From NCBI RefSeq assembly GCF_000379725.1, contig NZ_KB903633.1, positions 1 through 64,000 on the forward strand: a DNA stretch of 64,000 bases. Direction: 5' to 3'. This stretch comes from Cytophaga aurantiaca DSM 3654. Lineage in GTDB: Bacteria; Bacteroidota; Bacteroidia; Cytophagales; Cytophagaceae. Below are positions 1-64,000 of this stretch, in pieces. The translations under genes were made by a program, and so were the position numbers. The notes below the pieces were generated by a model. The model did not search any database and had not been told where the DNA came from. It worked only from the letters and a program-made list of their open reading frames with translations. Position 1 is the stretch's first letter; each line of letters begins with the position of its first letter.

Positions 1-2
1 TT

Positions 3-269
3 GAACATAGTTCAGGAACAAGCGTAAGAAAACGAACACATGTATCAAGAAAAGCAAATATGCGTATCAAATCAATATTACACATGGCAGCACTGGTTGC
101 TATTCAATCAAATAAAGAAATTACAGAATTCTACGATCGTAAAATAAAACAAGGGAAAGCAAAAATGAATGTTATAAACGCTATTCGAAATAAATTAATA
201 CATCGTGTATTTGCATGCGTTAGAGATAATAGAAAATATGAATATATTTATACCAATGCACTTGCATAA
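3..269 (+). CDS. IS110-family transposase, C-terminal fragment (cut by window start)
   Basis: The reading frame is open from the first bases of the window, so the gene begins upstream. The residues match the C-terminal region of IS110/IS116/IS902 transposases: SGTSVRKRTHVSR, then a Leu/Ala-rich helix, FYDRK, and the ending AIRNKLIHRVFACVR. This part (transposase_20 region) follows the RuvC-like DEDD domain and carries the catalytic Ser of the family (the Ser of SGTS is the candidate). IS110 elements usually lack clear terminal inverted repeats, so the element's right end cannot be placed. It lies about 150 bp upstream of the promoter of the B12 operon. Whether the copy is intact cannot be seen. 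Confidence 0.85.
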   Translation, partial: EHSSGTSVRKRTHVSRKANMRIKSILHMAALVAIQSNKEITEFYDRKIKQGKAKMNVINAIRNKLIHRVFACVRDNRKYEYIYTNALA

Positions 270-418
270 ACCATAGAAATCCACGGCGATTATTCGTTGT
301 GACACAAATTAGAGAACGATAGCGACATATTTCATCGTCTTTGTACTCTATAATCAGTACTGAGTATTTATCTGTACTTCCTTCGTCTAGCACCTAGTAC
401 CTAGCAACTCGAAACTCC
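270..418. other. Intergenic tract with short degenerate CTAG repeats
   Basis: This gap lies between the transposase end and the riboswitch promoter. It contains a run near 386-405 in which CTAG recurs three times (CTAGCACCTAGTACCTAGCA), with AGTACTGAGTA just before it. No ORF or RNA is recognisable. The repeats look like low-complexity intergenic repeats rather than an operator, but this is only an impression. Confidence 0.35.
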
Positions 419-450
419 CTTGCTTCCTCAAAAATTAATTCCTACCTTTG
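419..450 (+). promoter_or_regulatory. Bacteroidota-type promoter for the riboswitch-btuB operon
   Basis: CTTG at 419-422 and TACCTTTG at 443-450 are separated by 20 bases. This matches the known Bacteroidota primary-sigma consensus (TTTG or TTG, about 19-21 bases, TAnnTTTG). Transcription would begin around 456, just before the riboswitch, as expected. Confidence 0.7.
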
Positions 451-460
451 TTCTGTTATT

Positions 461-625
461 GGTTTATTTCATAATCTGAAATAATTAAAAGGGAATTCGG
501 TGTAAGTCCGAAACAGTTCCCGCTGCTGTAAGCTCATATAACGTTGTATTTGATTTAGCCACTGTCCCGATAGCTATCTGGACGGGAAGGTAAATACAAC
601 AGAGTAAGTCAGAAGACCTGCCAGA
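461..625 (+). ncRNA. Cobalamin (adenosylcobalamin-type) riboswitch
   Basis: Conserved B12 riboswitch blocks occur in order: GGGAATTCGGTGTAAGTCCG from 491, CCCGCTGCTGTAAGC, GCCACTG at 558-564, GGGAAGG at 584-590, and the B12-box-like block GTAAGTCAGAAGACCTGCCA ending near 623. GTTGTATTT (543-551) and AAATACAAC (592-600) form a perfect 9-bp helix. A peripheral hairpin at 564-583 carries the palindrome GATAGCTATC. The element sits in the leader of a BtuB-like receptor, so it should repress uptake when cobalamin is plentiful. The expression platform is probably translational: no terminator U-run is seen, and a hairpin abuts the start codon. Confidence 0.95.
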
Positions 626-733
626 AACACATATTCGAAGCTTTCGGTGAAAAGGCTAGCGGATAAGTTCTTCATGCAGAACTCTCGTCTGCACTGTTGT
701 ATTTATCTCCTTTATACTAACCACAAGCTATCG

Positions 734-753
734 AATGATTTAACTAAATCATT
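734..753 (+). promoter_or_regulatory. Hairpin abutting the btuB start codon, possible riboswitch expression platform
   Basis: AATGATTT (734-741), loop AACT and AAATCATT (746-753) form a perfect 8-bp stem ending two bases before the ATG at 756. It occupies the ribosome-entry region, so it could be the switch that shuts translation. How it would compete with the aptamer is not obvious from the sequence. Confidence 0.4.
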
Positions 754-755
754 TG

Positions 756-2666
756 ATGCAGGCATTGTACGTACTTATTCGGGGTTTATTCATTTGTCTG
801 ATATTGATATTATCAGGCAATCAATATCTCCATGCACAAACTTCAACGGATTCGACATATGAAGCAGATATCATTCATATTAAAGGATACCGATACGAAG
901 ATTTTTCTGCAGGCAATAAATCCATTGTTATTGATTCAACTTACTTAAAGCAGAACCCTGGCTCTCTAGCCGACGTACTTTCAAATCAATCTTCTGTCTA
1001 CATCAAATCATACGGTGTAAGTTCTATAGCAAGCATATCGATCAGAGGTGGCTCTGCATCGCAGACTCAGACTACAATGAATGGTATGATCATGAACAGT
1101 CCAACCACCGGACAGGTCGACTATTCTACAATCCCTTCTTTTGTATTTACAAATTTACGCGTGCAGTATGGCTCGCAAGTTTCACTGATGGGCAGCGGAG
1201 CGATCGGCGGAAGCATTCATTTATCGAATGACGCAGATTTTGTTAAACGAAAACAACTCAGCATTAGCTACCAGCAAGCCAGCTTTGGTTCTATGCTGCC
1301 CATTTTATCTACACGTATAGGAGATTCTATACAGCAATTGTATGCAGCCGTATATTGCAAGCAGACTACAAATGATATTTTTTATTTTGATCAAGGTGAG
1401 AAAAAACAACTCAACCACGCCAAACAAAAACAAGCCGGCATGTATCTGGATTATTCCAGACGCATTAAAAATCACACACTGAAATACTGGCTATGGTATC
1501 AGCAATTCGATAAACAAATACCTGGCACAATAGGAGTGCCGTTTTCAGATGCACAGCAATACGATAGAAACTGGAAGCAAGGCTTGCAATGGATGTATGC
1601 AAAAAGAAGAACGGTCATTCAAAGCAGAGTAGGATATCAATCGGATAAAATGAATTACCAATCCGATACAACAAACATACATTCAATTATAAATAGTCAG
1701 CTCATTCAGGCTGAACTGGAATATAGATATCAACTAAATTCGAATGTATTGCTTTTAGCAGGAACACAAGCTATTTTTCAAGAAGCCAGTTCTGATAATT
1801 TTTCAGAACCAACGGTGCATCAAAATAAGATCGGATTCTTTCTTTCTTCAAACATTAAATTATTTAATAAGAAACTCATTCTTGTTCCAGCCATCCGTAA
1901 AGACTGGGTAAACACATGGATACCGTTTACACCATCACTAGGCATGGATTATCATCTGTGTTCTGCAATGAAGTTTCACGGACTAGTATCCTATAATTAC
2001 AGAGTTCCTTCCTTGAACGATCTGTACTGGAATCCCGGTGGTAATGCATCTCTTAAACCTGAGAGTGGCTGGGGATATGAAGCAGGAGCGGCATTCGAAA
2101 AAAAGATTCATAAGCTTACATTTTTTCAGGATGTTACCATCTATACACGAATCATAAAAGATTGGATCTTATGGACTCCAAGTTATGGCATCTGGACCCC
2201 CGATAATATTCAACAGGTATGGTCGAGAGGATTGGAGTCTGAAACACGGTTAACAATACCGGTTACAAATTTCATGATTCAATTCAGAAATTCATTTGCT
2301 TATACAAAGTCTACCAATGAATCCGATCTGGCATCTACCGATGATCGAAAAGGAAAGCAATTGATCTATGTTCCGCTATATAAAAACTCCTTTACCACAG
2401 CAGTTAATTTTAAGAAAATAAACATAGGTCTTATATACAATTATACGTCATGGAGTTTTATTACTTCTGACAATTCAGATTATATAAATCCCTATCATCT
2501 ATTTGATACATATGCAACATTCAATTTCAATGTTCCAAAATCTAAATCAACACTATCAATTAATGCCCGCATCAATAACATCTTAAATACTTCTTATGAA
2601 GTAGTGGCAAGTCGACCAATGCCGCTACGCAATTATCAATTAACATTATCTTATACATTTAATTAA
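756..2666 (+). CDS. btuB: TonB-dependent outer-membrane cobalamin receptor, BtuB-like
   Basis: The 636-residue protein has a signal peptide (about residues 1-28, ending HAQ), a plug domain (about 60-180, with LADVLSNQSSVYIKSYG and SIRGGSASQTQTTMNG) and a C-terminal barrel ending in the aromatic-rich strand YQLTLSYTFN. This is the layout of a small TonB-dependent receptor; the Bacteroidota carboxypeptidase-like extension is absent. The upstream cobalamin riboswitch makes B12 or a related corrinoid the likely substrate, imported with TonB-ExbBD energy. I chose the ATG at 756 over the in-frame TTG at 753. The next gene begins 5 bases after the stop, and the two following genes complete a surface B12 operon. 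Confidence 0.92.
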   Translation: MQALYVLIRGLFICLILILSGNQYLHAQTSTDSTYEADIIHIKGYRYEDFSAGNKSIVIDSTYLKQNPGSLADVLSNQSSVYIKSYGVSSIASISIRGGSASQTQTTMNGMIMNSPTTGQVDYSTIPSFVFTNLRVQYGSQVSLMGSGAIGGSIHLSNDADFVKRKQLSISYQQASFGSMLPILSTRIGDSIQQLYAAVYCKQTTNDIFYFDQGEKKQLNHAKQKQAGMYLDYSRRIKNHTLKYWLWYQQFDKQIPGTIGVPFSDAQQYDRNWKQGLQWMYAKRRTVIQSRVGYQSDKMNYQSDTTNIHSIINSQLIQAELEYRYQLNSNVLLLAGTQAIFQEASSDNFSEPTVHQNKIGFFLSSNIKLFNKKLILVPAIRKDWVNTWIPFTPSLGMDYHLCSAMKFHGLVSYNYRVPSLNDLYWNPGGNASLKPESGWGYEAGAAFEKKIHKLTFFQDVTIYTRIIKDWILWTPSYGIWTPDNIQQVWSRGLESETRLTIPVTNFMIQFRNSFAYTKSTNESDLASTDDRKGKQLIYVPLYKNSFTTAVNFKKINIGLIYNYTSWSFITSDNSDYINPYHLFDTYATFNFNVPKSKSTLSINARINNILNTSYEVVASRPMPLRNYQLTLSYTFN

Positions 2667-2670
2667 TACT

Positions 2671-4293
2671 ATGAAAAAACTATACACATGTTTGTTATTA
2701 CTTGTGCAGTCCGTTTATGGATTTGCACAAACTACATCAACCTTCGAAGCACTTCCATTAGATGGAAACGGATACTGGATAGGAGCAGATGGCTCGGGTG
2801 GATTTACAAATGGAGATGCATATTTTCAAACTATAAATGAAGGGTGGTGGTCTACAGGTTTTGCGTATTCAAACAAAACCGATGTAACTACTGAAGGATA
2901 TACAAATCAATACAGTGTCTTTACTGGCAGCGGTGTTGGTCGTTCAGAAAAATTTGCAATCGGAAAGAACGGATCCGTTATTGAATTAAAAAATGCAGCA
3001 AAAACAAATGACGTAACCGGTTTTTATGTTACTAATACAACGTATGCGGCACTTGATATGATCAACGGATCTGGTTTCTCTAAAGCATTTGGAGGCCCTA
3101 CTGGTAATGATCCGGACTACTTCCAATTAGCAATAACTGGCTATAGAAATAATGTAGTAATTAGCGATACTGTAAAAATAAAATTAGCAGATTACACATT
3201 TGCTGACAATTCAAAAGACTATATATTAAATACATGGCGCTGGGTAGACTTAAGACCATTGGGTGTGGTTGACAGTTTGATTTTTCTTTTGACTTCATCG
3301 GACAATGATCCCGTATACGGAATGAACACACCAAACTATTTTGCAATAGATCACTTCAATGAACCACTATATGATTTAGCAGTGGTGAATGGAGGTACAG
3401 AAGCAATTTCTAAAGAGAGTACGTTGTTCAAATCATGGGCTACTACATGTACAGTAACCAGAGGTTATCTGGATATTGCTAATCCAGGTCTTGGCTACGC
3501 GAGCTATGGTAAAGATGTAAATGGTACTCTTAAAGCAGGTGTGAATGGATTGGTATCATTAGGAGATAACGGAGTTGCGATTCTTGAATTTGCTAAACCA
3601 ATTAAAAATGGTGCAGGTCCGGATTTTGCAGTATTTGAAAATGCATTTGATCTTGGTACAAATCAGTTTTTGGAATTGGCTTTTGTTGAAGTCAGTTCAG
3701 ATGGTGTAAACTATGTTCGTTTCCCATCTATATCGAAAACAGATTCCAAAACACAGCTTGATAACAATGCACAAATGGATGCTTCTCTGATTTACAATTT
3801 AGCGGGTAAATATGTTGCGAACTACGGAACACCATTTGATCTTGAGCAATTGAAAAATTACTCTTTACTAGATGTAAATAATATCACACACGTAAAAATA
3901 ATTGATGTTATCGGAACAATTGATTTAACACTTTCCTCTAAAGATTCATTAGGCAACCCGATCAATGATCCCTATGCTACAGCATTTGCGTCATGTGGTT
4001 TTGATTTAGATGCAGTAGGAGTGATCAACCAGAATGATCTTGCTACGTCTATCAGTAAATCAAATTCATCTATTTTAGAAATTTATCCAAATCCATCCGC
4101 AAATCAATTTAATATTTCTTTATTAGACGTATCTTTCGTTGGTCAGCAATTATATGTATACGATGTAAATGGTATCCTTGTTGAAAATCAGATCATAACT
4201 GAAACAACAATCCTGGATGCTACTGCATGGGAAAATGGAATCTATTATATTCGCGTTGGAAATACCGCAGAAAAAATTATTAAGATCGACTAA
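2671..4293 (+). CDS. Secreted DUF4465 protein with T9SS type A sorting domain, B12 locus
   Basis: This 540-residue protein has a signal peptide (about 1-19, ending GFAQ), a DUF4465-like domain (about 25-230: opening FEALPLDGNGYWIGADGSGG, later TWRWVDLRPLG and FAIDHF), a middle region with FAVFENAF and a discoidin-like FVEVSSDGVNYVRFPS, and a C-terminal type A sorting tail (IYPNPSANQFNIS to the end). The T9SS would therefore place it on the cell surface. It lies between a BtuB-like receptor and a BtuG-like propeller under one cobalamin riboswitch, so an accessory role in surface corrinoid capture is likely; direct binding is inference. Its stop codon overlaps the next start (TAATG), which suggests translational coupling. 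Confidence 0.85.
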   Translation: MKKLYTCLLLLVQSVYGFAQTTSTFEALPLDGNGYWIGADGSGGFTNGDAYFQTINEGWWSTGFAYSNKTDVTTEGYTNQYSVFTGSGVGRSEKFAIGKNGSVIELKNAAKTNDVTGFYVTNTTYAALDMINGSGFSKAFGGPTGNDPDYFQLAITGYRNNVVISDTVKIKLADYTFADNSKDYILNTWRWVDLRPLGVVDSLIFLLTSSDNDPVYGMNTPNYFAIDHFNEPLYDLAVVNGGTEAISKESTLFKSWATTCTVTRGYLDIANPGLGYASYGKDVNGTLKAGVNGLVSLGDNGVAILEFAKPIKNGAGPDFAVFENAFDLGTNQFLELAFVEVSSDGVNYVRFPSISKTDSKTQLDNNAQMDASLIYNLAGKYVANYGTPFDLEQLKNYSLLDVNNITHVKIIDVIGTIDLTLSSKDSLGNPINDPYATAFASCGFDLDAVGVINQNDLATSISKSNSSILEIYPNPSANQFNISLLDVSFVGQQLYVYDVNGILVENQIITETTILDATAWENGIYYIRVGNTAEKIIKID

Positions 4294-5318
4294 TGAAAAA
4301 CCGAATCATTCGGCTGCTTATTATCATAAGCATTTTCTATTCATGTAAACCACCGGCAAAGGAATCAGATCCTTTGCCGGATTTACTGCAATCGGGTATG
4401 TTCGTAGTGAATGAAGGCAACTTTCAGTCAGGAAATGGAAGTGTTAGCTTTTATGATTCAACAAATAATCTAGTTACACAGGATATTTTTTTCCTAAAAA
4501 ATAACAGACCTGCAGGAGACGTTTGTCAACAGTTGGCCTATTTTCAAAATCAATTTTATCTGGTCGTTAATAATTCAGGTAAAATTGAAATATTGAATTC
4601 AGATTTTATAAGTACCAAAACAATTTCAGGTCTTACATCCCCAAGATACATGGCCTTTGCTTCAAGTACGAAAGGATATATAACAGATTTGCATGCAAAA
4701 GGGGTTTCGATACTCAATACAAGTTCACAGACGATTGAGAAAAAAATACGCATCAATTACTGGACAGAAGAGTTGTTGAACTACAAAGACACATTCTATG
4801 TAACAAGTCCGGAGAGCAGGTATTTATATTTAATTGACAGTAAATCAGAATCCCTGAAAGATAGTATTAATATAGGTTACGGAAGTTCATCCATTGCAAT
4901 TGATAACAATAATTTTTTATGGATCTTATGCAACGGAAATGAAGCTCTTTCCATTTTACCATCTATTGTCTGTCTCAATCCACAAAACAGACAAATCGTT
5001 CGCACGATCAAGGCTTCTTCCTATTCAATTTTTGCATCTAAAATTAATTTCAATAAAATAAATAATTGTATGTATTGGATCGAACAGGATATCTACAGAA
5101 TCAATACGACAACTCCTTCATCTGTAAAAGAAATTATAATTGATGGTTCAGGAAAAACGTTTTATGGATTGGCTGTTCACTCTTCAAATGGTGATCTGAT
5201 TGTAAGCGATGCTGGTGATTTTTCTCAACGGTCTACCATATACACCTATACAAAAAACGGCCTCGAAAGAAATTCCTTCAAGGCCGGTATAATCAGTGGA
5301 TATATACTTATTAAATAA
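4293..5318 (+). CDS. Surface lipoprotein with YVTN/DUF5074-like beta-propeller, BtuG-like
   Basis: The 341-residue protein has a lipoprotein signal with lipobox Cys at about residue 18 (FYSC). It continues with GMFVVNEGNF, typical of the start of DUF5074/YncE-like seven-bladed propellers, and with repeated blade strands (SVSFYD, KIEILNSD, GVSILNTS). In Bacteroides, BtuG lipoproteins of this fold cap BtuB and bind cobalamin with very high affinity. The same order here (riboswitch, BtuB, DUF4465, propeller) supports that role by analogy. Its start overlaps the preceding stop by one base. The last coding bases contain a strong hairpin that serves as a terminator on the opposite strand. Confidence 0.85.
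   Translation: MKNRIIRLLIIISIFYSCKPPAKESDPLPDLLQSGMFVVNEGNFQSGNGSVSFYDSTNNLVTQDIFFLKNNRPAGDVCQQLAYFQNQFYLVVNNSGKIEILNSDFISTKTISGLTSPRYMAFASSTKGYITDLHAKGVSILNTSSQTIEKKIRINYWTEELLNYKDTFYVTSPESRYLYLIDSKSESLKDSINIGYGSSSIAIDNNNFLWILCNGNEALSILPSIVCLNPQNRQIVRTIKASSYSIFASKINFNKINNCMYWIEQDIYRINTTTPSSVKEIIIDGSGKTFYGLAVHSSNGDLIVSDAGDFSQRSTIYTYTKNGLERNSFKAGIISGYILIK
5252..5285 (-). terminator. Minus-strand intrinsic terminator embedded in the 3' end of the BtuG-like gene
   Basis: Read on the minus strand, CGGCCTTGAAGG pairs with the mirrored segment ending GAGGCCG and is followed by TTTTTT. It lies 36 bases beyond the stop of the convergent gene at 5321-5998. On the plus strand the hairpin is not followed by a T-run, so termination should be directional. 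Confidence 0.7.
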
Positions 5319-5320
5319 TA

Positions 5321-5998
5321 CTAGAATACAAATCCAAGACGTAATCCGGCTTTAGGAGTTATGCCGGTATAATCCTGAGCTTCTAAGATCCAGAAAGTCC
5401 GGTCATCTTTGTTATAAAATGCAGGTGCTGTATTGTTAGATATTTTTAGTCCGCCTCCAACAAACATATCCATTACAAATGCATTTCTTATCACCCATTG
5501 AAAACCAAATACACCGCCGCCATCAAAGGATTCTATGTTGTATTTAAAAGATACGGGGATTACTGTTCCATTTGTACTTTGTGTGTGAATTTCAAAATTA
5601 TTTTTACAGTAACGGAAATAAGGTGCAGCATATAAGCCACTCATTACGGATTGACCTTTCAGAAAATAAAATTTCAGCATTACTTCAGCAAGGCCACCAT
5701 AGGCTTTGTCTGTATTATTTGATGTAACATACGTATTGCCGTTGTAATATGTACCATTATAATCTGAATCCTGTGATGCAGCCATCATCCCCCCGGTAAG
5801 CTGCAAAGTGGTGCCTTGACTTAAATATCTTTCATAAGATAATGCGAAGGTTGAAACGAAAAAGCTTGTAGGATTAACCTTTAAAGAATTTTTTTTAGCT
5901 ACGATTGCATCTTCCGTTTGAGCAAATACTGTTCCTGCTGAACTCAAAATAGAAGTGATGATAATAACTCCTTTCAAAAAAATAGACGACTTAAACAT
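5321..5998 (-). CDS. Outer-membrane beta-barrel protein, unknown function
   Basis: The 225-residue protein has a signal peptide (about 1-26, ending VFAQ) and alternating amphipathic strands ending in LRLGFVF, a typical final barrel strand. The opening LKVNPTSFFVSTFALSYERYL resembles the DUF3575/small porin-like barrels common in Bacteroidota. Its function is not recognisable. It is convergent with the BtuG-like gene, with only two bases between the stops, and uses a terminator lying inside that gene. It starts about 80 bases from the divergent small ORF at 6081. No evidence ties it to B12 uptake beyond position. Confidence 0.75.
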   Translation of the reverse strand: MFKSSIFLKGVIIITSILSSAGTVFAQTEDAIVAKKNSLKVNPTSFFVSTFALSYERYLSQGTTLQLTGGMMAASQDSDYNGTYYNGNTYVTSNNTDKAYGGLAEVMLKFYFLKGQSVMSGLYAAPYFRYCKNNFEIHTQSTNGTVIPVSFKYNIESFDGGGVFGFQWVIRNAFVMDMFVGGGLKISNNTAPAFYNKDDRTFWILEAQDYTGITPKAGLRLGFVF

Positions 5999-6080
5999 AG
6001 ATGGCTGTTTTATTTTAGTTAGATTGAAATTAAATTAAATTTGCTGTAATTAAAAATACTAAAGATTAACGAATCAAACT

Positions 6081-6278
6081 ATGCTTTTGCCCTATATTTG
6101 GATTGTTTTTTTATTCATATTCTTTTTATTGGGATTAATTCGAACTTTTATTTTATCTGAAATAGATGTCGAATTCTTAAATCATAATGGTTTAGTAACA
6201 TTCCGATTACGTATACAAAATGATGCTATTAAAGGATATTCATTCTATTATCGAACGTATTTTCTTTGTATACAATGA
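6081..6278 (+). CDS. Small single-pass membrane protein, hypothetical
   Basis: This 65-codon ORF has a strongly hydrophobic N-terminus (about residues 3-25, [17 protein letters not shown]) followed by a polar tail. Its TGA overlaps the ATG of the next gene (ATGA at 6275-6278), an arrangement typical of translational coupling. A -7-like TAAATTTG lies at 6036-6043. I do not recognise the protein. It could be a non-coding AT-rich stretch that happens to be open, so confidence is modest. Confidence 0.4.
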
Positions 6279-6874
6279 AAACACATAAACTACCGCGATC
6301 TTTTTATTTACGAGAAAATGTACAGCTTATCAGTCAGGAATTGCTTGGGAAAGTATTAGTATCTTTTATTGATGGTAAGTTAACCTCCGGTATAATAACT
6401 GAAACAGAAGCATATCAGGCACCTGAAGACAAAGCTTCGCATGCATTTGGCAATAAAAAAACACCTCGTACAGAAGTATTTTACATGGAGGGAGCAATAG
6501 GTTACGTATATTTGTGTTACGGCATCCACAACTTGTTCAATGTTGTTACCAATAAAAAAGGTATTCCTCACGCAATACTGATACGTTCTCTTGAACCACT
6601 TGAAGGCATTGAAACAATGATGCAGCGAAGGAAGAAAAATAAATTGGACAAAACTCTTACAGCTGGCCCCGGAGCATTGTCTCAGGCATTAGGTATAAAT
6701 AAATTACACAACAAAATTTCCTTATTAGGAGATGATTTGTGGATAGAAGACCGAAACATTCACGTTGATTCAATCCATGCAACAACACGCGTAGGAATAG
6801 ATTATGCGGAAGAATATAAAGATAAACCCTGGCGTTATTACATAAAGGGAAATAAATGGATCAGCAAAGTCTGA
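6275..6874 (+). CDS. DNA-3-methyladenine glycosylase (AAG/MPG family)
   Basis: A 199-residue base-excision repair enzyme that removes alkylated purines by flipping them out and hydrolysing the glycosidic bond. Family motifs are clear: [21 protein letters not shown] with the catalytic Glu region, [19 protein letters not shown], and AVLIR-like AILIRSLEP, then [11 protein letters not shown]. The length is normal for bacterial AAG homologues (about 200). I chose the ATG at 6275 over the upstream TTG at 6266. The start overlaps the stop of a small membrane ORF by four bases. Confidence 0.93.
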
Positions 6875-6953
6875 TTTATAATATTTCAAGAAGAAAAACT
6901 GTAACCAATTACTTAAAAACCATTATTCATTTATACCAATACAAAACATATCT

Positions 6954-8681
6954 ATGAAATTCATTCAAAAAATAATTTGTATTTTTTTAGTCTCATTAAG
7001 TATACTGGCCAACGCCCAGGAAGGCAACAGCTGTCCGGAAGATTTATTTCCGTATTACGATAAAGAAAAGAAAGCATGGGGATATGCAGACATGATGGGA
7101 ATGATGGTAGTAGAACCCATCTTTACAAAAGTATCTCCATACAGCAGCAACAAGGCCATTGTTCAAAAAGGAAGCTTATGCGGCGTTCTCGATTGTAATG
7201 GAAACCTGATCATACCTGTTCAATATAAAAAGATCTTAAACTTCAGATACAATAAAGCCTGGGCCATGAAAGACAGTCTCTGGGCACTGATCGATGATAA
7301 AGGAAGAAATGTATTGGCTCCGCAGTATTCAGAGATCTATTCCATTCAGGGTACAGAATTGACCTGGGTAAAGAAAGCAGGCTTATGGGGATTATTTGAT
7401 GAAGAAAATAGTAAATATATCATTATTCCACAGTATACAGTTGCACAGGTAATGTCGCCCAATTGTTCATTGATACAAAAGAATGGCAAGTTAGGTGTAG
7501 TCAATCACGTTAACGGCGGCTTTTTGCTAGAACCAAATATCGAACACGTGAAAAAGATTTCTCCACGCGACATTATTTTCGAACAGGATGGTAAATGGGG
7601 TATATTCAATAACATAGGTAAAGTAACATTGAATCCGTTATACGATTCAATAGATGTTTTCAAAACAAGTATTCTGATTGTTAAGAATGGCGCTAACTAT
7701 GGACTTACCGACCTTGCCGGAGGAATTTTATTACCTGCAGAATATCAATCCATCGCACCATATAGTAATGGATATTTCAGAATTAAGAAAAATAACTTGT
7801 ACGGTTACGCATCAATAAAAGGAAAAGTTTATATAACACCTAAATATCCTCAAGCAAGCGACTTTTCTAATGGTACAGCTATCGTTCAACAAAATAATTT
7901 ATTCGGAATTATTGATCTGAAAGATTTTTTTGTGATTAAACCAATCTATACATCTTTAAAATTATCCGATACAAAAGAGTATTATGTTGGTTCTGAAAAA
8001 GCCAATACTGAAAATTTATTACTACCGGTTACATCGAATATTTTTAATACCTATACATTTGATAAAGTTAGTCTGACTGATTCACTCGAAAGTATTCAGG
8101 TAAACCAAAATAACGTTTGGTTTTACTTCAATGGAAAAAATCAAGCTAAAAAATTTGATATCGTTTTTGATGAAACAGGATCGTTTTCAAATGGTATTGC
8201 TACTGTAAAAAAAGATGGTAAAGTTGGCATCATCAATAGCGCAGGCGCTTATGTGATGCAGCCCAATTATTCAGCAATTGAAAAGCAACAATTAGGAATT
8301 ACATCGTTTTACATTGCTACAGAAAATAATAAAAAGGGATTGTTTAATGCAGATGGCAAGCGCATTCTTGCTTCCGATTATCAGGAAATTATTCTTGCCG
8401 CTCCAAACCATTTAAAAGTAAAAAAAGATAATGTTTGGTCATTGCTGCGAACCGATGGTACAGTAGTATCTACACAGGTCTATACCTTTATGGATACAGG
8501 CAACGCAACGCCGATTCCGGTAACACGTTCAAAAAAATGGTGTTTACTAAATCAGGATGGAGTAGAAACAAAATTGATAAAAGCAGTGTCTATCAAACAG
8601 GATCCTACAAATGCAAGGAACTATATTGTTGACACTGGCAAGTCTACCTACATCATAAATAAACTGGGAGAGAAGCAATAA
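6954..8681 (+). CDS. Secreted WG-repeat protein
   Basis: The 575-residue protein has a signal peptide (about 1-21, ending ANAQ) and at least ten WG-type repeats over most of its length. Each has the form (W/L/Y)G-hydrophobic-D/N-x-x-G-x-hydrophobic-x-P-x-Y, for example AWGYADMMG, LWGLFDEE, KWGIFNNIG, KVGIINSAG and KKGLFNADG. WG repeats are widespread in Bacteroidota and have no established biochemical role. There is no sorting tail or lipobox, so it is probably periplasmic. It stands between the glycosylase and cyclophilin genes with independent spacing. Confidence 0.85.
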   Translation: MKFIQKIICIFLVSLSILANAQEGNSCPEDLFPYYDKEKKAWGYADMMGMMVVEPIFTKVSPYSSNKAIVQKGSLCGVLDCNGNLIIPVQYKKILNFRYNKAWAMKDSLWALIDDKGRNVLAPQYSEIYSIQGTELTWVKKAGLWGLFDEENSKYIIIPQYTVAQVMSPNCSLIQKNGKLGVVNHVNGGFLLEPNIEHVKKISPRDIIFEQDGKWGIFNNIGKVTLNPLYDSIDVFKTSILIVKNGANYGLTDLAGGILLPAEYQSIAPYSNGYFRIKKNNLYGYASIKGKVYITPKYPQASDFSNGTAIVQQNNLFGIIDLKDFFVIKPIYTSLKLSDTKEYYVGSEKANTENLLLPVTSNIFNTYTFDKVSLTDSLESIQVNQNNVWFYFNGKNQAKKFDIVFDETGSFSNGIATVKKDGKVGIINSAGAYVMQPNYSAIEKQQLGITSFYIATENNKKGLFNADGKRILASDYQEIILAAPNHLKVKKDNVWSLLRTDGTVVSTQVYTFMDTGNATPIPVTRSKKWCLLNQDGVETKLIKAVSIKQDPTNARNYIVDTGKSTYIINKLGEKQ

Positions 8682-8711
8682 GTAACCCGTTCACTTTATT
8701 AAAAAAAATCG

Positions 8712-8719
8712 TACTTTTG
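8712..8719 (+). promoter_or_regulatory. -7 promoter element for the cyclophilin gene
   Basis: TACTTTTG matches TAnnTTTG exactly and lies 30 bases before the ATG at 8750. No clear -33 TTG is found at the expected spacing, so only half of the promoter is supported. Confidence 0.5.
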
Positions 8720-8749
8720 TACAACTTATAATTGTAATACAAAATTCTT

Positions 8750-9181
8750 ATGACAACAGGAGAAATTCACACCGACAAAGGTGTAATGAAAGTAGAATTC
8801 TTTGATCAGGACACACCTATAGCAGTAGCAAATTTTGTTAAATTGGCTAAAAGCGGTTTCTACGACGGTTTAAAATTCCACCGTGTAATTCCTGATTTTA
8901 TGATTCAAGGTGGATGTCCGGATGGCACAGGTGCAGGTGGGCCAGGTTATACAATCAAATGTGAAACTAAAAATCCAAGCCAACACCACGACCGTGGAGT
9001 ATTATCTATGGCACACAGAGGTAAAGATACGGGCGGTTCTCAATTCTTCATTTGCCATAGCCGTAAGAATACAGGGCATTTAGACGGTGTCCACACAGCC
9101 TTTGGTAAAGTAACTGAAGGTATTGAAATCGTTGACCTGATCAAACAAGGCGATAAAATCCAAAAGATTGTTATCAACTAA
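8750..9181 (+). CDS. Peptidyl-prolyl cis-trans isomerase, cyclophilin type
   Basis: A 143-residue single-domain cyclophilin. Active-site motifs are present: [13 protein letters not shown] (catalytic Arg and Phe), [10 protein letters not shown], and the [15 protein letters not shown] loop. There is no signal peptide, so it is cytoplasmic and similar in size to PpiB. It should accelerate proline isomerisation during protein folding. It has its own -7 element and a strong terminator immediately downstream, so it is probably monocistronic. Confidence 0.95.
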
Positions 9182-9202
9182 TTTAAAGTAAAATATAACA
9201 AA

Positions 9203-9243
9203 CAAAAGCCCTGTTTCTTTAGTTAGAATCAGGGCTTTTGTTT
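9203..9243 (+). terminator. Intrinsic terminator after the cyclophilin gene
   Basis: CAAAAGCCCTG and CAGGGCTTTTG form a GC-capped stem followed by TTT. It begins about 20 bases after the stop at 9181. Confidence 0.8.
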
Positions 9244-9311
9244 ATATAACTTTTGCATAGCCCATGGCTTTAGCAATGGGTATCTTGTTTATTTATGAAC
9301 CAAGTGTAATC

Positions 9312-9421
9312 ATAGTTCATGGTTATCCCACCCTTATCCCATAGTTAAGCGATATATAAGCCACCGTTATCCCACCTATAATCCGCCTATAATTCATCTT
9401 TATTCCGCCTACAGGCATATG
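9312..9421. repeat. Degenerate 11-bp-period tandem array upstream of parE
   Basis: Ten consecutive 11-base units stay in register from 9312. Those from 9323 to 9410 read TTATCCCACCC, TTATCCCATAG, TTAAGCGATAT, ATAAGCCACCG, TTATCCCACCT, ATAATCCGCCT, ATAATTCATCT and TTATTCCGCCT. The consensus is roughly WTAWYCCRCCT. Because 11 is not a multiple of three and every frame is short, the array is non-coding. The unit equals about one helical turn, so each copy faces the same side of the DNA. Confidence 0.7.
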
Positions 9422-9525
9422 CTATAAATAGCCAAATTACTGCTGCTATCATTGCTTCCCACAAAATAACATAAATAACACATTAACAAACACTTAATAA
9501 TAAATAAAACAATACATTGGCTTGC

Positions 9526-9534
9526 TGTGGATAA
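9526..9534 (-). promoter_or_regulatory. Perfect DnaA-box sequence in the parE leader
   Basis: TGTGGATAA at 9526-9534 is the reverse complement of TTATCCACA, the consensus DnaA box. It follows an AT-rich stretch (about 9465-9520) and the 11-bp array. A single box can occur by chance and does not make an origin. Confidence 0.35.
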
Positions 9535-9602
9535 TACAGGCTTTACCCCTCAGAGATTTTTTGTAAATTGTTCCTGCTACAAAATTTAACATACCCAATT
9601 AC

Positions 9603-11486
9603 ATGGCAGCTGAAAAACCTGTATATACCGAAGATAGTATCCGTTCACTCGATTGGAAAGAACATATCCGTTTACGTCCGGGTATGTACATCGGTAAACT
9701 GGGCGACGGATCCGCTCAGGATGATGGTATCTATGTTCTTGTAAAAGAGATCATTGACAACTCCATTGATGAGCACATGATGGGGAATGGTAAGCAGATT
9801 GACATCGTAATTACAGATAAAAAAGTTGAAGTACGCGATTATGGCCGTGGTATTCCATTGGGTAAAGTAATCGACTGCGTATCAAAGATCAATACAGGTG
9901 GTAAATACGACAGCGGCGCTTTCCAGAAATCCGTTGGTTTGAACGGTGTTGGTACAAAAGCAGTGAATGCACTTTCAGCATACTTTAAAGTTCAATCCAT
10001 CCGCGAAGGCAGAACGAAAATTGCAGAGTTTGAAAAAGGTGAATTAGTTAAAGATTATAAGGAAACATCGACAACCGAAAAAAACGGTACGATGATTACC
10101 TTCACGCCGGATAATAGCATATTTAAAAACTTCTATTTCATTCCGGAGTTTTTAGAAGAACAGTTGTGGAACTATGCATTCCTGAATGCAGGCTTAACCA
10201 TCAACTACAACGGTAAAAAATACTTTTCTGAAAATGGGTTGTTGGATTTATTGAAGCGTAAAGCAGATGTCGAATCCATCCGTTATCCCTTTATACATCT
10301 GAAAGGTAATGACATTGAAATGTGTATTACACATGGAGAACAATATGGTGAAGAATATTATTCGTTTGTAAACGGACAATACACAACACAAGGAGGGACG
10401 CATTTAGCTGCATTCAGAGAGGCTTTAGTGAAAACAGTAAGAGAATATTATAAAAAAGACTTCGATGCTTCAGACGTGCGTTCATCGATTATAGGAGCCA
10501 TTGCAATACGCGTACAGGAACCTGTCTTTGAATCTCAAACGAAAACAAAACTTGGATCCCAAAACGTAGCGCACGAAGGTCCTACGGTACGAAACTTTGT
10601 AAATGATTTTGTTAAGCGTGAACTGGATAATTACCTGCATCAGAACTCTGTTGCAGCCGATGCATTACTAAAACGTATTCTGCAATCGGAGCGTGAGCGA
10701 AAAGACATTGCAGGTATTAAAAAATTAGCAAACGATCGCGCGAAGAAAGCCAATCTGCACAACAAAAAATTACGCGACTGCCGGTTCCATTTAGACGATG
10801 AAAAATCGGATAAACGTTATGAGTCAACATTGTTTATTACCGAAGGGGATTCTGCCAGCGGTTCAATTACAAAGTCTCGTAAGGTAGAAACGCAGGCTGT
10901 ATTTAGTTTGCGTGGTAAACCGTTAAACTGCTACGGACTTACTAAAAAGATTGTTTACGAAAACGAAGAGTTCAATCTTCTTCAGCATGCACTAAATATC
11001 GAAGATGGCTTGGAAGGATTGCGTTACAAAAACGTTGTCATTGCTACCGATGCCGATGTAGATGGCATGCACATTCGTTTATTGTTAATGACATTCTTCT
11101 TACAGTTCTTCCCGGACTTAGTTCGTAATGGACACTTGTTTATTTTAGATACACCTTTATTCAGAGTGCGAAATAAAAAAGAAACGATCTATTGCTACAG
11201 CGAAGACGAAAAACAAAAGGCAATTACTAAATTAGGTTCTAAGCCGGAGATCACCCGATTCAAGGGTTTGGGAGAAATTTCACCAGATGAATTTGGTAAT
11301 TTCATCGGCGAAGACATCCGTCTGGACCCGATTATACTTACAAAAGAAATTACAATTCCTAAATTGCTTTCTTACTACATGGGTAAAAATACACCTGAGC
11401 GTCAGCAATTCATTATTGAAAACCTGAAGTTTGAAAAAGATGTTCCAATAGTTGATGAAGAAAAAGTGCCGGTAGAAGTAGTATAA
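9603..11486 (+). CDS. parE: DNA topoisomerase IV subunit B
   Basis: A 627-residue type IIA topoisomerase ATPase subunit. The GHKL motifs are visible ([35 protein letters not shown]). They are followed by the transducer domain and TOPRIM motifs ([10 protein letters not shown] with the catalytic Glu, DADVDGMH for metal binding), and the [10 protein letters not shown] tail. Together with ParC (34224-36821 here) it decatenates daughter chromosomes. The length fits ParE rather than longer GyrB forms, and a ParC-type A subunit in the same window supports the choice. The 360-bp region upstream holds unusual repeats. Confidence 0.93.
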
Positions 11487-11508
11487 CTCATAAACATAAT
11501 TCATATTG

Positions 11509-11545
11509 AAAACACACATAGATAGATACTATGTGTGTTTTTTTT
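11509..11545 (+). terminator. Intrinsic terminator after parE
   Basis: AAAACACACATAG and CTATGTGTGTTTT form a stem followed by a run of T, 23 bases after the parE stop. Confidence 0.85.
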
Positions 11546-11623
11546 TTATATTTAATCTTTCAATTTTATTACCCCGTCTTTTCATAGTTACACATTGTTG
11601 TAACGTTTATTCTTATAAAAGTT

Positions 11624-12529
11624 ATGCAGCAAAACAAAAGTAAAACAGAATATCAGGCACTGCAATTCTCACTGTATACGATCGTTGCATTAATGATCTG
11701 TAGTCTTATTTTTAATGAATTAACAGAATCAAACATCATTGAAGTCGATGCAGGATCATATGTGATCAGTGGCATTATCGGATTAATAACCATTTACATT
11801 TCAAAATTACAAACCAGACCAAAAGATGAAAATCATCCCTTGGGTTTTTCGGGGTATGTACCCGTATTAAATTTAATACGCAGCTTCATGGTTATTTTAA
11901 TTTGTATAAAAGCAATTGGTGAGTCTATAGGTAGCATTGTTAGCGGTCCGGAGCCAACCGATCATACAATAATGTTCAGCTACGCAGCAGTCACATTATT
12001 CTTTAATGTATGTGCATATATATATGTCAATAGACAAGGTAAAAAGATTGACTCTGCTTTATTGAAGACCGATGCATTGGATTGGAAAACAGATATTGTT
12101 TTTAATTTCTCCATCATACTTGCAGTGTGTGTTTCTTACGGACTTCAATTCACTACCTATAAAACCTATGCAGACTATGTCGATCCAGTGTTCTGTATTA
12201 TTTTTTCAATAGCAATGGCATACTATCCAATTGTCTTATTTTCTGAGAATATTAAGATACTCGCCGTTACTTCTATTGATAAAGAAACGCAAACACAGAT
12301 CATACAATCCTTTCATGATCGCATAGATGTTATTCAGAAGTATAGTCCTGCCTTCACTGTTATTCACGTTGGTGGTGTATTGTGGGTGAATATTGAGTTG
12401 AATGTACGACAAGAAGATGAACCTATAGCCCTGGATTATTTAGCAATTAAAAATACTGGTGAGTCTATTCTAAATGAAATTACTCCAGATAATAAAATTT
12501 CATTTTTATTTAATCGAATTGAGAAATAG
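11624..12529 (+). CDS. Cation diffusion facilitator (CDF) transporter, atypical metal site
   Basis: The 301-residue protein has about five to six membrane segments (from residue 15 to 208) and a C-terminal cytoplasmic domain of about 90 residues, as in CDF metal/H+ antiporters. Family landmarks can be aligned: VDAGSYVISG (helix 2), ENHPLGFSGY (loop), KTDALDWKTDIVFN (helix 5). The usual metal-site residues are changed: the second Asp of helix 2 appears as Tyr and the helix-5 His as Asp. The transported metal is therefore unclear and transport itself is not assured. It appears monocistronic, between the parE terminator and the ECF sigma gene. Confidence 0.8.
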   Translation: MQQNKSKTEYQALQFSLYTIVALMICSLIFNELTESNIIEVDAGSYVISGIIGLITIYISKLQTRPKDENHPLGFSGYVPVLNLIRSFMVILICIKAIGESIGSIVSGPEPTDHTIMFSYAAVTLFFNVCAYIYVNRQGKKIDSALLKTDALDWKTDIVFNFSIILAVCVSYGLQFTTYKTYADYVDPVFCIIFSIAMAYYPIVLFSENIKILAVTSIDKETQTQIIQSFHDRIDVIQKYSPAFTVIHVGGVLWVNIELNVRQEDEPIALDYLAIKNTGESILNEITPDNKISFLFNRIEK

Positions 12530-12614
12530 TTGATATAGATATAAAATTAAAATATCTATATATCAGATACTTATAATACATTTAATATTATTTTGTTATT
12601 TTTTTTAATCCCAT

Positions 12615-12634
12615 ACAATATTTTTCAATATTGT
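12615..12634. promoter_or_regulatory. Inverted repeat upstream of the ECF sigma gene
   Basis: ACAATATT, four bases TTTC, then AATATTGT form a perfect 8-bp inverted repeat 35 bases before the sigma-factor start. It could be an operator or an RNA hairpin in the leader; nothing further distinguishes these. Confidence 0.4.
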
Positions 12635-12668
12635 CCGACTATCCTATAGAAGGAAATAAAACTAAAAA

Positions 12669-13223
12669 ATGCCAAGTAGTCAGGAAGCACACATTGAACA
12701 GGTTTTTAAGAACCAACGTGGAGGTCTGTTAGGATTTATTCGCAAGCGTGTATCCAGACTGGAAGATGCAGAAGATATTCTGCAGGATGTCTTCTTTCAA
12801 TTTGTTTCTGCATACGAAAGTATTGAGTCTATTGATAAAGTGAGCTCTTGGTTATTCTCTGTAGCCCGCAATAAGATCACAGACAAATACAGAAAGAAAA
12901 AGCCGGATGCATGGTCTGATTTAGCCTTTCAAGGTAAGTCTGAAGACTCTGAAATGCTTATGCTGGAAGATATTCTTCCGGACTTCAAGAACACACCCGA
13001 AGACGTTTATGCGCGTAACGTAATTTGGGAAGCAATTGAAGTAGCAATGGCAGAGATGCCTGCAGAGCAGAGACAGGTAATGCTGTTACACGAATTTGAA
13101 GATAAATCCTTCAAAGAGATCAGTGATATAACGGGGGTAAGCGTAAATACATTATTATCCAGAAAACGCTACGCCATTTTATCACTAAGAAAGAAGTTAC
13201 AAGAACTTTATAATGAATTATAA
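12669..13223 (+). CDS. ECF-subfamily RNA polymerase sigma-70 factor
   Basis: A 184-residue sigma factor with region 2 (about 12-80: RLEDAEDILQDVFFQFVSAY, VSSWLFSVARNKITDKYR) and region 4 (about 120-180: MPAEQRQVMLLHEFEDKSFKEIS, then the HTH GVSVNTLLSRKRYAI). It redirects RNA polymerase to a regulon that cannot be read here. The next two genes (13265, 13633) are small and closely spaced, so they may form one operon with a regulatory role. No classical FecR-like anti-sigma gene follows. A palindrome lies just upstream and could mark autoregulation. Confidence 0.93.
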   Translation: MPSSQEAHIEQVFKNQRGGLLGFIRKRVSRLEDAEDILQDVFFQFVSAYESIESIDKVSSWLFSVARNKITDKYRKKKPDAWSDLAFQGKSEDSEMLMLEDILPDFKNTPEDVYARNVIWEAIEVAMAEMPAEQRQVMLLHEFEDKSFKEISDITGVSVNTLLSRKRYAILSLRKKLQELYNEL

Positions 13224-13264
13224 TTAAAACATTTAATCTAAAATAGTATTAAACACATACGCAT

Positions 13265-13624
13265 ATGAAAAAGCACAAATTAATCATCATCGCAAAGATA
13301 GTTATCGGTGCACCGTTGCTGATATTTGCCTTAGGTTTTATAACGATGTATTTATGGAACTGGCTTGTACCAACGTTGTTTAATGGGCCTGCAATCAATT
13401 TATGGCAAACCTTTGGTATTGTTCTATTGTCTAAAATTCTTTTCGGAGGATTTAAAGGAAAAGGTGGATGTTGCTGTGGTGGCGGAAATCCACGTCAGGC
13501 ATGGAAAGAACACATGAAAGCGAAGTGGGATAATTTATCAACTGAGGAACGTTCAAATTTAAGAAGCAAGTTCTTTAATAAATGTAATTTCAATTCAGAC
13601 GAATCAAGTGAATCTGCTAAATAA
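13265..13624 (+). CDS. Small two-helix membrane protein with a Cys/Gly cluster, next to ECF sigma
   Basis: The 119-residue protein has two hydrophobic segments (about 7-33 and 45-62), then FKGKGGCCCGGGNPRQAW with three adjacent cysteines. A charged helical tail (WKEHMKAKWDNLSTEERSNLRSKF) follows, then a Ser/Glu-rich end. It starts 41 bases after the ECF sigma gene and eight bases before the next ORF. I do not recognise a named family. The context (membrane protein directly after an ECF sigma gene) suggests a membrane-bound anti-sigma or sensor, with the Cys cluster as a possible metal or redox site. That is inference. Confidence 0.75.
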   Translation: MKKHKLIIIAKIVIGAPLLIFALGFITMYLWNWLVPTLFNGPAINLWQTFGIVLLSKILFGGFKGKGGCCCGGGNPRQAWKEHMKAKWDNLSTEERSNLRSKFFNKCNFNSDESSESAK

Positions 13625-13632
13625 GTAATCGT

Positions 13633-13872
13633 ATGGAATTATTTTCTGTAAATTATCAGTTGAAGATATCCATTAATAACAATGGTGAATTCACCGGTGA
13701 ATACATTACTCGTACTGAGTCCATGACAAATACAAGTAATTATTTACCAGAAATTTTAACAGACATTTATGAGAAGCATCGTCATGAATGGCTGATGGGA
13801 GTGGAGATACGTGAAGTGAACAGATTCTATTCAGCAGAACTTGAATCTGCAACATTCGCAGCTACGGTATAA
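13633..13872 (+). CDS. Small hypothetical protein of the ECF sigma operon
   Basis: A 79-residue soluble protein with no signal peptide or membrane segment, starting eight bases after the preceding stop. Predicted beta strands (FSVNYQLKISINNNGEF) lead into a helix (YLPEILTDIYEKHRHEW). I recognise no family. Tight spacing places it in the sigma-factor operon. A hairpin follows it. Confidence 0.6.
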   Translation: MELFSVNYQLKISINNNGEFTGEYITRTESMTNTSNYLPEILTDIYEKHRHEWLMGVEIREVNRFYSAELESATFAATV

Positions 13873-13875
13873 TTA

Positions 13876-13902
13876 AGTAGGAGCATATTATATGCTCTTA
13901 CT
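13876..13902. terminator. Hairpin between convergent genes, weak bidirectional terminator
   Basis: AGTAGGAGCATA and TATGCTCTTACT form a 12-bp stem (one G-U pair) with a minimal loop. Only short T tracts flank it. It overlaps the stop codon of the minus-strand gene at 13898. Confidence 0.4.
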
Positions 13903-14557
13903 TTAATGGTATATACAATAATAAATTCAGCTGAAGTAAATTATCTTTCTTGCTTTTATTTCCCCATTGAGAAATATTGTCAATGTAATCTGTAAGCGGA
14001 TTTAAAAAGCCTGCATCTACACCAATTCCATAACCGTTTTTTAAATAATACGTGCCGCCAATTTTTATCGGCAGCATCAATGAAACATTCGAATAGATTT
14101 CACCTGCAGCTCTTGTAGAAAATTGATTTGAATAAGAGTTTTTAAATTCATCTTTTGGGTCATATCTCAACAATGCAATACCAGGACTTACATAAAGACT
14201 ATAATTTTCTTTTTTGAAAATATTGATTCGTAGTTCATATCCTAAACTAATTAAAGATGTTTTGAAATACGTATTCGGAGTAGTGGTTTGTGTTGAATTA
14301 AAAACATAGGAATCATTGTTGCCTCTTACACCGCCTATCATAAGGTGTATATAGCCATTCACTCGTTTCTTCTTATTAAAGACCAAACCAGTATGAAATG
14401 TGCCACCCCAGCTTTCGAATGAATTTGTTAAATCTCCTCTGTAAGATGTTCCGCCAAAACCCAATGTGAGATACAGATTTTTTTGAGTTTGTTGGGCAAA
14501 TAAATGTGTGGGAAAAATAAATACGATAATAATACTTATTAAAAATACATTTCGCAT
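13898..14557 (-). CDS. Outer-membrane beta-barrel protein, porin-like, unknown function
   Basis: The 219-residue protein has a signal peptide (about 1-21, ending LFAQ) and strand-rich sequence (LYLTLGFGGTSYRGDLTN opening, LLQLNLLLYIPL ending). This fits a small eight- to ten-strand outer-membrane barrel like the type common in Bacteroidota. No catalytic motif is seen. It is convergent with the sigma-factor operon and lies downstream of the accC terminator, so it is probably expressed alone. A structural or assembly role cannot be separated from transport on this evidence. Confidence 0.7.
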   Translation of the reverse strand: MRNVFLISIIIVFIFPTHLFAQQTQKNLYLTLGFGGTSYRGDLTNSFESWGGTFHTGLVFNKKKRVNGYIHLMIGGVRGNNDSYVFNSTQTTTPNTYFKTSLISLGYELRINIFKKENYSLYVSPGIALLRYDPKDEFKNSYSNQFSTRAAGEIYSNVSLMLPIKIGGTYYLKNGYGIGVDAGFLNPLTDYIDNISQWGNKSKKDNLLQLNLLLYIPLK

Positions 14558-14593
14558 AAGTAATTCATCTTTGAAGTTGAATTAAGAATAAAT

Positions 14594-14626
14594 AAAAAGA
14601 CCAGTGAAACACTGGTCTTTTTTATT
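14594..14626 (-). terminator. Terminator of the fatty-acid/accC gene cluster
   Basis: AAAAAGACCAGTG and CACTGGTCTTTTT form a perfect stem with A and T runs on opposite sides, so it can act in both directions. It lies 4 bases beyond the accC stop (14630). Confidence 0.85.
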
Positions 14627-14629
14627 TTA

Positions 14630-15973
14630 TTAAAGTTTAGAGAAATCAAATGTCTCAAGAAAGGCTGTTGTAAATTTCCCGGATCTGAATTGAGGATCAT
14701 CCATCAATTTGATGTGGAAAGGAATAGTTGTTTTTACACCTTCAATAACGAACTCCTGTAAAGCACGTTTCATACGGTCACAAGCTTCATCACGCGTAGG
14801 AGCGTTTACAATAAGCTTAGCAATCATCGAATCATAATTAGGAGGAATTGTATATCCTGTATAACAATGACTATCTACACGCACTCCAAAACCACTAGGC
14901 ATATGGAAGTTTGTGATCTTACCCGGAGATGGTCTGAAACCATGTGCCGCATCTTCCGCATTGATTCTGCATTCAATTGAGTGACGTAGAGGAAGATAAT
15001 TTTTCTTCTCTAATTTTTCGCCAGCTGCAACTCTGATCTGCATTTTTACAAGATCAACACCAGTAACTTCTTCTGTAATTGTGTGTTCAACCTGAATACG
15101 GGTATTCATTTCCATGAAGTAAAAATCTCCATGCTTGTCTACCAGAAATTCAATTGTACCGGCACCTTCATATTTAATAGACTTAGCACCTTTAACAGCT
15201 GCTTCACCCATTTTATTACGTAAACGTTCTGTAATAATAGGAGATGGAGTCTCTTCAACCAACTTTTGGTGACGTCTCTGAATTGAACAATCTCTTTCAG
15301 ATAAGTGAACTACCGTTCCGAATTTATCACCTAATAACTGAACTTCAATGTGACGCGGTTCTTCAATGAATTTCTCAAGATATAAACCATCGTTACCAAA
15401 TGAAGCACCAGCTTCCTGTTTCGCATCGTTCCATGCTTTTTCAAATTCGCCATCGTTACGAATAATACGCATACCTCTACCACCACCGCCAGCAGTAGCT
15501 TTCAGGATCACAGGGTATTTTACTTTATTCGCTAATTTAATGCCTTCTTCAATATTACTTAATAAACCATCAGAACCCGGTATACATGGTACACCAGCTT
15601 TTTTCATGGTATCTTTAGCTGAAGCTTTATCGCCCATGGAGTTAATCATTTCGGCGCTTGCTCCAATAAATTTAATTCCATAATCTGCACACACCTGAGA
15701 AAATTTAGCATTTTCAGATAAGAATCCATATCCAGGGTGAATGGCATCTGCATTTGTAATTTCCGCAGCAGCAATAATATTTGGTATGCTCAAGTACGAC
15801 TGATTAGAAGGAGCAGGTCCTATACAAACCGCTTCATCTGCAAAACGTACGTGTAAACTTTCTTTATCAGCAACAGAATATACAGCAACCGTTTTAATTC
15901 CAAGCTCTTTACAAGCGCGGATTACACGTAATGCAATTTCTCCTCTGTTTGCTATTAATATTTTTTTAAACAT
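14630..15973 (-). CDS. accC: Biotin carboxylase subunit of acetyl-CoA carboxylase
   Basis: The 447-residue enzyme carboxylates biotin on the carrier protein using ATP and bicarbonate, the first half of malonyl-CoA synthesis. Visible features are the N-terminal [23 protein letters not shown], the Gly-rich ATP loop [12 protein letters not shown] (about 158-169), and the active-site segment [19 protein letters not shown]. Length matches AccC (about 449). It starts 38 bases after accB on the same strand. The terminator directly downstream closes the cluster. A role with propionyl-CoA carboxylase cannot be excluded, but the accB and fabH neighbours favour fatty-acid synthesis. Confidence 0.95.
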
Positions 15974-16011
15974 ATATCTTTCCCGTAAAATGAACTACTC
16001 AACACTATTAA

Positions 16012-16503
16012 TTACTTAGGTTCAACTAAGAATAATGGTTGATCGTATTCAACTGGAGTAGCATTCTCTACTAATATCTTAACAATTTTACCTGAAATTT
16101 CAGATTCAATTTCATTAAACAATTTCATTGCTTCAATTATACAAACAGGCTTACCTGCTTCGATAACATCACCAACATTAACAAATGAAGGAGTCTCCGG
16201 ATTAGAAGAACGATAGAACGTTCCAATCATTGGTGATTTAATTGTAATTAAATTAGAAGCTTCAACTGCCGGAGTTGCCTTAGCAGGCTCTGCAGCTGGT
16301 GTAGCAACCTGTTGTACTTGTTGTGGCAGTGCTTGCTGAACAACTTGTTGTGGTAATACTGGCATTACAATATCCGCAGCTTTAACAGCATTATTCGGAT
16401 ATTTTTTAACATTTATTTTAAATTGTTCTGTTTCAATATTTACTTCTGCTAACCCTGAGCTAGCGATAAAGTCAATCAACTCCTGAATTTCCTTTGGTTT
16501 CAT
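16012..16503 (-). CDS. accB: Biotin carboxyl carrier protein of acetyl-CoA carboxylase
   Basis: A 163-residue carrier with an N-terminal helix-rich part ([21 protein letters not shown]), a flexible Pro/Ala/Gln linker (about 47-82) and a C-terminal biotinyl domain. The EAMK biotinylation motif is at K127 ([13 protein letters not shown]), with [13 protein letters not shown] at the expected distance before it. It carries biotin between carboxylase and transferase sites. It is adjacent to accC and downstream of fabH, plsX, rpmF and a DUF177 gene on the same strand, one cluster for fatty-acid initiation. Confidence 0.95.
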
Positions 16504-16607
16504 CAGTTTCTTAATTTAAATTTTATTAACTGTTTAAAATTTTAACAGTTTCTGTTAACGATGTAATGTATAAATTTTCAGTATTCTTAATTTCAATTCT
16601 ATTTATT

Positions 16608-17606
16608 TTACTTGGGATCGTATCCCCATTTCAAATAAACAGAGCCCCAAGTAAAGCCACCGCCAAATGCAGCCAACACAAGGTTGTCACCTTTTTTCAA
16701 TTGCTTTTCATAATCCCAAAGTACAAGTGGGATAGTAGCACTTGTGGTATTTCCATAACGCTCAATGTTAATCATTACCTTTTCAGGTCCAACATTCATG
16801 CGGTCTGCAGTTGCATTAATGATTCTTTTATTTGCCTGGTGAGGAACCAACCATTGCACATTGTCGCCGGTTAATTGATTGCGCTCCATAATTTCAGCAG
16901 CAACATCTGACATGTTTTTAACAGCAAATTTAAACACGGTTGCACCTTCCTGATGTGCAAAATGTTCGCTGTTCATTACAGACTCAAGTGTAGCAGGATG
17001 ACGGCTTCCGCCCCCTTTCATGATTAAATATTGTGCACCTGAACCATCGGTTTTTAATACACTATCAACCACTCCAAAGCCTTCATAATTTGGTTCTAAT
17101 AATACAGCACCTGCACCGTCACCAAATAGTATACATGTATTGCGGTCTTTGTAATTAACGATAGCAGACATTTTATCTGCACCAACTACAATGACCTTTT
17201 TGAACTTACCACTTTCTATGTATTGTGAACCTGTTACCAATCCAAACAAAAAGCCTGAACAAGCTGCATTCATATCATAACTGAATGCATTTTTTAGTCC
17301 GCACATATCCGAAACTAAATTTCCTGTAGCAGGAAAAACGTAGTCTGGGGTAGTAGTACAGCAAATTAATAAATCGATTTCGGAAGGGTCGGTATTTGTT
17401 TTCGCAAGGAGGTCTTTTACTGCCTTCTCAGCCATGTGAGAAGTACCTAAGCCTTCGCCCTTTAAAATGCGACGTTCTTTTATACCTGTTCTAGAAAGAA
17501 TCCACTCATCAGATGTTTCGACAAGCTTTTCTAATTCTTGATTTGTTAAAATATAATCCGGTACATAACCTGCAATACCGGTAATACATGCATTTACATT
17601 GCCCAT
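16608..17606 (-). CDS. fabH: 3-oxoacyl-ACP synthase III
   Basis: The 332-residue condensing enzyme joins acetyl-CoA (or another primer) to malonyl-ACP to start fatty-acid synthesis. Catalytic residues are visible: Cys116 in MNAACSGFLFG, His in VPHQANKRI, and Asn in ERYGNTTSATIP. Length and N-terminal ITGIAGYVPDYILTN are typical. It lies 16 bases after plsX on the same strand. The 104-base gap to accB contains no obvious terminator. Primer preference (straight or branched chain) cannot be told from sequence by eye. Confidence 0.96.
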   Translation of the reverse strand: MGNVNACITGIAGYVPDYILTNQELEKLVETSDEWILSRTGIKERRILKGEGLGTSHMAEKAVKDLLAKTNTDPSEIDLLICCTTTPDYVFPATGNLVSDMCGLKNAFSYDMNAACSGFLFGLVTGSQYIESGKFKKVIVVGADKMSAIVNYKDRNTCILFGDGAGAVLLEPNYEGFGVVDSVLKTDGSGAQYLIMKGGGSRHPATLESVMNSEHFAHQEGATVFKFAVKNMSDVAAEIMERNQLTGDNVQWLVPHQANKRIINATADRMNVGPEKVMINIERYGNTTSATIPLVLWDYEKQLKKGDNLVLAAFGGGFTWGSVYLKWGYDPK

Positions 17607-17622
17607 CTTCTAGTTGTTGAGA

Positions 17623-18561
17623 TTAGCTGTAAGCGTTTTTAATTTTTTCTGAGATTTTGGCATGTGTTAATTGGTATGCCTGGTGCATCATATTCTTAAT
17701 TGCTTTAGGAGATGATATACCGTGTCCAATTATTACATTACCATTAACCCCTAGAATAGGACTGCCTCCAACTTCTTCATAATTAAACATATTAAAGAAA
17801 TTGTCATTAAATCCACGCTTAGAAACTAAATCATAAAACGTTTCACCCATCTTAAGAATGATATTGCCTGTATAACCATCACAAACAATGACATCTGCTT
17901 TACTGCAAAATAGATCTCTGCCTTCCATGTTTCCAACGAAGTTTACAGAATCAATTTGTTTGATCAGCTGATGTGCAGCCAATGTTAAAATCGTTCCTTT
18001 TTCTTCTTCTTCACCAAGATTCATAAGACCAACTTTCGGACTTTCAATGCCATAAATATACTTAGCATATAAAGAACCGATCACGGCAAATTGAGCAAGC
18101 ATCTCAGGCTTACAGTCAGCATTGGCACCTACATCCATGATAATAGCAAAACGTCCTGATTCTTGAGGCATAAAGCCAGCAATACCAGGACGAAGAATAC
18201 CTTCAATTGTTTTGATACTAAACATAGAGCCAACAAGCATAGCACCAGTATTTCCTGCACTACAAAAAGCATCAATTTCTTTTTGCTTCAGTAGTTGAAA
18301 ACCAATAGATATACTTGAGTTTGGCTTTTGCGAAAATGCCTTTGTAGGATGTTCGGCCATGGTTATAACCTCATCAGCATGAACAATTTGTATTCTGCTT
18401 TTGTTACCTTCAAGCTGAGACAAATGTTCACGGATTACCTGCTCCTTACCAATGAGAATAATTTCTGCATCGGAAGGGAGAGAGTCTGAGGCTAAGATGG
18501 CACCCTCAATGATAGCCTTGGGAGCAAAATCTCCTCCCATCGCATCTAGTGCTAATCTCAT
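17623..18561 (-). CDS. plsX: Phosphate acyltransferase PlsX
   Basis: A 312-residue peripheral membrane enzyme that converts acyl-ACP to acyl-phosphate for glycerolipid synthesis. Family motifs: [19 protein letters not shown] at the N-terminus, [40 protein letters not shown] and [13 protein letters not shown]. It starts four bases after the rpmF stop, as in the widespread rpmF-plsX-fabH order, which links ribosome and membrane synthesis. Confidence 0.96.
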
Positions 18562-18565
18562 CAGA

Positions 18566-18751
18566 TTATACTGCTACGGCTTTTTCAATAGCCAACTTAC
18601 CTCTATAGAAGCCACATTCAGGGCATACTATGTGAAGAAGCACGGGTGAATTACAATTAGAGCATTCAACAAATTGAGAAGCAACCGCTTTGTAGTGAGT
18701 TCTTCTCTTGTCTCTCCTTGTTTTGGAAATTTTGCGCTTAGGATGAGCCAT
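18566..18751 (-). CDS. rpmF: 50S ribosomal protein L32
   Basis: A 61-residue protein beginning [19 protein letters not shown], diagnostic of bL32. It contains a zinc-ribbon pattern of two Cys-x2-Cys pairs (CSNC and CPEC), so this is the Zn-binding form. It sits between the DUF177 gene and plsX, the usual context. Confidence 0.97.
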
Positions 18752-18761
18752 TTTCTTATTA

Positions 18762-19328
18762 CTAGTTTAACTTACTTTTATCTTTTAAACTCTTCAATGC
18801 TAACCATCTAGGATCAATCAGATCTTCGGTAGGAGAGTCATTCTTTTCTTCACCTTCTGTATCAGTTGAATAAATTAATAATGTTTCTTCATCATTATCA
18901 ACTTCTTCTTCCTGAAAACGAGGATGAAGTTTTTTTATCGGTACTTCTAAATTAATAAACTCATAAACATACTGAGCAATATTAATTTTGATTGTTTCTC
19001 TTTTAATCCCTATGATTTCATCTGTTATTTCACCTTCTTCTTCTTCAGAAAACTGAAATATCAAAGGGTATGCAGAATCAATAGAATATTCAAACGGATC
19101 TAAACTTCGATCACATATAAGTTCAACATTTCCTTTTATCGAAATATTCATTTTTATATGTAATGGAGTCTTTTCTAAATCCACAATAACATCTAATAAC
19201 CCCTTCTGGATTATACTATCTTCAAACAGCGTAAAGAAAGATGATTCATCAAGCTTGAAATTATACGTATGAGGTACATGTTCTTTGATATGCACAATTT
19301 CAATATCAAATGCTCTTAACTTATTCAT
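18762..19328 (-). CDS. DUF177 (YceD-like) protein
   Basis: The roughly 188-residue protein has DUF177 features: a central conserved Cys within VELICDRSLDPFEYSI, an acidic middle (EEEEGEITDE), LEVPIKKLHPRF, and the C-terminal IDPRWLALKSLK typical of the family. YceD proteins are encoded next to rpmF in many phyla and have been linked to 23S rRNA maturation. I preferred the ATG at 19328 over an upstream GTG at 19337. A -7 element (CAAAGTTA on the plus strand, 19358-19365) lies just upstream, making this the first gene of the rpmF-plsX-fabH-accB-accC cluster. Confidence 0.9.
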   Translation of the reverse strand: MNKLRAFDIEIVHIKEHVPHTYNFKLDESSFFTLFEDSIIQKGLLDVIVDLEKTPLHIKMNISIKGNVELICDRSLDPFEYSIDSAYPLIFQFSEEEEGEITDEIIGIKRETIKINIAQYVYEFINLEVPIKKLHPRFQEEEVDNDEETLLIYSTDTEGEEKNDSPTEDLIDPRWLALKSLKDKSKLN

Positions 19329-19357
19329 CTCAATCACCCATTTAATAGGTTGGGGTG

Positions 19358-19365
19358 CAAAGTTA
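19358..19365 (-). promoter_or_regulatory. -7 promoter element for the DUF177-rpmF-plsX-fabH-acc cluster
   Basis: On the minus strand TAACTTTG matches TAnnTTTG and lies about 30 bases before the ATG at 19328. The -33 position is a T-rich run without a clear TTG. Confidence 0.5.
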
Positions 19366-19429
19366 TAATATTCTTATGACTTAAAAAAGGGTTATTCATT
19401 CATATTTCCCCTTAATTACTCATTTATCC

Positions 19430-20455
19430 TTACTTATTTACTAACAAGCTGTTTTTTACGAGGTCGCAAGCAAGATAAACAGCTGATCTGAATGATTCCT
19501 CAGCAACTAAATTCTTTCCTGCAAGATCGTACGCAGTACCATGATCCGGCGATGTGCGGATAAATGGCAACCCACCGGTAAAATTAACCCCTTCATCAAA
19601 ACAAAGGGCTTTAAACGGCGTTAAGCCCTGATCGTGATACATCGCTAAAACTCCATCAAACTTAGTATAGTGATGCTGCCCAAAGAAACCATCAGCCGGA
19701 AAAGGTCCGAATAATAACGTTCCTTTTTCTTTCGCTTCTTTGATAACAGGAGTGATCAAATTTTGCTCTTCCATACCCATCATACCGTTTTCACCTGCAT
19801 GTGGATTAAGGCCCAAAACTGCAATTTTAGGTTTCGAAATACCAAAATCTTTTTTCAGAGATTGATACAATAAATTGATTTTAGTTAATAATACTTCTCT
19901 TGTAAGGGAAGTAGCTATCTGAGCTACAGATATATGAGCGGTAGCTAAAGCAACTTTCATAGTTGGGCTTACCATAACCATCAAATTATCTTTAACTCCG
20001 CAACGCTCTGCTAAATATTCTGTATGTCCAGCAAATTTAAATCCTTCCTGCTGAATGTTTTTCTTATCAATAGGAGCTGTAACAATTGCCTGTAGTCCGC
20101 CAGCCAAAGCGTCGCTGACAGCTTTTTCAAGAGATAAAAATGCTGCTTTACCAGATTCTTTTGATGGCTGACCAGGTGTAACTTCAAAGTCATCCTCCCA
20201 ACATACAAGCAGATTGATCTTTTTAGATTGAACTTCCTGAATGGATCTAATGGAATGGAAATTTAATTCATCGTATGCACCTAATATTTTTTTATAACGG
20301 GCAAACAATTTATAATTACCATAAATTACTGGAATACAAACTTTTAATATTCTTGGATCGGAAAAAGTTTTAAGAATTAATTCAGGCCCGACGCCATTGA
20401 AATCACCTAAAGTAACCCCGATTACAGGTCTGTCAAAAACGTTTACTGGTGTCAT
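19430..20455 (-). CDS. pdxA: 4-hydroxythreonine-4-phosphate dehydrogenase
   Basis: A 341-residue NAD-dependent enzyme of the DXP-dependent pyridoxal-phosphate pathway. It shows IGVTLGDFNGVGPELILK near the start and the metal-binding histidines in FAGHTEYLAERC, ATAHISVAQI and AMYHDQGLTPFK, with the TSPDHGTAYD tail. I placed the start at the ATG at 20455. The longer TTG start (20488) would lie upstream of a consensus -7 element at 20476-20483 and is unlikely. It is separated by about 100 bases from the DUF177 promoter, so it is a distinct unit that may read into it. Confidence 0.95.
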   Translation of the reverse strand: MTPVNVFDRPVIGVTLGDFNGVGPELILKTFSDPRILKVCIPVIYGNYKLFARYKKILGAYDELNFHSIRSIQEVQSKKINLLVCWEDDFEVTPGQPSKESGKAAFLSLEKAVSDALAGGLQAIVTAPIDKKNIQQEGFKFAGHTEYLAERCGVKDNLMVMVSPTMKVALATAHISVAQIATSLTREVLLTKINLLYQSLKKDFGISKPKIAVLGLNPHAGENGMMGMEEQNLITPVIKEAKEKGTLLFGPFPADGFFGQHHYTKFDGVLAMYHDQGLTPFKALCFDEGVNFTGGLPFIRTSPDHGTAYDLAGKNLVAEESFRSAVYLACDLVKNSLLVNK

Positions 20456-20475
20456 ATAACCTACTTTATTCAATT

Positions 20476-20483
20476 CAAAGATA
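20476..20483 (-). promoter_or_regulatory. -7 promoter element for pdxA
   Basis: On the minus strand TATCTTTG matches TAnnTTTG, 21 bases before the ATG at 20455. It decides against the longer TTG-initiated reading frame. Confidence 0.55.
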
Positions 20484-20599
20484 ATCAAAAGATGTTAGCA
20501 AGCCCGAATAATAACTTAGAATATTCCATTCTTTGAAAATTTATATTGTTTATTTTTTAACAATTTGGTTACCTATTGCACACAAACTAGTATAAATCA

Positions 20600-20722
20600 A
20601 TAACTTTAAGTAGTTATTTAACAACTAACCATTTTAAAAATCTTCTTTAACAATTCTTGCTCGTCTTGATTAAAGTAGTAATGTTCCCCAAAAAGCCTCT
20701 TTCGCCGGAGGCTTTTTGCATT
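20600..20722 (+). ncRNA. Candidate small RNA ending at an orphan terminator
   Basis: The divergent pdxA-rsmA gap contains a strong terminator (AAAAGCCTC / GAGGCTTTTT, 20690-20718) that no annotated gene needs: pdxA runs away on the minus strand and rsmA starts downstream. A TAACTTTA near 20600-20608 could serve as a -7 element, giving a transcript of roughly 100 bases with an early GTTATTTAACAAC hairpin. I recognise no known RNA family. Confidence 0.35.
20690..20718. terminator. Orphan intrinsic terminator in the pdxA-rsmA gap
   Basis: AAAAAGCCTC and GAGGCTTTTT flank a short loop (TTTCGCCG), followed by more T in the plus direction. It stands alone between divergent genes. Confidence 0.75.
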
Positions 20723-20847
20723 TGTTTATAGTACAATATTTTTTTCTTTAAACTTTACTCAAGGTTAATACTCTTTGCTTCTTCAATGCATATGAATAGA
20801 TGAAACTAATTGTAACTTCGCATAAAATATTTACGGCAGAGATACAG

Positions 20848-21624
20848 ATGGAAAAGGTAAAAGCGAAGAAGCATTTAGGACAACATTTTTTAAATGATCA
20901 GCAAATCGCTAAAGATATTGTGGATGGCTTAACGCTGTATGGTGATTATAAAGAGGTTTTGGAAATTGGCCCTGGTATGGGTGTATTAACTCAATTTTTA
21001 TTACAAAATACAAACTATCATACACGAGTAGTCGATATAGATGGCGAATCCATTGAATATTTAAAAAAAGTTTTCCCTCTTAAAGATGCGGATGTTATAC
21101 ATGCTGATTTCTTAAAAGCGAATTTAAGCGAATGGTATCCCGATAAATTTGCCATCATAGGTAATTTCCCATATAACATTTCAACAGAAATTCTATTTAA
21201 GGTTCTAGATCACAGAGAGCAAATACCTGAAGTGGTTGGGATGTTTCAAAAGGAAGTAGCAGAACGTTTTGCTGCAAAGCATGGGAATAAAACTTATGGC
21301 ATTACAAGCGTATTGCTGCAGGCATATTATGATATTGAATACTTATTTACCGTACATGAAAATGTTTTTACACCTCCACCTAAAGTTAAATCGGGAGTAA
21401 TACGCTTGAAACGTAACAGCCGCGACACATTACCTTGCAACGAAAAAGATTTTTTCAAAGTAGTTAAAGCAGGTTTTGGAATGCGACGTAAGACATTAAG
21501 AAATGCGCTCAAAGCAATCAATGTGCACAACATTTCTATGGATTTACCTATCTTTGATAAAAGAGCGGAACAACTTTCTGTTGAAGACTTTTTTATGTTA
21601 ACCAACATGATGACTGGCAAATAA
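20848..21624 (+). CDS. rsmA: 16S rRNA dimethyladenosine methyltransferase RsmA
   Basis: A 258-residue SAM-dependent enzyme that dimethylates two adjacent adenosines in the 3' hairpin of 16S rRNA. It has the [12 protein letters not shown] signature at the N-terminus, SAM motif [14 protein letters not shown], the catalytic motif IV NFPYNIS and the C-terminal [13 protein letters not shown] chose the ATG at 20848, because the family normally begins a few residues before AKKxLGQHFL; an upstream start at 20800 would add 16 unconserved residues. mgtE follows four bases after the stop. Confidence 0.94.
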
Positions 21625-21628
21625 GATT

Positions 21629-22984
21629 ATGGCATTCGAACTAACAGAAGATTTAATAAACGAGCTTAAAGAATGCTTCAATAGTGACGACCAAAACAGT
21701 CGGATACTTGATTTGGTAGCTGAAATACCGGAGCAGGATTTGTCTGTTATTTTATATGAACTGGATACAGACGAGTCTGTGGCCTTGCTCGATATATTAA
21801 GCACTGAAAAAAGTGCGTTGGTTATTTCAGAACTTGATACAGATATTCGTTTAAAAATACTAAAGAATTATACGCCTGAAAAAATAGCAGGCTTTATTGA
21901 ATACATTGATTCGGATGATGCTGTAGATATTATCAATGAGCTCTCCATTAAAACAGGAGAGGAAGTAATTGCCTTTATTAAAAACCCTGAAAAGGCTGAT
22001 CACATCATTGATCTGTTGCATTATGATGAAGATTGTGCTGGTGGCTTAATGGCAAAAGAATTAATAAAAGCCAACCTAAACTGGACAATCGATCGTTGTA
22101 TTGAAGAGATCAGAGCGCAATCAAAAAATGTAGATAAAATCTTTTCAATTTACGTAGTAGATGATAACATGCGTTTGCTTGGTATTTTATCATTGAAAAA
22201 ATTACTTCTTGCTGATGAAAATTCACTCATAGCAGACATCTACGAACCTTCTATTGAAAGCATTGAATCATATAAGAGTGGTACTGAAGTTGCTGAATTG
22301 ATGCAGAAATACGATTTAGAAACAATACCTGTTGTAAATGTTCAAGGTAAATTATTAGGCCGGATCACAATTGATGACGTAATCGATTTAATTACGGAAC
22401 AAGCAGATCTTGAACGTCAGATGATGTCGGGTATTTCTAACGATGCAGAAGAGGATGACTCGGTTTGGCTGCTATCAAAAAGTAGATTACCATGGTTAAT
22501 TGTTGGTATGCTTGGAGGTATTTTAGGTGCCCAATTTATCGGTCTGTTTGAAAATGTGATTCACCAGGTAACCGCAATGGCCTTCTTTATCCCTTTAATC
22601 ACAGCTACCGGCGGCAATGTTGGTATTCAATCTTCATCTATGATTGTTCAATCTTTGGCCAGAGATTCTAGTTATGTCGGAATGGAATTTGATCGTTTTT
22701 TGAAAGGATTTGTTGTATCATTAATTAACGGATTAGCATTAGCCTCCTTAGTGTTTTTATTCAACTTTGTTTTAAAACAAGAAATTAATTTAGCCATTAC
22801 CGTTTCCATCGCACTCTTTTGTGTGGTTTTAGTATCATCGTTTATGGGTACAATTACACCACTCATTTTGTATAGATTTGGGGTAAATCCTGCCTTGGCT
22901 TCAGGTCCGTTTATTACTACTGCCAATGATCTTCTGGGCTTAGGGATTTATTTTTCTGTAGCACATTTACTATATACATTTTAA
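21629..22984 (+). CDS. mgtE: Magnesium transporter MgtE
   Basis: A 451-residue Mg2+ channel. The order is an N-terminal acidic helical domain (about 1-130), tandem CBS domains (about 135-260), then five membrane helices (about 285-451) with family residues ATGGNVGIQSSSMIVQSLA and the final ASGPFITTANDLLGLGIYF. The N and CBS domains sense cytoplasmic Mg2+ and gate the pore. It starts four bases after rsmA and is followed seven bases later by a dehydrogenase gene, one transcription unit. Confidence 0.95.
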   Translation: MAFELTEDLINELKECFNSDDQNSRILDLVAEIPEQDLSVILYELDTDESVALLDILSTEKSALVISELDTDIRLKILKNYTPEKIAGFIEYIDSDDAVDIINELSIKTGEEVIAFIKNPEKADHIIDLLHYDEDCAGGLMAKELIKANLNWTIDRCIEEIRAQSKNVDKIFSIYVVDDNMRLLGILSLKKLLLADENSLIADIYEPSIESIESYKSGTEVAELMQKYDLETIPVVNVQGKLLGRITIDDVIDLITEQADLERQMMSGISNDAEEDDSVWLLSKSRLPWLIVGMLGGILGAQFIGLFENVIHQVTAMAFFIPLITATGGNVGIQSSSMIVQSLARDSSYVGMEFDRFLKGFVVSLINGLALASLVFLFNFVLKQEINLAITVSIALFCVVLVSSFMGTITPLILYRFGVNPALASGPFITTANDLLGLGIYFSVAHLLYTF

Positions 22985-22990
22985 TTTTTT

Positions 22991-23962
22991 ATGCGAATGA
23001 GATGCTTAATTGTTGATGATATAGATCCTATTCTTTTTGAGTGGCTGAATAAAGCACAGATTCAATTTGACTATAAACCTGACTGGACAAAAGAACAGTG
23101 TATTGAAGCTCTTCCAAACTATGAAGGTTTAATTGTTAGGAGTAAATTTAATGTCGATAAAAAAATTATTGACACCTGCTCAATGCTTAAGTTTATTGGC
23201 AGAGCAGGAGCTGGCGTAGACAACATCGATAAAGATTATCTTCACGACAAAGGCATTGTTTTATTTCATGCATCAGAAGGAAATAAAGTTGCAGTAGGAG
23301 AACACACCCTTGGATTTATTTTATCTCTTTTGAATAACATTGTTCGGGCAAATACGGAAGTTAAGAACGGTATATGGAAAAGAGAAGAAAACCGTGGGCA
23401 TGAACTTGCTTCTATGACTGTAGGATTGATTGGCTATGGCAATATGGGAAAAGAAACTGCTAAACGTCTGGCTGCTTTTGGTTGCAAAGTAATTGTGTAT
23501 GATAAATACAGAAGAAACTATTCATGCAAAAATGCTGAACAAGTAAGTTTAGAAATCTTACAGGAAAAAGCAGATATTATTAGTTTACATATCCCCTTGA
23601 GTGACTTTTCAAATGGTTGGATCGATACAGATTTTTTTAATGCGGTTGCAAAACCATTTTGGTTAATAAATACATCCAGAGGAAAAATTGTAAAATTGAA
23701 GGATTTAAATAAGGCACTTTTATCAGGAAAAGTTAGAGGGGCAGCCTTGGATGTTCTTGAAAATGAAAAGTTATCCACGCTTTCAGATCAACAGCAAGCT
23801 GATTTCCAACTATTAGCTCAAAATCCAAATGTAATTCTTACACCACATATTGCAGGTTGGACTTTTGAGTCTTATACCAAAATAAGTAAGGTTTTGGGAG
23901 AGAAAATATATCAATGGTCTATAAACTATTTAAATAAGCCTATAAAACTTAATACTCCATAG
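22991..23962 (+). CDS. D-2-hydroxyacid dehydrogenase, phosphoglycerate dehydrogenase-like
   Basis: The 323-residue NAD-dependent enzyme has a Rossmann motif GLIGYGNMGKETAKRLAAFG (about 140-160), the catalytic Arg in INTSRGKIV, a conserved Glu after DVLENEKL and the catalytic His in LTPHIAGWT. It lacks the C-terminal ACT domain of long SerA forms. The first step of serine synthesis is plausible, but other 2-hydroxyacids are possible. It is third in the rsmA-mgtE unit. Its last bases precede a promoter and terminator that overlap in front of greA. Confidence 0.85.
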   Translation: MRMRCLIVDDIDPILFEWLNKAQIQFDYKPDWTKEQCIEALPNYEGLIVRSKFNVDKKIIDTCSMLKFIGRAGAGVDNIDKDYLHDKGIVLFHASEGNKVAVGEHTLGFILSLLNNIVRANTEVKNGIWKREENRGHELASMTVGLIGYGNMGKETAKRLAAFGCKVIVYDKYRRNYSCKNAEQVSLEILQEKADIISLHIPLSDFSNGWIDTDFFNAVAKPFWLINTSRGKIVKLKDLNKALLSGKVRGAALDVLENEKLSTLSDQQQADFQLLAQNPNVILTPHIAGWTFESYTKISKVLGEKIYQWSINYLNKPIKLNTP

Positions 23963-23963
23963 G

Positions 23964-23995
23964 GTTGAAGAATCGTAAAAGTATTCTTATCTTTG
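23964..23995 (+). promoter_or_regulatory. Promoter for greA
   Basis: GTTG at 23964-23967 and TATCTTTG at 23988-23995 are separated by 20 bases, an excellent Bacteroidota promoter. Transcription would begin near 24001, at the base of the hairpin that follows. Confidence 0.75.
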
Positions 23996-23997
23996 TT

Positions 23998-24028
23998 AAA
24001 ACGGTACGCACAGGTGCACCGTTTTTTT
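23998..24028 (+). terminator. Terminator hairpin at the very start of the greA leader
   Basis: AAAACGGT and ACCGTTTT form the stem (extended by inner GC pairs), followed by TTTTTTTA. It can end the rsmA-mgtE-dehydrogenase transcript. Because the greA promoter lies immediately upstream, it also sits at the 5' end of greA RNA and may act as an attenuator. Confidence 0.75.
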
Positions 24029-24059
24029 ATTTATATAGATATAAGAACGTACATTAATT

Positions 24060-24536
24060 ATGAGTAGTAAAATTTCATATTATACTCAAGAAGGACTAAA
24101 AAAATTAACTGATGAGTTGAGCTACCTTAAAACAAAAGGTCGTTCAAGTATTGCTGCACAAATTGCTGAAGCACGTGATAAAGGTGACTTAAGTGAGAAT
24201 GCAGAATATGATGCAGCTAAAGATGCTCAAGGTTTATTAGAACTTAAAATTTCGAAATTAGAAGAAATTGTATCTAATGCGCGTGTTATAGACGAAAGTA
24301 CAATCGACATTTCTAAAGCTTCTATTCTGACAAAAGTTAAAATAAAGAATAAAAAAACTGGTCACATAGTAGAATATCTACTTGTTTCAGAAGAGGAAGC
24401 AGATTTAAAAGCTGGTAAAATTTCTTTAAAATCACCTATCGGAAAAGCATTATTAGGCAGAGAAATAGGTGATCTGGTATTAGTTGATGTACCAGCTGGT
24501 AAAATTGAATTCGAAATCTTAGATATTGGCAGATAA
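24060..24536 (+). CDS. greA: Transcription elongation factor GreA
   Basis: A 158-residue factor that enters the RNA polymerase secondary channel and stimulates cleavage of backtracked RNA. The N-terminal coiled coil carries the acidic tip within DKGDLSENAEYDAAKDAQ (about 40-57). The C-terminal FKBP-like domain includes ISLKSPIGKALLGREIGD. Length is canonical. It has its own promoter with a terminator hairpin in the leader, and is followed five bases later by a HIT gene. Confidence 0.96.
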   Translation: MSSKISYYTQEGLKKLTDELSYLKTKGRSSIAAQIAEARDKGDLSENAEYDAAKDAQGLLELKISKLEEIVSNARVIDESTIDISKASILTKVKIKNKKTGHIVEYLLVSEEEADLKAGKISLKSPIGKALLGREIGDLVLVDVPAGKIEFEILDIGR

Positions 24537-24540
24537 GCTT

Positions 24541-24933
24541 ATGCCTAGCATCTTTACTAAAATAATCAATAAAGAAATTCCTGCACATATTATTGCAGAG
24601 AATGATTCTTTCATTGCATTCTTAGATGTATTTCCTTTGGCCTTAGGCCATGTACTTGTTGTTCCTAAAAAAGAAATTGATTACATTTTTTCAATTGAAG
24701 ATAATCTTCTTGCGGAAATGACAGTCTTTTCTAAAAAAGTAGCTCTAGCCATTGAACAGGCAATTCCCTGCAAGCGCGTAGGTGTTGCTGTTATAGGTTT
24801 AGAAGTACCGCATGCACATATTCATTTAATTCCATTACAAACTGTGCAGGATATTAATTTTACTCGGGAAAAATTAAAACCCGCTGCAGAAGAAATGGAA
24901 AAAGTTGCGGCCTCTATAAAAAAGTTTTTATAA
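24541..24933 (+). CDS. HIT-family nucleotide hydrolase/transferase
   Basis: The 130-residue histidine-triad protein has the motif HAHIHLIPL (H-x-H-x-H) near residue 98 and the opening SIFTKIINKEIPAHI with ALGHVLVVPKK, as in Hint-like proteins. Such enzymes hydrolyse nucleoside phosphoramidates or related nucleotides. I used the ATG at 24541, five bases after greA, rather than an overlapping TTG at 24526. It is the last gene before a bidirectional terminator. Confidence 0.92.
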   Translation: MPSIFTKIINKEIPAHIIAENDSFIAFLDVFPLALGHVLVVPKKEIDYIFSIEDNLLAEMTVFSKKVALAIEQAIPCKRVGVAVIGLEVPHAHIHLIPLQTVQDINFTREKLKPAAEEMEKVAASIKKFL

Positions 24934-24964
24934 AAAAGTCTCCCCGATCGGGGGAGACTTTTTA
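24931..24964. terminator. Bidirectional terminator between the HIT gene and the aminotransferase
   Basis: AAAAAGTCTCCCC and GGGGAGACTTTTT form a long GC-rich stem with A and T runs on both sides. It separates two convergent genes. Confidence 0.9.
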
Positions 24965-26137
24965 TTTACATGATGAAATGATTGAGCAGGCTTCGACTAT
25001 TTGTTCGTCTGTGATGATTAGTGGCGGAGCAATACGCATGGAGTTGTCACAAAATAAAAACCAATCTGTAAGCACTCCATTTTTTATCGCTTGATCAATT
25101 ATTTTTTTGAGTACCGGATACGATTCAAATTCTACAGCCATCATTAAACCGGCATTTCGAATTTCTTTAATACCTGGATGTTTCAGATGTTTTAAAAATA
25201 GGTTTGCCTTATGCTCAACGCTTTCAATTAAAGCGTCTTCTTTAATAATATCAATACATGCCAACGCAGCCGCACAGCTAACAGGATGTCCTCCAAAAGT
25301 AGTGATATGACCCAACACAGGATTATGACTCAGTGTATCCATTATTTTCTTTGACGAGATAAAGGCACCAATAGGCATACCACCTCCCATACCTTTAGCC
25401 GTAAGCAAAATATCAGGCTCTATTCCGTATTTTTCAAATGCCCAAAATGAACCTGTGCGACCAAACCCACATTGAATTTCATCCAGAATCAAAAGTGTTC
25501 CCGTATATGTACAGCGCTTTCGCAATGCTTTCATATAGTCCGTATCCGCAACCCTTACACCAGCTTCACCTTGAATGGTTTCAATAATAACTGCTGCTGT
25601 CTGCTCCGTAATCTGTACGAGGTCTTCAATTCGATTAAAATGAATATGCTTAATGCCTGGCAGCAATGGCCGAAATGATTGCTTAAAAAATTCATTTCCC
25701 ATAACACTTAACGCGCCATGCGATGAGCCATGATACGCATTCACACAAGAAATTATCTTTCTTCTGTTCGTATATCTTTTTGCAAGTTTCAGCGCTCCTT
25801 CAGTTGCCTCACTGCCTGAGTTGACAAGATATACTGCATCTAATTGCTTAGGAAGCGTGCTTGTTAGTTTGACTGCCAGTTCTACCTGAGGTGTCTGAAT
25901 AAATTCTCCATACACCATCAAATGCATGTACTTTGCTGCCTGATCTTGAACCGCTTGTACAACTTTGGGATGACAATGCCCGACGTTGCTAACACCTATG
26001 CCCGAAATCAGATCAAGGTATTTTGTATTATCCGCACCATACATATATACTCCAGAAGCCTGATTAATTTCAATTAATAAAGGAGTATCACTTGTCTGGG
26101 CGTTATGATTTAAAAATAATTGACGATTTGTAAGCAT
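24962..26137 (-). CDS. Class III PLP aminotransferase, acetylornithine/ornithine type
   Basis: The 391-residue PLP enzyme has the signature LLILDEIQCGFGRTGSFWAFE, the Schiff-base Lys in LLTAKGMGGGMPIG, and NSGSEATEGALKLA and GGHPVSCAAALAC. It belongs to the ArgD/RocD/GabT group. Nothing nearby (no arg or proline genes) fixes the substrate, so acetylornithine, ornithine or another omega-amino substrate are all possible. The ATG at 26137 was preferred over a TTG at 26161. A TAACTTGC resembling a -7 element lies within a few bases upstream of that ATG, implying a very short leader. Confidence 0.88.
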   Translation of the reverse strand: MLTNRQLFLNHNAQTSDTPLLIEINQASGVYMYGADNTKYLDLISGIGVSNVGHCHPKVVQAVQDQAAKYMHLMVYGEFIQTPQVELAVKLTSTLPKQLDAVYLVNSGSEATEGALKLAKRYTNRRKIISCVNAYHGSSHGALSVMGNEFFKQSFRPLLPGIKHIHFNRIEDLVQITEQTAAVIIETIQGEAGVRVADTDYMKALRKRCTYTGTLLILDEIQCGFGRTGSFWAFEKYGIEPDILLTAKGMGGGMPIGAFISSKKIMDTLSHNPVLGHITTFGGHPVSCAAALACIDIIKEDALIESVEHKANLFLKHLKHPGIKEIRNAGLMMAVEFESYPVLKKIIDQAIKNGVLTDWFLFCDNSMRIAPPLIITDEQIVEACSIISSCK

Positions 26138-26439
26138 AGTTACGCAAGTTACTAATTGCAATTGTGATTGAACTGCTTAATAGCCATCCAGAGCAATTGA
26201 GGGCATATAAAGCCTGAAAAATGCATGTTATGTAACAAATAGTATTTAATAATACATATCAATATTCATATTATTGAATTGTATAACATTGAATGCAATA
26301 ATTATATAAAACACTAATTTACAATACTATAATACCTTTTAATTAATTCATCATTTTACCTAAATTCATATTAAACTCTATAAAATTGTTAATATTATAT
26401 ATTATCTATATATATTACAATGTAATAAAGTTGTAATAT
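26138..26439. other. AT-rich intergenic region between divergent genes
   Basis: About 300 bases of very AT-rich DNA between the aminotransferase and the large type B secreted protein. I see no ORF, structured RNA, complete promoter or repeat that I can support. Confidence 0.5.
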
Positions 26440-29400
26440 ATGAAAATAAAAGTACTAACGAGGGTAGTGCATACAATAGTATTACTCTTACTCTTTTCTG
26501 TAAATCTTTTTGGCCAAAACCGTAAGCATCTTGCAGAAGATCTTTGGCAGTCGATCGACTTTATTTCCATCAAAAAAAAGATTCAGTATCAAACAGGACT
26601 TTCCAATCTGGAGATTGATCTCTATATGAAATTTCTTGATCAGAAATTTCCTGAAGAAAGATCTGATTTTTTCAGGAAAGTAGAATTGGGAGAAGTTACT
26701 GAATTGAATTTACCAGATTATACAAATGCCTTAATTGAAAAATACGTAAATACATATTCCTTTTATGTAACAGTAAAAGATGAATTTGAGGAGCAACAAA
26801 ATCAAAATGTATACAAGCCACTTTCTTATAATGGACCTTGTGAAAATATAGATTTTGAAAACGGAACAACAAGCGGCTGGCAAGGAGCAATTGCTACAGC
26901 GTGTGAAAATGTAAGACCATGTACTATTGTAAATGGATTTAGTACAACCCGGCATCAAATCATGACTACGGCAATGGTAGATCCATATATACCTACACTA
27001 CCAGTTGTTGCGCCAGGAGGAATCTATTCATTGCGATTAGAAAATTATGTAAATGGAGGAAATGCCGCAATGGCGCGACAAACATTCCTTGTAACAGCAA
27101 CTAATAATATATTCACCTACCAATATGCTGCAGTCTTAGAAGATCCGGGTGATCACCGGGATTTAGAACGACCTTATTTCAAAGTTCGGATGTATGACAA
27201 AAATGGAGCGGAAATTAATTGTGCAACATATACAGCACTTGCCAAACCTCCAATACAGAATTTTACTTATACAAGAGTACCTAATCCAAATTTCAATCCC
27301 ACTAGTCAACCTGGAGGGGCGAATAATCAATTTTTAGATTTGTATTATCGAAACTGGACAACGATAACAATACCATTGCTGGGTTATATTGGCCAAAATG
27401 TAACGGTAGAATTTACTGCATCTGATTGCTCGAGAGGCGGTCACTTAGGTTATGCATACATTGATGCGTCATGTTCATACCTAGACACTCAAATCCCACC
27501 AACGATATGCGGCACAGAAGATGTTACTTTATACGGTCCAATAAATTTTGCTAAATATCAATGGAGCGGACCGGGAATCGTCGGTTCAGCAACAACACAA
27601 AATATCCAGGCAAACAAATCGGGGGTTTATAAATTAACTCTTACACCTGTAGCAGATAATCCTTGTCCTATAACCGTTCAGACATCTATACCAGAAAGAT
27701 GTTTACCTGTGCCGATCAGTGCGCGAGCCTGTGAAACAGTAAAAGGGAGTAACACAAAAAATGGAGTAGATCTTAATAGTTACAATACCCCAATCACTGC
27801 ATATAATTCCTTAGCCCGAGTACTGGAATGGCATTCAGCAATACCCGCTACAGCTGCAAATAAAATTACTAATCCCGTAAATGTTAACATAACAAACGGT
27901 AGTAGGTATTATGCCATAATAAAATATACAACAGCTGGAAGCGATACAGCAGAGCTCCAATTTACGATTAACAGTTTGCCTGCATTAGTATTTGCAGATA
28001 TAAATCCCTTATGCAAAAGCTCTGTTAACACTAATATCAGTGGAGTCAGTCCTGCGGGAGGTGTATTTTCAGGTGCACACATAACTTCAGCCGGAGTTTT
28101 TTCACCAAACACTACCGGAACATTTTCGATAACCTATAAATATACTTCTGCAGCCGGATGCATTGATTCAATTAAGAAAACTGTTACGGTTAATCCGCCA
28201 CCAACAATAGATCTGGCAGCAACACAATTGCTTTGTGCAACAGCTACATCGGTTCATTTAACTGCAACTGCTACAAATCAAACCAAGATTGAATGGAGTG
28301 GAGGAGCAGGTACATTTTTAAACAATCAAAATAGTACAACGGATTATACACCTACTCTTGCAGAAAAAAATTCAGGAAGCACTACTCTTAAATTAACCAT
28401 TACCGGAATTTCGCCTTGTCCTGTTATTTCAGATAATATTGTAATTTCTTTTACTCAACCTCCAACAGTCAATGCAGGTATTGATAAAGATATATGTGTA
28501 CCGATTAATTCAGTTATTCAATTGCAGGGTAATAGCACAAATGCACAGCAAAATAGTTGGTCAGGTGGAGCAGGCCAAATTTCAAATGTAAATTCATTGA
28601 ACTCTATATATACTCCTTCATTGGCAGATCTTGCCTCAGGAAGCATTATATTAACCTTAACAACATTAGGAAATACTCCATGTACACAAGTACAGGATCA
28701 AATGCAAATCAGATTTCATAATTCGCCTAATGCCATTGCAGGTCCTGATCGTACTGTTTGCACAGGTAAAACTGTATCCTTCACTACAACACCAATAACA
28801 GGAACCATTTATGGATGGGAAAGTTTGTATGGTACATACATATCATCTACCGGATCCGCTTCAATATTAGCAGATAAAGACAGTACATTTGTCTTAAAAT
28901 TAACAAATCAGTATGGCTGTACAGATCTGGATACAGTAAAAATTGATGCTTTCACACCACCAACATTTAATTTGGGTGGGCCATTTTGTTTTAGCAACAG
29001 TTTACTTTTAAACTCAAACCCAATTCTGTCAGACCCATTAAATGCAACTCCTACTTGGTATAAAAATGGAAATTTACTAGCTAGTGAAAACAATTTTTCG
29101 CTATTAGTTTCACAAGAAGATGTTTACACTATAGCATATACACAAGGCGAATGTGAAGTTTCTTCCGCTGTAACTGTATATAAAAATCCAGTATTAGTTA
29201 CACCGGATCAATTTACAGATTGTGAACAAAACACCATACAACTAGTAACAAGCAATATACCTTTGGCTACGTATTATTGGCGAAAAAATGGAACGTTGGT
29301 TTCAGGCAATACCAATTCGACCACAGCACAAATCAACAATACAATAGACAAATATACTATTGAAGTCATTGATCAACACAATTGTAAAGCAAAAGATAGT

Positions 29401-30165
29401 GTAGAAATATTCGGTATTCCACGACCGGTCTTGCAATTAACAGATGCATCTATATGCGAAGGTTCTTCATTACATATAGATGGAACACCAGTAAATATAA
29501 GCGGACTCTCAAATTATACGATCACATATAAATGGTATTTCAATAACTCAGATATAGGCAAAAACGTGAACAGCCTTGATGTTACCAACGGAGGAAACTA
29601 TGCATTAGTAGCTTCTGTAAATAATTGTACGGATAGTACTGCAATGAATGTATCAGTCAATCCATTACCAATACTGGATCTTCCTGATGTTAAAAAATTC
29701 TGTCCGGAATCAGATCACACAGTGCAACTGAATGCCGGTAGTCACACGAGTTATGTATGGGCACCTTCTGGAGAAACAAGTCAAAAGATAAGTGTCACCA
29801 GTGGTGGCTTTTATTCTGTAACGGTATATAATAGTTTCGATTGTTTTACAAAAGGAAAAATCGAAGTAAAAGAAATATGCCCTCCAAGACTTTTTGTTGC
29901 TGATGCATTCAGTCCCAATGAAGATGGTACAAACGATCTGTTTAATGTATATGGAGCACATATAGGAACTTATAAACTTTTCATATTTAATCGTTGGGGT
30001 GAAATAATTTTTGAAAGCACAAACAAAGATCATTTCTGGGATGGAATATATAAAGGCGAAATCATGCCAATTGGTGTATACCCATGGATCATTACATACG
30101 AAGGAGATAGTCAGGAATATTTAGGTCCATATAAATTGGAGGGTAGTGTAACACTTGTTAAATAA
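26440..30165 (+). CDS. Large secreted T9SS type B (gliding-associated C-terminal domain) protein
   Basis: The 1241-residue protein has a signal peptide (about 1-25, ending LFGQ). A region of MAM- or jelly-roll-like character (about 120-350: IDFENGTTSGWQGAIAT, later TASDCSRGGHLGYAYIDASC) is followed by a long series of Ig/PKD-like strand-rich modules with paired cysteines (about 360-1140). The C-terminal domain starts VADAFSPNEDGTNDLFNVYG and includes FNRWGEIIFES and WDGIYKGE, the gliding-motility-associated type B sorting domain. It is probably exported by T9SS to the surface as an adhesin-like protein. The TAATG overlap with the next gene, an SprF-like protein, suggests the dedicated partner pair known for type B substrates. 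Confidence 0.9.
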   Translation: MKIKVLTRVVHTIVLLLLFSVNLFGQNRKHLAEDLWQSIDFISIKKKIQYQTGLSNLEIDLYMKFLDQKFPEERSDFFRKVELGEVTELNLPDYTNALIEKYVNTYSFYVTVKDEFEEQQNQNVYKPLSYNGPCENIDFENGTTSGWQGAIATACENVRPCTIVNGFSTTRHQIMTTAMVDPYIPTLPVVAPGGIYSLRLENYVNGGNAAMARQTFLVTATNNIFTYQYAAVLEDPGDHRDLERPYFKVRMYDKNGAEINCATYTALAKPPIQNFTYTRVPNPNFNPTSQPGGANNQFLDLYYRNWTTITIPLLGYIGQNVTVEFTASDCSRGGHLGYAYIDASCSYLDTQIPPTICGTEDVTLYGPINFAKYQWSGPGIVGSATTQNIQANKSGVYKLTLTPVADNPCPITVQTSIPERCLPVPISARACETVKGSNTKNGVDLNSYNTPITAYNSLARVLEWHSAIPATAANKITNPVNVNITNGSRYYAIIKYTTAGSDTAELQFTINSLPALVFADINPLCKSSVNTNISGVSPAGGVFSGAHITSAGVFSPNTTGTFSITYKYTSAAGCIDSIKKTVTVNPPPTIDLAATQLLCATATSVHLTATATNQTKIEWSGGAGTFLNNQNSTTDYTPTLAEKNSGSTTLKLTITGISPCPVISDNIVISFTQPPTVNAGIDKDICVPINSVIQLQGNSTNAQQNSWSGGAGQISNVNSLNSIYTPSLADLASGSIILTLTTLGNTPCTQVQDQMQIRFHNSPNAIAGPDRTVCTGKTVSFTTTPITGTIYGWESLYGTYISSTGSASILADKDSTFVLKLTNQYGCTDLDTVKIDAFTPPTFNLGGPFCFSNSLLLNSNPILSDPLNATPTWYKNGNLLASENNFSLLVSQEDVYTIAYTQGECEVSSAVTVYKNPVLVTPDQFTDCEQNTIQLVTSNIPLATYYWRKNGTLVSGNTNSTTAQINNTIDKYTIEVIDQHNCKAKDSVEIFGIPRPVLQLTDASICEGSSLHIDGTPVNISGLSNYTITYKWYFNNSDIGKNVNSLDVTNGGNYALVASVNNCTDSTAMNVSVNPLPILDLPDVKKFCPESDHTVQLNAGSHTSYVWAPSGETSQKISVTSGGFYSVTVYNSFDCFTKGKIEVKEICPPRLFVADAFSPNEDGTNDLFNVYGAHIGTYKLFIFNRWGEIIFESTNKDHFWDGIYKGEIMPIGVYPWIITYEGDSQEYLGPYKLEGSVTLVK

Positions 30166-31241
30166 TGAAGTCCTTACCGACACTTTCAAAGATTTCCAAC
30201 AAATGTATTTCCAATAAGTCTACTTGCAGAAAAATTGGTCTGTCACTTTTCTATATTCTATGTTTTAACTTTATTGGCTTTGCTCAGGATATTCAATTTT
30301 CTCAATTCTATGCAAATGTATTATATCTGAATCCAGCGTTCGCAGGAAGTTCCCATCAAACCAGACTAATCGGCCATCAACGTTTACAGTGGCCGAGATT
30401 AGATGCCAAATATATTACTTCCAGTTTTTCAATCGATCATTTTTTTGCAAAAGCCAATAGCGGCATAGGTCTTATGATCTTACGCGATGTACAAGGAAGT
30501 AATATTATCAGTTCGACCGAAATAAGTTTACAATATTCATATGAATTAGTATTAAGCTCAAAACTGGCGTTCAGAGCAGGCGCACAAGGTACCTACGCCT
30601 CCAGGTATATTAATTACAATTATCTAAAATTTCCCGATCAATATAACGTTAATGGTTTCACCGGTCAATCTACAAAAGAACCTTTTGGATATAATCAGGC
30701 AAGTTATTTTGATGTATCCGTTGGAGGAATATTGTATTCAGAACATTTTTGGGCAGGCTTATCCGCATATCACATCAATACACCGAATCAATCATTTTAC
30801 GGTGACGTAAGCAACTTACCTATGAAAGTAATGTTTGTGGGTGGATACAAATTTAATCTTTCAAAAAATGATAGTCGATCAGCAACTGATAAAAAAGAGA
30901 TCACACTGACGCCTACATTAAACTATAAGTCTCAAGGAAAATCAGATCAATTGGATCTGGGAATTTATGGAATCTATGAACGAATCATGTTAGGCTTGTG
31001 GTATAGAGGGATACCTGTTAAACATTACCACAAAGGATTGCAAAACAACGAATCGATCGTTTGGTTGATTGGTTGGAAATACAAAGGCTTACAGTTGGGG
31101 TATAGTTACGACTTTACAATTTCAAAATTAAATTTAGGTAGAACAGGTGGGAGTCACGAAATAAACATCACCTATATTTTTAACAAACCTGCCAAAAAGA
31201 AGAGGGTCTTAAAAAAGATTCCTTGTCCCGATTTTAAATAA
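30165..31241 (+). CDS. PorP/SprF-family T9SS outer-membrane protein
   Basis: The 358-residue protein has a signal region ending GFAQ (about residue 41), then the family opening DIQFSQFYANVLYLNPAFAGSSHQTRLI and barrel strands through QLGYSYDFTISKLNLGRTGGSHEINITYIF. PorP/SprF proteins bind or anchor type B T9SS substrates; SprF is required for export of the adhesin SprB in Flavobacterium johnsoniae. Start and preceding stop overlap by one base, so the two proteins are probably made in ratio. The start could lie further in, since the residues before the hydrophobic segment are unusual (KISNKCISNKSTCRK). Confidence 0.92.
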   Translation: MKSLPTLSKISNKCISNKSTCRKIGLSLFYILCFNFIGFAQDIQFSQFYANVLYLNPAFAGSSHQTRLIGHQRLQWPRLDAKYITSSFSIDHFFAKANSGIGLMILRDVQGSNIISSTEISLQYSYELVLSSKLAFRAGAQGTYASRYINYNYLKFPDQYNVNGFTGQSTKEPFGYNQASYFDVSVGGILYSEHFWAGLSAYHINTPNQSFYGDVSNLPMKVMFVGGYKFNLSKNDSRSATDKKEITLTPTLNYKSQGKSDQLDLGIYGIYERIMLGLWYRGIPVKHYHKGLQNNESIVWLIGWKYKGLQLGYSYDFTISKLNLGRTGGSHEINITYIFNKPAKKKRVLKKIPCPDFK

Positions 31242-31280
31242 TAAACAAATAAAATAAAAGAAATTCTCCTTTTAGCTTAT

Positions 31281-31288
31281 TACCTTTG
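31281..31288 (+). promoter_or_regulatory. -7 element for the DUF922-histidine kinase pair
   Basis: TACCTTTG matches TAnnTTTG exactly, 24 bases before the ATG at 31312. No clear -33 TTG is present. Confidence 0.5.
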
Positions 31289-31311
31289 ATAGAATAGCAA
31301 TTAAAGGTATC

Positions 31312-31830
31312 ATGGTTAGAATTGTATTAATATTATCCTGTTTATTATTTTCATCGGCTTTCGTGTCAACAGATGGCACACAATTTTCATGGTCAAGCAG
31401 CCGAAAACTAACATGGGCTGATTTTAAAGGCAAACCTGATAAACTTAACCCCGCAGCCGCTCTTACTTATTCGGATATTAAAATAGGCGCTTCCTATATT
31501 GATGGAAAAGTAGCTGTTCAAGTACAAAACTTCTTTGATACAAAATTATCCTGGTCAAAAAATAAAACCTCGGTGCCATTGCTTGCTCATGAACAAGTAC
31601 ATTTCGATATTACAGAAATCTACACAAGAAAGATTCGTTTAAAATTAAATGTCATTGCTTCTGAAGAAACAATTCGAAACGGGACATTAAATAAAGAGTC
31701 TTCGATTTTATTAAAGGAATGGAAATCGTTTCAAAAAAAATACGATGACGAGACAAATCACGGAATACTAGCAGCTAAGCAGAAAGAATGGCAAGAGCAG
31801 GTTGCTGCATTATTAAAAACAATTCAATGA
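31312..31830 (+). CDS. Secreted DUF922-like putative zinc protease
   Basis: The 172-residue protein has a signal peptide (about 1-18) followed by a single domain. The opening SSSRKLTWADFKGKP and the HExxH-type motif HEQVHFDITEIY (about residue 92) are typical of DUF922 proteins, predicted secreted Zn-dependent proteases. Near the end, TNHGILAAKQKEWQ is also a family feature. Substrates are unknown. Its TGA overlaps the ATG of a 7TMR-DISM histidine kinase (ATGA), so the protein may act on or regulate that sensor's periplasmic domain. This is inference. Confidence 0.75.
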   Translation: MVRIVLILSCLLFSSAFVSTDGTQFSWSSSRKLTWADFKGKPDKLNPAAALTYSDIKIGASYIDGKVAVQVQNFFDTKLSWSKNKTSVPLLAHEQVHFDITEIYTRKIRLKLNVIASEETIRNGTLNKESSILLKEWKSFQKKYDDETNHGILAAKQKEWQEQVAALLKTIQ

Positions 31831-33773
31831 AATTAAAACTATCCGATATATTCTATACCATTAAACGATTCAATGAAGGATCATTGTTAACGCTTTTTTT
31901 TCTTTTATTTTTACTTACATTCAATTTTAATAGTGCGTATGGCAAAGCACCTCTGGTACTTACCAATAATAAAAAGATTTTAAAAATAGACAGTAGTGTG
32001 GCATACGGATGGGATCCCTCTAGTGGGCAAACACATTCATTAAAAACAAAATACTTTACAAACACGGATCCAAAACAAAGTTACTGGTATACATTTAAAC
32101 TTTCCAATCCCAATAATGAAAGTAAAACATGGTATATGGTTTCTTACAATTTTACAATCAATGAAATTGATTTGTATGAAAATGATCCAGCCAATTCAAT
32201 TGCAGCAATTCATAGAGATACCATTAATCTTAGTAACCGGCTAATTAATCATAAGCAGCCAATTTTTATTATTAAACTTAAACCCAATGAAACGAAACAG
32301 TTTTACTTGCGGCTAAAAAATGAGTCGGCTTTTTATTATGAGTTTGCTGTATATACTCCCGAAAATTTTGCAACATCATTCTTTAATGAATATTTAGCCT
32401 TTGGGTTATTCTATGGCTTCATGGCTTTCGTATTGATTTACAATATTTTTTATTATTCGATCTTAAAAGAAAAGGTAATTCTGTTTTATTGTTTATTTAT
32501 TATAGCACAGATCATGCATATGCTGTATCGCGATGGAACAGGGCTATTCCTGACTCCGGACTTAACAGCACATTCGGAAATATTGAAAAATATCGGACGT
32601 TGTGCGGTTAGCATTTTCATGTTACTGTATACCTACAATTATTTTAAAACATCAAATAATCGGATTGTATATACGATCATTAAAGTTATTATTATAGTAC
32701 GTCTTGTCTATGCAATAGTCATGATTCAGGATAATACACTCAACACATTTCATTTTGAATTATTTACGTTGGTATTTTGCACTGCGTTTTCAATTTATTC
32801 GTATAAGAAAAATAACAATCCGGATACGATCTATATGGTTATTGGTTTAAGTCTGTTGACGTTCAGTTATATTATTTATTATCTCTCTGTAGTGGCTATA
32901 AGTAGTCTTAGTGGCTTTGGTTTTTTCATTTTATATTATGGAATTGCAGCAGAAAGTATTTTTATGACCTTAGCCCTGGCTGAACGTTTCAAAAGAATCA
33001 AACTCGAAAATATTTCGACACTCCAAATGAATGCTGAGCTGGAGCAGATCATTAAAAAAAGAACCTCTCAAATAGAAGAAAAGAATAAATTATTGGAAGT
33101 TAAATCTGAAGAACTAAATCTATTTTTATATAGTGCTTCTCACGATTTAAAAGGTCCGTTAAAAACGATTGAAGGCTTATGTAATCTTGGGATAGCAGAT
33201 GATGAATCAGATCAGAAAAAATTATTTGAATTGATCCGAAAGAAATTATATAATCTTGAATCAAATATTTCAGATTTAAATTCTGTAACTAAAATTCAAA
33301 ATGAAGATACACCGTTTGTTCTTATTGATTTTACTGAGCTTCACAAACAAATCTCTGAACGTTACTTAGGAGACAATGAAATTCAAAAAGATCAGATATA
33401 TTTTCAAAATAAACTTTCTGAGCCATTTATTTCAGACGCTTTTTCAATTAAAACCATCTATCAGAATGTCTTTGAAAATGCTTTAAAATATAAGGATGTT
33501 TCTCGAAAGTTACTTCTTGAGATCAAGATTGAAGATTATACAGACTATATTAAAATTTCATTTAAAGATAATGGACTTGGTATTCCCGAATCCATTCTTC
33601 CCAAAATATTTAATATGTTTTATAGAGGAAATTATGAATCAAAAGATGATACAGGCCTTGGATTGTATATAGTTAAAAAGGCAATCTTAAAAATAGGCGG
33701 GACAATTGATGTATCCAGTCAGGAAGGCATTGGTACTGTATTTGAAATAGTCCTGCCTAGAATTTCTATGTAG
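31827..33773 (+). CDS. 7TMR-DISM hybrid membrane sensor histidine kinase
   Basis: The 648-residue kinase is laid out as a signal/N-terminal segment, a periplasmic 7TMR-DISMED2-like domain (about 45-180, including SYWYTFKLSNPN and WYMVSYNFTINEIDLYEND), seven membrane helices (about 195-395), a short coiled coil, HisKA with phospho-acceptor His439 (SASHDLKGPLKTIEG), and HATPase_c (N box YQNVFENALKYKD, G box NGLGIPESI, GLGLYIVKKAI). The periplasmic domain resembles a carbohydrate-binding jelly roll in this family. I set the start at 31827 (ATGA overlap with the DUF922 gene). No response regulator is adjacent. The sensor half is paralogous to the protein at 50661-52613. Confidence 0.92.
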   Translation: MKLKLSDIFYTIKRFNEGSLLTLFFLLFLLTFNFNSAYGKAPLVLTNNKKILKIDSSVAYGWDPSSGQTHSLKTKYFTNTDPKQSYWYTFKLSNPNNESKTWYMVSYNFTINEIDLYENDPANSIAAIHRDTINLSNRLINHKQPIFIIKLKPNETKQFYLRLKNESAFYYEFAVYTPENFATSFFNEYLAFGLFYGFMAFVLIYNIFYYSILKEKVILFYCLFIIAQIMHMLYRDGTGLFLTPDLTAHSEILKNIGRCAVSIFMLLYTYNYFKTSNNRIVYTIIKVIIIVRLVYAIVMIQDNTLNTFHFELFTLVFCTAFSIYSYKKNNNPDTIYMVIGLSLLTFSYIIYYLSVVAISSLSGFGFFILYYGIAAESIFMTLALAERFKRIKLENISTLQMNAELEQIIKKRTSQIEEKNKLLEVKSEELNLFLYSASHDLKGPLKTIEGLCNLGIADDESDQKKLFELIRKKLYNLESNISDLNSVTKIQNEDTPFVLIDFTELHKQISERYLGDNEIQKDQIYFQNKLSEPFISDAFSIKTIYQNVFENALKYKDVSRKLLLEIKIEDYTDYIKISFKDNGLGIPESILPKIFNMFYRGNYESKDDTGLGLYIVKKAILKIGGTIDVSSQEGIGTVFEIVLPRISM

Positions 33774-34160
33774 TTAAAGTTGAATTTCTTCTAAATATAC
33801 TAGCCGTGAAGTACCTAAGGCTTCAAATTCAATAGTAAGGCAATTTGTTTTACCAGTTTTATTATCACATTGACTTCCGGAAGTCAGGTAATAATAAAAT
33901 ATTTTTTTTCCTCTATTACTGTACGAAACCCTGTTCGCCTTACCAAGCGTCTGAAAGAAGAAAGCGTCTCTTTTTCCAAGCAATTCCTCTTTTCTTTTAT
34001 TCAAAACTGGTATCAAAGAGGATCGGTATGTTTCACAACCTTTATAATCCTTTTTCCATCTATCGGTTTCAATCCAGTTGATTTTATTGCTGTTACATGC
34101 AGAAAAGGCTAAAATGCTGAATAAAGCAAAGAGAATGTAAAAGTTCTTAGTTTTCCACAT
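33774..34160 (-). CDS. Small lipoprotein, unknown function
   Basis: The 128-residue protein has a lipoprotein signal and lipobox FSAC (Cys about residue 21), then a mostly polar domain with two further cysteines near the end (SQCDNKTGKTNCLTIEF). The family is not recognised; the short SmpA/OmlA-like feel (LGKRDAFFFQTLGKANRVSYSNRGKKIFYY) is suggestive only. Its stop codon directly abuts the histidine kinase stop (convergent) and it is divergent from parC. Confidence 0.7.
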   Translation of the reverse strand: MWKTKNFYILFALFSILAFSACNSNKINWIETDRWKKDYKGCETYRSSLIPVLNKRKEELLGKRDAFFFQTLGKANRVSYSNRGKKIFYYYLTSGSQCDNKTGKTNCLTIEFEALGTSRLVYLEEIQL

Positions 34161-34223
34161 GAGATAGATTCGAAAGGTATATTTCAGTAAATTTAGTACT
34201 CGATTTAAGGTTTTTCCAAAGAA

Positions 34224-36821
34224 ATGGCAAAAGATATTGATAATAATTCATCAGGAGAACAATCAGACAACGAACATATTCATGACGTTGTGCATGTTAA
34301 CGGTTTATATGAAAACTGGTTTTTAGAATATGCTTCTTATGTTATTCTTGAAAGAGCTGTACCTCATATTAATGATGGACTAAAACCCGTACAGCGTCGA
34401 ATCCTTCACGCAATGAAGGTAATGGACGATGGTAGGTTTAATAAGATTGCCAATGTGATAGGCTCTACGATGCAGTATCACCCACATGGAGACGCTTCTA
34501 TCGGTGATGCAATTGTTAATATCGGACAGAAAGATTTATTGATCGAACCACAAGGAAACTGGGGCGATATAAGAACAGGTGATAGCGCCGCCGCGCCTAG
34601 ATATATTGAAGGACGTTTATCAAAGTTTGCATTAGATGTTGTCTTCAATGAAGATACTACTGAATGGCAGGCATCGTATGATGGTCGCAAAAAAGAACCC
34701 ATCACATTACCTGTTAAATTTCCTCTTTTACTTGCTCAAGGAGTCGAAGGTATTGCTGTTGGTTTATCTACAAAAGTATTGCCTCATAATTTTTGCGAAC
34801 TGATTGAAGCATCCATAGCAGTACTTAAAAATAAAAAGTTTGAGATATTCCCTGATTTTGCAACAGGCGGATTTGTTGATGTAAGCAATTATAACGAAGG
34901 TCAGAAGGGTAGTAGAGTACGTGTTAGAGCACGAATAGAAGATCTGGATAAGAAGACTCTTGTCATCAAAGAAATTCCCTTTGGCACAACAACAACTTCT
35001 TTAATTGAATCTATCGTTAAAGCAAACGATACAGGTAAAATTAAAATTAAAAAGGTAATTGATAATACTGCAAAAGACGTAGAGATTCAGATACAGTTAT
35101 TGCCTGGAACAGATCCGGGTATTACTATTGATGCCTTGTATGCATTTACTGAATGTGAAAGTTCTATCTCTCCAAATGCTTGCGTAATTGTTGATGACAA
35201 ACCTCACTTTTTAAGTGTTCATGAAATCTTACGTATTTGTACAAGACAAACAGTTGATCTGTTAAAACAAGAGCTTGAAATAAGAAGAAGTGAGTTAAAA
35301 GAAAAAATACTTTTTTCATCCCTTGAAAAAATATTTATTGAAAATAGAATCTATCGCAAAATTGAAGAATGCGAAACATGGGAAGATGTACTTCTTACTA
35401 TTGACAAGGGATTAAAGCCATACAAAAAAGAGTTTTACAGAGAAATTACTACAGACGATATTGTTCGTTTAACAGAAATTAAAATCAAACGTATCTCTAA
35501 ATTTGACTCCTTCAAAGCAGATGAATTGATGCGTGGATATGCAAATGAATTGAAACAAGTTGAGCACAACTTAGCGAACATTATTGATTTCTCTATTGCT
35601 TATTATACAGATTTACTAAAAAGATATGGTAAAGGCAGAGAGCGTAAAACAGAGATCAAAACATTTGATGTGATCAATGCAACAGTTGTTGCAGCAAACA
35701 ATCAAAAATTATATATCAACAGAGCTGAAGGATTTATTGGTTTCGGTTTGAAAAAAGATGAATATGTTTGCGACTGTTCTGATATAGATGATGTGATAGT
35801 ATTTAGAAAAGACGGTATCTGTGTTGTCAAAAAAATCGGAGATAAGGTATTCGTAGGTAAAGACATTCTACATGCAGGCATTTTCAGAAAAGGGGATGAA
35901 CGTATGGTCTACAATCTTATTTCTTTAGATGGTGCAAGCGGCAACAGTATGGTGAAACGTTTCAACGTACTTGGAGTGACGCGTGAAAAAGAATATCCAT
36001 TGGTTAAAGCTAATAAAGCATCCAAGGTTCTTTATTTTTCTGCCAATCCGAATGGGGAAGCAGAGACGGTAACAGTTACGTTATCTCCTACAAGTAAAGC
36101 TAAAATTAAGGTTTTCGACTTTGACTTCAGTGAAATTGAAATCAAGGGTAGAGATACTCAAGGCAATATTCTAACCAAGCATCCGGTTAAAAAAGTAGCC
36201 TTCAAATCTGCAGGTGAATCTACTTTATCCGGAACTGAAATTTATTATGACGATACCGTTGGCAGAATTAATACCGACAAAAAAGGAGTATTAATTGGTT
36301 CGTTTTCGGCGGATGAAAAAATATTGGCAATTTATAAAGACGGTAATTATGAAGTAACAGGCTTCGAATTAACAAACAGATACGACGCGGATCAATTACT
36401 GTCCATTGAAAAATATAATGCAGACGTGACCATATCTGCACTTTATATGGATGCTCCTTCAAAAACATATTACATTAAACGATTCAAATTGGAGACAACC
36501 ACTTTGGGCAAACGTTTCAGTTTTATTCCTGAAGGAAAAGGAAATCATGTTTTATATGTTTCAACCGACAATAAGCCTAAAATAAAAATTGATTTTGCTA
36601 AAGGTAAATATGTTACCAATCCAACCCTGATCGTTTCAGTGGATGAATTTGCTGAAATAAAAGGATGGAAAACGGTTGGTACCAAACTTGGCACAAATAA
36701 AATCAATTCTATATCCCGATTAGAGGCTAAAAACCCAGTTTCTCCTCCAAATAGTACAACTAAACCTAAAAAGGATGATGGTTATGCTGCAGGCTCAACA
36801 ATAGAATTAAATTTTAATTAA
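34224..36821 (+). CDS. parC: DNA topoisomerase IV subunit A
   Basis: The 865-residue DNA-cleaving subunit has the N-terminal winged-helix region with LKPVQRRILHAM and MQYHPHGDASIGDAI, and catalytic Tyr127 in AAAPRYIEGRL. The tower and coiled coil follow (DLLKQELEIRRSELKEK), then a C-terminal beta-pinwheel-like region (about 500-830) without a clear GyrA box (QRRGGKG). This fits ParC rather than GyrA. Partner ParE is encoded at 9603-11486, so the two subunits are not in one operon. The basic, disordered tail (NPVSPPNSTTKPKKDD) may contact DNA. Confidence 0.93.
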   Translation: MAKDIDNNSSGEQSDNEHIHDVVHVNGLYENWFLEYASYVILERAVPHINDGLKPVQRRILHAMKVMDDGRFNKIANVIGSTMQYHPHGDASIGDAIVNIGQKDLLIEPQGNWGDIRTGDSAAAPRYIEGRLSKFALDVVFNEDTTEWQASYDGRKKEPITLPVKFPLLLAQGVEGIAVGLSTKVLPHNFCELIEASIAVLKNKKFEIFPDFATGGFVDVSNYNEGQKGSRVRVRARIEDLDKKTLVIKEIPFGTTTTSLIESIVKANDTGKIKIKKVIDNTAKDVEIQIQLLPGTDPGITIDALYAFTECESSISPNACVIVDDKPHFLSVHEILRICTRQTVDLLKQELEIRRSELKEKILFSSLEKIFIENRIYRKIEECETWEDVLLTIDKGLKPYKKEFYREITTDDIVRLTEIKIKRISKFDSFKADELMRGYANELKQVEHNLANIIDFSIAYYTDLLKRYGKGRERKTEIKTFDVINATVVAANNQKLYINRAEGFIGFGLKKDEYVCDCSDIDDVIVFRKDGICVVKKIGDKVFVGKDILHAGIFRKGDERMVYNLISLDGASGNSMVKRFNVLGVTREKEYPLVKANKASKVLYFSANPNGEAETVTVTLSPTSKAKIKVFDFDFSEIEIKGRDTQGNILTKHPVKKVAFKSAGESTLSGTEIYYDDTVGRINTDKKGVLIGSFSADEKILAIYKDGNYEVTGFELTNRYDADQLLSIEKYNADVTISALYMDAPSKTYYIKRFKLETTTLGKRFSFIPEGKGNHVLYVSTDNKPKIKIDFAKGKYVTNPTLIVSVDEFAEIKGWKTVGTKLGTNKINSISRLEAKNPVSPPNSTTKPKKDDGYAAGSTIELNFN

Positions 36822-36889
36822 AAGTCTTCTTAATACATAACCTTTCGAAAAGGTAACCGTATAAAATATATGTAACCGACGAGCAAGGT

Positions 36890-37294
36890 ATGAAGAAGAT
36901 AGAAGATAAAATCACCACGCGATTAAATCAATTAGGCTACGTTCCGCAAACGGCAGCAATTGCATTTGACATCTTTCTTAAAAGCCTGAAACCCGAAGAA
37001 ACAATCTTATATTTCTTAGAGGGTTCAATACGTAATACGCTGGGCTTCATTGTAACCACAGATCAGCGTGTATATTACGTTGGGATTAATAAGTTCGGTT
37101 CACCATTTAGCGAAAGCATACTATATAATGAAATTACAGGTATAAGTGTACGAGAGTCATTGTTACCTTCCACTGAAATCACCGTACATACCACTTCTGT
37201 ATTTAAGGACATTAAAGTAAAAGGCTGTGATTCACATAGTGCAGCTGAATATAAAGAACTCATCGATTTATTGACAAATAAGCCGAAAGATTAA
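36890..37294 (+). CDS. Small PH-like domain protein
   Basis: A 134-residue soluble protein. A short helical N-terminus is followed by an alternating strand pattern (TILYFLEGSIRNTLGFIVTTDQRVYYVGI, then ILYNEITGISVRES, ITVHTT, DIKVKGC) and a final helix, as in bacterial PH-like (YokE/bPH) domains. Function unknown. It lies 68 bases after parC on the same strand without a clear terminator between, so co-transcription is possible. Confidence 0.65.
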   Translation: MKKIEDKITTRLNQLGYVPQTAAIAFDIFLKSLKPEETILYFLEGSIRNTLGFIVTTDQRVYYVGINKFGSPFSESILYNEITGISVRESLLPSTEITVHTTSVFKDIKVKGCDSHSAAEYKELIDLLTNKPKD

Positions 37295-37379
37295 GACGCA
37301 TAGATACTACTTTAATGCTTACTTTTTTCTAATTTTATAGAGCTCTATAAAATTACATTTCATTCAACATTAAGTTACG

Positions 37380-39959
37380 TTGGCGTATTCTTTTTTAAAT
37401 TCAAGAAAAAATCACTTATTAGTGCTGATTAAGCATGTGGTGATTTTTTTTAGTTTAAACAGAATTAAAATAGTACTAACAACATTTTTCTTCGCTTCTT
37501 TCATTTCTTTTTCATTTTCTCAAACCATTACAATCAAAGGGTATATCCTTGATTCTACCACTACAGATACAATACCATTTGTCACCGTATATGTTCAAGG
37601 AACCGGTTATGGGACTACATCCGATGATGCTGGTTTTTATGAATTAGAAGTACCAACTTCTACAGATTCCATATGGGTTACCACTATGGGTTATGTAACC
37701 AAAGTTATTGCTTTACCAAAAAAGAAGACTGTACTGCAATTAAACATATCCATATCCGAAGATCTATCCATTCCTGAAATTGTTATTGTTCCCCGTGAGA
37801 ATCCGGCATATCGCATATTAAGAGAAGTGGTAAAACATAAAAACGATAACGACAAAAGAAAGCTCAGCGGCTACGAATACGAAACCTATAATAGAACATC
37901 CATTTTTGTAAATAATATAAATCAGGAATTAAGAGAAAAGAAAATCATGCAGCAGGTAGCGGGCGTACTTGATAGCATGAAATCTTTAAAAGATTCAGAT
38001 GGCAAACCGATGATACCGGTTTTAATGTCTGAAACCGTTTCATCTTATTATTACAGAACCAATCCCAATGCTTCAAAGGAAGTTATAAAAGCTGTAAAGG
38101 TTGAAGGTATTGGCATGGACGATGGTAGTCTGTTATCTCAGGTACTTGGCTCCACATTTCAGGAATATAATTTTTATGAAAATTATATGCATATTCTTGA
38201 TAAAGATTTTATATCACCCATATCCGATAGCTGGCACATCTTTTACGATTATAAACTGGTTGACAGTTTGTATATGGATAGTCTTTGGTGTTATAAAATC
38301 AATTTCACTCCAAAGCAACCAAAAGATTTAGCATTTTATGGCACCATGTGGATCACAGATTCAACATTTGCATTAAAGCAAATTGAAGGAGAGATCCACA
38401 AAGAAGCGAATCTGAATTTTATTGATAAAATTCAGATCAAGCAAAATTTAATTCCGTTTGAAGGAGGAGCATGGCTGCCTGAAACAACCCATATTTACCT
38501 TGACCTTGAAGATATAGGCAAACTACCAAGTATGGTTGCTACATTTTATTCCAATATTCAGGATCCTGTTGTAAATAAACCAAAGGAAAAGACATTCTTT
38601 GATCAACGGATAGAAGTATTGGAAGATGCACAAGAAAAATCTCCGGAATTCTGGAGTAAAGTGTATGAAGATACAACACGGAAGACAGATCCTGAAGTCT
38701 ACAAAATGATTGACACCATCCGGAATTTACCAATCATAAAAAGCTATGTTGAAGTGTTAGACATTGCAATAAACGGATATAAAAATTTAGGAAAAATTGA
38801 GGTCGGTTCATACTTATCCTTCTATTCATACAACAACATTGAAGGCCATAAATTTCAACTGGGCATTCGGACAAATACAGATTTCAGTAAAAAAGTAATA
38901 CTCAAAGGATTTGTTGGATATGGCACCAGAGATGATCGTTTAAAATATGGAGGATCAGCAACATTCATCTTATCAAGAAAGCCATGGACTCAAGCAGGTG
39001 CCTATTACAAATACGATATCGATCAAATAGGAGCACCTTCAGAAAAACTTGCAAACAATAATTTATTCCTGGCCTTTACAAGATGGGGAACACTCAGAGG
39101 ACCTTATTATTCAAGACAGGTAGGAGTCTTCTTTGAAAGAGACCTCACCAAAAACATTATGCCAAAAGTAATTTTCAGGCATATGTGGTTTGATCCGATC
39201 TATAACTTTGCTGCATATGAATCAGAACCCACAGCATCTTATACACCAGGTTTGGTAGAACAATTTCAAACAACGGAATTGATATTGCTTCTTAAATTAT
39301 CTTATGATGAACTCTTTTTACAAAACGGCAACGAGCGTATCAGCCTTGGCGGGAAGAAGTGGCCAATAGCGCATATTCAATATACTGCTGGATTGAAAGG
39401 AGTTTTAGGAGGAGATTACAATTATCATAAACTTCAGTTGACCCTGAATCAATCAATTCGTTTTGGAATAGTTGGACGAACCAATTATGAATTTACAATT
39501 GGAAAAATATACAAACCTGTTCCATATCCATTGATAGAAAATCACATCGGTAATCAAACCCTTTTTTATACTACAGCGGCCTTTAACTTGATGAACTTCT
39601 TTGAATATTCAAGTGATCAATATGCTTCGATCCGCCTAAAACATGATCTGGATGGATTAATAAGCAACCGGATTCCGGTGATGAAACAATTGAAGTGGAG
39701 ATTTTTCTTAACAACCAATGTATTGTTTGGCAGTATGTCTGAGCAAAATAAAAATTTGCTTGCACCGATTAATTCTGCAGGAGAACCGACTGTTAAAATT
39801 TCTTCATTAGACCCAACCAGACCTTATGTTGAAGTTGGCTATGGCATTGATAATATCTTTAAGTGCGCCCGGATCGATTTTATTCATAGGGTGACCTATA
39901 GAGATGTTCCGGATATTAGTAAATTTGGTATAAAGATATCTTTCCGTTTTATCATTTAA
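37380..39959 (+). CDS. DUF5686 outer-membrane protein with carboxypeptidase-regulatory-like N-domain
   Basis: The roughly 859-residue protein has a hydrophobic signal region ending SFSFSQ (about residue 48), a CarboxypepD_reg-like beta-sandwich (about 49-135, TITIKGYILDSTTTDTIPFVTVYVQG, TTSDDAGFYELEVP) and a long DUF5686 region ending in barrel-like strands. Such proteins are common in Bacteroidota and resemble TonB-linked surface proteins without a plug. The start is uncertain: the frame lacks an ATG before the signal, and the TTG at 37380 or a later GTG must be used. It is followed six bases later by a TPR lipoprotein gene. Confidence 0.8.
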   Translation: MAYSFLNSRKNHLLVLIKHVVIFFSLNRIKIVLTTFFFASFISFSFSQTITIKGYILDSTTTDTIPFVTVYVQGTGYGTTSDDAGFYELEVPTSTDSIWVTTMGYVTKVIALPKKKTVLQLNISISEDLSIPEIVIVPRENPAYRILREVVKHKNDNDKRKLSGYEYETYNRTSIFVNNINQELREKKIMQQVAGVLDSMKSLKDSDGKPMIPVLMSETVSSYYYRTNPNASKEVIKAVKVEGIGMDDGSLLSQVLGSTFQEYNFYENYMHILDKDFISPISDSWHIFYDYKLVDSLYMDSLWCYKINFTPKQPKDLAFYGTMWITDSTFALKQIEGEIHKEANLNFIDKIQIKQNLIPFEGGAWLPETTHIYLDLEDIGKLPSMVATFYSNIQDPVVNKPKEKTFFDQRIEVLEDAQEKSPEFWSKVYEDTTRKTDPEVYKMIDTIRNLPIIKSYVEVLDIAINGYKNLGKIEVGSYLSFYSYNNIEGHKFQLGIRTNTDFSKKVILKGFVGYGTRDDRLKYGGSATFILSRKPWTQAGAYYKYDIDQIGAPSEKLANNNLFLAFTRWGTLRGPYYSRQVGVFFERDLTKNIMPKVIFRHMWFDPIYNFAAYESEPTASYTPGLVEQFQTTELILLLKLSYDELFLQNGNERISLGGKKWPIAHIQYTAGLKGVLGGDYNYHKLQLTLNQSIRFGIVGRTNYEFTIGKIYKPVPYPLIENHIGNQTLFYTTAAFNLMNFFEYSSDQYASIRLKHDLDGLISNRIPVMKQLKWRFFLTTNVLFGSMSEQNKNLLAPINSAGEPTVKISSLDPTRPYVEVGYGIDNIFKCARIDFIHRVTYRDVPDISKFGIKISFRFII

Positions 39960-39964
39960 TAAAG

Positions 39965-41017
39965 ATGAAAATATTCAACCTTGTTAGCATTTGTGCATTC
40001 GTCTTATTCATTTTATCGTGTTCGAATAAAAAAGAAAATACGAATAAAATGCCTCCGATCAACGAATTAAATTATTCTTCTGAATTGCAGTTGAGTGCTT
40101 TAAATGAAGCTATTGAGGCCGATCCGGATAATCACTATTTATACTATAAAAGAGCAGATTATTTTTATGGCATAAACAATTTCAGAATTGCACAAAACGA
40201 TATCGTTAAAGCCATACGTCTGGATGAGAATATTTCAGGCTATTGGTTATTAAGTGCACAGATCAATAATGAATTAGAAAATACAGATCAATCTCTTTCT
40301 GAAGCTCAAAAGGCATTGGAACTGGGAAATACAGAGCCTTTATTGTATGCGTTATTAGCGAATTGTTTATTAGAAAAAAACGACACCATCACAGCCAATC
40401 AATATATTTCTAAATTAAATGCCATAGCACCACAAATGGCAGATTTGAATTATATAGAAGCAAAAAAATTCATCGTTCGTAAGGATACTGCTCAGGCCTT
40501 TTTAAAATACAAAGCTTGTATTCAAAAAAATCCTCAATACATAGAAGCCTACATTGCTTTAATGTCATTGTATTACAACAAACACATGTATGATTCGATC
40601 ATGCCCTTGCTTATTAAGGCAAAGCGGATGCGCCCATGTACACCTGAATTGTTTTTATATGAAGGTAAATTTTTTGAATCCATAAATAAAAATAATGTAG
40701 CCTTTGCTGCATATAAAGAAGGGTTGTTATGTGATCCCCAGGCGATGGTTTTATACAAACCACTGAGCGATTATTATCAAAAAACAAACAATTATAAAGA
40801 AGCCATGAACTACCTCAGCAAATGGATAGAGAAACACCCAACGGATGCAAAAAGTATCATTAAAATGGGGGATTATGCGCTCAAATTGAATGATAACAGA
40901 GGTGCAATAACTTATTATAAAAACTCGCTGGCAATTGACACCACAAATGCCTATTTGAAAAAGGAAATTGATCGTATTGAAAAATATATACAGATAGTTA
41001 CCGATACCAGCAGGTAA
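39965..41017 (+). CDS. TPR-repeat lipoprotein
   Basis: The 350-residue protein has a lipobox FILSC (Cys about residue 19) and a run of tetratricopeptide repeats over most of the mature chain (for example [63 protein letters not shown]). TPRs mediate protein-protein contact; no enzymatic motif is seen. It begins six bases after the DUF5686 gene, so an envelope partnership is likely but unproven. Confidence 0.85.
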
Positions 41018-41091
41018 TTTTTACAGGATGTACTTCTTGTATAGAATTTTATTTTGAAAATCTTCTTAAATTCGCAGGTTACAATATTATT

Positions 41092-43029
41092 ATGATAAAG
41101 ATTACTTTACCCGACGGTTCAATCCGCGAATATGAGAATGGAATCACTGCTATGGGCGTTGCCCTTAGTATCAGTGAAGGCTTAGCCCGCAATGTATTAG
41201 CAGCCAAAGTAAATGGCGAAGTTTGGGATGCTTCACGCACAATAACAACAGATTCAACCGTTCAATTATTGACGTGGAATGATACGGAAGGTAAATCAAC
41301 ATTTTGGCATTCATCTGCTCACTTATTAGCTGAAGCATTAGAAGACTTATATCCGGGTACCAAGTTCGGTATTGGCCCAGCTATTGAAACAGGCTTTTAT
41401 TATGATGTAGACTTTGGTGATCGTGCTTTTTCTCAGGATGATTTTGAACAGATTGAAAAGAAAATAATCGACCTGGCAAAGCAAAAAAATGTCTATGTCA
41501 GAAAAGAAATTTCGAAGAAAGATGCGATCAGTTATTTTACTGATAAGCAGGACCCATATAAACTTGATCTGTTAGAAGGACTTGCAGACGGTTCTATTAC
41601 CTTCTACAAACAAGGTTCATTTACAGATTTGTGCAGAGGTCCACATATTCCGGATACTGGATTTATCAAGGCTGTAAAGCTTATGAGTGTGGCCGGTGCG
41701 TATTGGAGAGGTGATGAAAAAAGCAAGCAGTTAACACGTATCTATGCCGTAACTTTTCCAAAACAACAAGAGTTGAAAGACTACTTGACTGTTTTAGAAG
41801 AAGCTAAAAAGCGTGATCACAGAAAACTTGGTAAAGAATTAGAATTGTTTGCATTCTCTGAAAAAGTAGGGATGGGTTTGCCATTGTGGTTACCTAAAGG
41901 CGCATTGCTTAGAGAACGCCTTGAGAATTTCTTAAAGAAAGCGCAAGTACGTGCAGGCTACCAGCCGGTGGTGACACCACACATTGGTAACAAGCAATTG
42001 TATGTAACTTCAGGACACTTTGATAAGTACGGTAAAGATTCGTTCCAACCGATTTATACACCGCATGAAGGAGAACAGTTCTTACTTAAACCAATGAACT
42101 GCCCGCATCACTGCGAGATATATAAAGTTAAACCACGTTCTTATAAAGATCTTCCGATTCGTTTTGCAGAGTTCGGAACCGTTTACCGTTACGAACAAAG
42201 CGGCGAACTGCACGGTTTAACAAGGGTTAGAGGCTTTACTCAGGATGATGCACACATTTTCTGTAGACCGGATCAGGTAAAAGAAGAATTCTTAAAAGTA
42301 ATTGATCTTGTATTGTATGTATTTAAAGTATTAGGCTTTAATGATTATACAGCACAGATCTCATTACGCGATCCTGAGAATAAAGAAAAATACATCGGCG
42401 AAGATGAACAATGGCAAAAGGCTGAACAGGCCATCATTGAAGCATCCGCTGAAAAAGGTCTGAGTACGGTTACTGAATTGGGTGAGGCTGCATTCTACGG
42501 TCCGAAACTTGATTTCATGGTTAAGGATGCGTTGGGCAGAAAATGGCAACTTGGAACGATCCAGGTTGATTATCAATTACCAAACCGTTTTGAGCTGGAA
42601 TATACAGGCTCTGATAATCAGAAACACCGTCCGGTTATGCTACACCGTGCACCATTCGGTTCATTAGAGCGCTTCATTGCGGTACTGATTGAGCACGTTG
42701 CCGGAAACTTCCCCTTATGGTTGTCTCCGGATCAGATCGCAATCTTGCCGATCTCAGATAAATTTAATGATTATGCACAGGATGTCTATGACAGGCTTTT
42801 AGTGAAAGATATCCGTGGTTTTGTTGATAACCGGGATGAAAAAATAGGCAAGAAAATCCGAGATACGGAAGTTAAAAAAGTGCCTTTTATGCTTGTAATA
42901 GGTGAAAAAGAGGTTTCTGAAGGCAAAATTGCCATAAGAAAACATGGTGGCGAGGATTTGGGAAGTATGTTGGTGGAAGATTTCATTCAGTACTTTGAAT
43001 CAGAAATTGCAAAACAATTGGCAGTATAA
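41092..43029 (+). CDS. thrS: Threonine-tRNA ligase
   Basis: The 645-residue enzyme has an N-terminal TGS domain ([17 protein letters not shown]), the editing domain ([14 protein letters not shown] with HxxxH, later Cys/His-rich [12 protein letters not shown]), the class II catalytic core (motif 2 [31 protein letters not shown], motif 3 [18 protein letters not shown]) and the anticodon-binding domain. The Zn-ligand Cys is in [10 protein letters not shown]. It heads a thrS-infC-rpmI-rplT cluster, a widely conserved order. Confidence 0.97.
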
Positions 43030-43126
43030 ATAAAAAAAAACGAATACAGATTTTAGTATACGGTAAAAAAGTGCGATATTCGCAACTCGTTTAAAAACAA
43101 ACAGAATAAAGGAATAAACTTAACGA

Positions 43127-43687
43127 ATGGCATTACGAAATCCCAAGCCTTTCCGGGCACCAATTAAGGACAAGGACGAACACCGAATTAATGATTTTAT
43201 CAAAGCCGCTAATGTACGTTTAGTAGGAGAAAACATTGAAGCCAATGTATATCCCATTCGCGAAGCGCTTGCCCTTGCAAAGGCCCAGAACTTAGACCTT
43301 GTTGAGATTTCACCAAATGCTGATCCGCCTGTTTGTAAAGTTACTGACTATTCAAAGTTCAAATACGAACAAAAAAAGAAGCAGAAAGAACTAAAAGCGA
43401 AGCAGCACAAAGTTGTTGTTAAAGAAATTCGTTTCGGCCCGAATACAGACGAGCACGATTACGAATTCAAATTAAAACATGCTTTTGAATTCTTAAAAGA
43501 TGGCTTTAAAGTAAAAGCGTATGTACACTTTGTTGGGCGTACGATTGTTTACAAAGAACGTGGTGAAATCATGTTGTTAAAGTTTGCGCAAGCACTTGAA
43601 GAGTTAGCAAAAGTAGAAGAGATGCCAAGGTTGGAAGGTAAGAGAATGTTCTTAATGCTTACACCAAAGGCTTCACCTAAAAAGTAA
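43127..43687 (+). CDS. infC: Translation initiation factor IF-3
   Basis: The 186-residue factor has the N-domain signature [31 protein letters not shown] and C-domain motifs [18 protein letters not shown] and [15 protein letters not shown]. It discriminates start codons and blocks early subunit joining. Here the start codon is ATG, whereas many bacteria use a rare AUU/AUC start for autoregulation, so that control is probably absent. It lies about 100 bases after thrS and 28 bases before rpmI. Confidence 0.97.
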
Positions 43688-43715
43688 TTTCTTACAAATT
43701 AAACCGATAAATTAA

Positions 43716-43910
43716 ATGCCTAAAGTAAAAACCAAATCAGGAGCTAAGAAAAGGTTTAAACTTACAGGAAGTGGAAAAATCAAAAGAAAGTGTGCTTACC
43801 ATAGCCACATTCTTACGAAAAAATCTACTAAACGTAAGCGTAACTTAGTACACGCACACCTGGTTAGTGCAGCAGATGAGTCCAACGTTAGGGCTATGCT
43901 AAAAATCTAA
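43716..43910 (+). CDS. rpmI: 50S ribosomal protein L35
   Basis: A 64-residue basic protein beginning [25 protein letters not shown], with the [18 protein letters not shown] signature of bL35. Its position between infC and rplT is the usual one. Confidence 0.97.
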
Positions 43911-44010
43911 TTAAGTTTAGATTTAAAACTGGTTAACAATGTTAAACCCAGTGTTTGGTTACCAAGAATTTGCATAAGCAAATCACCAACTACTAAAAAA
44001 CAAAAAAGAA
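43911..44010 (+). promoter_or_regulatory. Structured rpmI-rplT spacer, possible L20 leader
   Basis: The 100-base spacer has two hairpin-forming repeats: GGTTAAC with GTTAAACC (43931-43948, one bulge) and ATTTGC-ATAA-GCAAAT (43968-43983). rplT expression is autoregulated by L20 binding structured RNA in other bacteria. Here only the potential to fold is visible. Confidence 0.35.
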
Positions 44011-44358
44011 ATGCCTAGATCAGTACCATCAGTAGCTTCAAGAGAAAGAAGAAAGAAAATTTTGAAGTTAGCCAAAGGTTACTTTGGTAGAAGAAAAAAT
44101 GTTTGGACCGTTGCAAAAAATGCGGTTGAACGAGGAAAAGTTTTCGCCTATATTGGCCGTAAACAAAAGAAAAGACACTTCCGTGGTCTTTGGATACAAC
44201 GTATCAATGCAGGAACTAGACAATATGGTTTGTCTTATTCTCAATTCATTGGTGCTTTGGATAAAGCAAACATCAAGTTAAACAGAAAAGTTTTAGCTGA
44301 TCTTGCAATGAACGATCCAGAAGCTTTCAAGGCTGTTGTTGACAAAGTAAAAAAATAA
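44011..44358 (+). CDS. rplT: 50S ribosomal protein L20
   Basis: The 115-residue protein has [30 protein letters not shown] at the N-terminus and [23 protein letters not shown] in the RNA-binding globular part, diagnostic of bL20. It ends the thrS cluster and is followed by a strong terminator. Confidence 0.97.
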
Positions 44359-44377
44359 TTTCACTTCAATGTGAATC

Positions 44378-44408
44378 AAAAAGTCACGCTTTAGGCGTGA
44401 CTTTTTTG
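44378..44408 (+). terminator. Terminator after rplT
   Basis: AAAAAGTCACGC and GCGTGACTTTTT pair perfectly around a short loop and lead into TTTTTT, 20 bases after the rplT stop. Confidence 0.9.
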
Positions 44409-44416
44409 TTTAATGC

Positions 44417-44472
44417 AAAATATAAAAGGTACTGATCCTCGAAACTATCGGGATCAGTACCTTTTATATTTT
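44417..44472 (-). terminator. Long perfect hairpin ending the T9SS type A gene
   Basis: The arms at 44417-44438 and 44451-44472 are perfect 22-base complements around a 12-base loop (TCGAAACTATCG). On the minus strand the hairpin follows the gene at 44499-46970 after 26 bases and is T-rich on its 3' side. The loop resembles the GATAGCTATC palindromes elsewhere in the window. Confidence 0.75.
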
Positions 44473-44498
44473 ATAGCAAACAACAATTAGATGTTTTA

Positions 44499-46970
44499 TT
44501 ATTGCTTAACAATTTTACCATTTTGATTCAATCCATTTGAACCTGAAATGTTATAGTAATAAAGACCAGGATTTAATTGTTGAAGAGAAAGAGTCGTATC
44601 ATTTTCTGATGCAATATTCTTCGAAAGAACCAATGTACCACTTACAGAATAAATATTTATTCGAACATTTCCGTATGATCCTGAAAAGTTAATTCTAATA
44701 TTTTCATTTGTTGGATTAGGATAAATAGTCACTGGATTTGTCGTGGTAGTCGCTGCAATACCAGTAGTAACTGTTGACACAGCCGTTCTTAATATGATAT
44801 TATCTCGTGTTAGATCTTCTTCAACATATTCACCAATTGTTTGTGAAACCATATTCGTAATAATTGCAGAGTTATAATCGAAGAAAATACTCGCTTCATT
44901 TTTAATCAATTCTCCATCAGATAATGTAGGTTTTGCAGAAATTGAAAATGTAATAAAGCCTTGCGATTTAATACTATCTATTTTTTTAGGAGTTAAGTTG
45001 ATATTGGCAAAGTGGAATTTAACGACTTCTTTACCTTGAACATGAATTCTTTCAATAGAATAAGGATGACTTGCACTGCCTGCTACGAAAGTTGTAGCAT
45101 CCAGGTCTGCATCAAGTGTATCAACAACTACAACTGAATAAGCATCATCTGAACCTGTATTTTCAAAGCGAATTTTATATGTAAGCCTCGTACCTGCACT
45201 TATGTAATTTTTGCTTGACACGCCTTTGGGAGACACTGCTTTATCATTGGGATCATAACTATCCGATATCTGTATACACGATGTAGAGGTTACTAAATCA
45301 TTATTTTGAGGTACATTCATTGCAATACCTTTATAAGCTGTTTTTAATGCCGCTTGTGAAGAAACACAACCTTCAAATATTACCCTCGGTATTGTATTGT
45401 AATCCGGATGATTTGCTACCTGATCTGCTTCTAATCGAATTACTTTTCCACTAGTTGGCAATTCTACTTTAAAATATTCCATAGACTTCAATGCAAACTT
45501 ATGATTCGAAATTAATGTATCATTTGCATATACTCTATATCTGGTGCTGTCTGACATGTCACCATTTCCTTCATTCAGAATTGTAAATTTAGCAACTCCA
45601 TTCGTACAAGCTCCCTTAACAACAACATCGGCATTGTCCCAATCATTAGACACATTGATACAAATATTGCCTGGAGAAATAGATGCTTGAGTACATTGCG
45701 TTAAAAAACGAATACTCTCATTACCACAAATAACAGAATCTATGATTGTAATTGTTTTAGTAGCATAAGCCACTATACTTCCAACTGAATAATACAACGT
45801 ATCTCCATTTTTTCTAGTCCAGGCCGGCACACTGCTTATTGGTTTTACATACTGCGGATAAACAATTTTAACTTGTGCTGGCTGGGAACTAACATTACCT
45901 GCATTTTGATAATTTACCGTAGTAACACTATTAAAACAACGTCTTCTTCGATTGCTATTAATATCTATTTTTAAAATAGCACATTGTTTAATTTTTTGAG
46001 AAAAATCATTGCAGCAATAATTAGATTTACCTTTAGGTGTAGATACCGTAAAAACCCCTGTAGATGGACATATTTTTTCCAGTAACTCAAGTTCAAGATT
46101 TGTAGGAGTGTAAGAGATGCTGTATGAAGTATGTAAGGTGTCAACTTTTAATTCATAAAAACCATTTTCATCTGTGTATGCATAATATGGGCCAGGCAGA
46201 GCTGTTACCAAGCCCTGTTTTACAGGTGCATCTCCTGAATTTAATATACAGTTGGCGTTATTATCATTGAAAATATGTCCTGAGATAGTATTGAAAGACC
46301 AATCGACATAGCTACCAAGTTGAATGTAATCTATTTCTAATTTGAGCGGTTTTATATCCGTAACAGGTGATTCAAATTCGACATAAAAATCAAAGCCTGA
46401 AATTGCCGAAGAATCAACAACCGTCATTGGCGAACTTCGAAAATCTCTCCAGCTGTTATTAAAATTGAAATAGTAGTCTTTATATTCATTTGTGGGGCTT
46501 ATAGTGAAATAGGATGCTCCATTTAATGTTATGTTTCCTAATGTATCCATTAATTTAATATAGATATTCTTTGGAGTTAATGAGCCGGTAGATTTCAGCC
46601 GGATTTTCATATTCATATTTTCCGGCTTACTCATATCTATTGAAGTAGCTGGAGTTAAAAATGGTCGTACCCAAAATCTATTTTGCAAAAAGCCTACATA
46701 ATCATATGTATGGTTAACAACAACATAACCCGTAGGGGATGGTTCATAATCATCTTGTCCTTGAAAAGTCAATCCATCATATGACTCGCTCTTTATGAAC
46801 AATGAATCGTTTGGTGATACATTGGAATAATCAACCCAATATCCGGTTCCTGTGTTATTGTGGGATCCGAAATCAATATAATAACCGGTCTTGTTATAAA
46901 GAAGCTGTGCATGAGCATGCTGAAACATGCACAAAAATAATATGCCGAATAAAAATTGAATTCTTTTCAT
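44499..46970 (-). CDS. Secreted T9SS type A protein with SdrD B-like and DUF11-like modules
   Basis: The 823-residue protein has a signal peptide (about 1-21, ending AHAQ) and an N-terminal beta-rich domain (about 25-225). An SdrD B-like Ig module follows (about 228-290: ISGHIFNDNNANCILNSGDAPV, YTDENGFYELKV), then a strand-rich middle and a DUF11/DUF7619-like module (about 575-710: AGTRLTYKIRFENTGSDDAYSVVVVDTLD). The T9SS type A tail begins IYPNPTNENIRIN. It is probably a surface or secreted adhesin-like protein. No catalytic motif is seen. A long perfect hairpin ends its transcript. Confidence 0.85.
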   Translation of the reverse strand: MKRIQFLFGILFLCMFQHAHAQLLYNKTGYYIDFGSHNNTGTGYWVDYSNVSPNDSLFIKSESYDGLTFQGQDDYEPSPTGYVVVNHTYDYVGFLQNRFWVRPFLTPATSIDMSKPENMNMKIRLKSTGSLTPKNIYIKLMDTLGNITLNGASYFTISPTNEYKDYYFNFNNSWRDFRSSPMTVVDSSAISGFDFYVEFESPVTDIKPLKLEIDYIQLGSYVDWSFNTISGHIFNDNNANCILNSGDAPVKQGLVTALPGPYYAYTDENGFYELKVDTLHTSYSISYTPTNLELELLEKICPSTGVFTVSTPKGKSNYCCNDFSQKIKQCAILKIDINSNRRRRCFNSVTTVNYQNAGNVSSQPAQVKIVYPQYVKPISSVPAWTRKNGDTLYYSVGSIVAYATKTITIIDSVICGNESIRFLTQCTQASISPGNICINVSNDWDNADVVVKGACTNGVAKFTILNEGNGDMSDSTRYRVYANDTLISNHKFALKSMEYFKVELPTSGKVIRLEADQVANHPDYNTIPRVIFEGCVSSQAALKTAYKGIAMNVPQNNDLVTSTSCIQISDSYDPNDKAVSPKGVSSKNYISAGTRLTYKIRFENTGSDDAYSVVVVDTLDADLDATTFVAGSASHPYSIERIHVQGKEVVKFHFANINLTPKKIDSIKSQGFITFSISAKPTLSDGELIKNEASIFFDYNSAIITNMVSQTIGEYVEEDLTRDNIILRTAVSTVTTGIAATTTTNPVTIYPNPTNENIRINFSGSYGNVRINIYSVSGTLVLSKNIASENDTTLSLQQLNPGLYYYNISGSNGLNQNGKIVKQ

Positions 46971-47079
46971 AGTTTAGATCTAGTTGAATAAAAATGAATA
47001 TAGATACTATTATTAATAATTGAAATCTTGAAAAGGGCAATGCTCTAAAAATAGCTAATACTAGTGATACTAAAACAAA

Positions 47080-47110
47080 AAAAGAGTCTCACATTTTGTA
47101 AGACTCTTTT
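47080..47110 (-). terminator. Terminator of the tRNA gene
   Basis: On the minus strand AAAAGAGTCT and AGACTCTTTT pair and are followed by TTTGTTTT. The hairpin begins nine bases beyond the tRNA 3' end. Confidence 0.85.
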
Positions 47111-47118
47111 GCATTATG

Positions 47119-47192
47119 TAGCGAAATCGGGACTCGAACCCGAGACCTCAGGGTTATGAATCCTGTGCTCTAACCAGCTGAGCTACCTCGCC
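47119..47192 (-). tRNA. tRNA with CAU anticodon (elongator Met most likely)
   Basis: The minus strand folds as a full cloverleaf of 74 bases: acceptor GGCGAGG pairing with TTTCGCT, D arm GCTC...GAGC, anticodon loop TTCATAA, T arm TCGGG-TTCGAGT-CCCGA, discriminator A. The CCA is not encoded. The anticodon CAU means Met, or Ile after lysidine modification. Initiator features (1:72 mismatch, three G-C pairs in the anticodon stem) are absent. Confidence 0.93.
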
Positions 47193-47203
47193 ATTTGGGA
47201 CTG

Positions 47204-47236
47204 CAAAACTACAAATAATTACCAATATTGCACAAC
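47204..47236 (-). promoter_or_regulatory. Promoter of the tRNA gene
   Basis: On the minus strand GTTG (47236-47233), 21 bases, then TAGTTTTG (47211-47204) match the Bacteroidota promoter. The start of transcription would fall a few bases before the mature tRNA 5' end at 47192. Confidence 0.75.
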
Positions 47237-47318
47237 CAATTTCCAGTATTTATTCACTATAAAGATAAATAATTAAGTATCAGAGAATATCATTTATCCC
47301 TTAAATGATATTTTTGAA

Positions 47319-47351
47319 TTTGTGGCATTATTTTTCGTTGTAATAGTTTTA
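47319..47351 (+). promoter_or_regulatory. Promoter for msrA
   Basis: TTTG at 47319-47322 and TAGTTTTA at 47344-47351 (one mismatch to TAnnTTTG) are separated by 21 bases, about 60 bases upstream of the msrA ATG. Confidence 0.55.
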
Positions 47352-47413
47352 TATATGTTTTACGGAATCTGAATATCCCGAAAAATAGTATATATCAAAT
47401 AAAATCAATAAAT

Positions 47414-48076
47414 ATGAACCACTATATTAGGAAAATCGGAACAATAATGCTTGGCCTTGTAACATTTATGGCCTGCAGCAATACATCGTATGAAAACACT
47501 GACCGCATAAACCCACCAATGGAAACACATACAGACAATACTGCCCAATTAGATACAGCAACCTTTGGTAACGGCTGTTTCTGGTGCACAGAAGCAATTT
47601 TTCAGGACATAAAAGGAGTTGTTAAAGTAACCTCCGGATATAGTGGTGGAACAGTCGTTAATCCAACATATAAGCAAATCTGCACGGGGACTACCGGACA
47701 TGCGGAAGCACTTCAAATCATATTCAATCCTGCAATCGTCTCTTATAGCGAACTTCTGCAGATGTTTTGGTATTCACATGACCCAACTACATTAAATCAG
47801 CAAGGAAACGACGTTGGAACTCAATATAGATCGGTGATTTTTTATCATAATTCCGAACAGAAAAAAGAAGCTGAGTTTTACAAAAAGAAACTGGAGGAGG
47901 AAAAAGTATTTGATAAACCAATTGTTACTGAAATTACAGCCTTTCAGAAATTTTATCCGGCAGAAGATTATCATCAAAATTATTATAAAGAAAATGGTGC
48001 ACAGCCGTATTGCATGTATATCATTCGCCCTAAGCTGGAAAAATTCAAAAAAGTTTTTGGTGATAAAATGAAATAA
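47414..48076 (+). CDS. msrA: Lipoprotein peptide-methionine (S)-S-oxide reductase
   Basis: The 220-residue protein has a lipobox FMAC (Cys about residue 21) followed by a linker and an MsrA domain. Catalytic Cys is in FGNGCFWCTEAIF, with GYSGGTVVNPTYKQIC, TGHAEALQI, FWYSHDPTTLNQQGNDVGTQYRS and the AQPYC resolving Cys near the end. It repairs methionine-S-sulfoxide in proteins. The lipid anchor implies an envelope location, so it probably protects secreted or surface proteins. Confidence 0.95.
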   Translation: MNHYIRKIGTIMLGLVTFMACSNTSYENTDRINPPMETHTDNTAQLDTATFGNGCFWCTEAIFQDIKGVVKVTSGYSGGTVVNPTYKQICTGTTGHAEALQIIFNPAIVSYSELLQMFWYSHDPTTLNQQGNDVGTQYRSVIFYHNSEQKKEAEFYKKKLEEEKVFDKPIVTEITAFQKFYPAEDYHQNYYKENGAQPYCMYIIRPKLEKFKKVFGDKMK

Positions 48077-48126
48077 TCGTTTCGTATGAATGTATATTTA
48101 GTAAATAATTTAACTTTTAAATGATC

Positions 48127-48978
48127 ATGAAAAAAATTATTGTTTTTATTTTTTGTGCAACTCTGGCTCTTATGAGTCAGGCGCAAGTAAATTTTGAAGG
48201 TACTGTTAAATGGGGTATAACATTGGGTGGTTCTCAAGCAGCTCCTGCTCAAAAAGAATTAACTCCGCAGCAGAAAGAAGAACTTAATAAAGGTATTGCT
48301 GAATTAGAAGCGAAAATGAACGATCCTGAAATGAAGACAATGCTTGACGGCAACCCATCTATGAAGGCAATGTTTGAGCAACAGCTTGCAACGATGAAAG
48401 CTATGCAAAGCAATGGTGCTGCTGGTGCCGCAGCCGGTGCAATGCCGAAATCGTATACAGTAAAACTAAAAGATGGTAACTCTTATACACAAGTTGAAGG
48501 AGGTGCATTAGCTGCTGCAGGCGATATCCTTTATCTAAAATCTACCGATAAAACATATTACATTAAAAAGGCTGCGAAAACATATTCTGTAGCTCCTAAG
48601 TCAAAAGCACCAGCTTCAACTGACAACGCTGCTGTAACTGTAACCGCAACCACCGAAACGGCTAAAATACTAACGTATACTTGTACAAAATATATTGTTA
48701 CGTTCACTGAAGCAGGAAAAACAAAAACAATGTTTATCTGGGCAACAAAAGATTTAAAAAAATATTCTTCTAGTTCTTTCCATACGGGTGGAGTAGGAAA
48801 CCAGTCACATGCATCAGCTTCAGCCTTCAGTAAAATTGATGGTGTACCTCTAAAAATTGAAGTTACAGAACAAGGACAAACAGTTGTTCTGCAAGTATTG
48901 GAATTAAAAAGTGCGACTTTATCCGCATCAGATTTTGTTCTTCCTACAGGTTTCAAAGAAGTCCCTTTCGGTCAGTAA
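48127..48978 (+). CDS. Secreted DUF4412-like protein, copy 1
   Basis: The 283-residue protein (from the second ATG) has a signal peptide ending SQAQ (about residue 20), then FEGTVKWGI. A Lys/Glu-rich helix and an Ala/Gly-rich linker (about 92-106) come before strands with YTVKLKDGNSYTQVEGG, ILYLKSTDKTYYIKKAAKTY and GVPLKIEVTEQGQTVVLQV, as in DUF4412 proteins. Function unknown. The next gene is a tandem paralogue of the same original length (285 codons) with parallel motifs. I preferred the ATG at 48127 (MKK) to that at 48121. Confidence 0.75.
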   Translation: MKKIIVFIFCATLALMSQAQVNFEGTVKWGITLGGSQAAPAQKELTPQQKEELNKGIAELEAKMNDPEMKTMLDGNPSMKAMFEQQLATMKAMQSNGAAGAAAGAMPKSYTVKLKDGNSYTQVEGGALAAAGDILYLKSTDKTYYIKKAAKTYSVAPKSKAPASTDNAAVTVTATTETAKILTYTCTKYIVTFTEAGKTKTMFIWATKDLKKYSSSSFHTGGVGNQSHASASAFSKIDGVPLKIEVTEQGQTVVLQVLELKSATLSASDFVLPTGFKEVPFGQ

Positions 48979-49032
48979 TGACCGAAAGTACATCATTTCT
49001 ACTGAACGGCATTTATCAATTATTCATTTAAT

Positions 49033-49890
49033 ATGAAGTATTTTCTCCTTTTACTTTTTACTATAGTATTCAACATTTCATATTCTCAGACAGTCCCCTT
49101 TGAAGGCAATATGACATGGAACATTGTTGTTGATATTCTGGATGTAAATGCAACGGATAAGTATAAAAAGGAAATCTTAAAAGAAGATAATTCAGAAATT
49201 GACGAAACAATTCTTGAATTGGAACAACAATTGAATGATCCTGAAATGCAATATCTGCTTCTGGAAAATCCTACAATTAAAAGTACCATGCAAAAAAAAT
49301 TGCGTGAGTTAAAAGATATAAGAAGTGCTAATCAATATAATTTTGACAATGCCTTTTTTCCAAATAGTCTTCAGATGTATTTAAAAAACAACAATTCATT
49401 CACACGAATTGACGGGGGAAGCATTTCTAAACTAACTGGAAATATGCTTTATTTATATAACACAGCAACAACCTATTTTATCAAAGACGCAACAAAAACG
49501 TATTCATCCGTAACTGATTCTGCAGTGATCAACTCATCTGATCACTTAGTAAGCTTGACAAGAACAACAGATACATTAATAATTTTAAACTATACGTGTA
49601 TAAAATATATACTCATTACAGAAGAAAATAATACCATTGAGACAAGCTATTTTTGGGTAACATCAGAATTATCTACAATGAACCATGATGCGTTCAGAGC
49701 TTTAGGATTTGCAACAGGGAATTTACATCACGAGGCTTTTAAACAGGTGCATGGCATACCTCTTCGAATTGAATATATTGAGAATGGCTTTAAGTTTAAA
49801 ATGGAAGTGTCAGATATTACACCAAAACTTTTGTCAGATAGTTATTTTATTTTACCAACTGAATATAAGATGACAAACTTCGGATTTTAA
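49033..49890 (+). CDS. Secreted DUF4412-like protein, copy 2
   Basis: The 285-residue protein has a signal peptide ending SYSQ (about 19) and parallels copy 1 throughout: FEGNMTWNIV, LEQQLNDPEMQYLLLENPTIKS, LQMYLKNNNSFTRIDGG, MLYLYNTATTYFIKDATKTYS, LNYTCIKYIL, GIPLRIEYIENGFKFKMEV and ending PTEYKMTNFGF. The Ala-rich linker of copy 1 is absent. It arose by tandem duplication and has diverged considerably. pgeF starts nine bases after the stop. Confidence 0.75.
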   Translation: MKYFLLLLFTIVFNISYSQTVPFEGNMTWNIVVDILDVNATDKYKKEILKEDNSEIDETILELEQQLNDPEMQYLLLENPTIKSTMQKKLRELKDIRSANQYNFDNAFFPNSLQMYLKNNNSFTRIDGGSISKLTGNMLYLYNTATTYFIKDATKTYSSVTDSAVINSSDHLVSLTRTTDTLIILNYTCIKYILITEENNTIETSYFWVTSELSTMNHDAFRALGFATGNLHHEAFKQVHGIPLRIEYIENGFKFKMEVSDITPKLLSDSYFILPTEYKMTNFGF

Positions 49891-49898
49891 ACACCTCC

Positions 49899-50672
49899 AT
49901 GAAACCTGCATTATTTAACAACCAAAAGCATTGGCAATTTGATTCATTCAATAAAATAACATCTGTAAGGCATCTAGTCACGGGATCAAATTTGCATATT
50001 CAAAGAGGAGATATTGAAGGATTGAATTATGGATTGAATGTACCTGACCAGACAAGTGTTGTACACAATAACCGACTTGAGTTATTAAATCATTTAGATA
50101 TAGTAGATGGTTTTGTAACATTCCCAATACAAACACATTCTTGTACAGTTGAAATTGTGACAGAAGAAAATAAAAAAGCTACATTCCAAGACGTAGATGC
50201 ATTGATTACAAATACCCCCAATATATTAATCGGAGTATTATCTGCAGATTGTGTTCCTGTATTATTAGCAGATCCTGTTACTAAAGTTGTTGCTTGTATC
50301 CATGCGGGCTGGAGAGGTACTACAGCAGAAATAGTCAAACATACAATTTCCAAAATGCAACTGGAATTTGGTTGCATTTCCAGCAACATCATTGCCGGTA
50401 TTGGACCTTCAATTTCTGCTGCCAACTATGAAGTAGGTGAAGACGTTGCCATACATTTCAGAAGTGTCAGTAAAGAGAAATTGCCCAATGGCAAATCATG
50501 TATTGATCTATGGATAGAAAATAAAATGCAGCTCCTTGAAATGGGTTTAAAAGAAGAAAATATTTCCATCAGTAAGCTATGTACATATTCTGATCCAACT
50601 GCATTTTATTCAGCAAGAAGAGATGGTATTACAACAGGCAGAATTGCTTCTGTAATTGCATTAGTGGCTTAA
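49899..50672 (+). CDS. pgeF: Peptidoglycan editing factor PgeF (YfiH/laccase-domain family)
   Basis: The 257-residue protein has the family's metal-site motifs: PIQTHSC, VLSADCVPVLLADP with conserved Cys, CIHAGWRGT with His, and GIGPSISAANYEVG. Homologues include YfiH/PgeF, which removes misincorporated Ser-containing muropeptide precursors, and purine nucleoside-active enzymes. It is co-directional with the DUF4412 pair, and overlaps the 3' end of the convergent 7TMR gene by 12 bases. Confidence 0.92.
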   Translation: MKPALFNNQKHWQFDSFNKITSVRHLVTGSNLHIQRGDIEGLNYGLNVPDQTSVVHNNRLELLNHLDIVDGFVTFPIQTHSCTVEIVTEENKKATFQDVDALITNTPNILIGVLSADCVPVLLADPVTKVVACIHAGWRGTTAEIVKHTISKMQLEFGCISSNIIAGIGPSISAANYEVGEDVAIHFRSVSKEKLPNGKSCIDLWIENKMQLLEMGLKEENISISKLCTYSDPTAFYSARRDGITTGRIASVIALVA

Positions 50673-52613
50673 CAAGTCATCCCAGCGAACAACAGTACCT
50701 TTAGATTTAGACTTTAATAATTCGTAAGAGCTTTGTATTTTTTTACGGAATGCCCAAACGGTATTTTTATTCAAGCTTAATAATTCAGATAATTCCTCAA
50801 GTGTCTTCGATTTCCCTGATCGGATCGTATCATAAACAATATAAAATGCCTTATCCATTGGGATTCGAATTCCGTGGAACAATGTTTCAGCAGTTACGCT
50901 TTCAACATGTTTACAAGACGTACACTTACGCGTAAAAGGAGAGGTGTGTGTAATGTATTTATCATGACCACATTTTTTACATACAAATCCGTTGCTCCAT
51001 TTTATATTTTCTAAATAACGCATACAACTTGCATCATCCGGAAATAACTCTTTAAATTTTTCTGTACTTAATTCTTCATCAGACAATCGGGCTTTTACTT
51101 CCTCTTGTACTTTTTGTTTCAATTGCCAGTTATCTAAATCCAGCTTAATATTCATTTGATTTAAGTCTTCAACCAATTTTGAAAGATTCGAATTGAAAAT
51201 GCTTAACTCTTCCGATTTTTCCCGCAGATCTTTTGTACGCGTTGCAACTTTTGATTCTAATTCTTTATTAACACGATCCTGAATTATTTCTTTTTCTTTT
51301 AATTCACTGATCAATTCATTTTTCAAAGATTCATTTTCTACTAATTGAGCAATTGCCTGTTGCTGCAATACTTCACGCTGAATACGTTCTATTTTAAAAC
51401 GATCACTCAATGCAATGGATAAGATCACAACCTCTATCATAAAGCCAAAATTGAAACTATATACTGCAAATAATCCAAAGCCTTCTGGTACTAAATCAAA
51501 AATTCTGAACAAGTAGATAATAAAGCTTATGATGATCATTGTATAAGCTAAAATAAAAAAACGGGCAAATTTTTCACCTTGAAAATAAATTTTAAAGGAT
51601 GCTATATAGATCAATAAGAAAGGTAATAAGAATACAAACTGATATACCCGCTGCGAATCCAATACAAAGCGCTCAATAAAATAAACCAATATATATAACA
51701 GATAAGCACCAATTATAACACTCTTAAATGATTTGGCCGTCCTGTTTATTTCCAGAAATGAAAATGAATATATAATAAACGCCGACAACAGAAGTATCGG
51801 AGTGAATAATGAAACCAGAATATTTATAAATGGCACATTCGGCCATAAGTATTGGAAACCTAATCCATCTTCAGAAAACGAATTAAATGCACAACACAAG
51901 GCATAAATCACATAATATATATAGACACGATCCCTTGTATTAAAAAACAGGAATAAATTGTAAATGGCCATGATCAACAATACCCCATAATACAAGCCAA
52001 GTAAAACATATTCGGTTAATGCATACCCGGTGAAATGAATTTCTTCGCGAACAGAAGTAGAGAAACCAGCATAATTGGCAGAATTAATCAATACATAAAA
52101 TGTTCGAATACTATCCTTAGGCAGATTCGTTTTAAATAAAAAGTTTTTATGCTGATACTCCTTATTTGAAAAAGGGTACGAAAAACCAACTGTTTTTAAT
52201 GTTTCATAATGCCCGTTTCGATCTTGACGGAAAAATTCAATTTTTGAAATATGTGGATCTGGTAATTCGATTAGCCAATTTTTATGTTCATTCTGATTTT
52301 GAAGTTTAAATCTTAGCCAATAGTTTGCATTCAATGTTTCGGTATAAAATTTATCATCTGCAATTTTTAAAAACTTTGAATCATATTTCCCTGATAAAAT
52401 TTCCTCTGAACTGACTTTATTTGAAGTATCCTTAAATATATATACTTCATTGGTAAACAGAGGAATTTGATTTTTATCATTTAATTCAACTATTTTCTGA
52501 GCATGCAAATCTATGTTTATTGCAAATAAAACAAAGATAATAACAAAAAAACGAATGGTGGTACTAAAGCAATAAATCACGTATGATATAGTTATAAATA
52601 TATTGATAGTCAA
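50661..52613 (-). CDS. 7TMR-DISM membrane sensor fused to IS1595-type zinc ribbon and HTH
   Basis: The 650-residue protein has a signal segment (about 17-39, ending LHAQ), a 7TMR-DISMED2-like periplasmic domain (about 50-190: NYWLRFKLQNQNEHKNWLIELPDPHISKIEFFR) and seven membrane helices (about 205-410). A long coiled coil follows (about 415-520). The C-terminal 128 residues read like the N-terminus of an IS1595/ISXO2 transposase: FPDDASCMRYLENIKW, zinc ribbon Cys545/548 and Cys564/567 (CKKC, CTSC), TAETLFHGIRIPMDKAFY, and an HTH (LEELSELLSLNKNTVWAFRKKI). No DDE nuclease domain and no kinase domain follow. Translation must start at a TTG (52613) or GTG (52580); no ATG exists before the signal. 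Confidence 0.88.
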   Translation of the reverse strand: MTINIFITISYVIYCFSTTIRFFVIIFVLFAINIDLHAQKIVELNDKNQIPLFTNEVYIFKDTSNKVSSEEILSGKYDSKFLKIADDKFYTETLNANYWLRFKLQNQNEHKNWLIELPDPHISKIEFFRQDRNGHYETLKTVGFSYPFSNKEYQHKNFLFKTNLPKDSIRTFYVLINSANYAGFSTSVREEIHFTGYALTEYVLLGLYYGVLLIMAIYNLFLFFNTRDRVYIYYVIYALCCAFNSFSEDGLGFQYLWPNVPFINILVSLFTPILLLSAFIIYSFSFLEINRTAKSFKSVIIGAYLLYILVYFIERFVLDSQRVYQFVFLLPFLLIYIASFKIYFQGEKFARFFILAYTMIIISFIIYLFRIFDLVPEGFGLFAVYSFNFGFMIEVVILSIALSDRFKIERIQREVLQQQAIAQLVENESLKNELISELKEKEIIQDRVNKELESKVATRTKDLREKSEELSIFNSNLSKLVEDLNQMNIKLDLDNWQLKQKVQEEVKARLSDEELSTEKFKELFPDDASCMRYLENIKWSNGFVCKKCGHDKYITHTSPFTRKCTSCKHVESVTAETLFHGIRIPMDKAFYIVYDTIRSGKSKTLEELSELLSLNKNTVWAFRKKIQSSYELLKSKSKGTVVRWDDLLSH

Positions 52614-52636
52614 CAGTAATTAGTGGTAACAAGTTA

Positions 52637-52669
52637 CAAATTTATGAGTCGAAATTCCAACAAAACAAA
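52637..52669 (-). promoter_or_regulatory. Promoter of the 7TMR-zinc ribbon gene
   Basis: On the minus strand TTTG (52669-52666), 21 bases, then TAAATTTG (52644-52637) is a perfect Bacteroidota promoter. The transcript would start near 52630, so initiation at TTG 52613 or GTG 52580 is consistent. Confidence 0.8.
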
Positions 52670-52747
52670 CAATTATTTTACTTATTTACCCTACAAATGG
52701 AACACAATAATCAGAAATTCGGTATAATTGTTTAAATGCTAAGAAAT

Positions 52748-55282
52748 ATGAAAAAAGTAGGTTTAATTATTACGATTTTACTAAGTTCTATTTTATCAAT
52801 GGCTCAAACAGGGGTTGGAGATGATTTTGAAAGTGCAACAGCTCCCGGACTTACAACAGGATGGACGGAAAATAAACCTCTATATGCAGTTCAAACAATA
52901 GAGACAACCGCTCCTACAAATACTCAGTTATATACAAAATATACTATTACAGCAACCAATTATAGTGGGTTTGCTTATGCATTTTCTTCCATAAATATGG
53001 CAGATGCTCCATTTGTTACTGTTAAAATCAAGACAGGCGCTTCATTTACATTACGTATTGATTTAATAGATGCTAACGAACGAAGAACCAATCAAATAAA
53101 TACGACACAGGTTATCAAAAATGATAATACGAAGTATTATGATTATCTATTTGATTTTACTGGTCGATTTTATCAGCAATACGGAACGAATAACGGCCCT
53201 GTAGATGCGACTCAAATCAAACGAGTTGAATTTATTATAACTGCACCTTCTACTGGAACGTTTTTAATGGACAGTGTAATGGTTGGCACACGCGCTAAAA
53301 CAAATATAACATCCGGAGCAAAAGGTATTAAATTAAATCAATTAGGTTTTTTGAAAGAAGGGCCTAAAAAAGCGGTTGTGAATGGTGGTAATGCTGGTGA
53401 TTTCTACATTGTAACAGATGATTTATCAGATACCGTTTATACAGGTACTTTGTCTGCAGCAAAAACTTGGAGTTATTCAAGTGAATCTGTTCGTATTGCA
53501 GATTTTTCTAATTTTAAAGTTCCCGGTAAATATAGAATGCGGGTACCTGGTGTGCCTTCGCCTTCGTATCCTTTTATAATCTCAGAAACTACTTTAAATG
53601 GTATATCTAAGGGAAGTATTAAGGGCTTTTATTATCAAAGGGCTTCTATGGCATTGACCGCACCGTATGCAGGAACCTGGGCAAGAGCTGCAGGGCATCC
53701 TGACAATCAGGTATTGATCCATAACTCTGCAGCTTCTCCTGGAAGAGCGACGGGATCTAAAATATCTTCTCCTAGAGGATGGTATGATGCAGGTGATTAC
53801 AATAAATACATCGTAAACTCCGGTATTAGTACGTATACATTATTAGCTTCTTATGAACATTTCGGAACCTATTATGATACACTAAAACTGAATATTCCGG
53901 AAAGCTCAAATTCCATTCCGGATGTATTGGATGAAGCACTGTATAATGTTCGTTGGATGTTAACAATGCAAGACCCTTATGATGGAGGTGTATATCACAA
54001 ATTAACGAATGCCAATTTTGATGGAGATGTAATGCCAAATGCTGCAACGTTGCCTAGATATGTTGTTCAGAAAGCAACAGGGGCAACCTTAGATTTTGCT
54101 GCTGTAATGGCACAGTCTGCGCGTATCTTTGCACAATTTTCTACGCAGTTACCAGGATTATCTGATTCATGTATAGTAGCTGCAAAAAAAGCGTATGATT
54201 GGGCAATATTAAATCCATCAATTTTTTATAATCAGGATGTATTAGCTAATCCTGCTATCACTACAGGAGGCTACGGCGATTATAGTTTTGCCGATGAAAA
54301 AAGCTGGGCTGCAGCAGAATTGTACACTACAACACGATTGACACAATATTATTCAGACATTAATTTATCATCTGGAGCAGACCTACCAGGATGGCAAAAT
54401 GTAAATACATTAGGCTTGATAACATTGGCTCATAATAGTGGTAATTTAAGTGCACCGTCCGATTTAAACACCGTAAAAAATAAGATCATCGCACTAGCTG
54501 ATGGATATAAAAATGAAGCATTAACTACATCTGCTTATGCAGTAGCAATGGGAGCTAATAGCGGGAATTTCGGATGGGGTAGTAATTCAGTTGCAGCAAA
54601 TCAAGCATTCATTTTGATTCAAGCTTTTAATTACACCAAAGACAGTTCTTATTTAAAAGCTGCAGTATCAAACGTAGATTACCTATTAGGAAGAAATGGT
54701 ATCAATTATTCGTTTGTAACTGGTTACGGCAGTCTTGCATCTAACAATCCACACCATAGAGTATCTCAGGCAGATGGTATAGCAGCAGCTGTACCGGGCT
54801 TATTGGTGGGTGGACCGAATCCAGGTCAGCAGGATAATTGCCCTGGTTATCCATCATCCCAGGCAGCCTTATCTTATGTAGATACAGATTGCAGTTATTC
54901 AACAAATGAAATTGCCATTAACTGGAATGCTCCATTGGCTTATATTACCGGTGCAGTACAAAGCATTTATTCAGGCATTGAACCTACAGCAAAAGATAAT
55001 ATCGTAGATATACCAACATCTACCAGATCTGCAGTAATGCAAAATATTACAATAAAATTATATCCAAATCCAACATCATATTTGTTGAATGTTGAGAAAC
55101 CATTTGACTTGATTGAAGCTCCGGTTGTGTTAGACCTAAATGGTTTAGAATATACTATTTCAGGTGACTGGTCTGGAAATACAATTCAGATTAATACAGC
55201 ATCTTTACAGGCAGGAATGTACCTAATCCGCCTGCAAGGAGAAAACGGGGCTGCTGTTCAAAAATTTACCGTGACTAAATAA
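52748..55282 (+). CDS. Secreted GH9 endoglucanase with T9SS type A tail
   Basis: The 844-residue protein has a signal peptide (ending SMAQ), an N-terminal carbohydrate-binding-like beta domain (about 25-180), a CelD-type Ig-like domain (about 195-280: IKLNQLGFLKEGPKKAVV) and a GH9 catalytic domain (about 285-740). Its signatures are DAGDYNKY (Asp347/Asp350), NPHHRVSQADG (His669/670) and the catalytic acid Glu721 in CSYSTNEIAINWNAPL. The tail IKLYPNPTSYLLNVE is a type A T9SS signal. It should cleave cellulose at or outside the surface. The ATG at 52748 (MKK) is preferred to 52736, since a TATAATTG -7-like element ends at 52730. A sugar permease follows. Confidence 0.93.
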   Translation: MKKVGLIITILLSSILSMAQTGVGDDFESATAPGLTTGWTENKPLYAVQTIETTAPTNTQLYTKYTITATNYSGFAYAFSSINMADAPFVTVKIKTGASFTLRIDLIDANERRTNQINTTQVIKNDNTKYYDYLFDFTGRFYQQYGTNNGPVDATQIKRVEFIITAPSTGTFLMDSVMVGTRAKTNITSGAKGIKLNQLGFLKEGPKKAVVNGGNAGDFYIVTDDLSDTVYTGTLSAAKTWSYSSESVRIADFSNFKVPGKYRMRVPGVPSPSYPFIISETTLNGISKGSIKGFYYQRASMALTAPYAGTWARAAGHPDNQVLIHNSAASPGRATGSKISSPRGWYDAGDYNKYIVNSGISTYTLLASYEHFGTYYDTLKLNIPESSNSIPDVLDEALYNVRWMLTMQDPYDGGVYHKLTNANFDGDVMPNAATLPRYVVQKATGATLDFAAVMAQSARIFAQFSTQLPGLSDSCIVAAKKAYDWAILNPSIFYNQDVLANPAITTGGYGDYSFADEKSWAAAELYTTTRLTQYYSDINLSSGADLPGWQNVNTLGLITLAHNSGNLSAPSDLNTVKNKIIALADGYKNEALTTSAYAVAMGANSGNFGWGSNSVAANQAFILIQAFNYTKDSSYLKAAVSNVDYLLGRNGINYSFVTGYGSLASNNPHHRVSQADGIAAAVPGLLVGGPNPGQQDNCPGYPSSQAALSYVDTDCSYSTNEIAINWNAPLAYITGAVQSIYSGIEPTAKDNIVDIPTSTRSAVMQNITIKLYPNPTSYLLNVEKPFDLIEAPVVLDLNGLEYTISGDWSGNTIQINTASLQAGMYLIRLQGENGAAVQKFTVTK

Positions 55283-55292
55283 GCGGAATTTC

Positions 55293-55362
55293 TTATATAA
55301 ATGAAAAAACCGAACAGATTCCGATAGCTATCGGGATCTGTTCGGTTTTTTCATTTATATAA
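55293..55362. terminator. 70-bp near-perfect palindrome acting as terminator after the GH9 gene
   Basis: The two 35-base arms (55293-55327 and 55328-55362) are complementary with one mismatch and no spacer. The centre is CCGATAGCTATCGG; ACCGAACAGAT and ATCTGTTCGGT flank it, with A6 and T6 runs outside. It ends the GH9 transcript and is symmetric, so it could work in either direction. Confidence 0.9.
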
Positions 55363-55445
55363 CATAACAAAGAACAGACTTTACTTTGTAGTTAACGAGC
55401 AGTACTCTATATTCGAAGATTGTTCATTCTAAATCTATACTTATT

Positions 55446-56822
55446 ATGGCTGGTGGTGCCCCAATAAATTTTTCATCCAATAACTCCGCATCTGATCCAA
55501 AAGCGAATTATACTCCAGCAATTGCTTTAATGGCAACGCTGTTCTTTGTAATTGGCTTTGTAACCGTATTGAATGATGTGCTTATTCCCATCATGAAAAA
55601 TACTTTTCATTTTGAAAAAAATGAAAACTGGAAATTAATGTTGATTCAATTCAGCTTTTTTATGGCTTATGGATTGTTATCCATTCCTTCAGGAAATCTG
55701 ATCAAAAAAATCGGTTATAAGCAAGGTACCATATATGCTTTATTTATTGTAGCCATAGGATTGCTATTATTTTATCCTGCATCAGAATATAGTTCTTATG
55801 GGTTGTTCTTACTCGCATTATTTATTGTCGGCAGCGGATTTGCGCTTCTTCAGGTTGCTATTAATCCGTATTTAATTGCATTAGGAACACCTGAAACCGG
55901 CGCAGCGAGATTAAATCTGGGTGGTGCATTAAATTCAACAGCAACATTCATTGGCCCGATATTTGGTTCGTTTTATTTATTAAACGAATGCTTGATGACT
56001 GAAGCAGAAACACTCGCTACAACACGTACTTTGTATGTTGCAATCGCTTTATTGATCATAGCAATTGCTGCATTCATGTTCTTTATGAAACTTCCAAAAC
56101 TTTCCATTGAAAATGAAAAAGACGAAGTTCTCTCTGGTAGTATTTTTCAATTCAATCATCTGATCTATGGCGCATTTGCAATCTTTTTTTATGTTGGAGC
56201 AGAAGTTGTAATCGGCAGTTTGCTGGTTGTATACTTAAAATCAGACACAATGGGAAATATTCCGGAAAAGTTTGCAGCGAACCTGGTAGCATATTACTGG
56301 GCAGGTGCAATGATCGGTCGTTTTATAGGCAGTAAGATCACACAAAAAATTGCCCCTAATAAAGCCTTAGCTTTTGTTGCAATTGCAGCGTTTGTATTGA
56401 TCTTCTTAAGCATGACAGACATCATGATTAACAGCAGCATTACAGTACCTGTTATAAACATGGGAGAAGATTGCAAGACCTTAGAGTTTTATTTTAATTT
56501 CAAATCACTAACTGTTCCACTTGCAGCAATGTGTTTGATTCTTATCGGCCTATTCAATTCCATTATGTGGCCAAGCATTTTCCCATTAGGCATTGCACGT
56601 CTGGGAAAATATACCAGCCGTGGATCCGGATTAATGGTTACAATGGTCGCAGGAGGAGCATTTGTATCTTTACTGCAAGCAATATTGGCTGATCAGATTG
56701 GCTATCGCTACAGCTTTGCATTGTGTCTGGTTTGCTATGCGTATATAGCGTTCTTTGCATTAAAAGGCTACAAGCCGAATAAAGTCGCAGACAACGAACA
56801 AGGAGAAATTGTTGAAGTGTAA
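55446..56822 (+). CDS. MFS sugar permease of the FucP/GluP family
   Basis: The 458-residue protein has about twelve membrane helices. Signature features are MATLFFVIGFVTVLNDVLIPIMKNTF in helix 1, AYGLLSIPSGNLIKKIGYKQG, ALLQVAINPYLIALGTPETGAARLNLGGALNS (highly conserved in glucose/galactose and fucose:H+ symporters) and NSIMWPSIFPLGIARLGKYTSRGSG. It probably imports glucose or a related hexose across the inner membrane. Its position directly after a GH9 endoglucanase fits uptake of cellulose breakdown products. The palindromic terminator between them means separate transcripts. Confidence 0.92.
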   Translation: MAGGAPINFSSNNSASDPKANYTPAIALMATLFFVIGFVTVLNDVLIPIMKNTFHFEKNENWKLMLIQFSFFMAYGLLSIPSGNLIKKIGYKQGTIYALFIVAIGLLLFYPASEYSSYGLFLLALFIVGSGFALLQVAINPYLIALGTPETGAARLNLGGALNSTATFIGPIFGSFYLLNECLMTEAETLATTRTLYVAIALLIIAIAAFMFFMKLPKLSIENEKDEVLSGSIFQFNHLIYGAFAIFFYVGAEVVIGSLLVVYLKSDTMGNIPEKFAANLVAYYWAGAMIGRFIGSKITQKIAPNKALAFVAIAAFVLIFLSMTDIMINSSITVPVINMGEDCKTLEFYFNFKSLTVPLAAMCLILIGLFNSIMWPSIFPLGIARLGKYTSRGSGLMVTMVAGGAFVSLLQAILADQIGYRYSFALCLVCYAYIAFFALKGYKPNKVADNEQGEIVEV

Positions 56823-56849
56823 TCAACAACCCAATAAATTAAAACAAAC

Positions 56850-57416
56850 ATGTATTTACGCTTATTTTATATCAGTTCACTTTTAGGGTTTGTTGTATTA
56901 CAAAGCAGCTTTAATAACAAACTGAATTTGGATAATTTTCAACAGGTAATAAATCAGACTACTGATTCCTTAGTAAAAGAAAAACTCAAACAGTTTCAGT
57001 TAGGAGGAATTGAAAGATCAGTTGATACTTCAAATTATGATATAGAAAAAGTCATTGCATTTGCTAAAACATTTATTGGCACACCTCATGTAATGGGCGG
57101 TTCATCAAAACAAGGAATCGATTGCTCTGGTTTAGTACAAGTAGTTCATATGGAATACGGAATTATACTACCACACTCATCACACGAACAGGGCAGGTAT
57201 GGTACTGTTGTAGCATCTGTTGATTCACTTAAGCGAGGTGATCTGTTATTCTATTACAGTTCATACAACAGCAGTAATTTCATTACCCATGTAGGCATTT
57301 ATCTGGGTGACGGAACCTTTATTCATGCGTCAGCAAAAAGTGGAGTGATCATCACAAAAACTTCGGACACATACTGGAAATCGAAATATCTTTTTGCTAC
57401 CCGCTTTAAATCTTAG
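56850..57416 (+). CDS. NlpC/P60 family peptidoglycan hydrolase
   Basis: The 188-residue protein has an N-terminal hydrophobic segment (about 1-20, probable signal) and an NlpC/P60 domain. The Cys-His-His triad is visible: Cys in GIDCSGLVQVVH, His in THVGIYLGDG, and the third His in FIHASAKSGV. HSSHEQGRYG is also typical. It should cleave D-gamma-Glu/meso-DAP type bonds in peptidoglycan stems. It starts 28 bases after the sugar permease, perhaps co-transcribed, with no obvious functional link. Confidence 0.9.
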   Translation: MYLRLFYISSLLGFVVLQSSFNNKLNLDNFQQVINQTTDSLVKEKLKQFQLGGIERSVDTSNYDIEKVIAFAKTFIGTPHVMGGSSKQGIDCSGLVQVVHMEYGIILPHSSHEQGRYGTVVASVDSLKRGDLLFYYSSYNSSNFITHVGIYLGDGTFIHASAKSGVIITKTSDTYWKSKYLFATRFKS

Positions 57417-57628
57417 GTAGCAACCAAACATCTTCCACCTAGCAAGAGCAGTATAAAGGCCGTAATACACCGTATTACCGATCTTAGTTTTATAAATCTA
57501 TTGTTAAAAATAGACATTATGAGTCAACTCTGATTGAATTCTTTGGCAGAAGGTACAAAGAATCAAAAACTGTTAATTATTTACTATCTTTACTCGTAAT
57601 CAATTAGATAACACTTAATACTACGTCA

Positions 57629-58942
57629 TTGACCTTTAACGATTTTAATTTTAATTCAGGTTTATTGGATAGCTTAAACTCTATGGGCTTCAATAAACCT
57701 ACACCTATTCAGGTAGAAGCCATCCCTGTTATTATGTCAAACAGTGATTTGGTAGCCTGCGCACAAACTGGTACAGGAAAGACCGCTGCATACATGCTTC
57801 CGATCTTACACAAAATTATTGAATCAAATACTGATGGCCTGGACACTTTGGTTTTAGTACCAACACGTGAACTTGCTTTACAAATTGATCAGCAGATAGA
57901 AGGATTTTCATACTTTATTAATGTCAGCTCCATAGCAGTATATGGTGGCGGCGACGGTGCTACCTGGGATCAGCAGCGTAAAGCGTTAACGGATGGAGCT
58001 AATATTGTTATAGCAACTCCAGGCAGATTATTAGCTCAATTGCAATCTGGTACAGCTAATTTAAAGCAGATCAAACATCTTGTATTGGATGAAGCTGATC
58101 GTATGCTGGACATGGGTTTCTATGACGACATCGTGCGTGTAATAAGCTATTTACCCACAGAAAGACAAACCATTATGTTCTCTGCTACCATGCCTACAAA
58201 GATGCGTGCGCTGGCAAACAAACTAATGAAAAATCCTCAGGAGATCAACATTGCTATTTCTAAACCAGCTGCCGGTATTTTACAGCAGGCGTATTTGGTT
58301 TATGAAGAACAAAAAAATAAATTGATCAAACACATACTTGGTAGCGGCAACTTTAATAGCATCATTATATTTTCTTCTACCAAAGAACACGTTAAAAAGT
58401 TAGAACGTGATCTATCAAACATGGGCTTTTCGCTGAAAGGTTTCCATTCAGATCTGGAGCAGGAAGAGCGTGAAGAGATCATGCGTGCATTCAAAAGCCG
58501 TCAGCTGCAAATGCTGATCGGTACCGATATTCTTTCTCGTGGTATAGATATAGATGGTATTGACCTTGTAATTAATGCAGAAGTACCGGGTGATGCAGAA
58601 AACTACATTCACCGCATCGGCCGTACTGCACGTGCTGCGACAACGGGTACCGCAATTACTTTCATCAGTGATTACGATCAATACAAATTCTTACAAATAG
58701 AAAATCTGATCGGAAGAGAAATTGAAAAATTAACCATACCGATTGAAATAGGAGAAGGCCCTGCTTACGAACCGGAGAAAAAAGGAAAGCATCAATCCAA
58801 AGGTTTTTCAAATAATAAATCGAAAGGCGGAAAACACGGTAGTAGTCGTCCCGCTCCGAAAGAGCATTCAAAACCTATACATCGCGAACCAAGTGGTATA
58901 AAGCATACGATTGTAAAAAAACAAAATCCTCCACAGGAGTAA
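57629..58942 (+). CDS. DEAD-box ATP-dependent RNA helicase
   Basis: The 437-residue helicase has all motifs in order: Q motif FNKPTPIQVEAIP, I AQTGTGKT, Ia PTRELALQ, Ib TPGRL, II DEAD (VLDEADRMLDMGFYDD), III SAT, IV IIIFSST, V DILSRGIDIDGIDLVIN and VI HRIGRTARA. A basic, disordered C-terminal tail (about 375-437, KGKHQSKGF to KKQNPPQE) probably binds RNA, as in RhlE-like proteins. The start is a TTG at 57629 (the family begins xTFxDF), with no in-frame ATG until residue 19. It is convergent with the MBL gene across a palindromic repeat. Confidence 0.94.
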   Translation: MTFNDFNFNSGLLDSLNSMGFNKPTPIQVEAIPVIMSNSDLVACAQTGTGKTAAYMLPILHKIIESNTDGLDTLVLVPTRELALQIDQQIEGFSYFINVSSIAVYGGGDGATWDQQRKALTDGANIVIATPGRLLAQLQSGTANLKQIKHLVLDEADRMLDMGFYDDIVRVISYLPTERQTIMFSATMPTKMRALANKLMKNPQEINIAISKPAAGILQQAYLVYEEQKNKLIKHILGSGNFNSIIIFSSTKEHVKKLERDLSNMGFSLKGFHSDLEQEEREEIMRAFKSRQLQMLIGTDILSRGIDIDGIDLVINAEVPGDAENYIHRIGRTARAATTGTAITFISDYDQYKFLQIENLIGREIEKLTIPIEIGEGPAYEPEKKGKHQSKGFSNNKSKGGKHGSSRPAPKEHSKPIHREPSGIKHTIVKKQNPPQE

Positions 58943-58945
58943 GAA

Positions 58946-58990
58946 AATCTTATACCTACGAGGTTTTTAAAACCTCGTAGGTATAAGATT
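58946..58990. repeat. Palindromic repeat, copy 1 (arm CCTACGAGGTTTT), between convergent genes
   Basis: The 22-base arms at 58946-58967 and 58969-58990 are perfect complements around one central T. The inner part is shared with the copy at 62304-62336. It lies directly after the helicase stop and 13 bases before the MBL stop, so it could end both transcripts, but long T-runs are lacking. Confidence 0.75.
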
Positions 58991-59002
58991 CATAATTCAT
59001 AA

Positions 59003-60121
59003 TTATTTCTCCCACCATCTGCTCTTCGGCAGTATACTATCCAATATAATAGGCTCACCAATCATCGGTGTAACAACAGAAAGATTTTTCTTATGAGCTT
59101 CTATTGTTAAACGATTAATAGGTTCATCCCAGGAATGAAGTGCCAACGTGTATTTTCCCCAATGTACAGGCATCAGAACTTTAGCTTGCAGATCAATACT
59201 GGCTTGTACCGTTTGTTCAGGCATCATATGGATATACGGCCAATACGCATTGTATTGTCCTGATTCTAAAAAAGCAATATCAACTGCACCATACTTCTCA
59301 TTAATATTTTTAAAGTGTGTGTCGTAGCCTGAATCACCGCCCAGATAAATTTTATGTGTAGGTGTAATCAATAGATACGAAGCCCATAATGTTTTCCCTC
59401 TATCAGTAACTCCGCGACCGGAGAAATGACGTGCAGGCAAACAGACCAATTTCATATCTGAACCCAGATCAATCTCTTGCCACCAATCCAATTCATGGAT
59501 CTTCGTTGTATCAATTCCCCAGGATTCCATATGTGATCCAACACCCAGCGGCATATAATAATTGCCAATCTTTGATTTCATATCCAATGTGGTCTGATAA
59601 TCCAGGTGATCGTAATGATCGTGTGTTAGCACCAGATAGTCAATAGAAGGAAAATCGGCGGGCCCGTATACTTCTGTACCTGAATATTTTTTATTTCCAA
59701 TACCTTGAACAGGAGAGGTGCTGTTGCTAAATACCGGATCAATTAAAATATTCTTTCCATCCAATTGAATTAAATAGGAGGAATGCCCAAACCACGTAAT
59801 CGTAGGCTTATCAGAAGGCTTAACTGTTAAATCTCTTTTTATACTTGGAATTGCTTTCGCAGGTTCACGGGTAGAATCTTTGCTAAATTGCTGTTTCAGC
59901 ATATCAAAATACGACGCATCCTCAGCCATTACTGGGGTAGGAGAAAGATTCTGAAATACACCATCTTTATAATTAGGGGATTTTTTAATACGCTCCAAAC
60001 GTGCGTTTGATGGAGAACTTCCAAATGGGGCAGTCTGAAGAAATAAGAACACAGCAAGTGCAATAACTGCAAGTGTTACAAGGGTTATAATCATGATTTT
60101 CTTTATGCGTCTAAGGCTCAT
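59003..60121 (-). CDS. Membrane-anchored MBL-fold hydrolase, NAPE-PLD/UlaG-like
   Basis: The 372-residue protein has an N-terminal membrane anchor (about 8-28) followed by a metallo-beta-lactamase domain. It shows TITWFGHSSYLIQLDGKNILIDPVFSN, the metal motif THDHYDHLD (HxHxDH), PARHFSGRG, YLGGDSGYDTHF and MPVHWGKYTLALHSW. This layout is shared with N-acylphosphatidylethanolamine phospholipase D-like and UlaG-like hydrolases; the substrate is unknown. The short anchor suggests a periplasm- or cytoplasm-facing membrane enzyme. I used the ATG at 60121 instead of a TTG at 60166. Confidence 0.88.
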   Translation of the reverse strand: MSLRRIKKIMIITLVTLAVIALAVFLFLQTAPFGSSPSNARLERIKKSPNYKDGVFQNLSPTPVMAEDASYFDMLKQQFSKDSTREPAKAIPSIKRDLTVKPSDKPTITWFGHSSYLIQLDGKNILIDPVFSNSTSPVQGIGNKKYSGTEVYGPADFPSIDYLVLTHDHYDHLDYQTTLDMKSKIGNYYMPLGVGSHMESWGIDTTKIHELDWWQEIDLGSDMKLVCLPARHFSGRGVTDRGKTLWASYLLITPTHKIYLGGDSGYDTHFKNINEKYGAVDIAFLESGQYNAYWPYIHMMPEQTVQASIDLQAKVLMPVHWGKYTLALHSWDEPINRLTIEAHKKNLSVVTPMIGEPIILDSILPKSRWWEK

Positions 60122-60174
60122 AATGTGTAAGTCGAACGAGAAACAAAAATATTGTTTTTTAATCAAAGATAGTT

Positions 60175-60286
60175 GTCAGTGGTCAGTAAACAGTTTTCAG
60201 TGAGAGCTGATATTTAGAGATTCCGTCAATGAAAGCCATCAGTAAAATGCATTTGCTGGCTTTTACTTTACTTACTGACCACTGAC
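60175..60286. repeat. Inverted pair of GTCAGTGGTCAGTAA repeats
   Basis: A perfect 15-base inverted repeat (60175-60189 and 60272-60286) surrounds about 80 bases. The right side continues as a partial tandem (ACTGACCACTGACCACTG). It lies between divergent genes and contains no ORF. Such CACTGAC-rich repeats look like dispersed intergenic elements rather than an operator. Confidence 0.6.
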
Positions 60287-60375
60287 CACTGTATACTGAT
60301 CACTTTTTTCCCACTATCCTGAACACATTTCATTTTTTCTCGTTTAATTTACAGGAATTATCCAATTACCTCAAC

Positions 60376-62289
60376 ATGAGTATTTCAAACAACAGTTTCG
60401 AAAAATTACCTACCAGCATATATGCTTCTGCAGATCAGGCATCACAGGCAGTTGCACACGAGTTGGCCAATATCATCAAACAACGTCAGTCTGAAGGCAA
60501 GCAATGTATTTTGGGACTGGCTACAGGTTCAACACCTAAAGGTGTTTATGCTGAATTGATCCGCTTGCACAAAGAGGAAGGCTTGAGTTTTCATAACGTA
60601 GTTACATTTAACTTAGATGAATATTATCCTATTGATTTTACTGCTTTACAAAGCTACGTTCGATTCATGTGGGAGTATTTATTTGACCACATAGATATTC
60701 CAAAAGAAAATGTTCATATACCAAACGGAACAATTCCTAAAGAACAGATCGATGCCTTCTGTAAAGATTATGAAGAAAAGATCGATTCGTTAGGTGGCTT
60801 GGATGTACAGCTTCTGGGTATAGGTCGTACAGGACATATCGGTTTCAATGAACCGGGCTCACGTCTGGATTCTAAAACACGTATTATCACATTAGATCAC
60901 GTAACCCGTATTGATGCAGCCAGTGATTTTTTCGGCGAAGAGTATGTTCCAAGAACAGCCATAACAATGGGTGTAGGAACAATCTTCAAAGCGAAACGAA
61001 TTATTTTAATGGCCTGGGGTGAAGGCAAAGCGCACATCATTAAAAAAACCGTTGAAGGCGCTATTACCGAATCGATTCCGGCAACATTTCTGCAAACACA
61101 TCCCAATGTTGGCGTAATACTGGATATGGCGTCATCCGCAGAGTTGACACGCATCAAAACACCGTGGCTGGTAGGTTCTGTTAATTGGGAACAAAAGGCT
61201 CGTAAAAAAGCGGTTGTATGGTTGAGTACGCTTGTAAGCAAGCCAATCTTAAAACTTACCGACCGCGATTATAATGAACACGGCTTGTCTGAACTGGTTG
61301 CACAATTCGGACCTGCATACAACGTCAACATCGAAGTATTCAACCTGCTTCAAAAGACCATCACAGGCTGGCCGGGAGGAAAGCCGAACACAGATGACAT
61401 CAATCGTCCGGAGCGTGCTTACCCCTTCCCGAAACGTGCTGTTATATTCAGTCCGCACCCCGACGATGACATCATCTCTATGGGTGGTACATTCATCCGT
61501 TTAGTAGATCAGGGACATGATGTACATGTTGCGTATCAGACTTCCGGAAACATTGCTGTGTATGATGAAGACGTAATTCGTTTTGCAGATTTTGCTGTTG
61601 ATTACAATCAATTTATTCACGAAGGAGAAGATACAACAACAGCTGTTTTTAAAAATATTGTTCAGACACTAAAAAATAAAAAGCCGGGCGAAATAGATCC
61701 GCCTGAGGTAATGAAAATAAAAGGCCTAATCCGCAGAGGCGAAGCCAAAGCTACTTGCCGTTATGTAGGCATACCCGATATGAACGCACACTTTTTAGAC
61801 ATGCCATTTTATGAAACAGGTTTGGTTAAAAAGAATCCGATCGGTAGAGCAGATATTGATTGCATAAAAAAAATATTAATGAAATTACAGCCGCATCAGA
61901 TTTTCGCAGCCGGTGACTTATCTGATCCGCATGGCACCCACCGCGTGTGTTTAAAAGCGATCTTCTTAGCATTAGATGAATTGAAATACGAAGACTGGAT
62001 CCGTGATTGCAGAGTATGGCTGTACCGCGGTGCATGGCAGGAGTGGGACATCGATCAGATTGAAATGGCGATACCATTAAGTCCGGATGAATTGATGCGC
62101 AAGCGTAGAGGGATCTTCAAACATCAGTCGCAAAAAGATGCACCGATGTTCCCGGGCGCAGATCCAAGAGAGTTCTGGCAACGTGCAGAAGATAGAAACC
62201 GTAAAACTGCAAATACCTATAACAACCTTGGTTTGCCAGAGTATGAAGCTATCGAAGCATTTGTGAAGTGGGACGGAAAGTTGATATGA
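60376..62289 (+). CDS. NagB (glucosamine-6-phosphate deaminase)/PIG-L (LmbE) deacetylase fusion
   Basis: The 637-residue protein has an N-terminal NagB domain (about 1-270: LGLATGSTPKGVYAELIRLHKEEG, FNLDEYYPID, LLGIGRTGHIGFNEPGS, ITMGVGTIFKAKRIILMAWGEGKA). A linker leads to a C-terminal PIG-L/LmbE domain (about 350-600) with the Zn motif SPHPDDDIISMGG (His361 and following acidic residues) and GDLSDPHGTHRV. NagB converts glucosamine-6-phosphate to fructose-6-phosphate and ammonia; PIG-L enzymes deacetylate N-acetylglucosaminyl groups. Fusion proteins of this length are known in Bacteroidota. The C-domain may supply the deacetylation usually done by NagA, but this is inference. A palindromic repeat follows. 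Confidence 0.9.
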   Translation: MSISNNSFEKLPTSIYASADQASQAVAHELANIIKQRQSEGKQCILGLATGSTPKGVYAELIRLHKEEGLSFHNVVTFNLDEYYPIDFTALQSYVRFMWEYLFDHIDIPKENVHIPNGTIPKEQIDAFCKDYEEKIDSLGGLDVQLLGIGRTGHIGFNEPGSRLDSKTRIITLDHVTRIDAASDFFGEEYVPRTAITMGVGTIFKAKRIILMAWGEGKAHIIKKTVEGAITESIPATFLQTHPNVGVILDMASSAELTRIKTPWLVGSVNWEQKARKKAVVWLSTLVSKPILKLTDRDYNEHGLSELVAQFGPAYNVNIEVFNLLQKTITGWPGGKPNTDDINRPERAYPFPKRAVIFSPHPDDDIISMGGTFIRLVDQGHDVHVAYQTSGNIAVYDEDVIRFADFAVDYNQFIHEGEDTTTAVFKNIVQTLKNKKPGEIDPPEVMKIKGLIRRGEAKATCRYVGIPDMNAHFLDMPFYETGLVKKNPIGRADIDCIKKILMKLQPHQIFAAGDLSDPHGTHRVCLKAIFLALDELKYEDWIRDCRVWLYRGAWQEWDIDQIEMAIPLSPDELMRKRRGIFKHQSQKDAPMFPGADPREFWQRAEDRNRKTANTYNNLGLPEYEAIEAFVKWDGKLI

Positions 62290-62303
62290 CAATTTTATTC
62301 TTT

Positions 62304-62340
62304 AGACCTACGAGGTTTTTAAAACCTCGTAGGTCTTGTT
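62304..62340. repeat. Palindromic repeat, copy 2 (arm CCTACGAGGTTTT)
   Basis: The 16-base perfect arms (62304-62319 and 62321-62336) surround one central T and are followed by TTGTTTT. The inner sequence equals that of the copy at 58946-58990. It begins 15 bases after the NagB/PIG-L stop and probably terminates that transcript. Confidence 0.75.
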
Positions 62341-62372
62341 TTACTCAAAAATAAACCGATATACATATACCT

Positions 62373-62744
62373 ATGAAAAATTTTCTCTCATTCATATTTT
62401 TAATAATCCTTCTATCTTCCTTTACGCTCATAAAAACAGATGAACCAAATGATAGCTATGTCGGCATCTGGACAGAGCACTGGAATAAATCAAATGTAGA
62501 TTATGTAGACACACTCAAAATTGAAGTAAATGCTAGGGGGCAACTTGCAATCTCATGCATCAATAATTCTAACTACATATACAGTGAGATCCAACCTAAA
62601 AAATCTGCTCTTAGTTTTGTAATGAAAAACAACGGATTTACCGTTCAATATACTCTGAAGCGAATCAATGAGAATTTAATAACCGGAAAAATTCATAATT
62701 CCAATAATCAAACAGTGAAGATTTCATTAAAAAGATTAAAGTAA
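62373..62744 (+). CDS. Small secreted protein, unknown function
   Basis: The 123-residue protein has a signal peptide (about 1-18, hydrophobic FLSFIFLIILLSSF) and a small beta-rich domain beginning YVGIWTEHW and ending QTVKISLKRLK. This fits a lipocalin-like or META-like small fold, but I recognise no named family. A hairpin with a short T-run follows the gene. Confidence 0.65.
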   Translation: MKNFLSFIFLIILLSSFTLIKTDEPNDSYVGIWTEHWNKSNVDYVDTLKIEVNARGQLAISCINNSNYIYSEIQPKKSALSFVMKNNGFTVQYTLKRINENLITGKIHNSNNQTVKISLKRLK

Positions 62745-62758
62745 TTATTTTTTATATT

Positions 62759-62797
62759 AATCTGCAAGATCATAGTTCTGATCTTGCAGATTATCTT
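62759..62797 (+). terminator. Terminator after the small secreted protein gene
   Basis: AATCTGCAAGATCA (62759-62772) and TGATCTTGCAGATT (62779-62792) are perfect 14-base complements followed by ATCTTTTC. The T-run is modest. Confidence 0.7.
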
Positions 62798-62872
62798 TTC
62801 ATTAATACTTCTGTATTTCATTTTTCTTCATAAATATTTTTTATATTATATAGATACATCAGCTATATAATT

Positions 62873-63679
62873 ATGTCAGAATTAAAATTAAAAGGACAAA
62901 CAGCTCTGATTACCGGAGGAGATTCAGGAATAGGAAAGGGCATTGCATTGAAAATGGCCGCCAACGGTGCCAATATACTTGTAAACTATCATTCCAATAA
63001 AAAAGCCGCAGAAGAAACGGTTGAAGAATTAAAAGCATTTGATGTTTCTGCAATTACCTATCAGGCTAATGTTGGTGATGAAATGCAGGTGCAACAAATG
63101 TTTCAGGAAGCAATCAACAGATTCGGCACCATTGATATTTTAGTAAACAATGCAGGACTTCAACAGGACTCAGCGTTTAAAGACATGACCTTAGACCAAT
63201 GGAACAAAGTCATTAATATAAATCTTACCGGACAATTTTTATGTGCACGGGAAGCTGTAAGAGAATTTATTAAAAGAGGACCTCGTCCGGAAGTCTCAAA
63301 AGCACTGGGCAAGATCATCTGCATAAGTTCGGTACATGAAGTTATTCCCTGGGGCGGACATGCCAATTACGCCGCATCCAAAGGCGGAATTATGATGCTG
63401 ATGAAATCAATGGCACAGGAATTAGGTGGATTAAAAATTCGCATCAACAGCATCGGTCCGGGTGCAATTAAAACACCGATAAACCACCAGGCATGGGAGA
63501 CACCGGCAGCTGCTCAGAATTTGTTAAAACTCATTCCTTATGATCGTATTGGAGAAACCGAAGATATTGGAAATGCTGCTGTATGGCTGGCCTCAGATGA
63601 GTCTGACTATGTCCATGGCATAACGTTATTCGTTGACGGCGGAATGACACTTTATCCTGGTTTTGCATCAAACGGATAA
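62873..63679 (+). CDS. Short-chain dehydrogenase/reductase, glucose 1-dehydrogenase-like
   Basis: The 268-residue classical SDR has TGGDSGIGKG (cofactor Gly motif), NNAG, the catalytic Ser in ICISSVHE and YxxxK in YAASKGG, followed by INSIGPGAIKTPIN and the C-terminal LFVDGGMTLYPGF. The last motif and overall pattern are typical of glucose 1-dehydrogenase-like and related SDRs. The true substrate cannot be deduced. It has no tight operon partner. Confidence 0.9.
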   Translation: MSELKLKGQTALITGGDSGIGKGIALKMAANGANILVNYHSNKKAAEETVEELKAFDVSAITYQANVGDEMQVQQMFQEAINRFGTIDILVNNAGLQQDSAFKDMTLDQWNKVININLTGQFLCAREAVREFIKRGPRPEVSKALGKIICISSVHEVIPWGGHANYAASKGGIMMLMKSMAQELGGLKIRINSIGPGAIKTPINHQAWETPAAAQNLLKLIPYDRIGETEDIGNAAVWLASDESDYVHGITLFVDGGMTLYPGFASNG

Positions 63680-63716
63680 GTGGTTAAAGGATGTAACTAC
63701 TCTTCAGACAATTTCT

Positions 63717-63724
63717 TATCTTTG
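63717..63724 (+). promoter_or_regulatory. -7 promoter element for crcB
   Basis: TATCTTTG matches TAnnTTTG exactly, 26 bases before the crcB ATG. No -33 TTG lies at the right distance, and there is no sign of a fluoride riboswitch in the short leader. Confidence 0.5.
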
Positions 63725-63749
63725 AAAAGAAGAAAACAATCTTGTTAGA

Positions 63750-64000
63750 ATGAATCATTTTATTCTGGTACTCATTGGCGGTGCAATTGGCAGTGGCGCA
63801 CGTTATCTGTTAAGTACATACATAACAAAAATACATCCTGGCATTTTTCCTTACGGAACCTTTGCTGTTAACATCATCGGCTGTCTGCTAATCGGCATCT
63901 TCTATGGTTTAACAACACGCATGCAAGCAACACCGGAATGGCGTATTTTTCTTGCTACAGGTCTATGCGGCGGATTCACAACCTTTTCTGCCTTCGCATA
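63750..64000 (+). CDS. crcB: Fluoride channel CrcB/Fluc, 3' end outside the window
   Basis: The visible 83 residues read [22 protein letters not shown], then [20 protein letters not shown] and [15 protein letters not shown], the conserved Fluc signatures (GGxxGAxxRY, GTxxVNxxG, GxxGGxTTFSTF). It would export fluoride as a dimeric small membrane channel. The gene continues past position 64000. A -7 element lies just upstream. Confidence 0.95.

Follow-up and report, generated by a model that had tools for sequence, protein, structure and literature searches.

The window analyzed here comprises 64,000 nucleotides of the Cytophaga aurantiaca DSM 3654 genome (contig NZ_KB903633.1, positions 1 to 64,000). 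On its minus strand, an uninterrupted open reading frame spans positions 50661-52613 and encodes a membrane sensor fused to a transposase-like tail. The initial annotation had read this frame from a TTG codon at 52613, a start that was ruled out by orthologue comparison. The sequence GTGATTTAT, at codon 12 of the TTG-numbered frame, is common to all three Cytophaga orthologues, and a stop codon just upstream closes the frame in the other two; for these reasons the translation start is almost certainly the GTG at 52580, giving a coding sequence of 639 codons (50661-52580, minus strand). The frame is continuous from sensor to tail in the orthologues, which ruled out a frame error joining the two. 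On the plus strand, the divergent gene (52736-55282) encodes a GH9 endoglucanase-type enzyme with a T9SS tail (PF00759, E 1.4e-80), as had been proposed, and is followed by a gene for an MFS transporter (55446-56822, plus strand; MFS_1, 9.2e-22), an arrangement also supported by synteny. The intergenic region between regulator and GH9 gene (52581-52735) is the presumed operator region, judged by its position and by alignment of the three Cytophaga species. Upstream of the GTG it contains a short inverted repeat, TTGA-N3-TCAA (52603-52613), that is kept in all three species with the third copy imperfect; this repeat may be an operator, but as a candidate that could also have arisen by chance. 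The window locus contains only the GH9 and MFS genes, with no SusC-SusD pair next door. Elsewhere in the window, an 823-amino-acid secreted-type protein (44502-46970, minus strand) corresponds to two separate open reading frames in genome G002 (L123:3736-6214, minus strand) and was not found in the stretch of G001 examined.

The domain organization of the 639-residue protein was examined by Pfam searches and AF2 modelling. A signal peptide (residues 1-27; 52500-52580, minus strand, as for all features of this gene), with a predicted helix at residues 2-21 and cleavage placed by inspection after ..DLHA, precedes a periplasmic 7TMR-DISMED2 sensor domain (residues 44-173; 52062-52451; PF07696, E 1.5e-25 to about 1.6e-25) and a 7TM domain (residues 190-394; 51399-52013; PF07695, E 3e-44 to about 3.1e-44). 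These are followed by a cytoplasmic helical or coiled-coil linker (residues 395-501; 51078-51398; predicted helices 375-448 and 459-501) and by an IS1595-type zinc ribbon (residues 514-558; 50907-51041) that matched PF12760 (Zn_ribbon_IS1595) with an E value of 1.2e-10 and 41.6 bits against a cut-off of 25.4. The four ribbon cysteines, correctly numbered Cys545/548/564/567 from the TTG, are Cys 534, 537, 553 and 556 when counted from the GTG. A three-helix HTH-like segment (residues 575-625; 50706-50858), placed by the tail model and co-linear with the transposase HTH, and a C-terminal stretch with a W-[DE]-x-[LI]-[LI] motif (residues 626-639; 50664-50705) complete the protein. No further Pfam domain was identified; HisKA, HATPase_c and DDE_Tnp_IS1595 were all absent. 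In the full-length model, a signal helix led into a beta domain and then seven membrane helices; the last of these extended into the cytoplasm as a long helix and was followed by another linker helix and the compact tail. Modelled alone, the tail reached a pLDDT of 90.7 and folded as two N-terminal helices, a three-strand ribbon and the three-helix HTH-like segment, closed by a short helix at the C-terminus. A PDB fold search with the tail returned no match at E <= 0.001, and its HTH part bore a weak resemblance to solved HTH proteins (2ao9, MarR family). The profile matches and models thus agree with the architecture first proposed, and place a sensor and a predicted DNA-binding-type domain in one membrane polypeptide with neither kinase nor DDE domains.

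To trace the source of the tail, it was compared with IS1595 transposases. Over its whole length the tail aligned with the N-terminus of the IS1595 transposase encoded in the same genome, and a closer transposase from Bacteroidota was 44% identical to it over 117 residues (E 5e-35). This closer relative contains DDE_Tnp_IS1595 (8e-20), a domain matched by the true transposases L052, L060 and P0004. The homology ends about where the DDE domain of the transposases starts, namely at the C-terminal stretch of the window protein, which is not itself a transposase since it lacks any DDE_Tnp_IS1595 match. All four cysteines were invariant in 55/55 tails, and no fused protein in a larger set lacked the motif; the loss of cysteines in orthologues was not seen. 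Among the Cytophaga orthologues the tail was the most conserved segment (83-90%, versus 48-56% for the sensor). A tree of 106 tails, built by a quick method from a short alignment of 135 columns, grouped fused and stand-alone Bacteroidales-type tails apart from transposases. When long branches were removed, the 55 rows of fused tails and five stand-alone tails made up one side of a branch with an SH-aLRT of 95.8, and a single clade of fused tails alone was not rejected (p 0.72). The tree is unrooted, and because more distant IS1595 transposases, the genome's own among them, fall outside the regulator-tail group, a change from transposase to regulator is the simpler direction; a single domestication of the tail from an IS1595 transposase is the simplest reading of these sequences. 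A leftover of a recent IS insertion was ruled out, since the tail has multiplied, is conserved and occurs in several families. It is extremely improbable that the tail recognizes the ends of a resident IS1595 element and represses or guides its transposition: the homology to IS1595 transposases and the presence of one true IS1595 transposase in the genome fit such a role, but that transposase sits on a distant IS1595 branch of the tree, and the fused family is expanded, occupies a fixed position in the genomes of three species and shows a link to carbohydrate genes.

The initial annotation had considered a single protein; the survey of homologues replaced this view with that of a large and old family. 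Two more fused genes were identified in the C. aurantiaca genome, and tails were present in 19/19 genomes searched of the same family, the richest of which encodes about ten full-length fusions. A scan of 84,980 species yielded 80 kept loci, all in Bacteroidota. Fusions were seen in Cytophaga, Algoriphagus, Cyclobacterium, Lunatibacter, Flammeovirga, Sporocytophaga and others, and, among 395 sampled Bacteroidota genomes, also in two further families of the class. When full-length members were aligned (n = 43), the 7TM domain was matched in 43/43, DISMED2 in 41/43 and the zinc ribbon in 37/43 at 1e-3. One locus of genome G004 (L129:4958-8669, minus strand) carries two fused regulators in tandem together with a GH81 gene, and at L018:1838-8176 a fused regulator adjoins a 1415-amino-acid protein of TPR-CHAT protease type.

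The sensor half had been described as the same as that of a histidine kinase in the window (31788-33773), in which Pfam identified HisKA and HATPase_c. Homology was borne out (E 4e-23), but identity was just 24% over 447 amino acids, in an alignment that runs through the coiled coil. Fused and kinase-type sensor halves were interleaved in a tree, and a single clade of fused sensors was rejected (p-AU 1e-9) when these were compared with 19 other 7TMR-DISM sensors, mostly kinases, in a data set that includes long branches. This ruled out one fusion followed by duplication alone. Because of this rejection, output domains have probably been swapped among 7TMR-DISM sensors more than once, a case that the long branches weaken.

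Stand-alone versions of the tail were found in Bacteroidales. At loci L044, L066 and L102/L127, from three genomes, a free tail of ~140 residues is divergent from the same methyltransferase gene, and, where checked, genes for a radical SAM protein and for a thioredoxin-reductase fusion are close by. Conserved divergent pairing with a neighbor typically marks a local regulator and therefore supports DNA binding by the tail. The methyltransferase is ArsM-like, and these loci (L044:8906-10426, L066:9099-10426, L127:1197-6728) may be concerned with metalloids or redox. A second, more distant stand-alone family of IS1595-like zinc ribbons was observed in Cytophagaceae (L168:1739-2176 and L169:1610-2119, both minus strand), with proteins of about 145-170 amino acids and the motif TTLRSGTxLxGSKLP; weak matches of similar size occur in other Bacteroidota. 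Since stand-alone versions exist in Bacteroidales, the tail can probably work alone, as it would have to if regulated proteolysis freed it as a transcription factor and the membrane part were a mere store. We regard this route as unlikely, given that neither a cleavage site nor a dedicated protease came to light and that the linker is of the same helical type as in 7TMR-DISM histidine kinases, is aligned throughout with that of the window kinase by BLASTP and is conserved at 80-83% among the Cytophaga orthologues. A kinase-like helical linker suggests conformational signalling instead.

We also examined the gene neighborhoods of the family. Carbohydrate-active genes adjoined fused genes in 21/111 cases and kinase-type 7TMR-DISM genes in 2/77 (P = 4e-4), counted among adjacent genes in one and the same search whose query enzymes had been picked from fused-gene neighbors, which favors the fused set. 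Among divergent genes, 12/31 were carbohydrate-active compared with about 10/131 control genes at a distance of three to four positions (6/131, to which Pfam added two alpha-amylases and a debranching enzyme); genes for these neighbor counts were called by a simple script, so that some small open reading frames may be spurious, and some loci are related. The upstream neighbor was divergent for 31/56 fused genes versus 6/39 kinase-type genes (P = 7e-5). In the three Cytophaga genomes the regulator is divergent from the GH9 and MFS genes within overall synteny, and because the whole region is syntenic this adjacency counts as one case; in the nearest other genus (L014) the divergent gene is again a GH9. 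One C. aurantiaca paralogue is divergent from a GH64/GH5/CBM6 protein, and other members from GH16-CBM6, GH5-CBM6, GH64-GH5-CBM6, GH81, GH97, GH3, PF10091 (GH144-type) or CBM proteins. Further members adjoin a GH18, GH9 or CE2/deacetylase gene, and members from Cyclobacteriaceae have SusC, SusD, a LamG protein and a PF10091 (GH144-type) enzyme downstream.

The link to polysaccharides proposed at the outset thus gained support from recurring carbohydrate-active neighbors of many distinct paralogues. Beta-glucans are the substrates of most of the neighboring enzymes, which makes fragments of these polymers the likeliest signal that can be deduced from the gene content. It appears quite unlikely that these neighborhoods reflect the mere CAZyme richness of the genomes and that the regulator controls unrelated functions. 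Cytophagaceae are indeed CAZyme-rich, with 189 CAZymes in C. hutchinsonii (PMC6247017), and many family members have no carbohydrate gene next door; however, such genes were far fewer beside kinase-type 7TMR-DISM genes and three to four genes away from the regulators.

Zinc ribbons frequently serve in protein contacts, and no shared operator motif or palindrome was found upstream of 63 members. Both points would suit a tail that serves as a protein-interaction or structural zinc module, does not bind DNA and controls motility, secretion or a kinase partner. This is a very doubtful reading, as the HTH is retained with the ribbon in the order found in DNA-binding transposases, stand-alone relatives are divergent from a conserved gene like classical regulators, and divergent orientation is enriched among fused genes.

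Taken together, the profile matches, models and neighborhoods are best read, with good confidence, as a transcription regulator of the one-component, membrane-tethered type that governs polysaccharide use through a transposase-derived output, in line with the initial annotation. We infer DNA binding, the ligand, the target, the direction of control and the choice between action in place and action after proteolysis. The periplasmic 7TMR-DISMED2 domain would sense a signal, probably an oligosaccharide from the breakdown of beta-glucan or cellulose, and the 7TM bundle and coiled coil would relay it in the manner of the sister histidine kinases. In the cytoplasm, the zinc ribbon and HTH, from an IS1595-type transposase minus its DDE domain, would bind DNA and control adjacent polysaccharide-degradation genes. 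The GH9 gene is a likely target here, and the MFS transporter gene a possible further one.

The window protein has the signal peptide, 7TMR-DISMED2, 7TM and helical linker in common with known 7TMR-DISM receptors, but these end in an enzymatic signalling output (histidine kinase, GGDEF or others) where it carries a transposase-type zinc ribbon and HTH. With IS1595 (ISXO2-type) transposases it shares the order of ribbon and HTH and up to 44% identity in the compared pair; unlike them, it lacks DDE, is fused to a receptor and is fixed at one site in three species. Members from Cyclobacteriaceae resemble the regulators of Bacteroidota PULs (SusR, hybrid two-component systems, ECF sigma/anti-sigma pairs) in their placement beside SusC-SusD and glycoside hydrolases. 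No Bacteroidota PUL regulator is known to combine this sensor with this DNA-binding domain. ChiS, a DNA-binding transcription factor, belongs to a family that likewise ties a C-terminal DNA-binding domain to sensors, some of them 7TMR-DISM; that domain is a cryptic HTH variant reported in proteobacteria and is neither a zinc ribbon nor transposase-derived (PMC8092284). Searches of the open literature by fusion, Pfam family and locus tags returned no earlier description. Domain-architecture databases may show the fusion, and the 2003 paper that reportedly defined 7TMR-DISM could already mention it.

The complete 4,433,218-bp genome G002, which is probably C. hutchinsonii as judged by its size together with its GH9 gene order, contains seven GH9 genes in an order matching CHU_0961, 1280, 1335/1336 and 1655. 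Because of this match, the GH9 gene divergent from the G002 orthologue is very probably CHU_1655. The CHU_1655 enzyme has been reported as abundant on filter paper; efforts to disrupt the gene yielded no viable mutant, so that CHU_1655 'and/or its genetic neighborhood' may be essential (PMC6247017).

On comparative grounds, the receptor family with a transposase-derived output is real, old and expanded, and its regulatory role for polysaccharide genes is likely. We lean towards a receptor class of Bacteroidota, mainly Cytophagales, in which an IS1595 output was domesticated once, swapped onto several 7TMR-DISM sensors and multiplied, and which would control polysaccharide genes including the Cytophaga cellulase locus reported impossible to disrupt. 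A transposase DNA-binding module would thus have been domesticated as the output of a membrane receptor and then fixed and multiplied in one lineage, widening the list of DNA-binding domains in one-component systems by a transposase-derived zinc ribbon and HTH. Little is understood of the way in which contact-dependent degraders of cellulose, Cytophaga among them, detect insoluble polysaccharide and react to it, and the regulator beside CHU_1655 is directly testable.
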